From an uncultured Rikenellaceae bacterium (GTDB taxonomy: Bacteria > Bacteroidota > Bacteroidia > Bacteroidales > Rikenellaceae), in NCBI GenBank assembly GCA_947040435.1, contig CAMRBL010000003.1, positions 1 to 64,000 of the forward strand: a stretch of 64,000 nt of DNA, read 5' to 3'. The position numbers and the translations under genes are program-made. Below are positions 1-64,000 of the stretch, piece by piece (the first letter of the stretch is position 1; every line of letters starts with the position of its first letter). The notes beneath the pieces are model-generated. The model had not been told where the DNA came from. It did not search any database and saw nothing but the letters and a program-made list of their open reading frames with translations.

Positions 1-158
1 TGTCGAGTAGATTGTGACGAGGCAAAAACAAAACACTCGGACTCCCCCATCCAGCTATAAAAGATACTCGAACAGTATGGAATTGATCCCCCACTGGTAG
101 CTAGTGTCATAACGTGGTGTCGCCCGATAAATGAGACTATTTTACTATCTATTTCCAT
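1..158 (-). CDS. Pyridoxamine 5'-phosphate oxidase-like (PNPOx/HugZ-like) protein, N-terminal part, truncated by window edge
   Basis: Not in ORF track. Minus strand from ATG at 158 reads MEIDSKIVSFIGRHHVMTLATSGGSIPYCSSIFYSWMGESECFVFASSQSTR, resembling the N-terminus of PNPOx-like flavin-fold proteins (HHVMTLAT...PYC...F..TSD..TRH). Overlaps the 3' end of the M23 gene by 14 bp. Confidence 0.7.
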   Translation of the reverse strand, partial: MEIDSKIVSFIGRHHVMTLATSGGSIPYCSSIFYSWMGESECFVFASSQSTR

Positions 159-1482
159 CTTCTAATGCTGGTTCATTATTTGGTAGAGTATCATTTAAGT
201 TCGTAACGAACATTGTACTATCTATTGTCATTGACAACTCACCTAAGACTCTATCCTTTATGTAGTTAAAGTCCTCTTTAGATGATGCCAATATTGGTTC
301 TGCTGGTTCTGATGGAACTTTTAATGGGTCAATAGGAACTCCACCTCTCCAAATTCTAAAGTCAAGATGTGGACCTGTTGATAGTCCCGTTGATCCTACA
401 TAGCCAATTAGATCCCCTTGATTGACGTGTTTACCCGTTGCAATACCTTTTGGATACCCTTTTAGGTGAAGATACCCTGACATCATATTATTTCCATGCT
501 TGATTTTCAGCGTATTCCCACCACCTCTAGTGTATGCTTTATATGTAATAACTCCATCTGCAATAGCATGAACGGGAGTTCCAGATGGTGCAGCGTAGTC
601 AACCCCAGTGTGTGCACGACGGATTTTTAAAACGGGATGCAGTCTTGAGTATGAAAACTTAGAGGATATGCGTGAAAACTTTAACGGAGCTTTTAGAAAG
701 TTCTTCCTAAGGCTATTACCATCTATATCCCAATAAGATAGCTTACCCGCTTGTTCAAATGGTATCGCATGGTAATCTTTGCCGTGGTGGTTGAAGATTG
801 CTCCCCAAATCATTCCAGTGCCAACACTCGTTGAATCAATATACTCATTGTCATATATCACAGTAAATTTATCCCCTTTTTGTAATCCAAAGAAGTTTAC
901 TGACCATGCATATATATCAGATAACTGCATTGTTAGCCCCGCTGGCATACCCTGCTCAACCATTGCATTCCACAGTGATGAGTTAATTACTCCACTCTTC
1001 ATCTCGCGCTTGATTGTAACATCACGACTTCCAGCTTTTGCACTAATAGAGTCATTGTCATGGAAGGAGTAAACAACGTAATCTTTAACATTATGTTGGT
1101 AGACTAAATGGTACAGATCATGCTCAACAGATGTAGTGTCAATAAATGCTGTATATTTGTTCCCTGCTCTAAAGTTACGAGTAGAAAACACATCTTTTGA
1201 GCGCTCCTCTAGTTCATATGCTACCGCTGCACCTTTGCCATACTTTAGAAGTATCTCTGATAGTACCTCTCCATTTTTTATAACATCGTGTGACAGCATG
1301 AAATCGTCTTGCGGAATGCCAAATAATGTCTTTGGCTCTATCTCTACAATTAGTTCTTCTGTTGGGTTGTTGGTTTCATCTGCTGATTCCGATGAATCAT
1401 TAGTTGTAAGTTTAACTATTCCAGTAATTGCTATTGCGCTGATTAATACGCCAATACCTATGATTTTTATTCTTTTGTCCAT
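145..1482 (-). CDS. M23 family metallopeptidase (murein DD-endopeptidase type), N-terminal TM anchor
   Basis: N-terminal hydrophobic segment; LytM motifs HTGVDYAAPSGTPVHAIADG and GPHLDFRIWRGGVPIDP. Confidence 0.93.
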   Translation of the reverse strand: MDKRIKIIGIGVLISAIAITGIVKLTTNDSSESADETNNPTEELIVEIEPKTLFGIPQDDFMLSHDVIKNGEVLSEILLKYGKGAAVAYELEERSKDVFSTRNFRAGNKYTAFIDTTSVEHDLYHLVYQHNVKDYVVYSFHDNDSISAKAGSRDVTIKREMKSGVINSSLWNAMVEQGMPAGLTMQLSDIYAWSVNFFGLQKGDKFTVIYDNEYIDSTSVGTGMIWGAIFNHHGKDYHAIPFEQAGKLSYWDIDGNSLRKNFLKAPLKFSRISSKFSYSRLHPVLKIRRAHTGVDYAAPSGTPVHAIADGVITYKAYTRGGGNTLKIKHGNNMMSGYLHLKGYPKGIATGKHVNQGDLIGYVGSTGLSTGPHLDFRIWRGGVPIDPLKVPSEPAEPILASSKEDFNYIKDRVLGELSMTIDSTMFVTNLNDTLPNNEPALEDGNR

Positions 1483-1808
1483 GGATGCAAAGTTAATGAA
1501 CTTATTTCACAATTTTAGTAAACAAAAGAAAGAAAACGTTTTTTTTATAGAATATAATTGAGGGTTGCGACCACGCCGTATAGCCAGCATAGAAGGCTCT
1601 CCTATTTATGTTAATATGCACATATCAGAATAGCAGGTGGAGGAGATTAGGTGAAATTATATGGTGAAAATTAACTATTAGGAGGCTTTTTTGTGTATAT
1701 TCTTGAAAAAAATGTATATATTGTAAAAGCATTATTAAAATAGTTTGTAAATATAATATTTTGTCAATTTAAATTTATTAAATAATAAACCTTAAAACGT
1801 CATCTGTT

Positions 1809-3965
1809 ATGAAAGTATACCAAACAACTGAAATTAAGAATATCGTTCTTATTGGTGCATCCGGATCTGGAAAAACAACCCTTGCCGAAGCTATGGCATT
1901 CGAGGGGGGAGTGATTGCACGTAGAGGAGCTGTGGAGAGTAACAATACATTGTCGGATAGCTCCGAATTAGAACATATGTATAAACGCTCAATATATTCA
2001 ACAACTCTTTTTACAGAGTTTATGAACTATAAATTTAATATTATTGACACCCCTGGATCTGATGATTTTTGTGGAGGACTATTTTCAGCATTTAAAGTTG
2101 CAGACGTTGGAGTAATGGTGTTTAATGCACAAAATGGGTTTGAAGTGGGCTCGGAGATCCAAGCTCGTTACGCTAGGGCGCACCAAAAACCTATAATTGC
2201 AGTTGTTAATCAACTCGACCACGAAAAAGCAAATTGGGAGAATACGCTTGAGTCTATACAAGCGGGGTCGCATGCTAAAACAGTTGTAGTACAGTACCCT
2301 GTTAATCCAGGTGTATCATTTGATACATTTATTGATGTGTTGATGATGAAAATGTACAAGTTTAAAGATGAGAATGGTCTACGTGAGGAGCTTCCAATTC
2401 CTGAATCGGAAATGGAGTATGCTAAAGAACTACATAACATACTCGTAGAAGCTGCTGCTGAGAATGACGAGGATTTAATGGCACTATATTTCGAAAAAGG
2501 TACACTCACTCAGAGTGAAATGAGGGCAGGACTTAAAGTTGGTCTATCTAAACGTGATTTAATTCCTATATTCTGTGTATCGGCAAAGAGAGATATTGGT
2601 ACAAAACGTCTGATGGAGTTTATTATAAATGTTGCGCCAGGTCCTGTTGCTGCGCCTAATTTCACAACTGTTGGTGGTGAGGAGGTTGCTCCAAATCAGA
2701 GTGGTTTGACGACATTGTTTGTATTTAAAAGTACAATTGAACCACATATTGGAGAGGTTACATACTTCCGTCTCATTAGTGGTAAGCTAACTGAGGGTGC
2801 GGAGTTACTAAATACTAGAACGGGAAATAAAGAGAAAATTACACAACTTTTTGCAGTAGCTGGAAAAAATAGAGTTAAGGTATCGGAGATATTGGCTGGA
2901 GATATTGGATGTACGGTGAAGCTTAAAGCTACGAAGACAAATGATACGCTTTGTATGCCATCAATGCCAACAACGATCGAACCAATAATATTCCCTGAAC
3001 CAAGATATAGAACGGCAATTAGAGCAGTTAATAGTTCCGATGACGAGAAGTTAGGTGAACTTTTAACAAAGGCTAGATATGAAGATCCTACAATTCTTGT
3101 TGAGTACTCGACAGAGTTAAAGCAGACTATCATACAGGGACAAGGTGAGCACCACCTTAATATCTTAAAATGGATCTTAGAGAGTGTTAATAAGGTTGCA
3201 GTTGAGTTTTTTGCGCCAAAAATACCATATCGTGAGACGATCACAAAGATTGCAACAGCAGATTATCGTCACAAGAAGCAGTCTGGGGGATCAGGTCAGT
3301 TTGGAGAGGTATATCTCTTAATAGAGCCTTATTATGAGGGGATGCCCGATCCTACGAAATACAAAGTAAATGGCAAAGAGATCCAAGTTAATATCAAGGG
3401 TAAAGAGGAGGTGAAGCTCGATTGGGGTGGAACACTACAATTTTTTAGCTCTATTGTTGGAGGGGCGATTGATACAAGATTCCTTCCTGCAATTTTAAAA
3501 GGCGTCATGGAGAAGATGAATGAAGGACCTCTAACTGGATCGTATGCTCGTGATATAAGAGTTATTGTGTACGATGGGAAAATGCACGCTGTGGACTCAA
3601 ATGAAATATCTTTCAGACTCGCTGGAAGGCACGCATTTAAGGAGGCGTTTAAAAATGCAGCCCCTAAGATTATGGAGCCTATATATAGAGTCGAAGTTCT
3701 AATGCCTTCGGATAAGATGGGAGATGTTATGAGTGACCTTCAAAGTAGAAGAGCAATGATTGAGGGGATGTCATCGGACAATGGTTTTGACAAGTTAGTA
3801 GCAAAAGTTCCATTGGCTGAGATGTACAGATACTCGACAACACTTAGCTCTATAACTAATGGTCGTGCTACGTACGCAATGGCGTATTCATCATATGAGC
3901 AAGTCCCATCTGAGGTGCAAAATAAGTTGTTGAAGGAGTATTCTGACGATGACAGTGATGAGTAG
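1809..3965 (+). CDS. fusA2: Elongation factor G-like paralog (EF-G2 type)
   Basis: P-loop GASGSGKT, DTPGSDDF switch II, NQLD, SAK; full EF-G domain layout over 718 aa; resembles the Bacteroidetes EF-G2 subfamily. Confidence 0.9.
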   Translation: MKVYQTTEIKNIVLIGASGSGKTTLAEAMAFEGGVIARRGAVESNNTLSDSSELEHMYKRSIYSTTLFTEFMNYKFNIIDTPGSDDFCGGLFSAFKVADVGVMVFNAQNGFEVGSEIQARYARAHQKPIIAVVNQLDHEKANWENTLESIQAGSHAKTVVVQYPVNPGVSFDTFIDVLMMKMYKFKDENGLREELPIPESEMEYAKELHNILVEAAAENDEDLMALYFEKGTLTQSEMRAGLKVGLSKRDLIPIFCVSAKRDIGTKRLMEFIINVAPGPVAAPNFTTVGGEEVAPNQSGLTTLFVFKSTIEPHIGEVTYFRLISGKLTEGAELLNTRTGNKEKITQLFAVAGKNRVKVSEILAGDIGCTVKLKATKTNDTLCMPSMPTTIEPIIFPEPRYRTAIRAVNSSDDEKLGELLTKARYEDPTILVEYSTELKQTIIQGQGEHHLNILKWILESVNKVAVEFFAPKIPYRETITKIATADYRHKKQSGGSGQFGEVYLLIEPYYEGMPDPTKYKVNGKEIQVNIKGKEEVKLDWGGTLQFFSSIVGGAIDTRFLPAILKGVMEKMNEGPLTGSYARDIRVIVYDGKMHAVDSNEISFRLAGRHAFKEAFKNAAPKIMEPIYRVEVLMPSDKMGDVMSDLQSRRAMIEGMSSDNGFDKLVAKVPLAEMYRYSTTLSSITNGRATYAMAYSSYEQVPSEVQNKLLKEYSDDDSDE

Positions 3966-3996
3966 ATTCGTATAATAGGTTTACATATGAACAATT

Positions 3997-4027
3997 ATAA
4001 GGAGGGAAACGACGTTTTTCTCCTTAT
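3997..4027 (+). terminator. Hairpin terminator downstream of fusA2
   Basis: ataaggag ... ctccttat stem with inner aaacg/cgttt pairs. Confidence 0.6.
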
Positions 4028-4032
4028 ATTTG
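4025..4032 (+). promoter_or_regulatory. Putative Bacteroidetes -7 box (TATATTTG) for the MDR oxidoreductase gene
   Basis: Matches TAnnTTTG, 22 bp upstream of ATG at 4055. Confidence 0.35.
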
Positions 4033-4054
4033 TATAAATTAATTTAAATTTAGA

Positions 4055-5044
4055 ATGAAAACATTTAGAGCGTATAGAACAGAGGAGATTAACGGTGAGT
4101 TTGTAAATTCTATAAAAAATATAGATAAATCAACACTAGAGTCTGATGAAGTTATTATTAAGGTTGCGTACTCAGGCATAAATTATAAAGATTACCTATC
4201 GAGTATAGGAAATAAAGGGATAACTCGTAACTACCCTCACACACCAGGTGTTGATGTATCGGGATGTGTCGTATCTGATAAAACAAATACTTTTAACGTT
4301 GGTGATGAGGTAGTTGTTATGGGTAATGACTTGGGAATGAACCACGATGGAGGTTTTGCAGAGTATATATCTGTGCCTTCGGCTTGGGTTCTAGCCAAAG
4401 TAGGTCGCTTTACTTTACAAGAGACAATGCAGATTGGAACTAGTGGTTTCACCGCAGCATTGGGTATTAAAAAGATGTTGCAATCGGGGCTTAAACCATC
4501 TGATGGAGCAATTGTTGTCTCTGGGGCTACTGGAGGAGTTGGTGTGTGGGGTGTTCAGATGCTATCTAAACTAGGATTCGAAGTGTGGGCGATGACTGGA
4601 AAGGCAGAGGCTGCTACAATGCTTGAGGCATTGGGTGCTAAGAGAGTTTTGGGTAGAGATGAGGTTCTGGCACCACTTGAAAAACCACTTCTTCGTCCTA
4701 AGTGGGCTGGAGCACTGGATACCGTAGGAGGTGTGACCCTTGCTTCACTACTGAAACAGACATCAAAATCGGGTTCAGTTGCAACTTGTGGAAATGTTGG
4801 AGGGATGGATCTTCCGATAACTGTACTACCATTCATTCTTAATGGTATAAATCTGTTGGGGATTAATGCTGCGGATACTCCAATGGAGATACGTAAAGAG
4901 GTTTGGGCACTATTGGGTGAGATTGCTGAACCATCTAAAGTAGCTGGATTCTGTAATGAAATATCTCTTGAACAGGTTGACGATGCGCTAAGCCAGATGG
5001 GTAAGAGTGGGCATATAGGACGATTTACCATTAAAGTGGAGTAA
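4055..5044 (+). CDS. YhdH/YhfP-type quinone oxidoreductase (MDR family, acrylyl-CoA reductase-like)
   Basis: MKTFRAYRTEE..., GINYKDYLSSIGNKGITRNYPHTPGVDVSG and Rossmann GATGGVGVWGVQMLSKLG. Confidence 0.92.
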   Translation: MKTFRAYRTEEINGEFVNSIKNIDKSTLESDEVIIKVAYSGINYKDYLSSIGNKGITRNYPHTPGVDVSGCVVSDKTNTFNVGDEVVVMGNDLGMNHDGGFAEYISVPSAWVLAKVGRFTLQETMQIGTSGFTAALGIKKMLQSGLKPSDGAIVVSGATGGVGVWGVQMLSKLGFEVWAMTGKAEAATMLEALGAKRVLGRDEVLAPLEKPLLRPKWAGALDTVGGVTLASLLKQTSKSGSVATCGNVGGMDLPITVLPFILNGINLLGINAADTPMEIRKEVWALLGEIAEPSKVAGFCNEISLEQVDDALSQMGKSGHIGRFTIKVE

Positions 5045-5144
5045 TCTTTTTGTAATAATTTATTAAGTGTCTGTTAATTAGATTGTTGTGGTTGTGGCGT
5101 GCGGATAGTGCTACATGATAATAGTGGACGGATTGTGGAGATAG

Positions 5145-5217
5145 AAAAAAAAGCGATATAATTTAGATAGTTTCTTAATATAATACTGAGAGACCCTAAA
5201 TTATATCGCTTTTTTTA
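5145..5217. terminator. Long-stem hairpin terminator
   Basis: aaaaaaaagcgatataattta ... taaattatatcgcttttttt. Confidence 0.75.
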
Positions 5218-5267
5218 TACCTTTGTGCTGATAAAAAAATAACCATTATAAATATTGATAACTCAAA

Positions 5268-6053
5268 ATGTTTAGCTTTGAAGATATATCCATTCTAGGT
5301 ATTATAGATGTTCTTTGTGTTGCACTAATACTATTTTACATCTATAAATTTACAAAAGGAACACACGTATCAAGTATCTTGATTGGAATCTCAATTATAT
5401 ACATATTAGGGATTGTAGTTAAAGCTCTCAATATGGAGTTCTTATCTGCAATTATTGGACAGATTGTTGGAGTTGGAGTTATCGCTCTTATTGTGGTTTT
5501 TCAACCTGAGATTAGACGATTCCTCCAGATGATAGGGAACAGTAGTCGATTGAAACATGGCTCTTTTTGGAGTAAAATATTCCCAGTTCAAGAGTATCAG
5601 AAGCTGAGACATGAGACTGCAAGCCAGATTGTAAAGGCTTGTGTTGATATGTCAAAAAATAAAGTGGGTGTGTTACTCGCAATTCAGCAACGAAGTGACT
5701 TGAGTGTAATTGTCGATAATGGAGTTAAAATAGATGCTGTTATTACATCGTCACTTCTAAAGAATATCTTTTTCAAAAACTCTCCTATGCATGATGGCGC
5801 AGTTATGGTTATCGGAGGAAGGATTGCAGCTGCAAAGTGTATTCTACCAACCACATCTTCTGATGTACCTATTAATTTTGGTATGAGACATAGAGCTGCT
5901 ATGGGACTTTGCGAGGAGTATGACGCATTAATTATTGCTGTTTCAGAGGAGACTGGAGCCATATCTATTTTCCAAGAAGGTGAGTTTACTCTTAATGTAT
6001 CGGAAGCAGACTTAATGTCGTTCATACAGAGTAAAGAGGCACTAGTAGCATAG
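5268..6053 (+). CDS. cdaA: Diadenylate cyclase CdaA (c-di-AMP synthase)
   Basis: Three N-terminal TM helices; DisA_N motifs MHDGAVMV and RHRAAMGL. Confidence 0.93.
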   Translation: MFSFEDISILGIIDVLCVALILFYIYKFTKGTHVSSILIGISIIYILGIVVKALNMEFLSAIIGQIVGVGVIALIVVFQPEIRRFLQMIGNSSRLKHGSFWSKIFPVQEYQKLRHETASQIVKACVDMSKNKVGVLLAIQQRSDLSVIVDNGVKIDAVITSSLLKNIFFKNSPMHDGAVMVIGGRIAAAKCILPTTSSDVPINFGMRHRAAMGLCEEYDALIIAVSEETGAISIFQEGEFTLNVSEADLMSFIQSKEALVA

Positions 6054-6141
6054 GTATATTAACTATTATATCGGAACTTTATTGATCTTTATTAAGAGTA
6101 ATTATTTGTAATAAATGTGTCATTATCAATACTAGACTAAA

Positions 6142-6573
6142 ATGGGATATCAAGAGGAGAAGCAGCGACAATTGGATATTAGATATATACGTATGGCAAA
6201 AATATGGGCAGAAAACTCATATTGTGTTAGACGCCAAGTTGGAGCATTATTGGTAAAAGACGGCATGATTATATCTGATGGATATAACGGAACACCATCG
6301 GGATTCGAAAATATCTGTGAGGATGATATGGGGAGTACTAAGCCGTATGTTCTTCATGCTGAGGCTAATGCTATAACTAAAGTTGCAAAAAGTGCAAATA
6401 GTAGTAGTGGCGCAACTCTATATGTAACCTCATCTCCTTGTATTGAGTGTTCAAAACTTATTATACAGTCTGGAATCAAAAGGGTTGTATATTATGAAAG
6501 TTATAGAACTGAAGATGGGCTTAACCTTCTTAGGAAAGTTGGTATAGAAATCGCACAAGTTATATGTGAATAG
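6142..6573 (+). CDS. dCMP deaminase family protein (ComEB-like)
   Basis: HAEANAI and PCIECSKLI zinc deaminase motifs. Confidence 0.92.
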   Translation: MGYQEEKQRQLDIRYIRMAKIWAENSYCVRRQVGALLVKDGMIISDGYNGTPSGFENICEDDMGSTKPYVLHAEANAITKVAKSANSSSGATLYVTSSPCIECSKLIIQSGIKRVVYYESYRTEDGLNLLRKVGIEIAQVICE

Positions 6574-6612
6574 ATAATGAACCACCTTAGTTGGTGCTCT
6601 TTAAATATGTAA

Positions 6613-7371
6613 CTAAACTCTGTTTACAACTCCACTATCCTCTTTTGTGTGCTCTGAATCTTTTGGTGGTAGAGCGTGATAATCTCCTGCAATACCTAGA
6701 ACTGCAACACTAAATTTACAACCTTTTACTTGCTTTGAGATTGACTCGCCGCACGATATAATCGTTGCGCCAGTTGTCAGTACATCATCTATCAGAAGTA
6801 TGTGTTTGCCCATAAGTCTGCTTGGATTCCTTACAGTAAATATATCATCTACGTTCACCCATCTCTCAGTATAGGAAAGTTTTGTTTGACTAGTGTTGTT
6901 CGTTTTTCTCGTGACACTATTATAGTCAACCTCTACTCCTAGCTCTTTTGCAATGCCTTTTGCGATCCAATCAGATTGGTTGTAGCCTCTTTTAATCCTC
7001 TTTATAGGGTGAAGTGGGATGGGGATAATAACATCTATATCGCTATAATTCCCACTGTCTCTAAGTTCTGCCCCATACCACTCTCCGAGCATTTGTGCAT
7101 ATCTCCAGCCTTTGCGATATTTGAAATTGTGGATAATAGACCTCCACCTGCCACTAGCCATGTAGTAGAAGTATGCTGAGCCAGTCTCAATTGGTATGTG
7201 TCCCCAGAACTTTAGAGACACAGGGTTGTCAGCCTTTTTCCAGAAGTAGGTCAGAGGGAGGTCAAGCCTGCAAGTTAGGCATATATCTGTAATCCCGTGT
7301 CCTAGAGGTGTGCGACATATTGCGCACTGCGAAGGGAATATTAGTCTAAATATATCTTTTAAAGGGTTCAT
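6613..7371 (-). CDS. comF: ComF family phosphoribosyltransferase
   Basis: N-terminal CxxC pairs; PRPP motif ILLIDDVLTTGAT. Confidence 0.9.
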   Translation of the reverse strand: MNPLKDIFRLIFPSQCAICRTPLGHGITDICLTCRLDLPLTYFWKKADNPVSLKFWGHIPIETGSAYFYYMASGRWRSIIHNFKYRKGWRYAQMLGEWYGAELRDSGNYSDIDVIIPIPLHPIKRIKRGYNQSDWIAKGIAKELGVEVDYNSVTRKTNNTSQTKLSYTERWVNVDDIFTVRNPSRLMGKHILLIDDVLTTGATIISCGESISKQVKGCKFSVAVLGIAGDYHALPPKDSEHTKEDSGVVNRV

Positions 7372-7411
7372 CTGTCGAAAAGTATGTTTTTATCTCTAAA
7401 ATTAGACTGCA

Positions 7412-7451
7412 AACTGCCCTCCTCGGGCGGAGCTGCGTGATCGCAGTGAAC
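7412..7451. repeat. ~40 bp two-hairpin intergenic element, copy A
   Basis: aactgccctcctcgggcggagctgcgtgatcgcagtgaac; 30/40 identical without gaps to copy D (53479-53518). Confidence 0.55.
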
Positions 7452-7456
7452 ATGTT

Positions 7457-9748
7457 TTATTGAGGGTCTACGTTGCATTGGGCACTTACACTATGAAAAC
7501 GAGAATCACTACCCATAGCTTTTACGATGTTTAAGAGCATCTCCTTTGCTCTAGCAAAAGAGCCTGTTCGCTCAATCTTCAGCATGAAACATAGAATATG
7601 CTCCCTCTTAATCTTATCTACACTTGGCGGTTGCGGCCCTAGTAATCTACTCCCAAATATCTTGCGCCCCTCATTCCCAAAAACTGCCGCAGCATCATAC
7701 AACAGCTGTTTGTCTCTGTGTTTTAAGGATAGCGTCACAACTCTACAATATGGTGGATATAGAAATGCCGATCGCTCTTGTAGCTCCTCATGTACCATAC
7801 CTATGTAGTTATTATCTGCAACATATTTGATTGTAGGGTGTTCTGGTTGTGAGGTCTGTATTATAACGGTGCCTTTTTTGTCTGCACGTCCTGCACGTCC
7901 CGCAACTTGCGTCATTAATTGAAAAGCTCGCTCCGAAGCTCTAAAGTCGGGGTAGTTTAGCAGATTATCTGCATTAAGTATCCCGACAAGAGACACCCCA
8001 GAGAAATCAAACCCTTTCGCAAGCATCTGCGTTCCTATTAGTATGTCTGAATCTCCTCGACTAAAGTCTGAGATTATTGTCTTATAACCCTTTTCTGTTC
8101 GTGAAGTATCTCTGTCAAGACGAGAGATGCGAGCAGTGGGTATTAGTTTTTGTAGCTCCTCTTCAACTTTCTCTGTCCCAAATCCCTTAGCGTCGGGAAT
8201 GCCAACTCTGCATGATGGGCAGTGTTGGGGAGGTGATGTTGAGAAACCACAGTAGTGACAGCGTAGTTTACCCTCCATCTTGTGTAGGGTTAGAGTTACG
8301 TTGCATTCGTCACATCTTGATGTCCAGCCACAACTATTACACTCAATATATGGCGAAAAACCACGCCTATTCTGAAATAAAATAACTTGATTCCCATCAG
8401 AAATAGTATCATTAATCGAGTCAAGTAGAATTTTGTTGAAATGTACCTTTCGCTCGCCACGCTTTACAGATCGTATATTATCGGATATTATTATATTAGG
8501 TAGAGTCGCTTCTCCATATCTTTCAGATAGGTTTACAAGAGTATATTTACCCTCCTTAGCATTTGTGTAGCTCTCAATTGATGGTGTTGCACTCCCCAAA
8601 ACAACCTTAGCTCCACACATAGATGATAGCACAATTGAACAATCTCTAGCGTTGTATCTAGGTGCAGGATCGGTCTGTTTAAAACTACTTTCGTGCTCCT
8701 CGTCAACAATAACAAGCGAAAGATCTCCTATTGGCATGAAAATAGCCGAACGAACACCAATGATTAATTCACCACCATTATGTCTATTTACTCTTAGATA
8801 GTTCTCAACTCGTTTGCGAGGTGGGTGTTTTGAGTGGTAGGTAATAACTCTCTCCCCAAAATATCGCTTCATTCTCTCAATAAGCTGCGAGGTTAAAGCT
8901 ATCTCTGGTAGTAGATACAAAACATCCCTACCCTCTCGTAGATAGTTGTCTATTAAACGGATGTATATCTCAGTCTTTCCACTACCTGTAATGCCATGTA
9001 GCAGAGCTACATCTCGCTCTTTATGACCTTCTAATATCTCTGTAAATGCAATCTCTTGCGCCGAAGATAGTATTGGTAAGTTTGTATTATATGGTACATT
9101 ATTTAGTTTGTCTTGCGTTATCTCTACTTTGACGATCTCTATTATGCCTCTTTTTTCTAGAGCCTTGATGATTGTGGAGTCGTAGTCAAATGCATTGCGT
9201 AGAGTGCGAAAAGACCTATCTATATGGGTGTCAGTGTCTTTTATGTTAGCCATATTGCATAGCTCTAACACTGCTCGGTACTGTATCTTTGCCCTCTTTA
9301 AACCCTCTAAAGTTCTGTTTAACTCATCAATAGTGTTGATCTTCTCTCCCCACTTTATCTCAGAAATAGTTAGAGGTTTGTAGAGGTCTCTCATAAACTC
9401 TTCAGAAGAAAAACCCTCAGGTTTTAGTGCCGAAGGGATTGCCGCTCTCATAACCTCCCCTAGTGTGCAGATGTAATAGGAGGAGATCCACTCCCAAAAT
9501 TTAATCTGTAAAGCTGATAGGCGTGGAGAGTTTCCCACACGCTTATATACGGTTTTTATCGTTTTGTAATCTGGCTTTATATCATGTATAGCCCAGACTA
9601 TGCCTATATATATCTTGCTCTTGCCTAAAGGAACTTCAACGCACTCCCCCACTACAAGATCACTTAACTCTTCCCCAATCTGAAAAGTAAAGTAGTTTTG
9701 TGCAAGTGGTAAGACTATATTTGCATATTTTACATCCAAAATTCCCAA
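7457..9748 (-). CDS. priA: Primosomal protein N' (replication restart helicase)
   Basis: Walker A GITGSGKTEIYI, DEEH, paired Cys zinc motifs, GTQMLAKGFDF. Confidence 0.97.
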   Translation of the reverse strand: MGILDVKYANIVLPLAQNYFTFQIGEELSDLVVGECVEVPLGKSKIYIGIVWAIHDIKPDYKTIKTVYKRVGNSPRLSALQIKFWEWISSYYICTLGEVMRAAIPSALKPEGFSSEEFMRDLYKPLTISEIKWGEKINTIDELNRTLEGLKRAKIQYRAVLELCNMANIKDTDTHIDRSFRTLRNAFDYDSTIIKALEKRGIIEIVKVEITQDKLNNVPYNTNLPILSSAQEIAFTEILEGHKERDVALLHGITGSGKTEIYIRLIDNYLREGRDVLYLLPEIALTSQLIERMKRYFGERVITYHSKHPPRKRVENYLRVNRHNGGELIIGVRSAIFMPIGDLSLVIVDEEHESSFKQTDPAPRYNARDCSIVLSSMCGAKVVLGSATPSIESYTNAKEGKYTLVNLSERYGEATLPNIIISDNIRSVKRGERKVHFNKILLDSINDTISDGNQVILFQNRRGFSPYIECNSCGWTSRCDECNVTLTLHKMEGKLRCHYCGFSTSPPQHCPSCRVGIPDAKGFGTEKVEEELQKLIPTARISRLDRDTSRTEKGYKTIISDFSRGDSDILIGTQMLAKGFDFSGVSLVGILNADNLLNYPDFRASERAFQLMTQVAGRAGRADKKGTVIIQTSQPEHPTIKYVADNNYIGMVHEELQERSAFLYPPYCRVVTLSLKHRDKQLLYDAAAVFGNEGRKIFGSRLLGPQPPSVDKIKREHILCFMLKIERTGSFARAKEMLLNIVKAMGSDSRFHSVSAQCNVDPQ

Positions 9749-9760
9749 AGTTTTAAAAAA

Positions 9761-9835
9761 GAAAAAGGAAGTTCTCAGAGAAATTCGATAAAACAGTTTA
9801 AACTTTTATCAAATGTCTCTGAAAACTCCCTTTTC
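9761..9835. terminator. Hairpin downstream of galE
   Basis: aaaggaagttctcagaga...gataaaa/ttttatc...tctctgaaaactccctttt imperfect long stem. Confidence 0.6.
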
Positions 9836-9845
9836 TGCTTCGTTA

Positions 9846-10871
9846 TTATTTTATACCTCTAACGTTTTTCTCCCATGCCCATGCTGCCGCCATTGTCTCA
9901 TCAATAGTACGCTTTGCACTCCAGCCTAGTTCGTTGTTTGCATAAGTAGTGTCAGCCCAAACAGCCTCAATATCACCCTCTCTACGTCCAACAATCTTGT
10001 AGTTTACCTTCACGTCATTAACTCTTTGGAATGTCTCAACAAGCTCTAGTACAGATACTGCACGTCCAGTTCCAATGTTAAATACCTCATAGTTAGCCTT
10101 ACCCTTACCTTCAACAAGTCTAGTAACCGCAATAACGTGCGCTTTAGCTAGGTCAATAACGTCGATGTAATCTCTAAGGTTTGATCCGTCAGGTGTGTTG
10201 TAGTCATTACCAAATACACTCAACTGCTCACGTACGCCTGCTGCTGTCTGTGTGATAAATGGTACTAAATTATTAGGTACTCCTTTTGGTAACTCACCTA
10301 TAAGTGCTGTCGGATGTGCTCCAGTTGGGTTGAAATATCTCAACGCAATTCCATGAATTGATGGGTATGCTGCTGTTGAGAAGTTCAAAATATCTTCACA
10401 CATCTGTTTTGTATTTCCGTATGGAGATGTCGCATCTTTACGTGGAGTCATCTCTGTTACAGGTAGTACATCTGCTTGACCATAAACTGTACATGATGAT
10501 GAGAACACAAGGTTATTAACCTTACTATCTCTCATAACCTCAAGTAGGGTAATCAATGAGCCAATGTTGTTTTGGTAGTACTCCAAAGGTAGAGCCATAG
10601 ACTCTCCAACTGCTTTGTAGGCTGCAAAGTGGATAACTGCATCAAATTTGTAGTCGTTGAAAAGCTTCGTCATTGCAACTTTGTCACAACAGTCTGCCTC
10701 TACAAATGGGATGTCTACTCCAAGAATCTGCTTGATTCCATCAATTGCTCTTAATTCAGAATTTGATAAATTATCTACAATCACAACGTCATAACCTGCT
10801 TCGATTAACTCTACTGTTGTGTGTGATCCAATGTAACCAGCTCCTCCAGTTACTAATACTCTCTTTTTCAT
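9846..10871 (-). CDS. galE: UDP-glucose 4-epimerase
   Basis: GGAGYIGSHT, SSSCTVYG, YGNTK; start moved to internal Met (MKKRVLVTGG), because the track start lies inside the upstream gene. Confidence 0.96.
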   Translation of the reverse strand: MKKRVLVTGGAGYIGSHTTVELIEAGYDVVIVDNLSNSELRAIDGIKQILGVDIPFVEADCCDKVAMTKLFNDYKFDAVIHFAAYKAVGESMALPLEYYQNNIGSLITLLEVMRDSKVNNLVFSSSCTVYGQADVLPVTEMTPRKDATSPYGNTKQMCEDILNFSTAAYPSIHGIALRYFNPTGAHPTALIGELPKGVPNNLVPFITQTAAGVREQLSVFGNDYNTPDGSNLRDYIDVIDLAKAHVIAVTRLVEGKGKANYEVFNIGTGRAVSVLELVETFQRVNDVKVNYKIVGRREGDIEAVWADTTYANNELGWSAKRTIDETMAAAWAWEKNVRGIK

Positions 10872-10884
10872 AATCTTATTATAA

Positions 10885-12186
10885 TTAGTTATACTTGATC
10901 CATTTAAATAACTCTTTGAATGATGGGCGTTTGCCATGCATAAATATACCTACTCGATATATCTTAGAGGCAACCCATACCATGCCGATAAAGCTACTAT
11001 AAAGAAAGACTATCGACGTAACCAACTCCCATGTTGGCACTCCATATGGTATTCTAGCCATCATTACCACTGGGGATGTAAAGGGGATAATACTCGCAAT
11101 TACAGCTAATGTGCTATTGGGCTCTTTAATGACACTTATCATTATAAATATTGATAACATCATTGGTATAGTGATGGGTAGTTGTAGTTGCTGTGACTCT
11201 TCAACGCTACTAACTGCACTACCTACTGCGGCAAACATAGCTGCATAAAGAAGGTAGCCTCCAATGAAGTAGATGATGAAACTGCCAAATATTGATAGTA
11301 AAAAACTCCAATCTGTTAGTGTTGTCAACGCTGTCATAGCCTCTGTGTCTACGCCTGCGGGTAAGGATGCTCCCATTTGCATAGAGTTTTGTATCGTTGC
11401 TGGGTCAATCGTTATCATCTGAAGCGCAATGTTGCTGAAGATGACAATCAAGATCATCCATATGCAAAATTGAGTGATCGCAACACTTGCAATACCTATG
11501 ATTTTACCCATCATCAGTTGAAAAGGCTTCACAGATGATATAAGTACTTCAACTACCTTAGAGCTCTTCTCTTCAATGACACCTTGCATTACCATCATGC
11601 CATACATGAAGGTAAACATATAGATGAATATTCCAAAAACATAGGCGATTCCCATTGATAATGCACTCGAAGAGGCACTCTTCTCTCCATCTTCCTCTAT
11701 TTTGAACGAAGTAACCTTAGCGTTGGACTTAATATTGTTAATTATACTGCCAAGTCCTTTGATGTTATGATTCATTAGTCTCTCCTGCTCAATGATGCGA
11801 TTAAGCTCTCTATTTATCGCATACTCTGTATCTAAAGTTGAAGATTCGTATGTGTGTAGTTTTATGTCGTTAGGATTTTTAATCACATCTGCCCCAATAA
11901 CAATATAGCCAAATAGCCCCGATTGTTGAGTTTTTAAATCTTCCTCACTTTTGTCTGTTGTTTTGTAGATCAACTTGTTATTACTAATTAATTTATCTCC
12001 AATAACATTGCTGTGGTCAATCACTAAAATAGTCCGACTATTATCAGTCTCCATTCTCATTAAGAGCGTGGGAGCAATCATTAGTCCGACAAATAGTAGT
12101 GGCATTAGCATAGTTGTAATTATGAAACTACGTTTACGTATCCTAGTGTTGAACTCTCTAGCTATAATAATTCCTATCTTTCCCAT
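10885..12186 (-). CDS. ABC transporter permease (ABC-2 type, NatB-like)
   Basis: N-terminal TM, large loop, six C-terminal TM segments, adjacent to ATPase gene. Confidence 0.9.
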   Translation of the reverse strand: MGKIGIIIAREFNTRIRKRSFIITTMLMPLLFVGLMIAPTLLMRMETDNSRTILVIDHSNVIGDKLISNNKLIYKTTDKSEEDLKTQQSGLFGYIVIGADVIKNPNDIKLHTYESSTLDTEYAINRELNRIIEQERLMNHNIKGLGSIINNIKSNAKVTSFKIEEDGEKSASSSALSMGIAYVFGIFIYMFTFMYGMMVMQGVIEEKSSKVVEVLISSVKPFQLMMGKIIGIASVAITQFCIWMILIVIFSNIALQMITIDPATIQNSMQMGASLPAGVDTEAMTALTTLTDWSFLLSIFGSFIIYFIGGYLLYAAMFAAVGSAVSSVEESQQLQLPITIPMMLSIFIMISVIKEPNSTLAVIASIIPFTSPVVMMARIPYGVPTWELVTSIVFLYSSFIGMVWVASKIYRVGIFMHGKRPSFKELFKWIKYN

Positions 12187-12187
12187 C

Positions 12188-13111
12188 CTATAAGTTGAGT
12201 TTTCCCTCTACGGCGTTAATAAATATATCATTCATGCTAGGTATCACTTTATTAAAAGAGTAGATGTCAACCGTTTCGTTTATCTTAGAGATGATATCTC
12301 TAACTCCATCTGTTGATGGAAGTTTAATTATAGCACTCTTTGTATCCGACTCTTTGTTCTCACTAAATGCAATATTGACACCAAATAAAGCTCTACTTAA
12401 TTGCTCTTCATCTCCGCTAAAAGCGAGATCATACGTGCTACTTGCATATCGTTGTTTGATCTCATTAACCTCTCCGCTAAGAATGTTCTTCGATCTGTTA
12501 ATAAGAGAAATATGGTCACAAATTTCCTCTACGGAGGACATGTTATGTGTAGAGAATATGATTGTAGCACCCTCCTTTTTCATATTTAAAATCTCCTCTT
12601 TCAGCATATTCGCATTTATGGGGTCAAACCCACTAAATGGCTCATCGAAGATTAGTAATTTTGGCTTGTGGAGAACTGTTATAATGAACTGAACTTTTTG
12701 TGCCATACCCTTACTCAGATCTTCAACCTTCTTGTCCCACCACTCCTCGATCTGAAACTTTGTAAACCAGTATTTTAGACGAGATATAGCCTCGCTTTTA
12801 GATAGTCCTTTAAGGCGAGCAAAATATATAGCCTGCTCTCCAACTTTCATCTTCTTGTATAGCCCTCGCTCCTCTGGAAGATAACCAATTTTATAGACGT
12901 CATCAGCACACAATCGTTTGCCCATAAACATAACCTCACCACTGTCGGGAGCGGTGATATGGTTGATGATACGAATCAATGTTGTTTTACCCGCTCCGTT
13001 AGGTCCGAGGAGTCCGTAGATAGAGCCCTCTGGAACACTTAGTGAAACATCATCAAGCGCAAGATGATTTGAATATTGCTTCGATACATTTTTTACACTC
13101 AGTATCTCCAT
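12188..13111 (-). CDS. ABC transporter ATP-binding protein (NatA-like)
   Basis: GPNGAGKTT, Walker B LLIFDEPFSGFDP. Confidence 0.95.
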   Translation of the reverse strand: MEILSVKNVSKQYSNHLALDDVSLSVPEGSIYGLLGPNGAGKTTLIRIINHITAPDSGEVMFMGKRLCADDVYKIGYLPEERGLYKKMKVGEQAIYFARLKGLSKSEAISRLKYWFTKFQIEEWWDKKVEDLSKGMAQKVQFIITVLHKPKLLIFDEPFSGFDPINANMLKEEILNMKKEGATIIFSTHNMSSVEEICDHISLINRSKNILSGEVNEIKQRYASSTYDLAFSGDEEQLSRALFGVNIAFSENKESDTKSAIIKLPSTDGVRDIISKINETVDIYSFNKVIPSMNDIFINAVEGKLNL

Positions 13112-13322
13112 TGTTTTTCGTGTTAGTGCCGTAGCTTTAAGTTTAACACTTCAAAAGTAGCAATTTTATTGTTAATTTAGAACAAAATTAGCTCATAAAA
13201 CATAGTTTTCATATACTATATTACCAATTAGTAATAAAAATGTAGATAGGGTATGAAAAATTGCTAAAAAACAATTATATTTGGGGTTGTTATTGAGTGT
13301 TAAAGTTAAATGTGAAAAAAAT

Positions 13323-14291
13323 ATGTTATATCCATTGAAATTCAAGCCACTTCTGAAAGAACGAATTTGGGGAGGATCTACTCTAAAAGAGAAGTTTGGG
13401 AAATCGCTACCTGAAGAGGTGAAGATTGGTGAGAGTTGGACTATTTCGGGTATTGAGGACGATATATCTGTCGTGACGAATGGTGCGCTAGCTGGAAATA
13501 ACCTGCAAGAGCTTATTGAAGTATATATGGGTGAGCTTGTGGGAGATAAGGTGTACGCAGAGTTTGGACTTGAATTTCCTCTTTTGATTAAATTGATTGA
13601 TGCTCAAGATGTTCTCTCTATACAGGTACACCCTAATGCCGAAATTGCGCAAGAGAGACATAACTCTTATGGAAAAACTGAGTTGTGTTATGTGGTGGAT
13701 GCACAGAAAGATGCAGCTATGTATGTTGGCTTCGAAGGAGAAGTGACTCAAGAGATGTATCTCAATAGCCTTGAGCAGGGGAATCTTTCTAAATTGTTGA
13801 AGAGAGTCGACGCAAAAGCTGGTGAGGCATATTTTATCCCTGCAGGTACAATTCACGCTATTGGAAAAGGTTTGCTAATTGCTGAGATACAACAAGCATC
13901 TGATATTACATATCGTGTTGATGATTGGGGGAGAGTGGATGCTGATGGTGAGCCCAGACAACTGCATACAGAGTTGGCAGTGGATGCAATCGACTTCAAA
14001 AGTAGTTTAGATTCTAAAATTACAGTAAATGCAAAGACTAATGATACTGTAGAGGTGGCTGTTTGCGACTATTTTACGACTAATCTTGTTAGTGTTGATG
14101 GCGAAGTCACTAAAGATTATGCAGAATTAGACAGCTTTGTTGTATATATATGTATTGACGGTGGCGTGACTGTTAAAGTTGATGGAAGTGTTACTATTCT
14201 TGAAAAAGGAGAGTGCCTACTGGTTCCCGCACAAGAAAATAGTGTAGAATTAATCGGAAAAGCCGAAGTTCTTGAGGCTTATATTAAATAG
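13323..14291 (+). CDS. manA: Mannose-6-phosphate isomerase, class I
   Basis: VHPNAEIAQERHN.YGKTELCYV, FIPAGTIHAIGKG; start set at MLYPLKFKP. Confidence 0.92.
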   Translation: MLYPLKFKPLLKERIWGGSTLKEKFGKSLPEEVKIGESWTISGIEDDISVVTNGALAGNNLQELIEVYMGELVGDKVYAEFGLEFPLLIKLIDAQDVLSIQVHPNAEIAQERHNSYGKTELCYVVDAQKDAAMYVGFEGEVTQEMYLNSLEQGNLSKLLKRVDAKAGEAYFIPAGTIHAIGKGLLIAEIQQASDITYRVDDWGRVDADGEPRQLHTELAVDAIDFKSSLDSKITVNAKTNDTVEVAVCDYFTTNLVSVDGEVTKDYAELDSFVVYICIDGGVTVKVDGSVTILEKGECLLVPAQENSVELIGKAEVLEAYIK

Positions 14292-14301
14292 TAAAATTAT
14301 T

Positions 14302-15180
14302 ATGGTCGAATTATCTAAACAAAATTTATTATCTACTATAAAACAGTATGTGATAATATCAATTGGAATATCCCTATTCTCTTTCGCTTGGATGGGAATT
14401 ATTCTCCCTGCAGAGCTTGTTGGAGGTGGTGTGAGTGGTTTGTCAATGTTGTTGTTCTATGGGTTTGAAATCCCTTTGACGTACTCTCTGGTTGTAATAA
14501 ATGGAATATTCCTTCTTATTGCATACTTCGCAATTGGTGCCAAATTTAGTACCAAAACAATATATGCTGTTTCATTACTATCATTTATGATGGGGTTTAT
14601 GCAAAAAGTACTCCCCGTCGATTTAGTAGGATTGTGTAACGATAGATTTCTATCTGTAATTCTTGGTGGTACAATTGCTGGTTTTGGAACTAGTCTCTGT
14701 TTCTCGCAAGGTGGTAGTACGGGTGGTACGGATATCATCGCGATGATTATAAATAAATACAGAACCGTGAGTTATGGTAAGGTGATAATGTATTGTGACT
14801 TTATTGTGATCGGACTATCTTATTTCATAAGTTATGATATTACTACGGTTATTTATAGTTTCGTCCTTGTTACTGTGTTCGGATACTCTTTAGACCTATT
14901 CTTAGCAGGAAATAAACAGTCGTCGCAAGTGTTAATAGTGTCGAGAAACCATAAACTGATCGCTGAAAAAGTATACGAAGAGATTGGTCGTGGTGTGACG
15001 TTGATAAATGGTGAGGGATGGTACTCAAAAGAGCCAATGAAGATTGTAATGGTGGTTTGTCGAAAAAATGAGATGCCAATGCTTCTAAGAGTTGTTAAAG
15101 AGCATGATCCAAATGCATTTATTACAGTTGGTAGTGTGATGGGCGTGTATGGTTTAGGTTTTGAACCACTTAGAAAATAG
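14302..15180 (+). CDS. YitT family membrane protein (DUF2179 C-terminus)
   Basis: GGGVSGLSMLL, GGSTGGTDIIA; start set at MVELSKQ. Confidence 0.9.
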   Translation: MVELSKQNLLSTIKQYVIISIGISLFSFAWMGIILPAELVGGGVSGLSMLLFYGFEIPLTYSLVVINGIFLLIAYFAIGAKFSTKTIYAVSLLSFMMGFMQKVLPVDLVGLCNDRFLSVILGGTIAGFGTSLCFSQGGSTGGTDIIAMIINKYRTVSYGKVIMYCDFIVIGLSYFISYDITTVIYSFVLVTVFGYSLDLFLAGNKQSSQVLIVSRNHKLIAEKVYEEIGRGVTLINGEGWYSKEPMKIVMVVCRKNEMPMLLRVVKEHDPNAFITVGSVMGVYGLGFEPLRK

Positions 15181-15210
15181 ACCCTTGTAGGTAAATAAAT
15201 TGTTTGATAT

Positions 15211-15250
15211 AACTACCCCTTGAGGATAGCACTGCGCAATAGCAGTGAAA
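15211..15250. repeat. ~40 bp intergenic element, copy B (divergent)
   Basis: aactaccccttgaggatagcactgcgcaatagcagtgaaa; shares actgcg and gcagtgaa blocks at the same spacing as copy A. Confidence 0.4.
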
Positions 15251-15264
15251 TAATAATAGTATAG

Positions 15265-17304
15265 ATGAAAAAATTTAAACGTCACCTTGTAACTTCAGCC
15301 CTCCCATATGCAAATGGACCAGTACATATTGGACACCTGGCGGGGGTATATATACCTTCTGATATATATACTAGATATTTGAGGTTGAAAGGAGAGGATG
15401 TTATATCTGTTTGTGGTTCTGATGAACACGGTGTTCCAATCACAATCAAAGCTCGTAAAGAGGGAGTTACTCCTCAGGATGTTGTCGATAAATATCATGG
15501 AATGATTAAAGAGGCATTCCAGAGTTTCGGAATATCTTTTGATATATATTCACGTACAACGTCAAAAACACACAGTGAAACAGCTTCTAATTTCTTTAAG
15601 AAATTGTATGACCAAGGTGAGTTTATTGAGCAAACAACAATGCAGTACTACGATGAGGAGGCTAAGGCATTCCTTGCGGATAGATATATTACGGGTACAT
15701 GTCCTCATTGTCAGAATGATAGAGCATATGGAGATCAGTGTGAAAACTGTGGAACAACATTAAACGCTACGGATCTTATAAATCCAAAGAGTACGATTAC
15801 TGGTTCTGATCCAGTGAGAAAAGAGACTAAACACTGGTTTCTTCCGTTGGATAAACATGAGCCAATGTTGCGTAAATGGATTTTGGAGCAGCACAAAGAG
15901 TGGAAACCAAATGTGTACGGACAGTGTAAAAGCTGGTTGGACTTAGGGTTGCAGCCTAGAGCTGTGAGCCGTGACCTTGATTGGGGTATTCCCGTTCCTG
16001 TGGAAGGTGCGGAAGGTAAAGTGTTATATGTGTGGTTTGATGCTCCTATCGGGTATATATCGGCTACAAAAGAACTTACGCCTGATTGGGAAAAGTACTG
16101 GAAACAAGATGATACCAAGTTGGTGTGTTTCATTGGTAAAGACAATATCGTGTTCCATTGTATCGTTTTTCCTGCAATGTTAGAGGCACATGGAGATTAT
16201 ATTCTTCCTGAAAATGTACCTGCAAATGAGTTTCTTAATCTTGAAGGGGATAAAATATCAACCTCTCGTAACTGGGCAGTATGGTTGCATGAGTATCTTG
16301 AAGAGTTCCCGGGTAAAGAGGATGTGTTGAGATACGTGTTATGTGCTAATGCTCCTGAGACCAAAGATAATGACTTTACTTGGAAAGATTTTCAAGCACG
16401 AAATAATAATGAATTAGTTGCTATTCTTGGTAACTTCGTAAATAGAGCTCTAGTTTTAACTGATAAGTACTATGAGGGAGTCGTTCCTGAGTTAGGGGAG
16501 TTGACTGACTATGACAAAGATACACTTAAAGAATTGCCTGCAATTAAACTTTCACTAGAGAGTAATGTTGAGCATTATCGATTCCGTGAGGCACTAAAAG
16601 ATGCAATGGCAATCGCTAGGCTTGGGAATAAATATCTTGCTGATACAGAGCCTTGGAAAGTGATAAAAACTGATCCAGAGCGTGTTAAGACTACGCTCAA
16701 TATAGCTTTGCAACTTACGGCTAATCTTGCTACTGCGATAGAGCCATTCCTCCCATTTACATCGGCGAAGTTGTTGAAGATGTTGAGTATTGAGAAGCCA
16801 GAGTGGGAATCTTTAGGTTCTAGCTCGCTAATTAGTGCAGGACATAAGATTGGTAAGGCAGAGTTGCTTTTTGAGAAGATAGAAGATAGTGTCGTAGAGC
16901 AACAGATGGCTAAATTGGAGAGATCTAAGCTTGAAAATGCAGAGAATGAAGCTCTACAAAATATAGCATCTCAAAAAGAGAATGTCACTTTTGATGACTT
17001 TGGAAAGATGGATATTCGTGTTTCAACGATTGTTGCAGCTGAAAAAGTAGCGAAAACTAAAAAATTATTGAAACTTACAGTAGATACTGGTATAGATACT
17101 AGAGACATTGTATCTGGTATCGCAGAGCACTATAAACCAGAGGAACTTGTCGGGAAACAGGTGCTAGTACTAGTTAATTTAGCGCCTCGTACTCTAAAAG
17201 GTATAGAGTCAAATGGTATGATTCTTATGGGATCTGATGCTAGTGGTAAACTAGTATTACTATCTCCGCAGGATCAGGTTAATAGTGGTGCTATTGTAGG
17301 GTAG
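15265..17304 (+). CDS. metG: Methionine--tRNA ligase
   Basis: [27 protein letters not shown]-terminal Trbp111-like domain. Confidence 0.97.
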
Positions 17305-17391
17305 TTTTTTATATAATAAATGTGCGGGTAACCTTGCATGTTTGAAGTGAATAAATCGAGTGTAAATAATTTTTTTGTAATATATAATATA

Positions 17392-18405
17392 ATGGAAAAT
17401 ATTGATTGGAGTAGTTTGGGTTTCAATTATATGAAGACGGACTACAATTTAAGATGTTATTATAGAGATGGTAAATGGGAAGAGATGACTCTATCCCAAG
17501 ATGAGAACATTCCTATGCATATGGCTGCAACGTGCCTTCACTATGGTCAAGAGGCTTTCGAAGGGTTGAAAGCATATAGAGGTGTCGATGGTGAAGTTAG
17601 ACTCTTTAGAGCAGATGAGAATGCAAAGAGAATGCAAAGCTCTGCTGACTATTTGATGATGCAAGCTCCATCGGTAGATATGTTCACGGAGGCGGTGATG
17701 AAAGTCGTTAAAGCCAACGAGAGATTTATTCCTCCTTATGGTACGGGCGCATCTTTATATATTAGACCACTGTTGATTGGTACGGGTGCACAAGTGGGTG
17801 TTAGTCCCTCTACGGAGTATCTTTTTGTGATATTTGTTACACCAGTTGGTCCTTATTATAAGAGTGGATTTAATCCTATGAAAGTTATTGTAGATAGAGA
17901 CCATGATAGAGCTGCTCCGCTTGGAACAGGTCATGTTAAAACTGGTGGTAATTATGTGGGAAGTTTGCTCTCTGCTAATTGGGGGCATGATATGGGCTAC
18001 GCTAGTGTTCTTTATCTAGATGCAAAAGAGAAGAGATACATTGATGAGTGTGGAGCGGCTAATTTCTTTGGTATCAAAAATGGAACGTATATCACGCCTA
18101 AATCACACTCTGTATTACCATCTATAACTAATATGAGTTTGACGCAATTAGCTGAAGATTTGGGTCTAAAGGTTGAGAGACGTGAGGTTGAATTGACTGA
18201 ATTGGCTACATTTGAAGAGGCTGGATCTTGCGGAACAGCGGCAGTGATATCTCCTATTGGAAGTGTTTATGACCCGAAAGAGGATCATACATACTCATTT
18301 GGTGATAGCGTTGGTAAGCTTACCACAGAGTTGTATGGTAGATTATGCGGTATTCAATACGGTGAAGTTGAAGATACACACAACTGGGTTACGATAGTTA
18401 AATAG
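17392..18405 (+). CDS. ilvE: Branched-chain amino acid aminotransferase
   Basis: CLHYGQEAFEGLKAYRG, VKTGGNYVGSLL; start set at MENIDWSS. Confidence 0.93.
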   Translation: MENIDWSSLGFNYMKTDYNLRCYYRDGKWEEMTLSQDENIPMHMAATCLHYGQEAFEGLKAYRGVDGEVRLFRADENAKRMQSSADYLMMQAPSVDMFTEAVMKVVKANERFIPPYGTGASLYIRPLLIGTGAQVGVSPSTEYLFVIFVTPVGPYYKSGFNPMKVIVDRDHDRAAPLGTGHVKTGGNYVGSLLSANWGHDMGYASVLYLDAKEKRYIDECGAANFFGIKNGTYITPKSHSVLPSITNMSLTQLAEDLGLKVERREVELTELATFEEAGSCGTAAVISPIGSVYDPKEDHTYSFGDSVGKLTTELYGRLCGIQYGEVEDTHNWVTIVK

Positions 18406-18412
18406 AAAACTT

Positions 18413-18545
18413 AGTCACAAAAAATGTGATGAAACTTCATAAAGTTTCGCGTCGCAGAGAGTTCAGTCAAAATAGACAAAGAACTCTCTGCGACGTTGGT
18501 CTTTAAAGTGTTTAATTTTTTTTAAAATGTCATGTTTTTTGTGAC
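18413..18545. terminator. Nested inverted repeat / terminator downstream of ilvE
   Basis: Perfect 15 bp stem cgtcgcagagagttc (18450-18464) / gaactctctgcgacg (18481-18495) within outer gtcacaaaaaa...ttttttgtgac arms. Confidence 0.7.
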
Positions 18546-18571
18546 TCATGTATTACAAATTATAATTAATT

Positions 18572-19285
18572 GTGGAGAAAGTATTAACAAGTAAAATAAA
18601 TTTCCCTGAAGGCTTTGTTCTTTATGTGGATAAACCATATCAATGGACTTCGACAGATGTTGTGAGAAAAGTGAAGTCTGCAATTATGAGACTCGGATTT
18701 AAAAAAATTAAAGTTGGACACGCCGGAACATTAGACCCTTTAGCATCAGGTGTCTTAATAATATGTATTGGTAAAGCAACAAAATTAGTCGAGTCTCTGC
18801 AAGCTGAAGAGAAAGAGTATGTTACCGATATTGTGCTTGGTGCTACGACTCCGAGCTTCGATATGGAGCTGCCTATCAGTGAAACTCTTCCAGTAGATCA
18901 TATTACTCGTGAGGATGTAGAGAAAGCATTGGCAGAGCTTTGTGGAGAGAGATTACAGACCCCTCCAATATACTCAGCTAAAAGAATCGAAGGAAAAAGA
19001 GCTTATGAACACGCTCGTGAAGGTAGTGAAGTCGTTATGAGAAGAGCTCTTATAACTATACATTCAATGGAGATTGAAGAGTTCGAGATGCCGCGCGTTA
19101 GAGTGCGTATCAGATGTAGCAAGGGAACTTATATTAGATCAATCGCAATGGAGCTAGGTGAAAAACTTAATAACTTGGCATATTTGAGCTCCCTTAGAAG
19201 AACAAAAAATGGAAGTAATAGTGTCGATGAGTGCTACTCAATGACTGAAATTGATGAAATACTATCAGAAGTGAAACAAAATTAA
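18572..19285 (+). CDS. truB: tRNA pseudouridine(55) synthase
   Basis: KVGHAGTLDPLASGVLI, YSAKRIEGKRAYE; GTG start. Confidence 0.96.
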   Translation: MEKVLTSKINFPEGFVLYVDKPYQWTSTDVVRKVKSAIMRLGFKKIKVGHAGTLDPLASGVLIICIGKATKLVESLQAEEKEYVTDIVLGATTPSFDMELPISETLPVDHITREDVEKALAELCGERLQTPPIYSAKRIEGKRAYEHAREGSEVVMRRALITIHSMEIEEFEMPRVRVRIRCSKGTYIRSIAMELGEKLNNLAYLSSLRRTKNGSNSVDECYSMTEIDEILSEVKQN

Positions 19286-19371
19286 CATTATTACGTATAT
19301 TATATTTAAGTGTCTTATGTAACTTAAGACGGTACTGCGTTGTTTTTATATTTAAATAAAAAGTTGGTCAG

Positions 19372-20421
19372 ATGAAATTATCCCAATATGGGTACCCCTT
19401 TTCTCTCGATATGTTAGCTAAATACCCAGTTGACAATAGAGATGAATCTCGTTTAATGGTTATACACCGTGACTCAGGAAAAATTGAACATAAAATATTT
19501 AAAGATGTTATAGAGTATTTTGATACTGATGATGTTTTTGTATTTAATGATACAAAAGTTTTCCCGGCTAGACTTTATGGAAATAAAGAGAAAACAGGTG
19601 CGGAGATCGAAATCTTTTTACTTAGAGAGTTGAACCGTGACCTTAGACTATGGGACGTTTTAGTGGACCCAGCAAGAAAAATTCGTATCGGAAATAAACT
19701 ATATTTCGGAGATGATGACTTACTTGTTGCTGAAGTTATTGATAATACAACATCTAGAGGTAGAACGTTACGTTTCCTATTTGATGGCGATCATGATGAA
19801 TTTAAAGAAGCTCTACATAATATGGGTGAAACACCTCTACCTAAGTGGATTAGAGAGAAGGTTGAACCTATTGATAGCGAGAGATACCAAACTATATATG
19901 CAAAAAATGAAGGAGCAGTAGTGGCTCCAACTGCAGGTTTGCACTTTAGTAAACATCTGTTGAAAAGATTAGAAATAAAAGGTGTGAAAAGTGCATATAT
20001 TACACTTCATGTGGGATTGGGTAACTTTAGAGCAGTTGATGTTGAAGATCTGACAAAACATAAAATGGACTCAGAGCAGATACTTATTACGCCAGAAGCA
20101 ACCCAGATCGTTAATGGCGCAAGGGTCGACTCTAAGCGTATCTGTGCAGTAGGAACTACTGTTATGAGAACTATGGAGAGCTCTGTTACAACGGGCAGAA
20201 AATTAAACCCGTATGAAGGGTGGACTAATAAATTCATTTTTACTCCTTATGATTTTGTTGTGGCCGACTCAATGATTACAAACTTTCACCTTCCGCAGTC
20301 AACTCAGTTAATGATGGCTGCAGCATTTGGAGGATATGATTTAATTATGGATGCGTATAAAATTGCCAAAGAAGAGGGCTATAGATTTGGTACGTATGGT
20401 GATGCAATGCTTATCCTGTAG
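19372..20421 (+). CDS. queA: S-adenosylmethionine:tRNA ribosyltransferase-isomerase
   Basis: [35 protein letters not shown]. Confidence 0.96.
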
Positions 20422-20549
20422 ACGCATTTAGTTTTTTTTTAGTATCTTTGTAGAAATTGTTCATTACATGTGTTTTTTATTACACTGCATTGTGTGTGAA
20501 AAAAGTATGTGAATGTGGAATATAATGTAATTTTAACTATATAACTCAC

Positions 20550-21362
20550 ATGAGTAGTTGTAAAATTTTATATGTTAGTCAAGAGATAACTCCATATTTA
20601 CCTGAAACTCAAATCTCTACTATTTGTAGAACATTGTCGCAAGCAATGCAAGAGAGAGGTAATGAGATAAGGACTTTTATGCCTAGATATGGGTTAATTA
20701 ATGAGAGACGTAATCAATTGCATGAAGTGATTAGATTGTCTGGAATGAACCTAATAATTGATGATAATGATCACCAATTGATAATTAAGGTGGCTTCAAT
20801 TCCTCTTGCTAGAGTACAGGTCTATTTTATTGATAATGAAGACTATTTCTCTCGTAAGGCAACATTGTCTGATGAAAATGGTAAATTATTTGAAGATAAT
20901 GATGAACGTGCTATATTCTTCGCTAGAGGAGTGCTTGAAACTGTCAAGAAATTGCGCTGGCAACCTGATATAGTTCATTGTCATGGTTGGATGTCATCGG
21001 TTGTGCCAATGTATCTTAAAAATAGATTCTCTGATGATCCGCTTTTCAAAGACGCAAAAGTTGTTATATCAATTTATGATGATAAATTTGAAGGTGAGTG
21101 GGATGCTAATTTTTCGAAAAAAATAATTAGTGAAGGTATCGATGAAGAAAATAGTAAAATTGTTGAGAAGCCTACATACCATAACTTAATGAAGTTCGTT
21201 ATTAATCATGCGGATGGTATTATTTTAGAGACTAGCTGCCTAGATCCTGAAATAGAAGAGTACTTGAAACAGAGCAAAAAACCAGTACTCCCATTTTGTG
21301 AGGATAAAACAAATACTGATTACGTAGATAAATACAAAATGTTTTATGAAGAATTGCTTTAA
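20550..21362 (+). CDS. Glycogen/starch synthase N-terminal (GT5 catalytic domain-like) protein
   Basis: ILYVSQEITPYLPET, DIVHCHGWMSSVVPMYLK; only ~270 aa, no C-terminal GT-B half. Confidence 0.85.
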   Translation: MSSCKILYVSQEITPYLPETQISTICRTLSQAMQERGNEIRTFMPRYGLINERRNQLHEVIRLSGMNLIIDDNDHQLIIKVASIPLARVQVYFIDNEDYFSRKATLSDENGKLFEDNDERAIFFARGVLETVKKLRWQPDIVHCHGWMSSVVPMYLKNRFSDDPLFKDAKVVISIYDDKFEGEWDANFSKKIISEGIDEENSKIVEKPTYHNLMKFVINHADGIILETSCLDPEIEEYLKQSKKPVLPFCEDKTNTDYVDKYKMFYEELL

Positions 21363-22884
21363 TAGATTGAGTGTAACGGCTATGTTTGCTATGTTAGTAG
21401 CAATGAGCTCTTGTACTACTGTTGATAACCAATTAGGATCTGAATTTATTCCGACAGATCAGACTATGAAACTTGCTACTGCTACTTTGCATGGCGGAAT
21501 GGAGACATATACAGTTAAAACAGACTCTATTCCTTCAAAAAATTTGGGGTACATAGTATTTGGTAAGAGATATAATGAAAAGTTCGGGCTAACCGTTGCC
21601 TCTACTTTTACATCTTTTATTCCTGATGCATTCCCAAATGAAAAGGAGTTTTTTGGATATAATCCAGTAGTTGACTCAGTAAGTATATTATTGCCTATAT
21701 TTAAAACAGCATACTCTACAAAAAATGGAGAGTTCGGCCCTCAAATAAAGGAACAAGAGTTCGGGATATATCAAGCAAATAAAGTGTTGAGCCCAGATTC
21801 AACCTATTACTCTACAATTGAACCTAGTACATTTGTTGATCTAGAGCCGATATTCACATTCAAACACTCAGGAACAGTTGCAGAGGTACTATTTGAAACT
21901 TTGATGGTAACTCCAAATGGTAAGATATTCTTGGATGAGTTGATGACAAAAACTACGGCTGATGAGTATAATATTGATACACTATTCTTGAAGAAATTTA
22001 AAGGGCTATACATCGCTCCGATTAATCAGGATAAAGAGGATGCAGTAATATATTATAGTAAAACCCGTACAGATCCGAATTCGACTACTACGGCAACACT
22101 ATACATTCACTATCACAATTATACTAAAGATAAGCCGCTTGATGCGAAGAATATGAACGACTCTTTATTCCAGAAGTTCTCTTTGACTGATGCTCCTTCA
22201 TATAGTAAATTAGCTCTTGCAGTGGTTAAACATGACTACTCTGGGAGTGAAGTAGAGCAGTATATTGCTAAATCGCCTAGTGATACAGCGAAAGGTACGC
22301 CTGGACAACAGAAAGTATTTATTCAAAATATGGCTGGAGTTAACTCGTTTGTGAGATTCTCTGATGAGCTTTGTGATAAAATAAACTCTTACAAAGGGTC
22401 TTCATACAGAAAAATTATTATCAATAAAGCGGTGTTGTCTTTTGGTGTTAATTCTGCTAGTGAAGTAGATGTATTGAATGATGCACCTATTAGACTAGGA
22501 ATGTATTACTCGTATAAAGGGTACTTGCCAATTCCAACTCCTGATTATGACTATATGTATGAGTATAATACGGGAGTTCAACTACCATATGGTGGCGGAT
22601 TGAATCGTATTAAAGGTAGGTACGAAATGAATGTAACTTCATATATTCAGAGCTTAATTCTTAATTATGAGAATAGTGAGGATTTTAGTGGAGTTAAAAA
22701 AGATGTATTTTTCGCTCCAATATATAACAATTCTGAATTTGATAATGAAACAGGAGTTAAGTCTAATGCTGCTTTCCAAAGCTACTCGCAGGTCGAACTA
22801 GTTGGGGCAGTATCTCCGTTACCTGATGATGATATAGAAAGTATAGCGCCTAAATTAGAGCTAACATTTACATTAGTTAAATAA
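21346..22884 (+). CDS. DUF4270 family lipoprotein
   Basis: Lipoprotein signal (AMLVAMSSC) and DUF4270-like GSEFIP start; overlaps preceding CDS by 17 bp. Confidence 0.85.
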   Translation: MKNCFNRLSVTAMFAMLVAMSSCTTVDNQLGSEFIPTDQTMKLATATLHGGMETYTVKTDSIPSKNLGYIVFGKRYNEKFGLTVASTFTSFIPDAFPNEKEFFGYNPVVDSVSILLPIFKTAYSTKNGEFGPQIKEQEFGIYQANKVLSPDSTYYSTIEPSTFVDLEPIFTFKHSGTVAEVLFETLMVTPNGKIFLDELMTKTTADEYNIDTLFLKKFKGLYIAPINQDKEDAVIYYSKTRTDPNSTTTATLYIHYHNYTKDKPLDAKNMNDSLFQKFSLTDAPSYSKLALAVVKHDYSGSEVEQYIAKSPSDTAKGTPGQQKVFIQNMAGVNSFVRFSDELCDKINSYKGSSYRKIIINKAVLSFGVNSASEVDVLNDAPIRLGMYYSYKGYLPIPTPDYDYMYEYNTGVQLPYGGGLNRIKGRYEMNVTSYIQSLILNYENSEDFSGVKKDVFFAPIYNNSEFDNETGVKSNAAFQSYSQVELVGAVSPLPDDDIESIAPKLELTFTLVK

Positions 22885-22900
22885 AATTAATAAATATAAA

Positions 22901-22928
22901 CAGACCTAAAGTTTTCACTTTAGGTCTG
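22901..22928 (+). terminator. Hairpin terminator
   Basis: cagacctaaagt tttc actttaggtctg, perfect 12 bp stem. Confidence 0.8.
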
Positions 22929-22956
22929 TTTGCATAATATATAAAACTACTAAAAT

Positions 22957-25287
22957 ATGCACGAAAATTTAGTTATTGTCGAGTCTCCTGCTAAAGCAAA
23001 AACAATCGAAAAATTCCTCGGAGATCAATATATTGTAAAATCTAGTTATGGACATATTCGTGACCTCTCAAAAAAAGATCTTGGAATTGATGTCAAAAAT
23101 GATTTTGCTCCGACATACGAAGTCTCTCCAGATAAAGTTAAGATTGTAGCGGAATTATCTAAGCTCGCTAAAAAAGCAAAGACTGTTTGGTTGGCTTCCG
23201 ATGAGGACCGTGAGGGAGAGGCAATTGCTTGGCACTTAGCTGAAGCTCTAGATTTGCCACTAGATAGAACTAAACGAATAGTTTTTCACGAAATTACGAA
23301 GTCTGCAATTACTGCGGCAATTGAGAATCCTCGCCAAGTTGATATGAATTTGGTAAATGCGCAGCAAGCGAGAAGAGTATTGGATCGTTTGGTGGGGTTT
23401 GAACTATCTCCTGTTTTATGGAAAAAGGTTAAGCCTTCATTATCGGCGGGGCGTGTGCAAAGTGTTACGGTGAGATTGGTTGTGGAGAGAGAGCGTGAGA
23501 TAATGAACTTTAATTCAGAACAATTTTATAGAGTTTCTGCTCACTTCTATTCTGCGGAGGACTCTGTAAAGAGATTGTTTAAAGCGGAGTTAAATCGTCG
23601 TTTTAAAACGAGAGATGAGGCTGATACTTTCTTGAAAGCTTGCGGATTGGCAACGTTTACGGTGAGAAATAACGAGTGTAAACCTGTTACCAAATCACCT
23701 GCGGCTCCATTCACAACGTCAACACTACAACAAGAGGCTAGTCGTAAGTTTGGAATGTCGGTATCACAAACTATGTCGGTAGCTCAAAAACTTTATGAAC
23801 AAGGTTTTATTACATATATGCGTACCGACTCTGTGAATTTATCTACTCAAGCAGTTGACGCTGCTAAAGCTGAGATTATTGAAAAATTCGGAGAAGAGTA
23901 TAGTAACACTCGTCAGTTTAAGACAAAAAGTAAAGGGGCACAAGAGGCTCATGAGGCGATACGTCCTACTTATCTTAATAATGCTGAGGTTGAAGGAACA
24001 CCGACAGAGAAGAAATTATACCAGTTGATATGGAAGCGTACACTTGCATCGCAAATGTCTGCTGCACAGCTTGAAAGACGTATTCTTACTATTGATGTTA
24101 GTGGTGAGAAGGAGTATTTTAATGCAACAGGTGAGGTAATTGTATTTGATGGCTTTTTGAAGTTGTATACAGAGAGTGTTGAAGATGAGAGCAATGATGA
24201 AGAACAAGGACTTCTGCCTGATGTAAAAGTGGGAAGTGTTCTATCATACGATAATATTGTTGGTGTACAGAGGTTTACTCAGTCTCCTCCAAGATATAGT
24301 GAGGCTTCTCTTGTTAAGAGGTTGGAGGATCTAGGTATTGGTCGTCCATCTACATATGCACCAACTATTACTACGGTGATTAATAGAGGCTATGTGATTA
24401 AGCAGATTAAAGAGGGTGAACTGAGAAATTATGAAATATTAACGCTAACCAGTAGTGGTGAGATTGTTGCTAAAAATGCAACCGAGAAAACTGGCGCAGA
24501 GAAGAATAAACTCAATCCTACTGATATTGGGATGGTTGTAAATGACTACCTTGAGGGGCAGTTTAAAGATATAATGGACTACAACTTTACTGCAAAAGTA
24601 GAGAAAGAGTTTGATGAGATTGCCGATGGAAATACACCTTGGAATAAAATGATTGAGAACTTCTATCATCCATTCCATAAAATAGTGGAAGAGGCTGTCG
24701 AAGCTACTGCGCCAAGAGCAAACCAAATGAGAGCACTCGGAGTTGATCCTAAAAGTGGTAAAGAGGTGATTGCTCGTATCGGAAGATATGGTTCTATGGT
24801 TCAGATAGGTGAGAATACGGATGATGAAAAGGCAAAATATGCTGGTCTTAAAACAGGACAGTTAATCTCGACTATAACATTAGAGGAGGCATTAGAGTTG
24901 TTCTCATTGCCAAGAATGCTGGGTGAGCACGAAGGTAAAGAGGTGAGTGTAGGATTAGGTAGATTTGGTCCATATGTGAAATATGATGGCAAATTTACAT
25001 CGCTTGAAAAAACTGATGATCCATATACAATTACGCTTGAAAGAGCTAATGAATTAGTCGAATTGAAGAGACAAAATGCTATAAAAAGCATATTGAAAAG
25101 CTTTGATGAAGAGCCTGAATTACAGGTTATTGCTGGTAGATTTGGCCCCTATATAGCTTGTAAAGGTAAAAATTATAAGTTGCCTAAAGGTACAGAAGCT
25201 ACAGAGTTGACTCTTGAGCAGTGTAAGGAGATAATGGCGAATACTAAAACTGCACCAAAGAAAACTAGATTTTCAAAGAAAGCATAG
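22957..25287 (+). CDS. topA: DNA topoisomerase I
   Basis: LVIVESPAKAKTIEKFLG, SAGRVQSVTVRL, YMRTDS. Confidence 0.97.
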   Translation: MHENLVIVESPAKAKTIEKFLGDQYIVKSSYGHIRDLSKKDLGIDVKNDFAPTYEVSPDKVKIVAELSKLAKKAKTVWLASDEDREGEAIAWHLAEALDLPLDRTKRIVFHEITKSAITAAIENPRQVDMNLVNAQQARRVLDRLVGFELSPVLWKKVKPSLSAGRVQSVTVRLVVEREREIMNFNSEQFYRVSAHFYSAEDSVKRLFKAELNRRFKTRDEADTFLKACGLATFTVRNNECKPVTKSPAAPFTTSTLQQEASRKFGMSVSQTMSVAQKLYEQGFITYMRTDSVNLSTQAVDAAKAEIIEKFGEEYSNTRQFKTKSKGAQEAHEAIRPTYLNNAEVEGTPTEKKLYQLIWKRTLASQMSAAQLERRILTIDVSGEKEYFNATGEVIVFDGFLKLYTESVEDESNDEEQGLLPDVKVGSVLSYDNIVGVQRFTQSPPRYSEASLVKRLEDLGIGRPSTYAPTITTVINRGYVIKQIKEGELRNYEILTLTSSGEIVAKNATEKTGAEKNKLNPTDIGMVVNDYLEGQFKDIMDYNFTAKVEKEFDEIADGNTPWNKMIENFYHPFHKIVEEAVEATAPRANQMRALGVDPKSGKEVIARIGRYGSMVQIGENTDDEKAKYAGLKTGQLISTITLEEALELFSLPRMLGEHEGKEVSVGLGRFGPYVKYDGKFTSLEKTDDPYTITLERANELVELKRQNAIKSILKSFDEEPELQVIAGRFGPYIACKGKNYKLPKGTEATELTLEQCKEIMANTKTAPKKTRFSKKA

Positions 25288-25310
25288 TCCATCTAACACT
25301 GTATTATAAA

Positions 25311-25382
25311 AACACCGCCCACGTAGTAGAGTTCCATTCTTGTGTAAAACGAGATAAGGAACTTCCATACGTGGGCGGTGTT
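25311..25382. terminator. Bidirectional terminator between convergent topA and rluD
   Basis: Perfect 15 bp stem aacaccgcccacgta / tacgtgggcggtgtt with nested agttcc/ggaact. Confidence 0.8.
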
Positions 25383-25408
25383 GTATTGTAAATAGTTGTT
25401 TAAAGGAT

Positions 25409-26473
25409 CTATTCGTCCTCCTCTTCAACTAGCTCTTTTACTGAGACGTATATATCCCACTTGGCCATAACAGCCTTGAAATCATTAGGGATAGAGCTCT
25501 CTCTGTATATAAACTCTCCAGTCTCTGGATGTGTGAAACCTAGACTCCTTGCATGAAGGGCGTGGCGTGGGAGAATTTTAAAACAGTTGTCTATAAACTG
25601 TTTATACTTAGAAAAAGTAGTTCCCTTTAGTATCCTATTACCTCCATAGCGTTCGTCGTTAAAGAGTGGATGACCAACAGACTCCATGTGAACCCTAATT
25701 TGATGTGTACGTCCTGTCTCCAGCTGACACTCAATTAGTGTTACATATCCATAGCGCTTAAGAACTTTATAGTGCGTAACAGCGTGCTTACCCTCTGATC
25801 CATCAGGGAATACAGCCATCTTTAATCTATCTTTTAGACTACGTCCAACGTGACCCGTTATAGTTCCTGTATCTTCAGTAAAATTACCCCAAACCAATGC
25901 TATATATTTTCGCTCAATTGTATGATCGAAAAACTGCTTTGCAAGAGCTACGTGTGATCTTATGTTCTTTGCCACAACTAATATACCAGATGTGTTCTTA
26001 TCGATTCTATGAACAAGCCCCGCACGCATATCTCCCTCCTGAAAAAGAGGTAGGTTTTGAAGATGGTACGTTAATGCATTAACAAGTGTTCCTGAATAGT
26101 TGCCAAAGCCAGGGTGTACGACCATTCCAGCTACTTTATCTACAAGTAGTAGATCATCATCCTCATAAAGAATGTCAAGCGGAATATTCTCAGCTAACAT
26201 CTCGTGTTCTTGCTTCGGATATGGTAACACTACTGTTATGCTATCAAGTGGCTTAACCTTATAACTAGCCTTAACTGATGCACCATTTACCTGTATCGTG
26301 AACTTGTCAATCGCAGCTTGTATGCGACTACGAGAGGTGTTCTCCATCCTATTTGACAAGAATTTGTCAAGACGCATTATACTTTGACCTTTGTCAACAA
26401 TTAAATTTGAGTGCTCAAATAACTCATCTTGTTGAGTGTCTAAAGGCTCTTGATCTTCTATATTTGTATTCAT
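25409..26473 (-). CDS. rluD: RluA/RluD family 23S rRNA pseudouridine synthase
   Basis: S4 domain; GLVHRIDKNTSGILVVAK. Confidence 0.94.
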   Translation of the reverse strand: MNTNIEDQEPLDTQQDELFEHSNLIVDKGQSIMRLDKFLSNRMENTSRSRIQAAIDKFTIQVNGASVKASYKVKPLDSITVVLPYPKQEHEMLAENIPLDILYEDDDLLLVDKVAGMVVHPGFGNYSGTLVNALTYHLQNLPLFQEGDMRAGLVHRIDKNTSGILVVAKNIRSHVALAKQFFDHTIERKYIALVWGNFTEDTGTITGHVGRSLKDRLKMAVFPDGSEGKHAVTHYKVLKRYGYVTLIECQLETGRTHQIRVHMESVGHPLFNDERYGGNRILKGTTFSKYKQFIDNCFKILPRHALHARSLGFTHPETGEFIYRESSIPNDFKAVMAKWDIYVSVKELVEEEDE

Positions 26474-26495
26474 TATATGTTTTATAGTTTATTGT

Positions 26496-27368
26496 CTATT
26501 TGTTTGAAGAGTCTAGTTGATCTTGCTCTTCTTGTTGCTCCTTAATAATAGCGTTTAATTCTCTTCGTGCTGTTTTTTGTCCCGATTGAACTCTCTCTGG
26601 ATCTAATGTTAGTTCTAAAGATATAACTCCTCCAAGGCTCTCTTTAATACCTCCGATAGGGTGTTGGGAAAATACTTTCGCTCTACTTACAAATTTACTG
26701 TCAACATCGGAATCAAACTTTGTACCTCCGATATTCAACCCACTCTCCCATAACCTGCTTTTTGCTTCAGCTAGAGTTAAACCTAATACGTTAGGAATAA
26801 TACAGTAACTGTCAGATTTACTCTTGCCAACGATTAGTGTTACCTCAGAACCTAGCTCGATCAGTAGATCAGAACTCTTGGTTATTACAGCTCCTTTATA
26901 TTGTTGCTCAAGTACGTTGTTAGTTGCTATATCATCTCGGTATATTAACTTAGAGATACCCAATCCAGCTATTTTTAAATTGTTCTTTGCTTGGCGAAGA
27001 GAGTATCCTGTAACATATGGTACTTTTACCATGTTTTTGTTGTAAGAGTTTACTGTAAGGAAAATATGTCGTCCAGCTTTAACCTCTCTATCTGACTCTG
27101 GGTGTTGGTCTAGTATTGTTCCGCCTGCAATACCTTTAACGTGGACAGAGTCGTTAATCTCTAGTACCAATGACTTAGATTTTGCGATGGCACTAGCTTC
27201 AGTAAACGAAAGCCCCTCAAATATTGGAACTTTAATGTGTTTATTGTGACGTGTGAAAATATTAAGCAAAAATGAGAGGCTAAACATAAAAATTATAAAT
27301 ATACATAACGCTAGAATTACATTACGTAAAATTGCATTTTTATTTATTTTCTGAATAAGTTTTTTCAT
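26496..27368 (-). CDS. PASTA domain-containing membrane protein
   Basis: N-terminal TM, three PASTA-like repeats (VPIFEGLSFTEA, VPYVTGYSLRQA, IPNVLGLTLAEA). Confidence 0.9.
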   Translation of the reverse strand: MKKLIQKINKNAILRNVILALCIFIIFMFSLSFLLNIFTRHNKHIKVPIFEGLSFTEASAIAKSKSLVLEINDSVHVKGIAGGTILDQHPESDREVKAGRHIFLTVNSYNKNMVKVPYVTGYSLRQAKNNLKIAGLGISKLIYRDDIATNNVLEQQYKGAVITKSSDLLIELGSEVTLIVGKSKSDSYCIIPNVLGLTLAEAKSRLWESGLNIGGTKFDSDVDSKFVSRAKVFSQHPIGGIKESLGGVISLELTLDPERVQSGQKTARRELNAIIKEQQEEQDQLDSSNK

Positions 27369-27458
27369 AAGATTTGATATAATAGTATTATCTGCAAATA
27401 TATTAATTATTTATTGTTAAGTTGCCTTAATATAAAAACTTTGCAGTGTTAGTAGTTT

Positions 27459-28565
27459 TTAACCTAGATTAACCCTATTATAAAAAGTATCTCGCTCTAC
27501 CGCAACATATCCCGCCTTAGATACTAACGATATTAAATCCGAAACACTCATTGTTGGAGTTTGATCCTCAGCTCCTGCCATAGAGTATATTTTTGTTGAG
27601 TCGTCAATAGTTCCATCAATATCATCTGCCCCAAAAGAGAGTAGTAGCTCTGTTGTACTCTTCCCTAGCATAGGCCAGTAGGCTTTGATATGTGGGACAT
27701 TATCTAGATATATGCGACTTAATGCAGTCATTTTCATATCCTCAATCACACTCACCTCTCCTATCTCTGACATACTATTGCCATAATTACGATACTTTAG
27801 TGGGATAAAAGCATTGAATCCTTTGTGTAGATCTTGAAGTTCACGAATTCTTCTTAGATGGTCAATCCTATCTGCAACACTCTCAATATGACCATATAGA
27901 ATAGTTGCATTTGTGGTGATCCCTAACTTATGTGCAACTTCATGTATCTTCAACCACTGTTTACTATCCCCTTTATCAGGACATATTTTGGATCTGATCT
28001 CTTCATTGAAGATTTCTGCGCCACCACCAGGTATTGCAGACATTCCAGACTCTTTAAGTCTTAGAAGTCCCTCCTCATAGCTAATGCCAGCTTTGTCTAT
28101 CATGTATGCCAGTTCAATGGCCGTAAATGCTTTGATAGATGCCCACGGCATAAGCGATTTGACTTTGCTAATCATCTCGCAGTAGTACTCTATTGTGTGT
28201 TGCGGATGCACTCCACCAACTATATGTACCTCTGTTATATAGCTGTGAGATCGTGCTTTTACAATCTCTTCAATCTCTTCAAGGGTATAGTTCCACGCTT
28301 CTGGTGAGTCTGCGCCACGTTTGTAAGAGCAGAAACGACAGTTAAAGAGACATACGTTTGTGGGTTCAATGTGGAAATTACGATTGTAATAGACCTCATT
28401 GCCACTTTTGCTCTTTTTTATAGCGGTAGCAAGGTAGCCAAGAAATGATAGTGGAGCCTTATCCCATAAAAGAGTAGCTTCACTATCTGTGATGCGCTTA
28501 AAGTTTAGTACGTTGTACCCAATCTCTTTAATATCTTCGCAAATATCAAAATCATCTAACTTCAT
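27459..28565 (-). CDS. mqnE: Aminodeoxyfutalosine synthase (menaquinone futalosine pathway)
   Basis: Radical SAM CLFNCRFCSYKR; MqnE/CofH-like architecture; start set at MKLDDFD. Confidence 0.88.
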   Translation of the reverse strand: MKLDDFDICEDIKEIGYNVLNFKRITDSEATLLWDKAPLSFLGYLATAIKKSKSGNEVYYNRNFHIEPTNVCLFNCRFCSYKRGADSPEAWNYTLEEIEEIVKARSHSYITEVHIVGGVHPQHTIEYYCEMISKVKSLMPWASIKAFTAIELAYMIDKAGISYEEGLLRLKESGMSAIPGGGAEIFNEEIRSKICPDKGDSKQWLKIHEVAHKLGITTNATILYGHIESVADRIDHLRRIRELQDLHKGFNAFIPLKYRNYGNSMSEIGEVSVIEDMKMTALSRIYLDNVPHIKAYWPMLGKSTTELLLSFGADDIDGTIDDSTKIYSMAGAEDQTPTMSVSDLISLVSKAGYVAVERDTFYNRVNLG

Positions 28566-28591
28566 AGTGGAACTTAATATATACAACAAAA

Positions 28592-28623
28592 GGAGCTAAA
28601 CCATACTATCTACGGTTAGCTCC
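28592..28623 (-). terminator. Hairpin terminator downstream of rpmH
   Basis: ggagctaaacc ... ggttagctcc. Confidence 0.65.
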
Positions 28624-28658
28624 ATGTTTTATCCTAGAATAAGCTATTATGCTATATG

Positions 28659-28814
28659 CTATTTAGCAAGTGATTCGTCAGAAACAGATAGTTTCTTTCT
28701 GCCTTTTGCTCTTCTAGCCGCAAGTACCTTACGTCCGTTAGCAGTTGACATTCTATGGCGAAATCCATGCTTATTAATTCTCTTTTTTAGAGATGGTTGA
28801 AAGGTCCTTTTCAT
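28659..28814 (-). CDS. rpmH: 50S ribosomal protein L34
   Basis: Not in ORF track (51 aa). Minus strand: [51 protein letters not shown]. Confidence 0.97.
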
Positions 28815-29048
28815 TTTTAGTATATTTTACTATATATTTATATTATTTTACTCTTATTGGTGATGCTAATCGCCTTAATTATAGCATATCCTTATGGTTT
28901 GCAAAGGTAGGATATTATTTTTTCTTTGCAAATTTTATTTATTTATTTTTTGTATATTCTTTGATTTTTTCTCTCAATTAGAGGTTATTTCAGTGTAAGT
29001 TGCTGAAAGACTCTTTTTATAGAGTATTTTGGTCTTCACAACAGTGTG

Positions 29049-29720
29049 TTAGCCCATAGAGTTCATTCTTATACTTGCCTTTATGAATGCAAGAGCTCTA
29101 ATGCGTGACATTTCAACATCTTTGTCGGCATGATACTGGTTTTGACTAACTAACTTGACAAAACCATCTTTGTCCGACTTCTGGATATACTTTACTGTGA
29201 CATACTCCTCGCCATCTATATCGATAGAGAGAAGGTACATGTCGCCCCAGAAAACATCTTCAATGTTGTTAATCTTCTTGTACAGAATAATGTCACCACT
29301 CTTTAGTAGTGGGTACATGCTATCTCCTACAATGTAGATTGCGCCGTCGCATTTTGGAAGGTTTGGTATGTGAATATAGTCGATGGGTTCAGCATTAGAT
29401 GAGTCCATGAAGAGTGGAATCAATCCAGCTGTTCCCTCGATGTTGTAGAGTGGAACACTCTGTAATGGGAGTGTATTCTCTCTACCCCGCTTGAAAGTGA
29501 CAACATCCTTAGGTGCATTAAGCATGTCGCCAGTGCCATTTTCGATCCAGTCAGGGTTGACGTTCAAATCTTGAACTAGTATGTTTTTATTTCGTTCAGA
29601 TAAGGAGGCTTTGCCTGTTTCTATCATAGATAATGCACTTTTACCTATTCCTAGGTGTTTTGCAAACACTTCTTGTGTCATGCCCAACTCCTTGCGTAGT
29701 AGCTTAATACGTGTCCTCAT
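29049..29720 (-). CDS. XRE-family/S24 (LexA/CI-like) phage-type repressor
   Basis: HTH LGMTQEVFAKHLGIGKSALSMIETG; S24 Ser motif GDSMYPLLKSGD and Lys in YVTVKYIQK; AG site in GTAGLIP. Confidence 0.88.
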   Translation of the reverse strand: MRTRIKLLRKELGMTQEVFAKHLGIGKSALSMIETGKASLSERNKNILVQDLNVNPDWIENGTGDMLNAPKDVVTFKRGRENTLPLQSVPLYNIEGTAGLIPLFMDSSNAEPIDYIHIPNLPKCDGAIYIVGDSMYPLLKSGDIILYKKINNIEDVFWGDMYLLSIDIDGEEYVTVKYIQKSDKDGFVKLVSQNQYHADKDVEMSRIRALAFIKASIRMNSMG

Positions 29721-29753
29721 AAATTTTATATGTAATTTTATTCAATTTTTTAC

Positions 29754-29783
29754 TTGGAAATACAATAATTGAATGTATCTTTG
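29754..29783 (+). promoter_or_regulatory. Putative Bacteroidetes promoter divergent from the repressor
   Basis: TTG (29754-29756), 19 nt spacer, TATCTTTG (29776-29783). Confidence 0.45.
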
Positions 29784-29899
29784 TGGTGTAAAGTTAATAT
29801 TTTTACTCTAATTACACAACATTCTTCTTATAAATATATAAACATTTATTATGCCACCTTATACGCTTATATGTTAAAATAATTATACAAAATCTTATT

Positions 29900-30202
29900 A
29901 TGCTAATAATAACAGATAAAATTTACAAAGCTATTGCCGATCAGTTGGTAGTAGATATAGATCAAAAATACTTCTTTTCAGGCTCAATTGAGTTCGATAC
30001 AGAAGAGTTATATTCAACTTTTACAACCTCTGTTATTATTGATAAAAAGAGGATTGTAGTGACTGAGGGCGTATATGACGTATTTGAAGATATAATCCCT
30101 GTATGGTGGGAGTTTAAAACATATCAACGGGAAGGTGAGGTGTATAATACATTCTCGTGGCAGGAGTTTAAAGAGTTCTTGCCAATAAATAGAATTGAAT
30201 AG
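29900..30202 (+). CDS. Hypothetical protein (100 aa)
   Basis: ORF starting MLIITDKIYKAIADQLVVDI, acidic, downstream of a plausible promoter; family not recognised. Confidence 0.6.
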   Translation: MLIITDKIYKAIADQLVVDIDQKYFFSGSIEFDTEELYSTFTTSVIIDKKRIVVTEGVYDVFEDIIPVWWEFKTYQREGEVYNTFSWQEFKEFLPINRIE

Positions 30203-30257
30203 ATCGCAATTCGTTGAATGATTGACTATAAAATCTTATATATATATAATCATATCT

Positions 30258-30528
30258 AGGTTAGTGGTGGAGCACGATGAATTATTTTATTATATCTGGG
30301 GACGCTCCTATAAATTCAAGTAAAATACTCTTTAATTTTATCATAGTCCTTAACCTTTGATTCTCCATGAGAAATGGTGTTGACAAAGGCTAAAGAGTCT
30401 CCTCTTAGTTCGAGGGTGGAGATTTGTAATATGTTTAAACTTATTAGAGAGTAAATTGTGGTGTATTTCAAAATCCTACCTTTGAGGACGCTCAGCAGAA
30501 CCCACAACGCTCCACCACAAAGTAACCT
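30258..30528. repeat. ~270 bp segment bounded by imperfect inverted repeats
   Basis: aggttagtggtggagc (30258-30273) versus gctccaccacaaagtaacct (30509-30528). Confidence 0.45.
30455..30484 (+). promoter_or_regulatory. Putative promoter for terminase gene
   Basis: ATTG (30455-30458), 18 nt spacer, TACCTTTG (30477-30484). Confidence 0.45.
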
Positions 30529-30545
30529 ATCCAATAATTTATTAA

Positions 30546-31985
30546 ATGTGTAAAACTAAAAGAGAAGAAATAGCTTTTCAACACTACATTGAACAGGTTG
30601 CCCCATACCTGCAGTCAACAAAATTCCATAAGTCCTATTATAGAGTTTTGGAGGCATTCGCCTCTAGGAAAATAAAAAAATTAATCGTTTCAATACCTCC
30701 GCAACATGGTAAATCCCTTGGTGCGTCAGTACTACTACCTGCCTATATGCTCGGCTTAAATCCTGAGTTAAGAGTGGCGATAGCATCTTATAGTGGTACA
30801 CTGGCAAATAGATTTAACCGAAGAGTACAGAGATTGATCGACTCAAAGGAGTACACTGAGCTATTTCCGCAAACAACAATTAAAAGTCTGAAAAATAGAT
30901 CTGCTAACTCTGTGAATTATATCCGTACCGCAGATCAAGTGGAGATTATTGGATACAACGGTGAGTTGATGAGTGTAGGGAGAGAGGGGTCGCTGACGGG
31001 AAATCAAGTAGATATCTTTATACTAGATGACCTATATAAAGATGCAATGGAGGCAAACTCCCCAACTATTAGAGAGAATTGTTGGGAGTGGTACACATCG
31101 GTTGTTAAAACCAGAATGCATAATACTTCTTCGGAGTTAATAGTATTTACTAGATGGCATGAGGAGGATTTGATTGGCAAGCTAACATCCATTGAACCGA
31201 CAATTGAATTAACCGATTGGAAACAGATTAAAAAGGGGTTTAAAGGGTGGTATCTGCTGAATTTTGAGGCGATAAAAGAGGGTGAGCCATATCAAATAGA
31301 TCCACGAAAAGTTGGAGCTCCACTCTGGCGTGAACGGCATAACCTTGAGCTATTAAAAGAGAAACAGAACTTAGATCCAGTAAGATTCTCATGTATGTAC
31401 CAAGGTAAACCATCCTCTGCTCACGGGTTGTTGTATGGTAATAGTTTTATTACCTATGCTGCATTGCCAACAGATATTATTAAATTAGGGAACTATACAG
31501 ATACAGCAGATGCTGGTGATGACTACCTATGTTCAATATCTTATCAGGTAGATCGTGCGGGGTTGATATACATAACGGATCTTGTATACTCGCGTGAACC
31601 TATGGAGAAGACCGAACCAATGGTAGCAAATATGATTAATAGCTCTAAAACTAGAGTCGTCGCAGTAGAGAGTAACAACGGAGGAAAGGGATTTGCTAGA
31701 GCTGTTGCTCGATTGACGCCAATGGCAAAAATAGAGTGGTTTCACCAGAGTGGAAATAAAGAGGCTAGAATAATATCAAACTCATCAACGGTTATGACAT
31801 ATATTAGGATGCCGCTAGATTGGAGAGTGAGATGGAGTGATCTATACAATCACATCACAAACTATAAACGTGAGTACCATGCCAATAGGTGGCATGATGC
31901 GCCTGATGTATTGACGGGCATTGTTGAGAGAGAGGTTGTTGATACTATAACTAAACGAATTAAAGCTATAAGATTCTCAGGATAA
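30546..31985 (+). CDS. Phage terminase large subunit
   Basis: Walker A-like SIPPQHGKS, Walker B DIFILDD, RNase H-like nuclease residues (TDTADAGDD, VESNNGG, HDAPD). Confidence 0.88.
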   Translation: MCKTKREEIAFQHYIEQVAPYLQSTKFHKSYYRVLEAFASRKIKKLIVSIPPQHGKSLGASVLLPAYMLGLNPELRVAIASYSGTLANRFNRRVQRLIDSKEYTELFPQTTIKSLKNRSANSVNYIRTADQVEIIGYNGELMSVGREGSLTGNQVDIFILDDLYKDAMEANSPTIRENCWEWYTSVVKTRMHNTSSELIVFTRWHEEDLIGKLTSIEPTIELTDWKQIKKGFKGWYLLNFEAIKEGEPYQIDPRKVGAPLWRERHNLELLKEKQNLDPVRFSCMYQGKPSSAHGLLYGNSFITYAALPTDIIKLGNYTDTADAGDDYLCSISYQVDRAGLIYITDLVYSREPMEKTEPMVANMINSSKTRVVAVESNNGGKGFARAVARLTPMAKIEWFHQSGNKEARIISNSSTVMTYIRMPLDWRVRWSDLYNHITNYKREYHANRWHDAPDVLTGIVEREVVDTITKRIKAIRFSG

Positions 31986-32036
31986 TGAATCCTCAAAAAA
32001 AAATTATTAATAAAAGCTATATAATATTTAATATAA

Positions 32037-32105
32037 AAAATGCATCTAAGAGCGTTTGTAGTCTAGTTAAATAAACTAGAGAACCATCGCTCTTAGATGC
32101 ATTTT
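32037..32105. terminator. Bidirectional terminator between terminase and upp
   Basis: Perfect 18 bp stem aaaatgcatctaagagcg / cgctcttagatgcatttt with nested tctagtt/aactaga. Confidence 0.8.
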
Positions 32106-32122
32106 ATATTTAGAGGTACTTA

Positions 32123-32776
32123 TTATAGTTTGTCTCCGTAGGCTAGATCGCCTGCGTCGCCTATTCCTGGTACGATATATGACTTTAATGTCAACTCTGC
32201 ATCTACGGCACAACTCCAAATTGTAACGTTCTCAGATGAAACACGTTTATTGATATATTCAATACCCTCTTCGCTTGCTACACATGTAGCGATATGTGTG
32301 TGCTTTGGAACTCCTCCCTTTTCTACTAGAGCATTATAAGCAAGAAGTAGCGATGAACCTGTCGCCAACATAGGGTCAACCAGAATTAATATCTTATCGG
32401 TCATGTCGCAACATGAGATATATTCAACTTTAATGTTGAAAGTGTTATCTTTACTATATTTACGATATGCAGATACAAATGAACTTTGAGCATCATCAAA
32501 ATAGTTTAAAAACCCTTGGTGAAAGGGAATTCCAGCTCGCATTATAGTCGCAATAACAATGTCATCTGTTTGGAGCGCAAGAATTGCCTCTCCTTGTGAT
32601 GTCTCTATATTTTGCTCCTCATACTCAAATGTCTTACTGATCTCATATGCCATTATCTCTCCAACTCTCTCAAGGTTGCGTCTAAAGCGCATGCTATCTT
32701 GTTGAATGTTTACATCCCTCAATTCAGCTAGAAATTTATTGAGAACGGTGTTGGTGTCATTTAGTGTATGTGTCAT
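32123..32776 (-). CDS. upp: Uracil phosphoribosyltransferase
   Basis: IMRAGIPFHQGF, LVDPMLATGSS, PGIGDAGDLAYG. Confidence 0.95.
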   Translation of the reverse strand: MTHTLNDTNTVLNKFLAELRDVNIQQDSMRFRRNLERVGEIMAYEISKTFEYEEQNIETSQGEAILALQTDDIVIATIMRAGIPFHQGFLNYFDDAQSSFVSAYRKYSKDNTFNIKVEYISCCDMTDKILILVDPMLATGSSLLLAYNALVEKGGVPKHTHIATCVASEEGIEYINKRVSSENVTIWSCAVDAELTLKSYIVPGIGDAGDLAYGDKL

Positions 32777-32819
32777 AGTGTTTATATTTTAGTATCTATC
32801 TAAAGATTTTAATGTCATG

Positions 32820-32841
32820 TTTGTACTTGGTTTGTACTTGG
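32820..32841. repeat. Tandem repeat, tttgtacttgg x2
   Basis: Two exact 11-mers followed by a partial tttgg. Confidence 0.7.
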
Positions 32842-32886
32842 TTTGGGCTAGGTGTAATCTGCTGACCCTGCATATTTAACAAATAA

Positions 32887-34077
32887 CTAATATAAGAAAT
32901 TGTTAAAAGGATAGTGTCCCTCATGTATCTCCCTAGCCATAGTGTATAGATCTTTTCGGAGTTTGTCTACTCCAAGTCGCTCCTTTGCTGAGATGAAGAG
33001 ACATGGAGTCTCTTTTGCCATCCAAATCTCTTTTATATCATCTAAAGATCTATTCTCCTTAGTTGCAGGAAGTAGATCATCGTCGTCTTTCTTTATATAA
33101 GTAAAAGCATCTACTTTATTAAAAATTATAAACACTGGTTTATCTCCAGCTTTAATATCTTTAAGTGTTTTGTTAACAACGTCAATTTGATCTTCAAAGT
33201 TTGGGTGCGATATATCAACAATGTGAAGCAATAGGTCAGCCTCCCTAACCTCATCTAGTGTCGATTTAAACGACTCAACAAGTTGGTGTGGTAGTTTCCT
33301 TATAAACCCTACGGTGTCGGAGAGTAGAAGTGGCATATTCTCTAACACAACCTTTCTTACGGTTGTATCTAGTGTTGCAAAGAGCTTGTTCTCCGCAAAT
33401 ACATCACTTTTGCTAATTATATTCATAATCGTAGACTTCCCAACATTGGTGTAGCCAACTAGTGCAACTCGTACTAAACTCCCTCTATTGCCTCTCTGAA
33501 CAGCCATTTGTCTATCAATCTTTTTTAGATCCTCTTTGAGCTTGCTGATGCGATTTCTTGCAATTCGTCTATCCGTCTCAATCTCACTCTCTCCTGCTCC
33601 GCCACGAGTACCTGTTCCGCCTCGTTGACGTTCAAGATGCGTCCACATTCCTGTAAGACGTGGCAATAAATACTCATATTGAGCTAGTTGTACCTGTGTT
33701 TTAGCATACGCACTTGTTGCTCGCTGAACAAATATACCTAAAATTAGTCTCGTCCTATCTAGTATTTGACGTCCTTCAAATAATTTCTCTATATTTCTTG
33801 TTTGTGATGGTGATAATTCATCGTCAAAAATCACTGTGCCAATACCATGTGCTTCTGTATACTGTGCAATCTCATCCAATTTTCCTGGCCCAACGTAGAT
33901 ACGTATGTTTGGGGCGGATAGGCGTTGCGTAAAGCGAGCGACAGTTTCGACACCTGCAGTCTCTGTTAGAAACTCTAATTCATCAAGATATTCAGTGATC
34001 TGACTCTCTGGTTGGCGATCTCTTATAATAGCCACAAGAACAGCCTTGTCCTTGTTAAAATCGATTAATTCACCCAT
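32887..34077 (-). CDS. hflX: GTPase HflX
   Basis: GPGKLDEIAQY, GGTGTRGGAGESEIETDRR, VGYTNVGKSTIMN. Confidence 0.96.
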   Translation of the reverse strand: MGELIDFNKDKAVLVAIIRDRQPESQITEYLDELEFLTETAGVETVARFTQRLSAPNIRIYVGPGKLDEIAQYTEAHGIGTVIFDDELSPSQTRNIEKLFEGRQILDRTRLILGIFVQRATSAYAKTQVQLAQYEYLLPRLTGMWTHLERQRGGTGTRGGAGESEIETDRRIARNRISKLKEDLKKIDRQMAVQRGNRGSLVRVALVGYTNVGKSTIMNIISKSDVFAENKLFATLDTTVRKVVLENMPLLLSDTVGFIRKLPHQLVESFKSTLDEVREADLLLHIVDISHPNFEDQIDVVNKTLKDIKAGDKPVFIIFNKVDAFTYIKKDDDDLLPATKENRSLDDIKEIWMAKETPCLFISAKERLGVDKLRKDLYTMAREIHEGHYPFNNFLY

Positions 34078-34095
34078 TTGTAAATTAGTTTTTAT

Positions 34096-34127
34096 GCTCT
34101 ATCGAGAACCTAATCTCAAGATAGAGC
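34096..34127. terminator. Hairpin upstream of hflX
   Basis: gctctat...atagagc with inner gaga/tctc. Confidence 0.5.
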
Positions 34128-34140
34128 TATTCGTAATAAA

Positions 34141-34177
34141 TGCACCCCAAAAGCTATAATTCAACTTTTGGGGTGCA
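34141..34177. terminator. Hairpin terminator downstream of tonB-like gene
   Basis: Perfect 13 bp stem tgcaccccaaaag / cttttggggtgca. Confidence 0.7.
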
Positions 34178-34215
34178 TTTTATATTAAGTTAAGCTCACT
34201 AAATAATGCACTCAA

Positions 34216-34914
34216 TTATCTTTGGATCTTGAATATAATAGGTAGTGTATATTTTACTCGAACTGCTTTTCCTCCCTGTTTTCCTGGAGTCCACTTCGGA
34301 GATGTTTTCAAAATACGTATTACCTCTTCTGATAGAGATTTATCTGGTGTTTGAAGAACTTTAATGTTAGTAAGACCTCCATTTGTTTCAATTACAAATG
34401 TGATTGTAACACGTCCTTGAATACCATTGTCTGTAGCAATTTGTGGGTATTCAATTCTCTTCTCTACCCATGATCTAAATTTAGTTAGATCTCCTCCTTG
34501 GAATGATGGCATATCCTCTACAACAATAAATGGAGTATCATCAACAGCATAGTCACCTGGAGTACCAACTCCGTATTCGTCAACGTTGTCTGCAAAAATA
34601 GCTTCGTCATCAAACTCTGCAAAAGTCATCTCTGTTGTAATCTCAGTGTCGTCCTCTACAATGTTCATAAGGTCAGATACAACCTGTACTGGTTTTGTAC
34701 TAACAGTAATAGGTGGTCTGTCCTCTTGGCGAGTAACTTCAACAATCTCAGTCTCAACAATCGGAACCTCTGGTTCTGGTATTTCAATGTTTTTCTCAGC
34801 TTGACTATATGAGAAGACGCCAATCACAAGTAGGATTGAAATGATTAGACCAATCTCAAGGAATAGACCTTTCTTCTTTTCAAGATCTGCTTTTGGTGAT
34901 TTTTTAAGTTCCAT
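34216..34914 (-). CDS. TonB family energy transducer
   Basis: N-terminal TM; TonB C-terminal YPQIATDNGIQGRVTITFVIETNGGLTNIKVLQ. Confidence 0.92.
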   Translation of the reverse strand: MELKKSPKADLEKKKGLFLEIGLIISILLVIGVFSYSQAEKNIEIPEPEVPIVETEIVEVTRQEDRPPITVSTKPVQVVSDLMNIVEDDTEITTEMTFAEFDDEAIFADNVDEYGVGTPGDYAVDDTPFIVVEDMPSFQGGDLTKFRSWVEKRIEYPQIATDNGIQGRVTITFVIETNGGLTNIKVLQTPDKSLSEEVIRILKTSPKWTPGKQGGKAVRVKYTLPIIFKIQR

Positions 34915-35121
34915 ATTTTAAGTTTTTTTTAAGTTCCTAGCTGGTTAGGCAATACGTAGTATTTCACTTACAAATATATGAAGAATATATTAAAAAAATA
35001 ATAATACCCGTAAATAATATCTGAAAAAGGGGTAATTTAAGCTTAAATGAACTATATAAATTGAAAATAGCGAGTCATAAAGCTAATTTTGGTTATGATT
35101 CATAAAAAACTTAGGTAAAAC

Positions 35122-35165
35122 AAAATCCACAAAAGGAAGATTACAATCTAACTTTTGTGGATTTT
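35122..35165. terminator. Hairpin terminator downstream of HPF/RaiA gene
   Basis: Perfect 14 bp stem aaaatccacaaaag / cttttgtggatttt. Confidence 0.75.
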
Positions 35166-35250
35166 ACTTCGTTTAATCGTTTCCTTAAAGTCATTATTTG
35201 ATTAAGGTGATAAAACCTTAAATATCTTTAATTAATGACCTAATAAGACG

Positions 35251-35547
35251 CTATTCTTTATGTTTTTCTTTATATTTCTCAAGTTGTTTTTTTAATGCAC
35301 CAATACAATCATCTACTGACTCCTCAAAAGATTTGCTTTTGTGTTCGGCAAATAGTTCGCTACCTGGTAGCTCTAGTTTGATTGTGGAAACTTTATTGCC
35401 TCGCTCGTTATCTTTCTCCAATTTTAAAATTACCTCTACTGATATTGCATTTTCTGCAAATCTCTCTAGCTTCTCCATCTTGTTCTCCACAAATTCGATA
35501 AGTTTAATGTCTGCATCGAATTTTACCGATTGAATCTTTACGTTCAT
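35251..35547 (-). CDS. raiA: Ribosome hibernation-promoting factor (HPF/RaiA family, short)
   Basis: MNVKIQSVKFDADIKLIEFVENKMEKLERF; beta-alpha S30AE-like pattern, 98 aa. Confidence 0.9.
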   Translation of the reverse strand: MNVKIQSVKFDADIKLIEFVENKMEKLERFAENAISVEVILKLEKDNERGNKVSTIKLELPGSELFAEHKSKSFEESVDDCIGALKKQLEKYKEKHKE

Positions 35548-35563
35548 ATCAAGTCCTCCTTTT

Positions 35564-36484
35564 TTAATTTAACTTACGTGCTCTTGGATGAGCACTATTA
35601 TATACTTTCTTTAATTCTGAAATTGAATTGTGTGTGTAAATTTGTGTCGTTTGTAATGAACTGTGTCCTAATAGCTCCTGAATCGCTCGCATATCAGCTC
35701 CTCCATTCATCATGTGTGTTGCAAATGTATGTCTCAGTACGTGTGGGCTGCTCTTGCCTTGAACGCCAACACTACGCAATCTTTTGTGAATAATAGTGTA
35801 TATATCATGCTCTGATAATCTCGCTCCTTCTTGGGTTAAAAATAGGAATTTTTTATGAGAATTACAAATATCTTTTGAGCTTATTACTCGAATTAATCGT
35901 CTAATGTTATCCTGCATAGCATTTAGTATAGGAATAATTCGCATTTTATCTCCTTTCCCTAAAACTAGTAGCTTTGAAAAATTATCTTCAAAATCACTAA
36001 TCTTAACATTTAAGACCTCTGCTCGCCTAAGACCTGTACTATATATAAAGAGAATCAGAACAACGTCTCGAAAAACTTCGTAGCGATTCTCTGTGGGTGT
36101 AGCGTTTACTAGCTCTTGTAAATCAATGAGCATTTTATTCATTTGGCTCTCCGAAATAAAACTTGGTAGCTTTTTCTCTGTCTTGAGTTGATTGATATTT
36201 GTGGTTGGATCGCTTTGAATACAACCACTTCTATGAAGCCATTTGTAATAACTTCTAAGCGAGCACAAGCGACTATTGATCGATGAAGGAGTAATATTCG
36301 CTCCTCTTTGGTGCATGATCCAACCCTTTATATCGTCTGAATCAACAATTGTTGGGTCAAAGCTAGTTTCGGGAGTGCCATTCAGGTATATGCCAAAGAA
36401 CTCAATATCACGACGATATTTTTTTACTGTTAATGCTGAATAACGTCGTTCTACCTCTATATATTGAATGAAACCTGTAACCAT
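35564..36484 (-). CDS. xerC: Tyrosine recombinase (XerC/XerD family)
   Basis: STGLRRAEVL, SPHVLRHTFATHMMNGGADMRAIQELLGHSSLQTTQIYTH. Confidence 0.93.
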   Translation of the reverse strand: MVTGFIQYIEVERRYSALTVKKYRRDIEFFGIYLNGTPETSFDPTIVDSDDIKGWIMHQRGANITPSSINSRLCSLRSYYKWLHRSGCIQSDPTTNINQLKTEKKLPSFISESQMNKMLIDLQELVNATPTENRYEVFRDVVLILFIYSTGLRRAEVLNVKISDFEDNFSKLLVLGKGDKMRIIPILNAMQDNIRRLIRVISSKDICNSHKKFLFLTQEGARLSEHDIYTIIHKRLRSVGVQGKSSPHVLRHTFATHMMNGGADMRAIQELLGHSSLQTTQIYTHNSISELKKVYNSAHPRARKLN

Positions 36485-36611
36485 AGATACTAAAACTTAT
36501 GTTATATATATTCAACGCAAAAACTGTTCCAAAAATTGCATACATACATACTATAAACTGAAATATATTTGTCAGTAGTATGATGGTAGAACGGGGTAAA
36601 AATAATAATAT

Positions 36612-37634
36612 CTATTTGAAAAACTCATTAACTGCACTCTTGAAATACTCAATAGTCTCTTCAAGTCCTTTCATTGACTTTCCTCCTGCGGCATTTTTGT
36701 GTCCTCCACCTTCAAAGTATTTTTTCGCAAAAAGGTTAACATCTACGTCCCCTCTGGAGCGTAGAGATATTCGAATAAATTGGCGTGTCTCGGAAAACAT
36801 TGCTGATAACGATACCCCTTTAATTGAAAGAGGGTAGTTGACAAATCCCTCGCTATCCCCAACCTGAAAGTTATGACTGCGCATATCTTCCTCTGATAAG
36901 CTAATATATGCTGCTTCAAAATCGCCTACTTGCATTAGCTCCATTTTTGAACCTAGTGCATATCCCAATAGTTTTACTCTATCGGCTGAGTAGCCATTGT
37001 ATACTTGAGTGTTGATTTTAGGGATATTTATTCCCAATTCAACTAACTTCGCTACGGCTTTGAATAACTCTGGAGTAAGATTACTGAATGAAAAATTACC
37101 TGTATCTGTCATGATTCCAACGTACATAGCCTCTGCTATGGGAGTCGAGATAATATCCGCACCGTATAGTTCAGAGATAATAGTATACACCAAAAATGCA
37201 GTAGAGGATGAATCAGGATACGAAAACATCATTGAAAAATCACTAACGGGATTTAGATGGTGATCTATTAAGATTCGCTTTGCAGTAGTATTACTATCAA
37301 TAGCCTCTCCTAGTGCCTCTATTCTGGCAATAGAGTTGAAGTCCATACAGAAAATAATATCAGCATTTGCGATTAGTGTATCAATTTTATCGTCTTTTTT
37401 ATCTTTATATATGTGTATTTTATCTGCACCACTAATCCAACTTAGAAAGTATGGAAATTTATTGGGTACAACATAGGTTACATTTTGACCTTTGCTTTCG
37501 AGTATACCGCCCCATGCTAGTGATGAACCAATAGCATCTCCATCAGGATTTGCGTGTCCAACAATAACGATATTCTGAGACTCTACGGATAGTAACTCTC
37601 TTAGTTGTTCTATTTTATGATTTTCAATCTTCAT
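36612..37634 (-). CDS. nrnA: DHH/DHHA1 phosphoesterase (NrnA-like oligoribonuclease/pAp phosphatase)
   Basis: GHANPDGDAIGSSLA, ILIDHHLNP, GGGHKNAAGG. Confidence 0.92.
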   Translation of the reverse strand: MKIENHKIEQLRELLSVESQNIVIVGHANPDGDAIGSSLAWGGILESKGQNVTYVVPNKFPYFLSWISGADKIHIYKDKKDDKIDTLIANADIIFCMDFNSIARIEALGEAIDSNTTAKRILIDHHLNPVSDFSMMFSYPDSSSTAFLVYTIISELYGADIISTPIAEAMYVGIMTDTGNFSFSNLTPELFKAVAKLVELGINIPKINTQVYNGYSADRVKLLGYALGSKMELMQVGDFEAAYISLSEEDMRSHNFQVGDSEGFVNYPLSIKGVSLSAMFSETRQFIRISLRSRGDVDVNLFAKKYFEGGGHKNAAGGKSMKGLEETIEYFKSAVNEFFK

Positions 37635-37703
37635 ACTTTCAATAACATTAATACCACGAATATACGAAAATAATATTGTTAAAGCAAAGTAAGAGCAGAA
37701 AAC

Positions 37704-38360
37704 TTATATTTTACAAGTTGAATTTACTTTGCGAGTATACGTTCTGCACCACTTTTTTATGCCACAATCTTCGCATTTTGGGGTGCGAGCCATGCAGACA
37801 TAGCGACCATGTAGAATAAGCCAGTGGTGGGCGATTGGGAGTAGATGGGATGGGATGTGTTTCGTTAATTTTAGTTCCGTTTGCAGTGGAGTCTTTGAGC
37901 GTGTAGTTAGCCCAATCCTCTCTGAAACGCGAAAAACATGGGTGTCAACGGGCATAACCTCCTTGTGGTAGATGACGGAGGCTATTACATTGGCTGTTTT
38001 TCTGCCAACTCCTGGGAGCTTTTGAAGTGTATCCACGTTGTCTGGGACAACACCTTGGAAGTCCCCCCATAACATCTTACCCATAGCAACAAGGTTTTTG
38101 GCTTTGTTGTTTGGGTAGGAGATGCTTCTTATATAGTGGAATACATCTTCAATCGTAGATGCTGATAGCGATTCGGCATCAGGATAACGCTCAAAGAGGG
38201 CAGGTGTGACAATATTTACTCTCTTATCCGTACATTGGGCAGAGAGGATGACTGCAACAAGTAATTCGTACGGAGTCGTATAGTTTAATTCGGACTCCGC
38301 AATAGGCATCTGTTCTGAAAACCAATCTATTGTACCTTTATATCGCTCTGCTACTTTCAT
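37704..38360 (-). CDS. nth: Endonuclease III
   Basis: LPGVGRKTANVI, C-X6-C-X2-C-X5-C iron-sulfur motif CMARTPKCEDCGIKKWC. Confidence 0.96.
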   Translation of the reverse strand: MKVAERYKGTIDWFSEQMPIAESELNYTTPYELLVAVILSAQCTDKRVNIVTPALFERYPDAESLSASTIEDVFHYIRSISYPNNKAKNLVAMGKMLWGDFQGVVPDNVDTLQKLPGVGRKTANVIASVIYHKEVMPVDTHVFRVSERIGLTTRSKTPLQTELKLTKHIPSHLLPIAHHWLILHGRYVCMARTPKCEDCGIKKWCRTYTRKVNSTCKI

Positions 38361-38412
38361 ATCACTATATTTATTAGTTGCTATTATGCAGTGTTGCTTG
38401 AGTTTGGTGGCG

Positions 38413-40884
38413 TTATAAAACTCTTAGCTTGGCAAATTTACTGAGTAGTGCACGTGCTCCAAAGTTGTCAAAATTAACCTTTATCTTAAGATCTGAAGTT
38501 GTGTGCTCTATCTCTATTATTTCACCTTGTCCAAATTTGTTGTGCTCAACTCTCATGCCAACAGAGTAGCCTCCCGAACTCTGGGTGCTTGATGCTGTTG
38601 GAGTTGAAACTTCATCTATATCCACTACTCTCTTCTCAACACTCTTAAAGCGTTGACCAAGCTCTATGCTTGGAGTTGTGTTGATTTTCTTCTGTTGGAA
38701 TCCTCCCCTTTGTGCTGGATTAGGTGACTGCCATTTATTTGCAGCATTTCCTCTCACTGTATTACTTGCGGATGAGTTTTCAGACTCTCCCCACTTGCGC
38801 TTCATCTTTGCCATTGGATCTTCATCCGCAGGAGAATCATCTAGTGGGAAGTCAATATCTAGGTATTTTGGGTCAATTTCAGAGATGAACCTACTTGGAT
38901 TGCAAAATTCTGTTTTCCCCCATCTAAACCTTGTCTGTGAAAAGGATAAAGTTGAACTCTTTTTAGCTCTCGTAAGTGCTACGTAAAAGAGTCGCCTCTC
39001 CTCCTCTAATCCATCTTTACCATCAAGACTCATCATGCTTGGAAAGAGATTCTCCTCTAGTCCAACAATGAAAATATGTTTGTACTCCAGACCCTTTGAG
39101 GCGTGGACTGTCATTAATGTCACCTTATTGTTATCCTCCTTGTCGCCTTGGTCCATATCAGTAAGTAACATTGCACTCTGAAGCCACTCTTCAACTGAGG
39201 CTTTTAACTCTCCTCCTTCGATGCGTTCGCCTGTTTGTGTATCATACTGAGACTCCTCGGCAAATTGCTCCTCAAATAACTGTAATGTGTTCAGTAACTC
39301 CTCTATGTTATCTAGTGCGCTCTGATTCTCTGGTGATTGTACAATTTTAAGACTTCCGATAATACCACTGCGTGTTGCAACCTCTAGCCCAAATTTAAAA
39401 AGATCTAACTCCCCTTTTAATAGAGCGAAGTCACTTATCATCTTGGCAAAATCTTTTACTTTAATTGCAGTAGCACCTTTTAACCCTAGTTCCGAAGATT
39501 CTAAAGATTCAATAGCCTCTATGTAGCTTAGGTTTTTAGCATGTGCAACCTCGAAAATGCGCCCAAGAGTTACATTTCCAATACCTCTAGTTGGAAAGTT
39601 GATGATACGTTTGAATGCTTCGTCATCTTTCTTGTTTACAATCAACTGAAAGTATGCGAGTAGGTCTTTGACCTCTTTACGTTGATAAAAAGAGGTGCCT
39701 CCATAGATCTTGTAGGGAATGTTTTTTTTGCGAAAAGCATCCTCAAATGCCCTAAACTGCATGTTAGTTCTATATAGAATAGCTACATCTTTCCATTCGT
39801 CACTCTCAAGAACACGTTGCTTGATTGCATCGGCTACTACCGAAGCCTCCTCTCGGTCGGTATAAGTCTTATACACTTTGATGAGTTCTCCGGGATCTCC
39901 AGCTGAGAAAGATACTTTCTTTAATCTATTTTTATTCTTCTCTATAACGCTATTTGCTGCGTTTACGATATTTTGTGTTGAGCGATAATTCTGCTCCAGT
40001 TTGAATGTTTGGGCTGTTGGGAAGTCATTTCTAAAACGTAAAATATTCTCAATCTTAGCTCCACGAAATGAGTAGATACTCTGCGCATCGTCCCCGACAA
40101 CACATACTCTAGAGTGAAGTTGAGACAACCTTCTAACAATGATGTACTGTGCATAATTCGTATCCTGATACTCATCTACTAAGATGTGTGAGAACATGTG
40201 TTGGTACTTCTCCAAAACTTGCGGGAAATCTCGGAAGAGAATATTGATGTTCAAAAGCATATCATCAAAATCCATAGCTCCATTATCCTTACACCTTTTT
40301 GCATATGCTTTGTATATCTCAACAAACTCAGGGATGCGTCTCTCTCTGTCATCTGAAATGTAGACGCTATTCGCTTCGTATGCGCCAGCGGTTACAAGAT
40401 TGTTTTTAGATAACGATATACGAGAGTAGATTGTATTTGGTTTATAGTGCTCATCACTAAGGTTCATCTCCTTAATAATGGTTTTTATTAGATTCTTACT
40501 ATTAGATGTGTCATATATTGTGAATGATGAAGGGTACCCAAGGTGTTCTGCCTCGGTACGTAGTATCTTCAGAAATATCGAGTGAAAAGTTCCCATCCAT
40601 AGACGGTAGCTATCTCTGCTTGATACAACTGTTCCAATACGTTCACGCATCTCACGTGCGGCTTTGTTCGTAAACGTAAGTGCCAGGATACGGTGTGGCT
40701 CAACTCCTTGTTCAAGCATATATGCAATGCGAGAGGTTAGAACTCTAGTCTTACCCGATCCTGCCCCTGCAATAATTAAAGAGGGTGTATCGAAATTTAT
40801 TACGGCAGCTCTTTGCGCCTCATTTAATCCATCTAATAGTACTGACACAATAATAATTCTTAAAATAAGTGATACAAAGCACAA
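38413..40884 (-). CDS. pcrA: UvrD/PcrA-like superfamily 1 DNA helicase
   Basis: GAGSGKTRVLTSRIAY, VDEYQDTN, LMTVHASKGLEYKHIFIVG; C-terminal PcrA-like tail. Confidence 0.95.
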   Translation of the reverse strand: MCFVSLILRIIIVSVLLDGLNEAQRAAVINFDTPSLIIAGAGSGKTRVLTSRIAYMLEQGVEPHRILALTFTNKAAREMRERIGTVVSSRDSYRLWMGTFHSIFLKILRTEAEHLGYPSSFTIYDTSNSKNLIKTIIKEMNLSDEHYKPNTIYSRISLSKNNLVTAGAYEANSVYISDDRERRIPEFVEIYKAYAKRCKDNGAMDFDDMLLNINILFRDFPQVLEKYQHMFSHILVDEYQDTNYAQYIIVRRLSQLHSRVCVVGDDAQSIYSFRGAKIENILRFRNDFPTAQTFKLEQNYRSTQNIVNAANSVIEKNKNRLKKVSFSAGDPGELIKVYKTYTDREEASVVADAIKQRVLESDEWKDVAILYRTNMQFRAFEDAFRKKNIPYKIYGGTSFYQRKEVKDLLAYFQLIVNKKDDEAFKRIINFPTRGIGNVTLGRIFEVAHAKNLSYIEAIESLESSELGLKGATAIKVKDFAKMISDFALLKGELDLFKFGLEVATRSGIIGSLKIVQSPENQSALDNIEELLNTLQLFEEQFAEESQYDTQTGERIEGGELKASVEEWLQSAMLLTDMDQGDKEDNNKVTLMTVHASKGLEYKHIFIVGLEENLFPSMMSLDGKDGLEEERRLFYVALTRAKKSSTLSFSQTRFRWGKTEFCNPSRFISEIDPKYLDIDFPLDDSPADEDPMAKMKRKWGESENSSASNTVRGNAANKWQSPNPAQRGGFQQKKINTTPSIELGQRFKSVEKRVVDIDEVSTPTASSTQSSGGYSVGMRVEHNKFGQGEIIEIEHTTSDLKIKVNFDNFGARALLSKFAKLRVL

Positions 40885-40967
40885 ATATATATATATTATC
40901 TTGAAATAGGTCTATTTTTTTAGCTCAATATTTTCTCTATCTATATTATTAGTTCGCTGAGATCATG

Positions 40968-41007
40968 AAGTGCTCTCCGTGTAGGGCAGCTCTGTTGAGC
41001 TCTCTGA
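40968..41007. repeat. ~40 bp two-hairpin intergenic element, copy E
   Basis: aagtgctctccgtgtagggcagctctgttgagctctctga; tgctctccgtg identical to copy D. Confidence 0.45.
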
Positions 41008-41102
41008 TGGAGGTTTTAAATGGTCAATAATACTCGCTCAAAAACTTAGGTTTATTGTGCTATTTTGCTCTATATTTATTTCGGAATTAATTTTTTTTAT
41101 GA

Positions 41103-41110
41103 TAACTTTG
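41103..41110 (+). promoter_or_regulatory. Putative -7 box TAACTTTG upstream of the moxR operon
   Basis: Matches TAnnTTTG, 75 bp upstream of moxR. Confidence 0.35.
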
Positions 41111-41185
41111 CAATCTACACACCTGAACTACGTTATAAACAGTAATATTAAGATATATATATAGATCTAATACTCGAACTAAACT

Positions 41186-42184
41186 ATGAACGAAGTAATA
41201 AATATTAAGGAGCTTAATGAACGTATTGAGCGTGAAAGTGTATTTGTTGATGCACTTAGCATGGAGATGGGTAAGACTATTATAGGGCAGAAACATCTGA
41301 TTGATACCCTTATGATTGGTCTGCTTTCTGGAGGTCACATCCTTCTTGAAGGTGTTCCCGGATTAGCTAAAACTCTCGCAATAACAACGCTTGCAAAAGC
41401 CGTTGATGCAAAGTTTAGTAGAATTCAATTTACTCCTGACCTTCTTCCAGCAGATTTAATTGGTACGCTAATGTACTCGCAAAAAACTGAAGAGTTCTCT
41501 GTGAAAAAAGGTCCTGTATTTGCTAACTTTGTGTTGGCGGATGAGATTAACCGTTCGCCTGCAAAGGTGCAGAGTGCTCTACTTGAGGCTATGCAAGAGA
41601 AGCAAGTGACAATTGGTGATACAACATATAAACTTCCTGAACCATTTTTAGTGTTAGCAACGCAGAATCCATTGGAGCAAGAGGGTACATACCCACTTCC
41701 TGAAGCACAGGTTGACCGTTTTATGCTAAAGGCTAAAATCTCATACCCGAAGCGTCAAGAGGAGAGAGAGATTGTGAGACTTAATTTGAGCGGTGCAGGA
41801 ATGCCTACAACAAATAAAGTTATTACTCCTGAGGATATTGCCAAAGCTAGAGCTGTGGTAAATGATGTATACATGGATGAGAAGATAGAGAAATATATTA
41901 TAGATATAATCTTTGCAACTCGTGAGCCTATGGAGTATAACTTAGAGAATCTTGTGCCATTGATTAGTTACGGAGGTTCTCCTCGTGCTAGTATATCTCT
42001 AGCTAAAGCGGCTAAAGCATACGCATTTATTAAGCGTAGAGGATATGTTATTCCTGAAGATGTACGTGCTGTGTGTCACGATGTTTTGCGCCATAGAATC
42101 GGTATTACATATGAGGCTGAGGCGGAGAATATTACGACTGAGGAGATTATAACAGATATTCTTAACAAGGTCGAGGTACCTTAG
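41186..42184 (+). CDS. MoxR family AAA ATPase
   Basis: GGHILLEGVPGLAKTL, FVLADEINRSPAKVQSALLEAMQE. Confidence 0.95.
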   Translation: MNEVINIKELNERIERESVFVDALSMEMGKTIIGQKHLIDTLMIGLLSGGHILLEGVPGLAKTLAITTLAKAVDAKFSRIQFTPDLLPADLIGTLMYSQKTEEFSVKKGPVFANFVLADEINRSPAKVQSALLEAMQEKQVTIGDTTYKLPEPFLVLATQNPLEQEGTYPLPEAQVDRFMLKAKISYPKRQEEREIVRLNLSGAGMPTTNKVITPEDIAKARAVVNDVYMDEKIEKYIIDIIFATREPMEYNLENLVPLISYGGSPRASISLAKAAKAYAFIKRRGYVIPEDVRAVCHDVLRHRIGITYEAEAENITTEEIITDILNKVEVP

Positions 42185-42187
42185 TAT

Positions 42188-43069
42188 ATGGAAAATAGTA
42201 GTGATATACTCAAACAAGTTCGCAAAATTGAGATCAAAACCCGTGGATTAAGTAACGATATATTTGCAGGTAGATACCATAGCGCATTTAAAGGGAGAGG
42301 AATGTCCTTTAGTGAGGTCAGGGAGTACCAGATTGGTGATGATGTGAGAGATATTGATTGGAATGTTACTGCTAGAAGTAGCATGCCGCATATCAAAACA
42401 TACGAAGAGGAGAGGGAACTTACAATGATGCTCCTCGTTGATGTCAGTGGTTCAAGGATGTTCGGGTCTACAACTAAACTCAAAAAAAATATGGTCACAG
42501 AGATAGCTGCTGTATTGGCTTTCTCTGCTGCCCAGAATAACGATAAAGTTGGATGTATGTTTTTTAGTGATAAGGTGGAGAAGTTTATTCCGCCTAAAAA
42601 AGGAAAATCACACATCCTAATGATTATACGTGAACTTATTGAGTTTAAACCTCAGAGTAATAAGACAGATATTGCAACGGCGTTGAGATATTTGACTAAT
42701 GCTATCAAAAAAAGATGTACAACATTCGTTCTATCCGATTTCATGGATGTTGACGGAGAGTCTGCTAATTTTGAAGATGCACTGAAAATTGCATCTGGAA
42801 AACACGATATGGTTGCCATAAGGGTTTACGATAGGCGTGAAACATCTCTCCCCGATGTCGGTATAATAACACTAAAGGATGCGGAGAGTGATGAAAAAGT
42901 GTGGATCGATACATCTTCTGCTAGAGTTCGAGAGAAGTATAGTAGTAATTGGATCACATTGAATGGTGTGATTGATGGGGCACTTAAGAAAGCTAGGGTA
43001 GATAGTGCTTTCATTGCAACGGGTGAGGATTATGTGAAGAGCCTTATGAAATTATTTAAGATTAGATAA
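42188..43069 (+). CDS. DUF58 domain-containing protein
   Basis: GRGMSFSEVREYQIGDDVRDIDWNVTARSSMPHIKTYEEERE. Confidence 0.94.
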   Translation: MENSSDILKQVRKIEIKTRGLSNDIFAGRYHSAFKGRGMSFSEVREYQIGDDVRDIDWNVTARSSMPHIKTYEEERELTMMLLVDVSGSRMFGSTTKLKKNMVTEIAAVLAFSAAQNNDKVGCMFFSDKVEKFIPPKKGKSHILMIIRELIEFKPQSNKTDIATALRYLTNAIKKRCTTFVLSDFMDVDGESANFEDALKIASGKHDMVAIRVYDRRETSLPDVGIITLKDAESDEKVWIDTSSARVREKYSSNWITLNGVIDGALKKARVDSAFIATGEDYVKSLMKLFKIR

Positions 43070-43088
43070 AAAATTACCGAAAAATAAA

Positions 43089-44063
43089 ATGTTAAAAAAA
43101 GCCTACTCTCTCCTTGCTATTATATATATGACCTCTATTTTTAGTGGTTATACGCAGGGTAATGTCCCTGTAATAGCTGCGAAGCTAACTGCGGACTCAA
43201 TAACGATTGGAGACCAATTTGAATTAGAGGTAACGATAGATAAAAGCCTAGTGCAGGTAGTGGAATTCCCTATATTTAAAGATAATAAAATAGGTGATCT
43301 TATTGAGATATTATCTGAAAGCGGGTTGGATACTCTAGCAAAGGATGGGGAAGCTATTAAACTGCAAAAAAAATATCTACTCACTATATTCGATGAGGGA
43401 AACTACTCAATAGGTAGATTTCCAATGCTATTTGCAGATAGTAATGCGGTAGATACTGTTTGGTCGAAAGAGTCAATGTTCATAAATGTTGCAACTTTTG
43501 AGATCGATACAACAAAACAGACAATACACGACATTAAACTACCTATGGATGCTCCGTTGAAGTTTGGAGAGGTTCGTTGGTATATTATTTGGGGTTGTTT
43601 GGGTGCGTTGTTAATTGGATTGCTGATACTATACATCGTAAGACGTCGTGCAAATAGATCTCTTAGTGGTAAGATAAAAGAGCTTATTCCTCCTCATATT
43701 ATCGCAATGTTGGCTCTTGAGGAGCTGAAAAATAAAAAAATATGGCAGAGTAGTAACCATAAGTTATACTACACTGCTCTTATAGATATTCTTAGAGAGT
43801 ATGTCGAGGGTCGATACGGGGTACATGCTATGGAGATGACTTCTGAGGAGATAATAATTGCACTTAAAGATAAAGAGCTATCTGCGAAAAATATTGATGA
43901 GTTGAAGGATCTATTGTCAATATCAGATCTTGTAAAGTTTGCTAAGGTTCTTCCTGAAGCGGATCAAAATGAGGGCAATTATGATAGAGTTTACTACTTT
44001 GTGGAGCATACAAAGAAGATTGAAATGGAAGTGATTAATAAAGATAAAGAGGAGGACGAATAA
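43089..44063 (+). CDS. BatD-like membrane protein of the aerotolerance operon
   Basis: Signal peptide, beta-rich N-terminus, single TM (WYIIWGCLGALLIGLLILYIV) and cytosolic tail; operon position. Confidence 0.65.
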   Translation: MLKKAYSLLAIIYMTSIFSGYTQGNVPVIAAKLTADSITIGDQFELEVTIDKSLVQVVEFPIFKDNKIGDLIEILSESGLDTLAKDGEAIKLQKKYLLTIFDEGNYSIGRFPMLFADSNAVDTVWSKESMFINVATFEIDTTKQTIHDIKLPMDAPLKFGEVRWYIIWGCLGALLIGLLILYIVRRRANRSLSGKIKELIPPHIIAMLALEELKNKKIWQSSNHKLYYTALIDILREYVEGRYGVHAMEMTSEEIIIALKDKELSAKNIDELKDLLSISDLVKFAKVLPEADQNEGNYDRVYYFVEHTKKIEMEVINKDKEEDE

Positions 44064-44854
44064 TGAGAAGTGCAATATACATACTTTTATTGGGTCTTTT
44101 TACTCTTTTAGGGAGCGTTGATGCCTATGCGCAGAGATATAAAGAGAGAGGGTTTATTAGATCGGGAAATGAACTGTACGAGAGAGGTAATTATGTGGAG
44201 AGTGAAGTGTGTTACCGTCGTGCAATTGAAAAAGCCCCAGAGTCTATAGAGGCTAATTATAACGTAGCTGCCTCTCTATATAAGCAAGAGCAGTTTAAGG
44301 AGGCGGCTGAGATGTATGAAACAATGACGAGTAACTCCGTACTTGCACCGGATGTGTCGTCGAAGGTGTTGTACAATAGAGGTAATGCGCTATTTAAACA
44401 ACGAGAGTTAGAGGAGGCACTGGAGTCATACAAATCATCACTTAGGATAAACCCTAATGATATGGAGGCTAAGTTTAACCTTGCATATACAAAAATATTG
44501 TTAGACAAGGAGAAGGAGGATCAGAAGAGTGACGATCAGAAGGATAAAGATCAAGATCAGAAAGATGATCAAGATAAGAAGGATGATCATAAGGATAAAG
44601 GAGATCAAGATAATGATGGTGACCAGAAAGATAAAGATGCTAAAGCGGGTGGTCAAGATAAGAAAGACGATAAGAAAGATGATAAAAAAGAGTCTGAAGA
44701 TCAAGAGGGTAAGGAGCAGCAAAATCAAGGTAAAATTAGTAAGCAGGATGCTGAGCAGATGCTGAACGCAGTGCAGATGGAAGAGGATAAGACTCGAGAG
44801 AAGCAGGATGCTAAAAAGGTTAAGACCGTTAGTAAGTCGGGAAAGAATTGGTAG
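44063..44854 (+). CDS. batC: TPR protein, BatC-like, with Lys/Asp/Gln-rich low-complexity tail
   Basis: TPR repeats plus DQKDKDQDQKDDQDKKDD tract; between BatD-like and BatA-like genes. Confidence 0.78.
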   Translation: MRSAIYILLLGLFTLLGSVDAYAQRYKERGFIRSGNELYERGNYVESEVCYRRAIEKAPESIEANYNVAASLYKQEQFKEAAEMYETMTSNSVLAPDVSSKVLYNRGNALFKQRELEEALESYKSSLRINPNDMEAKFNLAYTKILLDKEKEDQKSDDQKDKDQDQKDDQDKKDDHKDKGDQDNDGDQKDKDAKAGGQDKKDDKKDDKKESEDQEGKEQQNQGKISKQDAEQMLNAVQMEEDKTREKQDAKKVKTVSKSGKNW

Positions 44855-44864
44855 TAGATTATCC

Positions 44865-44880
44865 TGTGATTATAATCACA
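44865..44880. promoter_or_regulatory. Perfect 16 bp palindrome TGTGATTATAATCACA (CRP/FNR-like operator candidate)
   Basis: TGTGA-N6-TCACA symmetry, in the 162 bp gap upstream of the VWA gene. Confidence 0.4.
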
Positions 44881-45016
44881 TAGACGAGGTTTATAAATGT
44901 TTTTGACGACAGCTCTTTAATACAGTAAAGGTAAAATAAATATACTTCGTGATTAGTGCTGCATAATTGTTGCGAACAGATTAAAACTAAATAGTTTCTT
45001 AATATATAATAGTGTT

Positions 45017-46012
45017 ATGAATGAGATACATTTTGCAAATCCAAATTTATTGTGGTTGATATTTATAGTTGTGCCAATGGTTGCATATTATATTTATCGT
45101 ACTATTCAGGGTGGAGCAACAATTCAAATATCATCGATAAAAAGCGTTAATGCAATTAGCCATACATATAAATATTATCTAAGACATCTCCCTTTTATTA
45201 TCCGTTTATGCGCAGTAACTCTGTTGATCGTAGCTATTGCTAGACCGCAGAGTAGGGAGGTTGGAAGTAGCTCTAAGACAGAGGGAATTGATATTATCAT
45301 GGCAATTGATGTCTCTACGAGTATGCTTGCGAGAGATTTTAATCCAGATAGGATTAGTGCGGCAAAAGATGTAGCATCCAGATTTATTGTAGATAGAAAA
45401 AGTGACCGAATGGGGCTTGTAATATTTGCGTCGGAGAGTTTTACTCAAAGTCCGCTAACAACAGATAAAGGGTCACTTCAGAACTTAATGACTCAGATAC
45501 AGTGTGGCGTTCTTGATGATGGTACAGCTATCGGAAATGGACTCGCGACATCTATTAATAGATTAAAAGAGAGTGAAGCAAAGAGTAAAGTTGTAATATT
45601 ATTGACTGATGGAGTGAATAATAGTGGTACGGTTATGCCTCCTACAGCAGCTGCTATTGCTAAGAGTTTTGGTATTAAAGTATATACAATTGGTGTTGGA
45701 AGTGAGGGGACTGCTCCATATCCAGCTCAAGATATGTGGGGTAATATGACTTATGTAGATGTTAATGTTGAGATTGATGAAGAGATGCTTCGTGCAATTG
45801 CAAATGAGACGGGTGGTGAGTATTTCAGAGCTACGGATAAAGACGCATTAATTGAGGTGTATAAGACAATAAACAAGCTTGAACGTTCAGAGGTAGAGAC
45901 AAATGATTTTGTAAACTATCTGGAGCTATTTAGCACGTTTGTACTGATGGGATTGGCTCTTCTAATCGTTGAGCAACTCTTGAATTACTTAGTATTTAGA
46001 AGTATTCCATAG
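45017..46012 (+). CDS. batA: VWA domain-containing protein, BatA/BatB-like
   Basis: MIDAS DVSTS, LLTDGVNNSG; N- and C-terminal TM segments. Confidence 0.88.
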   Translation: MNEIHFANPNLLWLIFIVVPMVAYYIYRTIQGGATIQISSIKSVNAISHTYKYYLRHLPFIIRLCAVTLLIVAIARPQSREVGSSSKTEGIDIIMAIDVSTSMLARDFNPDRISAAKDVASRFIVDRKSDRMGLVIFASESFTQSPLTTDKGSLQNLMTQIQCGVLDDGTAIGNGLATSINRLKESEAKSKVVILLTDGVNNSGTVMPPTAAAIAKSFGIKVYTIGVGSEGTAPYPAQDMWGNMTYVDVNVEIDEEMLRAIANETGGEYFRATDKDALIEVYKTINKLERSEVETNDFVNYLELFSTFVLMGLALLIVEQLLNYLVFRSIP

Positions 46013-46030
46013 TTGATTATTTCATGTAAA

Positions 46031-46080
46031 ATTAATAGCCTCAATTAAGAAGATTTAAGTTCTTAATTGAGGCTATTAAT
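46031..46080. terminator. Bidirectional terminator, perfect 21 bp stem
   Basis: attaatagcctcaattaagaa gatttaag ttcttaattgaggctattaat between convergent genes. Confidence 0.85.
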
Positions 46081-46110
46081 TTTTATAGTCTTGTAGTTAC
46101 TTTTTTTCAG

Positions 46111-47841
46111 TTATTTGAAAAAATCCTCTGCTATGCAGCTATACCCATTCGCATTCAGGTGTAGACCATCGCTCAGATATAGTGACATATTAACGCTATT
46201 TTTATTTGTTAACAGTAGCTTCCCTGGATTCGCGTATATAGCTCCCTCCTCTTTCACTACTCTCTTTATTAGTTTATTAATAGATGCAATCTTCTTCTCG
46301 GCTGAGCGCATAGGAAATATACCGCAAACTTTCACCTCTGCCTCTGGTTGGCGGAGCTGTATCGCTTTTATAAGAGTTCTAATCCCCTCTGCAATGGCAT
46401 GAGGAGTATCTCCACTATTAAAATTATTAACCCCAATGGCAACAATTACTCTATCTGCCTTGTAGCCATCTAGTGTCCCATGTTGTACTCGCCATAGGAT
46501 ATTCTCAATTTTATCCCAACCAGCGCCCATGTTAACAACTCCTTTTCCGAGTGTCTCTTTGTCCCAGCTTGCTTTGCCAGCCATACATGGATATGTTGGG
46601 TGGTTAGCACCTCCCCATCTATGCATAATAGAGTTTCCTAGTACTACGGTTTTAGGTGAGAAGTTTTTTATGTTAGATAGAATGTCTGCGTGATAATCTC
46701 GCCAATTATATGAGTCTCGTTGCTGTGTGACTGCTTTTTGTGTCGATAACTCCCCTTTAGACATATTCAAAACATCTCTAATCAAGCTAGTATAAGCATC
46801 AGCATAGGCTCTCATACCATAGTCTGAGGGGTGTATACCTTCAACCAGACCATCATCGGGCATTGCGATGTCGTCATAAGTGAGGTGATATAGATTTGAA
46901 TAACCCATACTTATTAACTCGTTATATGCCTTTAAATTCGCTTCATTACTTAATTCAGCTTTATTAGCTAGACCAATAAGCATTGTTGAGTGAGGGTAGC
47001 CAAGGTGGTCTGTCAGTATAATAGGGACATTTGGCTGTGCTTCTCGAATCTCTTTTACTGCATTCACTGTAAGTTCTATGATCTTTGGGTTGTCGTACCT
47101 ATACATATTAGGTAGGCAATCTAGAACTATTAACCTTGCAGGTGTCACTTTGATCACATCAAGTATACCGCTCTCTAGGAGTCCATTGCCTGAGAACCCT
47201 AAGTTAATAAGCGGAATCTCAAGCTCTCGACGAACAATTGATGTCCATATCATTCCTGGACGTGAAGCGCAAGCTCCTTGGGTGATAGATGTGCCATAAG
47301 TGATTATAGGTAGCTCTTCACTTGGGTTTATGAATTTGAAACGAGCACTCTTATCAACACCCACTTTTAGATATTTAACTGTATTATATGGAGGAAGATC
47401 TAATTCATATTCGAAATCGCTGCCATTGTAATATAGTGGAGAATAGCTGTAAGTTATAGTGTCTCCAAAGCCAAATCGTGCGCCACACCACTCTCTAATG
47501 CCATTTTTATTTGTAGCATATAGGTCTAAACCTGTCTTGCCTGTTGCTGGCATATGTTGCATTGAATGCGACTCTGTTACAACATACTTTACTATAATGT
47601 TTTTTGAATCGGTCTGAAATTTAAGACTCACACCTGCTGTGTTGCGTGATAAATTCCAAACAGCAGCTCGTACATTAGCTTCGACCTCATCAGGAAGTCT
47701 ATGGTAATAGTTAGAGCGTGCGGACTCTTGCATCGCTTGTCCATGTAATTTGGCTCCATCTGTTTCGGGATTGTACCAACGTGTCTGTGCATTGCAAAAT
47801 GCAGAGGATAAAATAAATAATAGAACTAATATCTTTTTCAT
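46111..47841 (-). CDS. Tandem SGNH/GDSL hydrolase (secreted), two catalytic domains
   Basis: Signal peptide; domain 1 YGTSITQG...GFSGNG...EGIHPSDYG; domain 2 LGNSIMHRWGG...IGVNN...DGLHLNANGY. Confidence 0.88.
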   Translation of the reverse strand: MKKILVLLFILSSAFCNAQTRWYNPETDGAKLHGQAMQESARSNYYHRLPDEVEANVRAAVWNLSRNTAGVSLKFQTDSKNIIVKYVVTESHSMQHMPATGKTGLDLYATNKNGIREWCGARFGFGDTITYSYSPLYYNGSDFEYELDLPPYNTVKYLKVGVDKSARFKFINPSEELPIITYGTSITQGACASRPGMIWTSIVRRELEIPLINLGFSGNGLLESGILDVIKVTPARLIVLDCLPNMYRYDNPKIIELTVNAVKEIREAQPNVPIILTDHLGYPHSTMLIGLANKAELSNEANLKAYNELISMGYSNLYHLTYDDIAMPDDGLVEGIHPSDYGMRAYADAYTSLIRDVLNMSKGELSTQKAVTQQRDSYNWRDYHADILSNIKNFSPKTVVLGNSIMHRWGGANHPTYPCMAGKASWDKETLGKGVVNMGAGWDKIENILWRVQHGTLDGYKADRVIVAIGVNNFNSGDTPHAIAEGIRTLIKAIQLRQPEAEVKVCGIFPMRSAEKKIASINKLIKRVVKEEGAIYANPGKLLLTNKNSVNMSLYLSDGLHLNANGYSCIAEDFFK

Positions 47842-47850
47842 ATTGTATGT

Positions 47851-50781
47851 TTAATGTGCATCTAACCAATTATCGGCAACTCCATAATCTGTAAGTAAAT
47901 TAACATGTAGAGATGCCGCTCCCTCCATGCATTGTTGAATAATGTTAATAACTTCCTCTTTTTCGCTGTTCAACATGTCAACTAAAAGTTCGTCATGTAC
48001 TTGGATGATTACTTTTGATTTTAAATTGTTCTCTCTAAGTGCATTTGAAACCTTAATCATAGCAATTTTCATTATATCTGCAGCAGAGCCCTGTATCGGG
48101 GCATTGATTGCATTCCTTTCAGCTAGACTTCGGACAACAGCATTACCTGAGTTTATATCCTCTAAAAATCGTTTGCGACCAAATATTGTAGTTACATATC
48201 CATTCTCACGAGCGTCGATAACTACTTGTTCCATATATGTTTTTACACCTTGATAAGATGTGAAATAACCCTCTATAATCTCCTTTGCCTCGCTCCTTGG
48301 AATGTTTAGTCGTGTAGCTAGACCAAAAGCCGAGATGCCATAAATAATACCAAAATTAGCGGTCTTTGCTTTACGTCTTTGGTCTGAGGTAACTTCGTTA
48401 AGTGGTACAGAAAATAACCTTGCTGCTGTTGCAGTGTGAATATCCTCTCCATTATTAAATGCCTCTAAAAGAGCTTTGTCCTTGCTCAGGTGAGCCATTA
48501 AGCGTAGCTCAACTTGAGAGTAGTCAACAGAGAGTAGTGTGTGATCTGAATCTCGTGCAATAAAACATTTCCTAATCTCCTTGCCTAGAGCATCTCTGAT
48601 AGGAATGTTTTGTAGATTTGGTTGTGATGAACTAAGTCTTCCCGTTGCTGTCACTGCTTGGTTAAATGAAGTGTGTATGCGCCCCGTCTCCTTATTCACA
48701 AGAGCTGGCAGTGCTTCAATATAGGTAGAAAGTAGCTTCTTTATGCCACGATACTCTAAAATATACTCAATAATTGGGTGTTTGTCCGAAAGGGATTGTA
48801 GATACTCTTCATCTGTTCGGTACTGCTTTGTTTTTGTTCTCTTTGGCTTTTTGTCTATTGCCATCTTGCCAAATATAGCCTCCCCAAGCTGCTTCGCTGA
48901 GTTTACATTGAGCGTTGGCTCTTCTGTAATCTCTCGTATAGTTGCCTCTAGTGTCGCTAGTTTTACACTTAGTTTGCTCCCTAAGTTCATCAGAGATTCA
49001 GTGTCTAGATTAGCTCCCTCCATCTCAATCTCAACCAAAATATTAATTAATGGCTCCTCAATGGTGAGGTACAGCTCTGTAAAGCCTGCCTCTTCGACCA
49101 TTGACCATAATATTTTTTTTAATCTCAATGTAATATCTGCATCCTCACAAGCATACTCCGAAACTCTATCTACTGGAATCATATCCATAGTCAATTGTTT
49201 CGCACCCTTACCTATTAAACTCTCAATCTCAATAGGATTGTAATTTAGATACGTGCGTGAGAGGTAGTTCATATTGTGCCTCGACTCAGGATTGAGAAGG
49301 TAGTGTAGAATCATCGTGTCATACTTTAGTCCAAGCACACTTATGCCGAGACCTTTAAGCATCATAATGTCAAACTTTATATTTTGCCCAATCTTACAGA
49401 TATTTTCATCTTCAAAAAGTGGCTTTAATATTGAGCTAAAGTTAGATCTATTCTCATTATTAAATGGAATATAATAGGCCTCATGCGCAGCTATCGATAG
49501 AGAGATCCCCACAATCCTATCATTAAATGGATTAAGACCTGTTGTCTCTGTATCGAAACAGAACTCATCGCACTTTGAAAAGATACCCACAAGCTCATTC
49601 AGTGCTGCTTCTGTATCAATTACCTTATATATATGAGGTGTAGTCGCTGCTGTTTCATAACTATTCTCCTCTGTCATATTTGTCGCTATTGGTTCTAATT
49701 GGTGAGACATATTTACACTCATGTCATCATTAAATAGTGAACCCTGTACATTTATAGGGGTCTCCTTTTTTACTACTATAACCTCATCAAATAGAGAGCC
49801 TTGTCCGTCAAAAGATATTTTTGGACTAGAGGTTTTACCCTCTATGTTAAGCTGCTGAGTTGGGGTGCAGTACTTCACTGGAGAGTGGAACGTTTCAGAG
49901 AATGGGTTGCTACTATCTGCGTCCATCTCTTTTATGAAAGAGAAAAATCCTAACTCCTTGTATATCTCCCTAAGAGTATTACAGTCGCAATTCTCCATAA
50001 GTAGTTGGTCTGGCTCAAACTCAATCGGAACATTAAGGTCTATTGTTGCTAGGGTTTTAGATAGAGGTAACTGTTGTCTAGCTGCCTCTACATTCTCTTT
50101 TTGCTTACCCTTTAATTTGTCAACATTTAAAAGAATATCCTCTACTGTGCCAAATTGATTAACTAATTTAATAGCACCTTTCTCGCCAACTCCCATTACT
50201 CCAGGAATATTGTCCGACGCATCGCCCCATAGAGCTAGAATGTCAATAATTAATTTAGGTTCGTCAACACCGTAATGCTCTTTGATCTCACTTTTCCCTA
50301 TAACTTCAACCCCTTCGCCACCTTTTCTCTGCTTATACATATATACATTGTCCTGGACAAGCTGACCGTAATCTTTGTCTGGAGTCACCATGTATACCTC
50401 AAATCCTTGGTCTGCTGCCCTTGCAGAGAGAGTTCCAATAACATCATCTGCCTCGTAACCCGCAACCTCAAGGATGGGGATGTGCATAGCATCTAATATC
50501 TCCTTGATGTATGGAACAGATATATGTATGTCCTCTGGAGCGGCCGATCTATTGGCTTTGTATAGTGGGTACATAACATGACGAAAAGTTCCACCCTTAG
50601 GGTCGAATGCAACACCCAGATATTTCGGTCTCTCCCTTTTTATTAGGTCTTTAAGGTATTTCACAAAACCAAATATTGCTGCCGTATTTACTCCGTCACC
50701 ATTATTCATCTTGCGCCCTAAGAAAGCGTAATAACTTCTGTAAATTAGTGCATAAGCATCAACTAAGAAAAGTTTATTCAT
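47851..50781 (-). CDS. polA: DNA polymerase I
   Basis: 5' nuclease domain, 3'-5' exonuclease FDTETTGLNP, Pol A YSQVELRLMAHLS, RRKAKTANFGIIYG, QVHDELL. Confidence 0.97.
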   Translation of the reverse strand: MNKLFLVDAYALIYRSYYAFLGRKMNNGDGVNTAAIFGFVKYLKDLIKRERPKYLGVAFDPKGGTFRHVMYPLYKANRSAAPEDIHISVPYIKEILDAMHIPILEVAGYEADDVIGTLSARAADQGFEVYMVTPDKDYGQLVQDNVYMYKQRKGGEGVEVIGKSEIKEHYGVDEPKLIIDILALWGDASDNIPGVMGVGEKGAIKLVNQFGTVEDILLNVDKLKGKQKENVEAARQQLPLSKTLATIDLNVPIEFEPDQLLMENCDCNTLREIYKELGFFSFIKEMDADSSNPFSETFHSPVKYCTPTQQLNIEGKTSSPKISFDGQGSLFDEVIVVKKETPINVQGSLFNDDMSVNMSHQLEPIATNMTEENSYETAATTPHIYKVIDTEAALNELVGIFSKCDEFCFDTETTGLNPFNDRIVGISLSIAAHEAYYIPFNNENRSNFSSILKPLFEDENICKIGQNIKFDIMMLKGLGISVLGLKYDTMILHYLLNPESRHNMNYLSRTYLNYNPIEIESLIGKGAKQLTMDMIPVDRVSEYACEDADITLRLKKILWSMVEEAGFTELYLTIEEPLINILVEIEMEGANLDTESLMNLGSKLSVKLATLEATIREITEEPTLNVNSAKQLGEAIFGKMAIDKKPKRTKTKQYRTDEEYLQSLSDKHPIIEYILEYRGIKKLLSTYIEALPALVNKETGRIHTSFNQAVTATGRLSSSQPNLQNIPIRDALGKEIRKCFIARDSDHTLLSVDYSQVELRLMAHLSKDKALLEAFNNGEDIHTATAARLFSVPLNEVTSDQRRKAKTANFGIIYGISAFGLATRLNIPRSEAKEIIEGYFTSYQGVKTYMEQVVIDARENGYVTTIFGRKRFLEDINSGNAVVRSLAERNAINAPIQGSAADIMKIAMIKVSNALRENNLKSKVIIQVHDELLVDMLNSEKEEVINIIQQCMEGAASLHVNLLTDYGVADNWLDAH

Positions 50782-50832
50782 TTTTTTTTATTTTTTTTAA
50801 AGAAGGTGTGTCTCTCCACCTAAGTGTATTTG

Positions 50833-50884
50833 ACAGAATTGCCCTACGTGAGCGACACTGCGTGCTGGCGTAGGGCAATTCTGT
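50833..50884. terminator. Terminator hairpin carrying copy F of the 40 bp element
   Basis: Perfect 16 bp stem acagaattgccctacg / cgtagggcaattctgt; loop tgagcgacactgcgtgctgg resembles copy D. Confidence 0.75.
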
Positions 50885-50913
50885 TAATCTGATAAGAATA
50901 TCTAAAACAGATT

Positions 50914-51366
50914 CTATATATTATCTTCAGCGAACCACTCTGCATATGAGGTCGCTGTTTCGTGCATCTTTAATGAGTGTAAACGAACTCTACTTGGGAG
51001 CTCTCGTTGGAGTGTAGCAGCAAAGCGTGAAATCATATTCTCGCACGTAGGTTGGTAATCAACAATTTCAATCTTCTCAAAATTCTGTTTAAGAGTTGTT
51101 AGTAATTGGTCATTATCATCAGTGCTGCGAAGAACCAATGAATGGTCATATTTATCTACTAGATTCCTATTTACAATGCCTTTAATAACGCCAAAGTCCA
51201 TCACCATTCCATTCTTAGGATCACTATTGTCATCTATTGGCTCACCAATTATAGTCACAAATAGCCTATATGAGTGTCCGTGTATCTGACTGCACGCCCC
51301 ATCATATCCAAAGAGCGCATGTGCCATTTCAAATGAAAACTCTTTCGTTAATCTTATTTTTGCCAT
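50914..51366 (-). CDS. queD: 6-carboxytetrahydropterin synthase
   Basis: FSFEMAHAL, CSQIHGHSYRLFV, PTCENM. Confidence 0.92.
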   Translation of the reverse strand: MAKIRLTKEFSFEMAHALFGYDGACSQIHGHSYRLFVTIIGEPIDDNSDPKNGMVMDFGVIKGIVNRNLVDKYDHSLVLRSTDDNDQLLTTLKQNFEKIEIVDYQPTCENMISRFAATLQRELPSRVRLHSLKMHETATSYAEWFAEDNI

Positions 51367-51394
51367 AATTTATATTAAAAAATATATCTCAATT

Positions 51395-51880
51395 TTATAA
51401 TTGAGACTCTGTAGGTATACATTGGACATTTACTTGACGGCTGAACGCTTGGCTCAATGACATGAATGTCTCCGTATATGATATACTTGTAACTGTAAGT
51501 ATGTTGCTAAATAGAGTATGCATTAGATGACTGTTATCTCGGCAGTATATCTTTATTAATATCCCAAATTGTCCCGTTATAAAGTGGCACTCCACAACTT
51601 CAGGGATCTGTTTGATAGCCTCCACTGCATCTATGTTTTTCAGCGGATCTGAAACTCTAATCCCTATAAATGCGCAGACACCAAAGCCTAGCGCCTGAGG
51701 ATCAACCTCTAATCTCGAACCAATAATAACCCCTGCATCATCTAACTTCTTTACACGTTGGTGGATCGCAGCTCCAGAGATTCCACACTCTCGAGCTATC
51801 TCAAGAAATGGCATCCTTGCGTTGTCTACAAGGTATTGTAAGATTTTTCTATCTATCGCATCAATAGCAACTTTTGTCAT
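51395..51880 (-). CDS. Lrp/AsnC family transcriptional regulator
   Basis: IDRKILQYLVDNARMPFLEIARECGISGAAIHQRVKKLDDAGVI. Confidence 0.95.
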   Translation of the reverse strand: MTKVAIDAIDRKILQYLVDNARMPFLEIARECGISGAAIHQRVKKLDDAGVIIGSRLEVDPQALGFGVCAFIGIRVSDPLKNIDAVEAIKQIPEVVECHFITGQFGILIKIYCRDNSHLMHTLFSNILTVTSISYTETFMSLSQAFSRQVNVQCIPTESQL

Positions 51881-51988
51881 AATATCAATTTTGAAATGGT
51901 AAAAAAACTCTCCTAAAAAACCTTGTTGTATAGAATTAAGCTGTTCTGCCAGCGGAGGGAAGGTCAGTGGCTTGAAAAAATAGTGTCA

Positions 51989-52020
51989 CATAGAGTCTCC
52001 ACCTAAGTGGGAACTCTATG
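51989..52020 (-). terminator. Hairpin downstream of kbl
   Basis: catagagtctccac ctaa gtgggaactctatg. Confidence 0.6.
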
Positions 52021-52032
52021 CTTTAATGACGA

Positions 52033-53220
52033 CTATTTTAAAAGACCTAACTCTTTACCGATCTTTGTAAATGCTGTGATACATTTGTCAAGTTGCTCTG
52101 TTGAGTGACCAGCAGATACTTGAACCCTGATTCTAGCTTGATCCTTTGGTACTACTGGGAAGTAGAATCCTGTAACGTAGATACCCTCATCAATAAGTTT
52201 TGCAGCAAACTCCTGTGATAATTTAGCATCATATAACATAACTGCACAGATTGCAGATTGTGTTGGTTTGATGTCAAATCCAGCAGCTACCATACCTTTT
52301 AAGAAGTGCTCTACATTGCAACTCAATTTGTCATGAATCTCATCTGACTCCTCTAGTATCTTAAACATCTCAATTGAAGCTCCAACAATTGCTGGTGGAA
52401 TTGAGTTAGAGAATAGATATGGTCTTGAACGTTGGCGAAGTAGGTCGATAATCTCTTTACGACCAGTTGTGAAGCCTCCAACGCCACCGCCAAATGCTTT
52501 TCCTAAAGTTCCAGTGATAATATCTACCTCACCTCTTATATTGTATTGCTCTGTTACTCCACGACCTGTTTTTCCAACAACTCCTGCTGAGTGACACTCG
52601 TCAACCATTACTAGGGCGTCATACTTCTCTGCAAGTCTGCAAATCTCATCCATAGGAGGAACATTTCCATCCATAGAGAAGACTCCATCCGTAACAATTA
52701 TTCTAAATCTTTGTGCTTGAGCTAGTTTTAGACAGTTCTCAAGTTCTACCATGTCAGCATTTGCATATCTGTATCTAGCTGCTTTACATAGTCTTACTCC
52801 ATCAATAATAGATGCGTGATTTAGAGCGTCAGAAATTATCGCATCTTCACTTGAAAACAATGGCTCAAATACACCTCCATTTGCATCAAAACATGCTGCA
52901 TATAGAATAGTATCCTCAGTACCAAAGTACTTTGAAATAGACTCCTCTAGTTGCTTGTGAATGTCTTGTGTTCCACAGATGAAACGAACTGAAGATAGAC
53001 CAAAACCTCTTGCGTCCATAGACTCCTTAGCAGCCTCTATAAGTCTAGGATTGTTCGATAGACCTAAGTAGTTATTAGCACAAAAGTTGATTACGCTCTT
53101 ACCATTCACTTGAATTGCTGCTTGTTGTGCAGACTCAATAATACGTTCACTTTTGTATAGTCCAGCATCTTTGATTTGAACTAATTCTTCTTGTAAAAAT
53201 TCTTTGATTTTTCCGTACAT
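52033..53220 (-). CDS. kbl: Glycine C-acetyltransferase (2-amino-3-ketobutyrate CoA ligase)
   Basis: NFCANNYLGLSNNPRL, DECHSAGVVGKTGRG, TLGKAFGGGVGGF. Confidence 0.93.
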   Translation of the reverse strand: MYGKIKEFLQEELVQIKDAGLYKSERIIESAQQAAIQVNGKSVINFCANNYLGLSNNPRLIEAAKESMDARGFGLSSVRFICGTQDIHKQLEESISKYFGTEDTILYAACFDANGGVFEPLFSSEDAIISDALNHASIIDGVRLCKAARYRYANADMVELENCLKLAQAQRFRIIVTDGVFSMDGNVPPMDEICRLAEKYDALVMVDECHSAGVVGKTGRGVTEQYNIRGEVDIITGTLGKAFGGGVGGFTTGRKEIIDLLRQRSRPYLFSNSIPPAIVGASIEMFKILEESDEIHDKLSCNVEHFLKGMVAAGFDIKPTQSAICAVMLYDAKLSQEFAAKLIDEGIYVTGFYFPVVPKDQARIRVQVSAGHSTEQLDKCITAFTKIGKELGLLK

Positions 53221-53353
53221 AACTCTAAATTATTTAATATAAACAACGTTTTCTACTATAAAATGTTAGCAAAGTTACTTCTTATATATGAAAAAAACAC
53301 GACAAAACCTAAAAAATGTTCGCAATTTTAGGTTTTTAGTGTAAGTTTTAGAG

Positions 53354-53393
53354 AACTGCCCTATGCGGACGGCGCAGAGTAGGCGTAGATAGC
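53354..53393. repeat. ~40 bp intergenic element, copy C (divergent)
   Basis: aactgccctatgcggacggcgcagagtaggcgtagatagc. Confidence 0.35.
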
Positions 53394-53478
53394 ATTTATT
53401 TGTAGTGAAAAATAGAAAAATGACACTTAAATGTTTTCCTTCGTCATTAGTTTATTGACTCCTTTGCAGGCTGCGTGG

Positions 53479-53518
53479 AACTGCTCTCCGTGAGCATGGC
53501 TGCGTGTGCGCAGAGAAC
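53479..53518. repeat. ~40 bp two-hairpin intergenic element, copy D
   Basis: aactgctctccgtgagcatggctgcgtgtgcgcagagaac; hairpins gctc/gagc and ctgcg/cgcag. Confidence 0.55.
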
Positions 53519-53590
53519 GATATAGGCTTATGTTGGAAACTATAATTATAAAAATTCTAACAATTTCTTTAGTGTATAATAATTTTTTTG

Positions 53591-53598
53591 TAACTTTG
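53591..53598 (+). promoter_or_regulatory. Putative -7 box TAACTTTG upstream of pgk
   Basis: Matches TAnnTTTG. Confidence 0.4.
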
Positions 53599-53668
53599 GA
53601 ATCTGTTTGCGCCGATAGGGCAAATGCTTAATGTAAAATAAATAAACTTTAATTATAACTATAATATT

Positions 53669-54928
53669 ATGTTATCGATCGAAAATTACAATTTTAAGGA
53701 CAAGAAAGTTATTATTCGTGTGGATTTTAATGTGCCATTGAATGCAAATCTTGAGGTTACAGATGATACACGTATTCGTGCAGCTATTCCAACAATCAAA
53801 AAAGTTGTTGAAAATGGTGGATCTGTAATTCTTATGTCTCATTTAGGTAGACCTAAGGCTGGTGCTGAGGATAAGTTCTCTCTAAAGCATATCATCCCAA
53901 CACTTGAAAGTCGTCTTGGAATGACAATCGATTTTGCTGATGACTGTATGGGTGCGCAGGCGGTAGACAAATGTGCTGCATTGAAGCCAGGTCAAGTTCT
54001 TCTTCTTGAAAATCTTCGTTTCTATGCTGAAGAGGATGGAAAACCTCGTGGATTAGCTAAAGATGCTTCTGCTGAGGAGAAAGCTGATGCTAAAAAAATT
54101 GTTAAAGCTAGTCAAAAAGAGTTCGTAAAGAAGTTGGCTTCTTATGCTAACTGTTATATCAATGACGCGTTCGGTACTGCTCACCGTGCTCACGCTTCAA
54201 CTGCTCTTATTGCTGAGTTCTTCCCTAATGATAAAATGTTTGGTTTTGTAATTAACGGAGAACTTAAAGCTGTTGATGCATTAATGAAAGAGCCTCAAAG
54301 ACCTTTCGTTGCTATTATCGGTGGTGCAAAAGTTTCTTCTAAGATTACTATCATCGAAAAATTGATGGAGAGAGTAGATAGCTTAATCATTGGTGGTGCT
54401 ATGACATATACTTTTATTGCTGCTGAAGGTGGTAAAATTGGTAATAGCCTATGCGAGCCAGAGCAATTTGATGTTGCTAAAGCTGTTCTTGCTAAAGCTA
54501 AAGAGAAAGGAATCGAAATATTATTTGCTGAAGATACAATTGCTGGTGACTCATTCTCTGAGAGCGCTAATAGCGTAACTTGTCCAACAAATGAAATCCC
54601 TGATGGATGGCAAGGACTTGACGTTGGCCCAATTGCTGACGCTGCTTTCCGTAGTCATATATTAGCTTGCAAAACTATTCTTTGGAATGGTCCTGTTGGC
54701 GTTTTCGAAATGAAAAAATTTGAAACAGGTTCTAAGTCAATTGCAATGGCAATTGCTGACTCTACTTCAAATGGTGCATTCTCTCTTATTGGTGGTGGTG
54801 ACTCTGTTGCTTGTATCAATAAATTTGGTCTTGCAGATAAAGTTAGCTACGTTTCTACTGGTGGTGGTGCGCTTCTTGAGTACATGGAGGGTATTGAACT
54901 TCCTGGAATTGCAGCGATTCGTAAGTAA
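53669..54928 (+). CDS. pgk: Phosphoglycerate kinase
   Basis: [22 protein letters not shown]-like motif, [15 protein letters not shown]. Confidence 0.97.
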
Positions 54929-54960
54929 AACAGTATTTAATTAAGATAGACTTAGTTGTA

Positions 54961-55050
54961 AAACGAAGTTCCCTAAGAAATTTGATGAGAGAGTGAGCCG
55001 ATTAGGCGAAGATCTTAAAATCAAATAAAATTTCTTAGGTAACTTCGTTT
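54961..55050 (+). terminator. Long hairpin terminator downstream of pgk
   Basis: aaacgaagttccctaagaaattt ... aaatttcttaggtaacttcgttttttt. Confidence 0.75.
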
Positions 55051-55081
55051 TTTTAGCGGGTTTAAAATAATACCATAAATT

Positions 55082-55441
55082 ATGATTGTCACAATAGAAT
55101 TAGATAATATCTCATTCAGAGCCTACCATGGATGTTATGATTTAGAAAATAAGGTCGGGAATAATTTTAGAGTAGACTTAACTGTTGTTGCTGATATTGG
55201 TGATGCAGCGCAGAGTGATGATGTAACAGCAGGTGTTAATTATCTATTGCTGTATGACTTGGTTGAAGAGCAGATGAAAATTATTTCTAATACAATTGAG
55301 AATGTTGGTCTAAGAGTTGTAGATGAGATACTGAATCGATTCGATCAAGTGTTAGATGCAAAGGTTAGGATATGTAAACTTTCTCCGCCATTGGGAGGAA
55401 AAGCGGAAAAAGTGTGCGTAGTCATCTCTAGGGCAAGGTAG
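55082..55441 (+). CDS. folB: Dihydroneopterin aldolase
   Basis: IELDNISFRAYHGCYDLENKVGNNFRVDL; KLSPPLGGKAEKVCVVISR. Confidence 0.92.
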   Translation: MIVTIELDNISFRAYHGCYDLENKVGNNFRVDLTVVADIGDAAQSDDVTAGVNYLLLYDLVEEQMKIISNTIENVGLRVVDEILNRFDQVLDAKVRICKLSPPLGGKAEKVCVVISRAR

Positions 55442-55549
55442 ATTGAGATTGTTAATAACTTTTAATAAAATAGTTTTTATTGACCCTATAATTAAACTAA
55501 TCTTGGATAAATTTGTGCCAGAAAAAAAACTTAATATACAAATATAATT

Positions 55550-58123
55550 ATGTCTGAAATAAAGGAAATAAATGCACAATTAGAGGGGTACGCTTATGAC
55601 GATGTCATGAATCTCACTAGAGAATATTTTGGTGGTGATGAGCTTGCTACGACTGTTTGGTTAAGTAAATACGCCTTAAAAGACTCTTACGGTCGTATTT
55701 ATGAGTCTTCGCCTGTTCAGATGCATCAACGTATTGCTGGTGAAATTGCACGTATAGAGAGTAAGTATCCAAATCCGATGGATGCTGAGGAGATATTCAA
55801 TCTATTTGATCACTTTAAATATGTTATCCCTCAAGGTGGTCCAATGACGGGAGTGGGTAATAATATGCAAATCACATCGCTGTCGAACTGCTTTGTGATT
55901 GGTCATCGTATTCCTGCTGACTCATACGGTGGAATTATTCGTATCGACGAAGAGCAGGTGCAGTTAATGAAGAGACGTGGAGGTGTTGGACATGACCTTT
56001 CGCATATCCGACCTACGGGTAGCCCCGTATTTAACAGTGCTCTAACATCTACGGGTATTGTACCGTTTATGGAGAGATACTCTAACTCGACACGTGAGGT
56101 GGCGCAGGATGGTAGAAGAGGTGCATTGATGTTGTCGCTATCTATTAAACACCCTGATGCAGAGAACTTCATTGATGCGAAGGTAGAAACTGGAAAAGTA
56201 ACTGGTGCTAATGTCTCAATTAAAATTGATGACGAATTTATGCTCGCTGTAAATAATGAGTCTAAATATCACCAAAAATTCCCAATCGACTCTGATACTC
56301 CATTATATGAGAAGGATATAGATGCTAAGGCTCTTTGGAATAAGATTATTCATAATGCGTGGAAGTCGGCTGAGCCAGGTGTGTTGTTTTGGGATACCAT
56401 TATAAAAGAATCTGTGCCTGACTGCTATGCAGATCTTGGCTTTAAAACAGTATCAACAAACCCTTGTGGAGAGATTCCATTGTGTCCTTACGATAGTTGT
56501 CGCCTTTTGGCTCTCAATCTATATGGATATGTTGATAGCCCATTTACAAAAGAGGCTAAATTTAATTTCGATAAATTTAAGGTTCATGTGCATAAATCTA
56601 TGCGCATAATGGATGATATTATCGATCTTGAATTGGAAAAAATAGATGCTATTCTTTCTAAAATAAATATTGACCCTGAAGAGGAGAGTATCAGACGTGT
56701 TGAATTCGAACTGTGGGACAAAATAAAAGCTAAAGCAACAGAGGGGCGTAGAACTGGATTAGGTATAACTGCTGAGGGAGATATGCTTGCATCACTTGGT
56801 TTGCAGTATGGAACTGAAGAGGCGACACAATTTGCAGTGGAAGTTCAAAAAACTTTGGCTATTGAGTCTTATAGAGCTTCGGTTGATATGGCTAAGGAGA
56901 GGGGAGCATTTGAAATTTATGACTCTGCAAGAGAGGAGAACAACCCTATGATTATCAGAATCAAAGAGGCTGACCCTGAACTATACAGCGAAATGACGAA
57001 GCACGGTCGTAGAAATATTGGAATGTTGACTATCGCTCCTACGGGTACAACGAGTTTAATGTCGCAAACTACATCTGGTATAGAGCCTGTATTTAGACCA
57101 GTATATAAGCGTCGTAGAAAAGTTAACCCTAATGATAAAAGTATAAATATTACTTTTGTAGATGAAGTGGGTGACTCATGGGAAGAGTACAATGTATTCC
57201 ACCATAAATTTGTGATTTGGGCTGAAGTAAATGGATATACTCTTAGAGATATTGAAGTTATGGATGACGCACAGATGGATGAGTTGATTGCAAAGTCTCC
57301 ATATAGTGGTGCAACTGCTAATGATATTAACTGGGTTAATAAAGTTCAGATGCAAGGTGAAATCCAAAAATGGGTTGACCACTCTATATCGGTAACAGTA
57401 AATCTTCCTAGTGATGTTGTTGAGAGCGTTGTTGCTGATGTATATAAAACAGCTTGGGAGTGTGGTTGCAAGGGAGTTACGGTTTACCGTGACGGTTGTC
57501 GTGCAGGTGTGCTTGTTGACAATAAAAAGAAAAAAAAGAAAGGTAGTGTTAACATAGAGAGTGGTAGCGAATATAGACCTCCTCTACATAGACCAATTGA
57601 GTTAGCGGCTGATATTGTTAGGTTTAAAAATGGTACTGAAGATTGGATCTCTTTTGTTGGTATATACAATGATAGACCTTACGAAATATTTACTGGTAAA
57701 GTCGAAGAGGATGCAATGTTTATCCCTAAGAAGGTAAGAAAAGGTGTTATACTAAAGGTTATTGATGACAAGGGGAACAAGCGTTATGATTTCCAATACA
57801 AAGATAAGTATGGCTATACAAATACTGTCGGTGGTATATCAAGACTTTTCGACGATATGTTCTGGAACTATGCTAAATTAATATCTGGTGTGTTACGTAA
57901 CGGTATGCCAATATTGGATGTTGTAACTCTTATTGAGTCGCTAAGTCTGGATAGCGAGTCAATCAATACTTGGAAAAATGGTGTGGCTAGAGCTCTTAAA
58001 CAATATGTACGTGACGGACAGAAAGTCAAAGAAAAATGTACTAACTGTGGTCAAGAGTCTCTTGTTTATCAGAGTGGATGCCCTGTTTGTATGAGCTGTG
58101 GATACTCTAAATGTGGTAGCTAA
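55550..58123 (+). CDS. nrdJ: Class II (adenosylcobalamin-dependent) ribonucleotide reductase
   Basis: SNCFVI, NPCGEIPLCPYDSC, APTGTTSLMSQTTSGIEPVF, C-terminal zinc-like CxxC motifs. Confidence 0.93.
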   Translation: MSEIKEINAQLEGYAYDDVMNLTREYFGGDELATTVWLSKYALKDSYGRIYESSPVQMHQRIAGEIARIESKYPNPMDAEEIFNLFDHFKYVIPQGGPMTGVGNNMQITSLSNCFVIGHRIPADSYGGIIRIDEEQVQLMKRRGGVGHDLSHIRPTGSPVFNSALTSTGIVPFMERYSNSTREVAQDGRRGALMLSLSIKHPDAENFIDAKVETGKVTGANVSIKIDDEFMLAVNNESKYHQKFPIDSDTPLYEKDIDAKALWNKIIHNAWKSAEPGVLFWDTIIKESVPDCYADLGFKTVSTNPCGEIPLCPYDSCRLLALNLYGYVDSPFTKEAKFNFDKFKVHVHKSMRIMDDIIDLELEKIDAILSKINIDPEEESIRRVEFELWDKIKAKATEGRRTGLGITAEGDMLASLGLQYGTEEATQFAVEVQKTLAIESYRASVDMAKERGAFEIYDSAREENNPMIIRIKEADPELYSEMTKHGRRNIGMLTIAPTGTTSLMSQTTSGIEPVFRPVYKRRRKVNPNDKSINITFVDEVGDSWEEYNVFHHKFVIWAEVNGYTLRDIEVMDDAQMDELIAKSPYSGATANDINWVNKVQMQGEIQKWVDHSISVTVNLPSDVVESVVADVYKTAWECGCKGVTVYRDGCRAGVLVDNKKKKKKGSVNIESGSEYRPPLHRPIELAADIVRFKNGTEDWISFVGIYNDRPYEIFTGKVEEDAMFIPKKVRKGVILKVIDDKGNKRYDFQYKDKYGYTNTVGGISRLFDDMFWNYAKLISGVLRNGMPILDVVTLIESLSLDSESINTWKNGVARALKQYVRDGQKVKEKCTNCGQESLVYQSGCPVCMSCGYSKCGS

Positions 58124-58209
58124 GAAATATATAAATAATAATAGTTCGCTGAGATTACTAAATGTTCCAAATGTGGTAGTGTTGTAGTAATCAACGAATT
58201 CCTTTAAAA

Positions 58210-58270
58210 TAGCTCCGAGATAACTAATATATGAGAGATATACTCCTCTTTAATAGTTATCTCGGAGCTA
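58210..58270 (+). terminator. Terminator downstream of nrdJ
   Basis: Perfect 17 bp stem tagctccgagataacta / tagttatctcggagcta. Confidence 0.8.
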
Positions 58271-58294
58271 TATTTAAAAAGTTTGAAGGAGTTC

Positions 58295-58326
58295 TTTGTT
58301 AATTCAGCATATAATGTTTACCTTTG
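58295..58326 (+). promoter_or_regulatory. Bacteroidetes-type promoter for rpmI-rplT
   Basis: TTTG (58295-58298), 20 nt spacer, TACCTTTG (58319-58326). Confidence 0.65.
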
Positions 58327-58358
58327 TGGACTGTTTAACTTTTTAATATAAAATCGAA

Positions 58359-58553
58359 ATGCCAAAAATTAAAACAAACTCTGCGGCTAAGAAGCGTTTT
58401 TGCTTCACTGGCACAGGTAAAATCAAGAGAAAACACGCTTTTAAAAGCCATATCTTGACAAAGAAAACAACGAAACAAAAGCGTAACCTTACATATTCAG
58501 GTTTAGTTGCTGCTTCAGATGTTCCAAGAATCAAATTATTATTAGTTAAGTAA
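58359..58553 (+). CDS. rpmI: 50S ribosomal protein L35
   Basis: [44 protein letters not shown]. Confidence 0.97.
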
Positions 58554-58590
58554 TTAACTAAACAAACAAACATGTTTAATCAAGAGTGAA

Positions 58591-58628
58591 TTAGCCCCAA
58601 AGAGTGAGAGAGAAACTTTCCGCTAATC
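58591..58628 (+). promoter_or_regulatory. Possible structured leader upstream of rplT
   Basis: attagc...gctaat and aaag...cttt pairings in the rpmI-rplT spacer. Confidence 0.3.
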
Positions 58629-58647
58629 ATTCGTAAAACTTACAATT

Positions 58648-58992
58648 ATGCCAAGGTCAGTAAATGCGGTTGCATCAAGAGCCAAAAGAAAAAAAGTTTT
58701 AAAACTTGCCAAAGGTAACTTTGGATCAAGGGGTAACGTATGGACGGTAGCTAAAAACACCGTTGAAAAAGGTCTTACTTACGCGTATCGTGACCGTAAG
58801 TACAAAAAAAGAACATTCCGTAGCTTGTGGATTCAGCGTATTAACGCGGCTGCTCGTATGCATGGAATGACATATTCAGAATTTATCGGGAAATTAAGTG
58901 TTAAAGGAATCGCTCTTAACCGTAAGGTTTTGGCTGACTTAGCAATGAACCACCCAGCTGCATTCGAACAAATCGTTAAAACAGTTAAATAG
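58648..58992 (+). CDS. rplT: 50S ribosomal protein L20
   Basis: [51 protein letters not shown]. Confidence 0.98.
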
Positions 58993-59020
58993 GTATTCAG
59001 TTTATTGAGTACGTACAATA

Positions 59021-59055
59021 AGGAGAGCTTGCACTAGTGGTAAGCTCTCTTTTTG
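59021..59055 (+). terminator. Canonical intrinsic terminator downstream of rplT
   Basis: gagagctt...aagctctc followed by TTTTT. Confidence 0.8.
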
Positions 59056-59123
59056 TATATACATATATTTGAGAGAGATGCAATATGTAGGTGGAGAGCT
59101 ATGTTTGCTGTGAATTAGGTAAG

Positions 59124-59166
59124 AAAAAAACCAGTTAACTGAATCTCAGTTAACTGGCTTTTTTGA
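59124..59166. terminator. Bidirectional terminator
   Basis: aaaaaaaccagttaactga atc tcagttaactggctttttt. Confidence 0.85.
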
Positions 59167-59190
59167 AAAATTGCTATCCTATAAAATAAT

Positions 59191-62100
59191 TTATGCCCAC
59201 TTAACTAAAGCAAAATCTGTTCTATATGGTAACTTGTCATTCTTTGCATATAAACGTAGTGCAACGTCAAATGTTCCTGAGAATTGAGTCTCTGCATTTA
59301 ATACATAATGTACGATATTGCCATCTTGGCTCTCAATACTTAACTCCAATTTGTCAAGAATCTCAATTGCCTTGTTTTCATGAATCTGTTTTGCAACAAC
59401 AATCTCAACGCCAATATCACTTGGTAGTAAGCCATTCAGATCAATAGTTGCACTGACATTAAAGCCGTCGCCAATAGCCATTGCTGAGCTAATTAGGTCC
59501 ATCTGCTTAACATCAATAATACGAACCTTATCCCATGCATTACTAACTCTACGCTTCCATGATGCAACCTCTTTTGCCTCTTGGAAATTGTCGGCTACTA
59601 CTCTAAGATTACGGTCGTGTAGCTTGTTGTAGAAGCGTTCTTGATAGTCCGTAAGCATTCTATTTGTAGTGAAGTTTGATGCAACATCTGCGATACAGCT
59701 CTTTATCATCTTAATCCACTCGGTTGGTAAGTTCTTGCTATCTCGGTGGTAATATTGAGGTGCAATTGTATCTTCAATAGTTGCATAGATCATCTCTGCA
59801 TCTAACTCATCTTGGAAGTGTTGATCGTCATATGTTCTCTCTTGTGGTAACATCCATCCTGCACTCTTCTTGTAGCCTTCAACCCACCATCCGTCAAGAA
59901 CACTGAATTGTAGAACTCCATTCATTACACACTTCTCGCCACTTGTTCCTGATGCCTCTAGTGGTCGTGTTGGTGTGTTCAACCATACGTCAACACCTTG
60001 AACCATCTTACGCGCAAGATCCATATCGTAATTTTGTAAAAATATAATCTTACCCATAAACTGAGGCATAGCAGATACTTCTACGATACGTTTAATTAAG
60101 TGTTGTCCTGGAATGTCATTTGGATGTGCCTTTCCTGCAAAAACAAACTGTACTGGACGCTCCTTGTTATTTACAATACGCTCTAATCTCTCTAAGTTTG
60201 TAAATAGTAAGTGTGCTCTTTTATATGTAGCGAAACGACGAGCAAAACCAATAGTTAATACTTCAGGTTTGAATGAATCTATGATTTTAACCAAATTTGC
60301 TGGTGAACCAAACATAAACTCACTTGGGTCTAATGCTCTCTTACCAATATGGCTAATTAATTTTTGTTTCAAAAGTAATCTTGCATCCCATAGCTCTTTG
60401 TTGTCTATATCTTTAACTTTCTGCCATGCTGGGATGTCATACTGATGGTTTGTAAACCCTTCTGGGAAATATTTGCTATATAACTTGCGCATGTTCGATG
60501 CTGTCCATGTTGGGAAATGGACTCCATTTGTAACGTAGCTTATATGTAGCTCATTTGCAAGGTAGCCTGGCCACATTCCGCCAAGAATATCTTTACTAAC
60601 CTCCCCATGTAACCAACTAACTCCATTAATCTCTTGTGATAGATTACACGCTAAGAAACTCATTGAGAACTTCTCATAGTAATCATTTGGATTAGTCTTT
60701 CCTAAATTCATAAATTGCTCCCATGATATACCCAACTTGTCAGGGAATTTTGCCATGTATTGGCGCATCATTGACTCAGGGAATGCATCATGTCCTGCTG
60801 GTACTGGTGTATGTGTAGTGAAAAGTGATGATGAGCGAACAACCTCAAGTGCTTCACTGAAAGATAGCTTCTTAGTGCTAATTAGATTTTTTAATCTCTC
60901 TAGTCCAATAAATGCTGCGTGACCCTCATTACAATGGTATACATCTTGTGAGATATTCATCTTATTTAGAGCGCGGATTCCACCAACTCCCAGGATAATC
61001 TCTTGCTTCATTCTATTCTCCCAGTCGCCGCCATATAGGTGATGAGTGATAGTTCTATCTTCGTCTAAGTTTAGTTCGTGATCTGTATCTAAAAGATATA
61101 GGTCTGTTCTTCCAACTTCACATTTCCATACCCTTGCTGTAACAGTTCTGCCAGGTAGAGTAACTATTGATGTAGCCCAATTTCCACTCTCATCTCTAAC
61201 AGGACTAATTGGTAATTTGAAGAAGTTCTGTGCTTCGTAACCCGCCTCCTGGTCTCCATGTGACGATAGACGTTGTGTGAAGTAACCATAACGATATAGT
61301 AATCCAACTGCTACCATTGGTACATTCTTATCACTTGCCTCTTTTAGATAATCTCCTGCTAGGATACCTAGACCTCCTGAATATATCTTTAGTGAGCTGT
61401 GTAGTCCGTACTCCATACTGAAATAAGCTATCGTTGGACCTTTTGCCTCACTCTTTTCTGCCATATATGCCTTGAAATCTGCATATACAGAGTCCATTAG
61501 AGCTAGGAACTTAGAGTCTACCTCAAGTTCTTTCAATCTCTTAGAACCTACTGTGTCAAGTAATGCTATTGGATTGCGATGACAGCTTCTCCACAAGTCA
61601 GAATCAATAGATTTGAATAGTTCATGTGCTCCAAGAGTCCAAGACCACCACAGGTTATTAGATAGGATCTCTAGGGGTTGAAGGCGTTCTGATAGATGTT
61701 TCTCTGCCATTAGCCTTGTCCATGTTGGTTTGTTACTACTTAGCTGTTGTCTAACAAAGTTCATCTGCTCTCCTTGGTCTTTAACTGGTTCTGTACGAGA
61801 GGTCGATACTCTTAGAGCTGCATTAGTCGCCGCTAGTGAGTATGCCTCTTTATAATATGTGAATAGACTATCCCATAATGCTGTTTTTGAGATGAATAGT
61901 GCACTATCTCTACAGATTAAATAATCTACCTCTTTCATCTTGCTGTATCGTAGGATTGACTCTGCAATCTTGTTGATAACGTGATCGTCATTGTTGTCTG
62001 TTCTCTCAATTACCTCTACGCCACGGTGTTTGCTTGTGTGTTGGTCAACCCATGCGCCAAAACCAGCTAACGTAGTTGTGATTGTTGGAACTGAGAAGGC

Positions 62101-63444
62101 AACGCTCTCAAGTGGAGTATAACCCCATGGCTCATAGTATGAAGCAAAAACGGTAATGTCCATGCCTGCCAATAACTCATAATAATGCTTGTTGAAAATA
62201 CCATCATCACCGTTCAAATAAGTTGGTACAAAGATAATCTTTACATTAGAACTCTTATCTAGTAACTTACTGCCATTTAGAGAGTTTAAAACTGGATCCC
62301 AATCTGGTGCTGTTAGGTAATGTGTTGTGTTTGGATATACATTTTTATCTATTGCATTAGAACTATCTGCAAGGTGTGCTTGCAGGTCAACTCTAGCTCC
62401 ATCATTGCCCGCAGGAACTGTTATATAAGCAAGAATCTCTCGCCCATTATTGTTCTCTTCTGCAATTGATTTCAGTGCCTCTAAAAAGAGATCAATACCT
62501 TTGTTCTTGTACTCATATCTACCACTTGTTCCTACGATTAGTGGGGCAGTCTCAAATTTGTAATCTAAACATGACTCTGCAACCTTAATCATTAAATCTT
62601 TTGACTCTTGTCGAATTTTATCAAATTGATCTCCTTCCCATACAAATTGATCTTCAAAACCATTAGGTGTTACCATACTAACTTCACGACCGAGAAGATA
62701 TTTACACTCATTCGCAGTGATGTCGCTAACTGTTAAAAATGCATCCGAGTAGTTTGCCGCACTTCTCTCTAGTGAGTGCTTTGATGTTACTCCAAATCGA
62801 TGTGCATATTCATCGGGATTAAATGATGCTAAATTGCTATATAGAGGAAGACTATTACCTGCGATACAGCGCCCTAGTACTGTGGCATGAGTTGTGAAAA
62901 CTGTTGCTACGCATGGAACGGCTTTTCTTAGATAAAGACCTCCACTTGAAGTCATCCACTCGTGGAAATGTGCAGTGACACACCCTTTGGGACGATATAA
63001 ATTTGTGTAACTCTCAATAACTTGCCCTGCTGCATAACCAAATAGTACTGGCTCTATGTAGTCCCAATGTCCATTAAGTGAGTCAACCTTGTAGTTGTCC
63101 CATAAGAATTTTAGTGTCTCATCTTTCTTTGCAAACATATAGCTAAAGTCTACTAGAACTACAATAGGCTCTCCTTCAACTCGCCAACGACCGATTTTAA
63201 CTCTTATACCTTGTGAATATAACTCTTTTCTCCACTCTTGAAGAAGAGATGTATCCTCCATGAACTCCGTATTCTCAGAGCCAGTTGTGATATCTGGTCC
63301 TATTAGAACATAATTGCTATCATACTCTTGTATTGCATTCTTAGCTTTTGTCGCTATTACCGTATGTATCCCCCCAACTTTATTACAAATCTCCCAACTC
63401 ACTTCAAATAGAGACTCTGCTGCCTTAATTTTAATGTCTACCAT
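59191..63444 (-). CDS. glgP: Fused GT3-like glycogen synthase / GT35 alpha-glucan phosphorylase (1417 aa)
   Basis: N-terminal glycogen synthase-like FEVSWEICNKVGGIHTVI; C-terminal phosphorylase FSMEYGLHSSLKIYSGGLGILAGDYLKEASD, TRPLEASGTSGEKCVMNGVLQFSVLDGWW. Confidence 0.92.
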   Translation of the reverse strand: MVDIKIKAAESLFEVSWEICNKVGGIHTVIATKAKNAIQEYDSNYVLIGPDITTGSENTEFMEDTSLLQEWRKELYSQGIRVKIGRWRVEGEPIVVLVDFSYMFAKKDETLKFLWDNYKVDSLNGHWDYIEPVLFGYAAGQVIESYTNLYRPKGCVTAHFHEWMTSSGGLYLRKAVPCVATVFTTHATVLGRCIAGNSLPLYSNLASFNPDEYAHRFGVTSKHSLERSAANYSDAFLTVSDITANECKYLLGREVSMVTPNGFEDQFVWEGDQFDKIRQESKDLMIKVAESCLDYKFETAPLIVGTSGRYEYKNKGIDLFLEALKSIAEENNNGREILAYITVPAGNDGARVDLQAHLADSSNAIDKNVYPNTTHYLTAPDWDPVLNSLNGSKLLDKSSNVKIIFVPTYLNGDDGIFNKHYYELLAGMDITVFASYYEPWGYTPLESVAFSVPTITTTLAGFGAWVDQHTSKHRGVEVIERTDNNDDHVINKIAESILRYSKMKEVDYLICRDSALFISKTALWDSLFTYYKEAYSLAATNAALRVSTSRTEPVKDQGEQMNFVRQQLSSNKPTWTRLMAEKHLSERLQPLEILSNNLWWSWTLGAHELFKSIDSDLWRSCHRNPIALLDTVGSKRLKELEVDSKFLALMDSVYADFKAYMAEKSEAKGPTIAYFSMEYGLHSSLKIYSGGLGILAGDYLKEASDKNVPMVAVGLLYRYGYFTQRLSSHGDQEAGYEAQNFFKLPISPVRDESGNWATSIVTLPGRTVTARVWKCEVGRTDLYLLDTDHELNLDEDRTITHHLYGGDWENRMKQEIILGVGGIRALNKMNISQDVYHCNEGHAAFIGLERLKNLISTKKLSFSEALEVVRSSSLFTTHTPVPAGHDAFPESMMRQYMAKFPDKLGISWEQFMNLGKTNPNDYYEKFSMSFLACNLSQEINGVSWLHGEVSKDILGGMWPGYLANELHISYVTNGVHFPTWTASNMRKLYSKYFPEGFTNHQYDIPAWQKVKDIDNKELWDARLLLKQKLISHIGKRALDPSEFMFGSPANLVKIIDSFKPEVLTIGFARRFATYKRAHLLFTNLERLERIVNNKERPVQFVFAGKAHPNDIPGQHLIKRIVEVSAMPQFMGKIIFLQNYDMDLARKMVQGVDVWLNTPTRPLEASGTSGEKCVMNGVLQFSVLDGWWVEGYKKSAGWMLPQERTYDDQHFQDELDAEMIYATIEDTIAPQYYHRDSKNLPTEWIKMIKSCIADVASNFTTNRMLTDYQERFYNKLHDRNLRVVADNFQEAKEVASWKRRVSNAWDKVRIIDVKQMDLISSAMAIGDGFNVSATIDLNGLLPSDIGVEIVVAKQIHENKAIEILDKLELSIESQDGNIVHYVLNAETQFSGTFDVALRLYAKNDKLPYRTDFALVKWA

Positions 63445-63540
63445 ATTCGTTAAATTATTTTAGATTAAGTTAAATGTTATAATTATTTATGTCTACAAAT
63501 TGTGTGCAATACTAAATATTAAACCTACATATCCCCCCTT

Positions 63541-64000
63541 TTATTTGAAAAAATTACATATTACCGAATCACTTATAAGGAATTTTGATGTAGGTATTTT
63601 ATAAAACCCATTCTCTTCAATCAATCTACCGTTGTTAATCTCTATATTTGCTACTGTTTCTATTCTCCCTAGTTCCTCTAGTCCAAATTTATTCGTAAAA
63701 TCTTTAAGTGATACGCCCTCTTTTGTCCTGAATCTTGTCATTACATACTCATTTTGTATATCTATATCTGATAGAATCTCCTGTTCTAAAGAGCTACCAT
63801 CCGCATAACCCTTTAAATATCCATCTAATGAGGAGATATTCCACTCTCGACTATCTCCATTGAAGGAGTGTGCCGAAGGTCCAACTCCTAAGTATTTTGA
63901 CCCGCTCCAGTATGAACTATTATGTTTAGCTCTAAAATCTCGCTTTGCAAAGTTCGAGACTTCATAGTGGTCAAAGCCTGCTGCTTCTAGCATGTTATGT
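63541..64000 (-). CDS. hemW: HemW-like radical SAM coproporphyrinogen III oxidase-family protein, C-terminal part truncated at window edge
   Basis: GFDHYEVSNFAKRDFRAKHNSSYWSGSKYLGVGPSAHSF is typical of HemW; the 5' end lies beyond the window. Confidence 0.85.
   Translation of the reverse strand, partial: HNMLEAAGFDHYEVSNFAKRDFRAKHNSSYWSGSKYLGVGPSAHSFNGDSREWNISSLDGYLKGYADGSSLEQEILSDIDIQNEYVMTRFRTKEGVSLKDFTNKFGLEELGRIETVANIEINNGRLIEENGFYKIPTSKFLISDSVICNFFK

Follow-up and report, generated by a model that had tools for sequence, protein, structure and literature searches.

What does an intact phage terminase do on a bacterial chromosome when no head gene stands beside it? The question is raised by a 64,000-nucleotide stretch of DNA, here called the window, from contig C3 of a 2.2-Mb Rikenellaceae metagenome-assembled genome (MAG) that is 84.6% complete. 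A preliminary description had recognised, between rpmH and upp, a repressor (R), a small protein (S), a structured spacer and an intact terminase large subunit (TerL, gene T), all of which are indeed present (Table 1), and had called the cassette an orphan. This name is wrong because the genome also encodes portal, capsid, head protease and connector at another place; the accompanying statement that portal and capsid are not visible is correct for the window, whereas genome-wide both are found on another contig. We argue here, at a probability of roughly 0.78, that the cassette forms the regulatory and packaging part of a viriform resembling gene transfer agents (GTAs), domesticated once near the base of the Rikenellaceae and then split on the chromosome.

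Table 1. Positions of the cassette features in the window, of the head operon and of related spacers
Feature	Position	Strand	Remarks
R, CI/LexA-like repressor (HTH and S24 peptidase)	29049..29720	-	Pfam, PHROGs
Probable R operator, variant of palindrome TTCAAnnnTTGAA	29755..29779	.	Palindrome precedes S promoter in Rikenellaceae
Probable S promoter, Bacteroidota-type -7 box (TAnnTTTG), TATCTTTG	29776..29783	+	
S, protein of about 100 aa (100 aa here)	29900..30202	+	Conserved in the family; divergent from R
Structured leader/spacer before terL, 343 nt	30203..30545	+	Single copy in genome
Long-range helix, 5' arm	30261..30273	+	Pairs with 30509-30521
First GACG-loop hairpin	30298..30307	+	
Second GACG-loop hairpin (TTGAG-GACG-CTCAG)	30482..30495	+	
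Long-range helix, 3' arm	30509..30521	+	Pairs with 30261-30273
T, terminase large subunit (TerL), 479 aa	30546..31985	+	Pfam, PHROGs
Long inverted repeat, 36-nt arms, 86% complementary	32033..32109	.	Between convergent terL and upp
Head operon of the window's genome	C20:6391-14690		h18, h3, h0, protease, capsid, h6, portal, connector
Other spacers with GACG hairpins	L033, L034, L046, L143, L144, L146, L147, L148, L154, L157, L158, L174		

The cassette and its control

TerL matches the Pfam model Terminase_6N (E = 2.6e-9) and phrog_38 of PHROGs (E = 5e-82), which confirms its assignment. The residues that had been read as intact are 98-100% conserved across 111 members, namely K56 of Walker A, D161/D162 of Walker B and D319, D322, E375, D451 and D454 of the nuclease. 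All 31 genomes with TerL among 61 searched come from one family of the order, which named genome records (Alistipes, Tidjanibacter, rumen and gut MAGs) identify as the Rikenellaceae and in which TerL (E ≤ 1e-100) is found in 224 of 250 genomes, almost always as a single copy, and in 106 of the 110 good ones. R, S and TerL occur jointly in 77 of 80 independent named loci of the family, which bears out their co-occurrence and their grouping as one unit. One strain with the cassette is Alistipes montrealensis kh20 (L181). The host genes flanking the cassette vary between most genera, and some are common (uracil-DNA glycosylase upstream; an AraC-like regulator, a bioA-like and a purD-like gene downstream; names assigned by inspecting the sequences), the pattern that vertical inheritance combined with rearrangement predicts. 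Downstream of terL, the inverted repeat probably acts as a bidirectional terminator that closes the module before the convergent upp.

The small terminase (TerS) is absent from the cassette of the window's species. A TerS-like gene is recognised in the cassettes of some genera only and is missing from most cassettes read; a single tested TerS9 member aligns with phrog_309 (E = 9.5e-8) across residues 81-148 and has no Pfam HTH match. TerS without a DNA-binding domain is a common trait of GTAs (PMC11841831).

R matches HTH_3 (E = 1.6e-11) and Peptidase_S24 (E = 2.4e-11) in Pfam and a PHROG repressor (E = 2.5e-30). Across 100 family sequences, both residues of the dyad (S134, 94%; K177, 95%) and the cleavage-type motif A98-G99 (93% and 97%, respectively) are kept, and R is thus predicted to be a cleavable repressor of the CI/LexA type, with Ser/Lys dyad and Ala-Gly site retained. 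The consensus of the Bacteroidota -7 box is TAnnTTTG, and in 28 family loci such a box in the S promoter is immediately preceded by the palindrome TTCAAnnnTTGAA. The window's copy of this palindrome is the top match in 64 kb, scoring 19.4 versus 11.4 for the runner-up.

The same candidate operator occurs upstream of the head operon, exactly in G028, with mismatches in G009 and as the variant AGTTAAAATATTTAACT in the window's genus, so that exact or variant copies are found there in four genomes of two genera (g9; variant in g1). It is missing upstream of the head operon in most other genera tested, and direct control of the head operon by R is therefore supported only in part; R may act directly through the operator-like sites in some genera. 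In the promoter of the head operon, a -35-like TTGACAA occupies the loop of an inverted repeat, the stems of which covary from genome to genome (L126, L127, L128, L138). In the window's genus, a TATATTTG box before the operon is directly followed by a strong terminator-like hairpin (L123:5740-5777, G000:C20), which is conserved in the sister species and may instead terminate the upstream gene. We rejected a promoter-proximal terminator as a family-wide antitermination control, as the arrangement was found in the window's genus only.

S has no family match in Pfam or PHROGs and is conserved throughout the family, with P67, W69 and W70 invariant in 46 sequences. Structure prediction yields a confident alpha-beta-beta-beta-alpha model, and this fold finds no match in the PDB or BFVD at E ≤ 0.001. 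Judging by position and conservation alone, we propose that S could be an intermediate regulator that targets either late genes or the terL hairpin leader.

This leader, the spacer between S and terL, is more stably folded than shuffled sequences (z = -2.74), and the sister species preserves its stems, with a compensatory double change from C-G to T-A in the long-range helix. Paired GGACGC motifs are present in twelve further Rikenellaceae spacers. Over all spacers, both flanking pairs can be formed at 27 of 29 such sites versus 15% of 624 control sites, and three pairs at 19 of the 29 versus 6% of controls; the sites are phylogenetically related, hence we attach no formal probability to these counts. 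Paired hairpins with an invariant GACG loop and covarying stems are seen in the window and in the twelve loci of Table 1. Other Alistipes (L145, L153, L155, L166) have a different spacer hairpin with the loop CGATGC or CGATAC, complementary to CGCATCG or CGTATCG downstream, a possible pseudoknot.

No known RNA family matched the spacer, and GACG hairpins are absent near the head operon of the window's genome. An attC-like site was dismissed on account of the wrong orientation and the single copy, and the latter also speaks against a MITE or other repeated element. Nor does the spacer replace TerS: the order in L046 is S, two hairpins, a TerS-like gene and T, and because the hairpins precede both packaging genes, we regard the spacer as their leader.

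The head operon on a second contig

Downstream of T, two genera (G014/G033 and G008/G027) encode a ClpP-like head protease, a capsid-like protein, a portal and a connector. Cassette and head operon are contiguous only in the two deepest genera. Where one contig holds both, TerL and portal are 3.4-4.1 kb apart in basal genera and 11 to 216 kb apart in the others. In the window's genome the operon lies on C20 and is followed by infC on the other strand, and the known loci total about 11 kb (2.9 + 8.3 kb).

The portal matches a PBSX-type portal model at E = 3e-17 and the protease an NCBIfam model of ClpP-related head maturation proteases at E = 1e-28, both below the curated cut-off; some members, for instance the genus of G009/G028 and L267, have a short or unrecognised protease. 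The AlphaFold model of a capsid homologue from IMG/VR (L266; mean pLDDT 77) matches HK97-fold capsids of phages and satellites, among them the RcGTA capsid (6tb9), with E-values of about 1e-8 to 1e-10 and modest TM-scores, and an HK97-like fold is predicted for the capsid of the head operon.

In several genera, a holin gene (PF05105) and an endolysin-like gene follow portal and connector; the endolysin is called from sequence features and position and has no match in Pfam. Holin and endolysin genes were not found next to the head operon in the window's genus, and the endolysin query gave no match in the window's genome. Among the operon's proteins, h9, h3 and h0 are tail-tip-like, and some phage contigs carry weak relatives of h3 and h0 next to T and a putative tape-measure gene. 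Unlike related phages, the Rikenellaceae operons have no tape-measure-like gene between h0 and the protease, and the tail may therefore be very short, absent or encoded elsewhere. At G027:C2:346000-362000 (L058/L434), the head genes are reordered and separated by GC-rich repeats, as if the operon had been broken up by them.

Models of the portal and the capsid of these two T-linked genera each give one strong match in 29 of 37 family genomes, the identical set for both, and one genome has a second, weak portal match. All 29 fall within the 31 TerL-positive genomes; of the two remaining, one is 54% complete and the other carries a decayed T. Fisher tests, uncorrected for relatedness, give 1.2e-5 for TerL and portal and 2.6e-8 for portal and capsid. 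Among 147 Bacteroidales genomes outside the Rikenellaceae, none has the portal at E ≤ 1e-40, and one genome of another family has a distant, phage-like portal match at 7e-26.

Selection and descent

Between G000 and G001, whose dS of about 0.8-1.8 is partly saturated, dN/dS amounts to 0.015 for R, 0.034 for TerL, 0.031 for the portal and 0.060 for the capsid, similar to the host genes topA (0.039), upp (0.045) and thrS (0.042). Purifying selection on these four genes is thus housekeeping-like, and neither neutral drift of TerL nor presence in only one strain, both of which the preliminary description had named as findings that would speak against it, is observed.

Quick maximum-likelihood trees share 11 (TerL), 10 (portal) and 13 (capsid) of 23-24 splits with the topA tree, compared with at most 3 in 1000 label shuffles. 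The correlation between the patristic distances of TerL and capsid is weak (r = 0.24) and inside the shuffle range, though their splits agree. The genera with contiguous genes are basal, and intact genes are missing from a later clade (g10, g12, g15, g21), in which a decayed T persists in one member. Stop codons interrupt TerL in L054 (G007:C33), L059 and L060, by possible local decay or assembly error, and the G026 portal likewise carries one stop. Such stops and the loss of the system from one clade count against a GTA, as do the weak distance correlation, the missing tape-measure-like gene, the fast evolution of the minor head-operon genes and, in the window's species, a cassette free of TerS and a head operon with no lysis genes beside it.

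A probable GTA-like element and its alternatives

The ICTV definition of GTAs (PMC9662315) has six features, of which three describe the particles (mostly random host DNA as cargo, a head too small to hold the GTA loci, and delivery of DNA to other cells). The other three can be recognised here, from genes alone: proteins derived from caudoviricetes (TerL, portal, ClpP-like protease, HK97-like capsid and holin), full endogenization over multiple loci (C3 and C20 in the window's genome), and mostly vertical inheritance with co-diversification with the host, as seen in the splits shared with topA. Of the three origins considered in the preliminary description, a domesticated DNA-processing system comes closest to this picture; a prophage remnant and a satellite fail because the genes are single-copy across the family, vertically inherited and under housekeeping-like selection, with no integrase seen in the cassettes or head clusters read.

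Heads and motor might instead be conserved for a use other than transfer, such as DNA disposal, altruistic lysis or interference with infecting phages through a competing terminase and capsid, with any DNA delivery incidental. The evidence is one of sequence only and includes no certain receptor-binding or tape-measure gene, and a prophage on contig C84 of the window's genome carries a related TerL and is a possible target of interference. However, capsid, portal, protease and connector, in several genera together with holin and endolysin, are retained together, which is what a particle that delivers DNA would require. PADLOC, moreover, gives only generic HTH matches to R and none to S or TerL, so that no defence model fits the latter two and we rejected a known anti-phage defence system. 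We consider a non-transfer use unlikely.

A phage satellite that is still mobile, or a prophage family of unusual frequency, would account for the phage-type repressor and promoter arrangement and for the phage relatives of TerL. The nearest of these is the TerL of the C84 prophage (59% identical), followed by uncultured contigs (53%) and Bacteroides fragilis phages (47%). The latter, B40-8 and B124-14, are probable relatives of the packaging module and, unlike the cassette, autonomous phages. C84 (L063, G000:C84) appears to be a true prophage; besides TerL it encodes a ParB/methyltransferase-like protein, a TerS-like protein and an unrelated portal-like protein. Against mobility, no integrase or replication gene was seen, by family or homology, in the R-S-TerL cassettes or head clusters read; the genes occupy two separate loci, are single-copy in about 90% of the family and have trees congruent with that of the host. 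Apart from short contigs resembling the same loci, no closely related free phage has this portal or capsid. Mobility is on these grounds very improbable.

A search of 50,697 phage records with the portal gave no full-length relative. In IMG/VR, uncultured tailed phages such as L274 share the order protease-capsid-h6-portal-connector, with portals 32-35% identical; L274 has a tape-measure gene just upstream (PhageMin_Tail, E = 1.4e-33) that is missing in the Rikenellaceae operons. Close portal matches in 'viral' contigs (L262-L268) are short pieces with the same gene order as the head operon, and the virus-listed IMG/VR or GenBank contigs L262-L268 and L422-L425 resemble pieces of host-encoded head operons. 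Two faecal contigs listed in GenBank as 'Bacteriophage sp.', MT838805 and MT838736, carry parts of the head operon; one of them runs on into a comEC-like gene and is therefore probably host DNA. This competence gene directly follows the portal, connector, holin and endolysin genes (L424:1775-3253, MT838805), an adjacency that may be due to chance. In known GTAs, DNA uptake genes serve the recipients.

It is also conceivable that R, S and TerL were recruited alone for host DNA processing, the head operon being an independent relic. In favour of this, cassette and heads are not linked in most genera, conservation is highest in TerL and R, and the minor genes of the head operon evolve faster (dN/dS 0.12-0.36 between G000 and G001). 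Portal and capsid, however, are constrained like TerL, presence and loss coincide, the modules are contiguous in deep genera, and an operator-like palindrome is common to both loci in g9, with a variant in g1, which leaves separate recruitment highly doubtful. A decaying prophage remnant, to which copies that are truncated or interrupted in G007, G006 and G015 would point, is scarcely credible in light of dN/dS values of 0.03 at near-saturated dS, catalytic residues conserved at 98-100% and family-wide presence, and for the window's cassette the dN/dS and the family-wide presence refute it.

If cassette and head operon together form a GTA-like viriform, it is probably SOS-inducible. DNA damage would activate RecA, R would cleave itself, and the divergent promoter would then fire S and TerL. 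The head operon would be switched on either by R, directly at operator-like sites in some genera, or by S, the putative intermediate regulator of late genes or of the terL leader. TerL would dock on the portal and pump host DNA into small heads; as most cassettes read lack TerS, sequence preference would be slight or absent. A fraction of the cells would lyse and release particles that bring host DNA to relatives. Our confidence in each regulatory step is lower than in a domesticated particle function. The full scheme, a Bacteroidota GTA switched by the SOS response, with TerS-free packaging in most of the family and with S, whose fold matches none known, and the GACG leader as a dedicated switch from repressor release to packaging, is speculative, and we offer it tentatively.

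RcGTA is regulated by host systems and is not known to be under an S24 repressor of its own. Like the Rikenellaceae system, RcGTA and the Rhodogtaviriformidae are derived from caudoviricetes, co-diversify with their hosts, have scattered loci and possess an HK97-fold capsid (PMC9662315); they differ in phylum and origin, and RcGTA encodes a TerS, albeit one that lacks a DNA-binding domain (PMC11841831). FpGTA, from Faecalibacterium prausnitzii (PMC12946183), is likewise a domesticated phage in a gut anaerobe. It has TerS/TerL, portal and capsid in one operon of ~10 kb and further genes in a second locus, which in one genome lies ~125 kb away, with no visible tails and with lysis genes in a separate operon (PMC12946183). 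FpGTA belongs to a different phylum and its particles have been seen experimentally, whereas the Rikenellaceae system is known from its genes and is likened to it by organisation. Unlike in FpGTA, TerL and repressor are split from the heads, an S24 repressor stands beside TerL, and TerS is frequently absent. In three donors, a long-read survey of packaged faecal DNA named no Rikenellaceae among the GTA producers despite the family's abundance (PMC12946183); this argues against frequent production, which, if it occurs, must be conditional or rare. With three features recognised and no Rikenellaceae producer named in that survey, we use the term GTA-like viriform.

Few GTAs are known, and in the literature searched none is named in the Bacteroidota, a dominant phylum of the animal gut. 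Our full-text search, whose scope left out most subscription journals and preprints, found none in the Rikenellaceae or other Bacteroidota, and a GTA-like system in this phylum is apparently new to that literature. A family-wide element explains the phage-labelled database contigs that resemble host loci. If the GTA-like reading is true, the system would represent a further independent exaptation of a tailed phage, family-wide and selected in Alistipes and its relatives, and may provide a route of gene exchange among abundant commensals.
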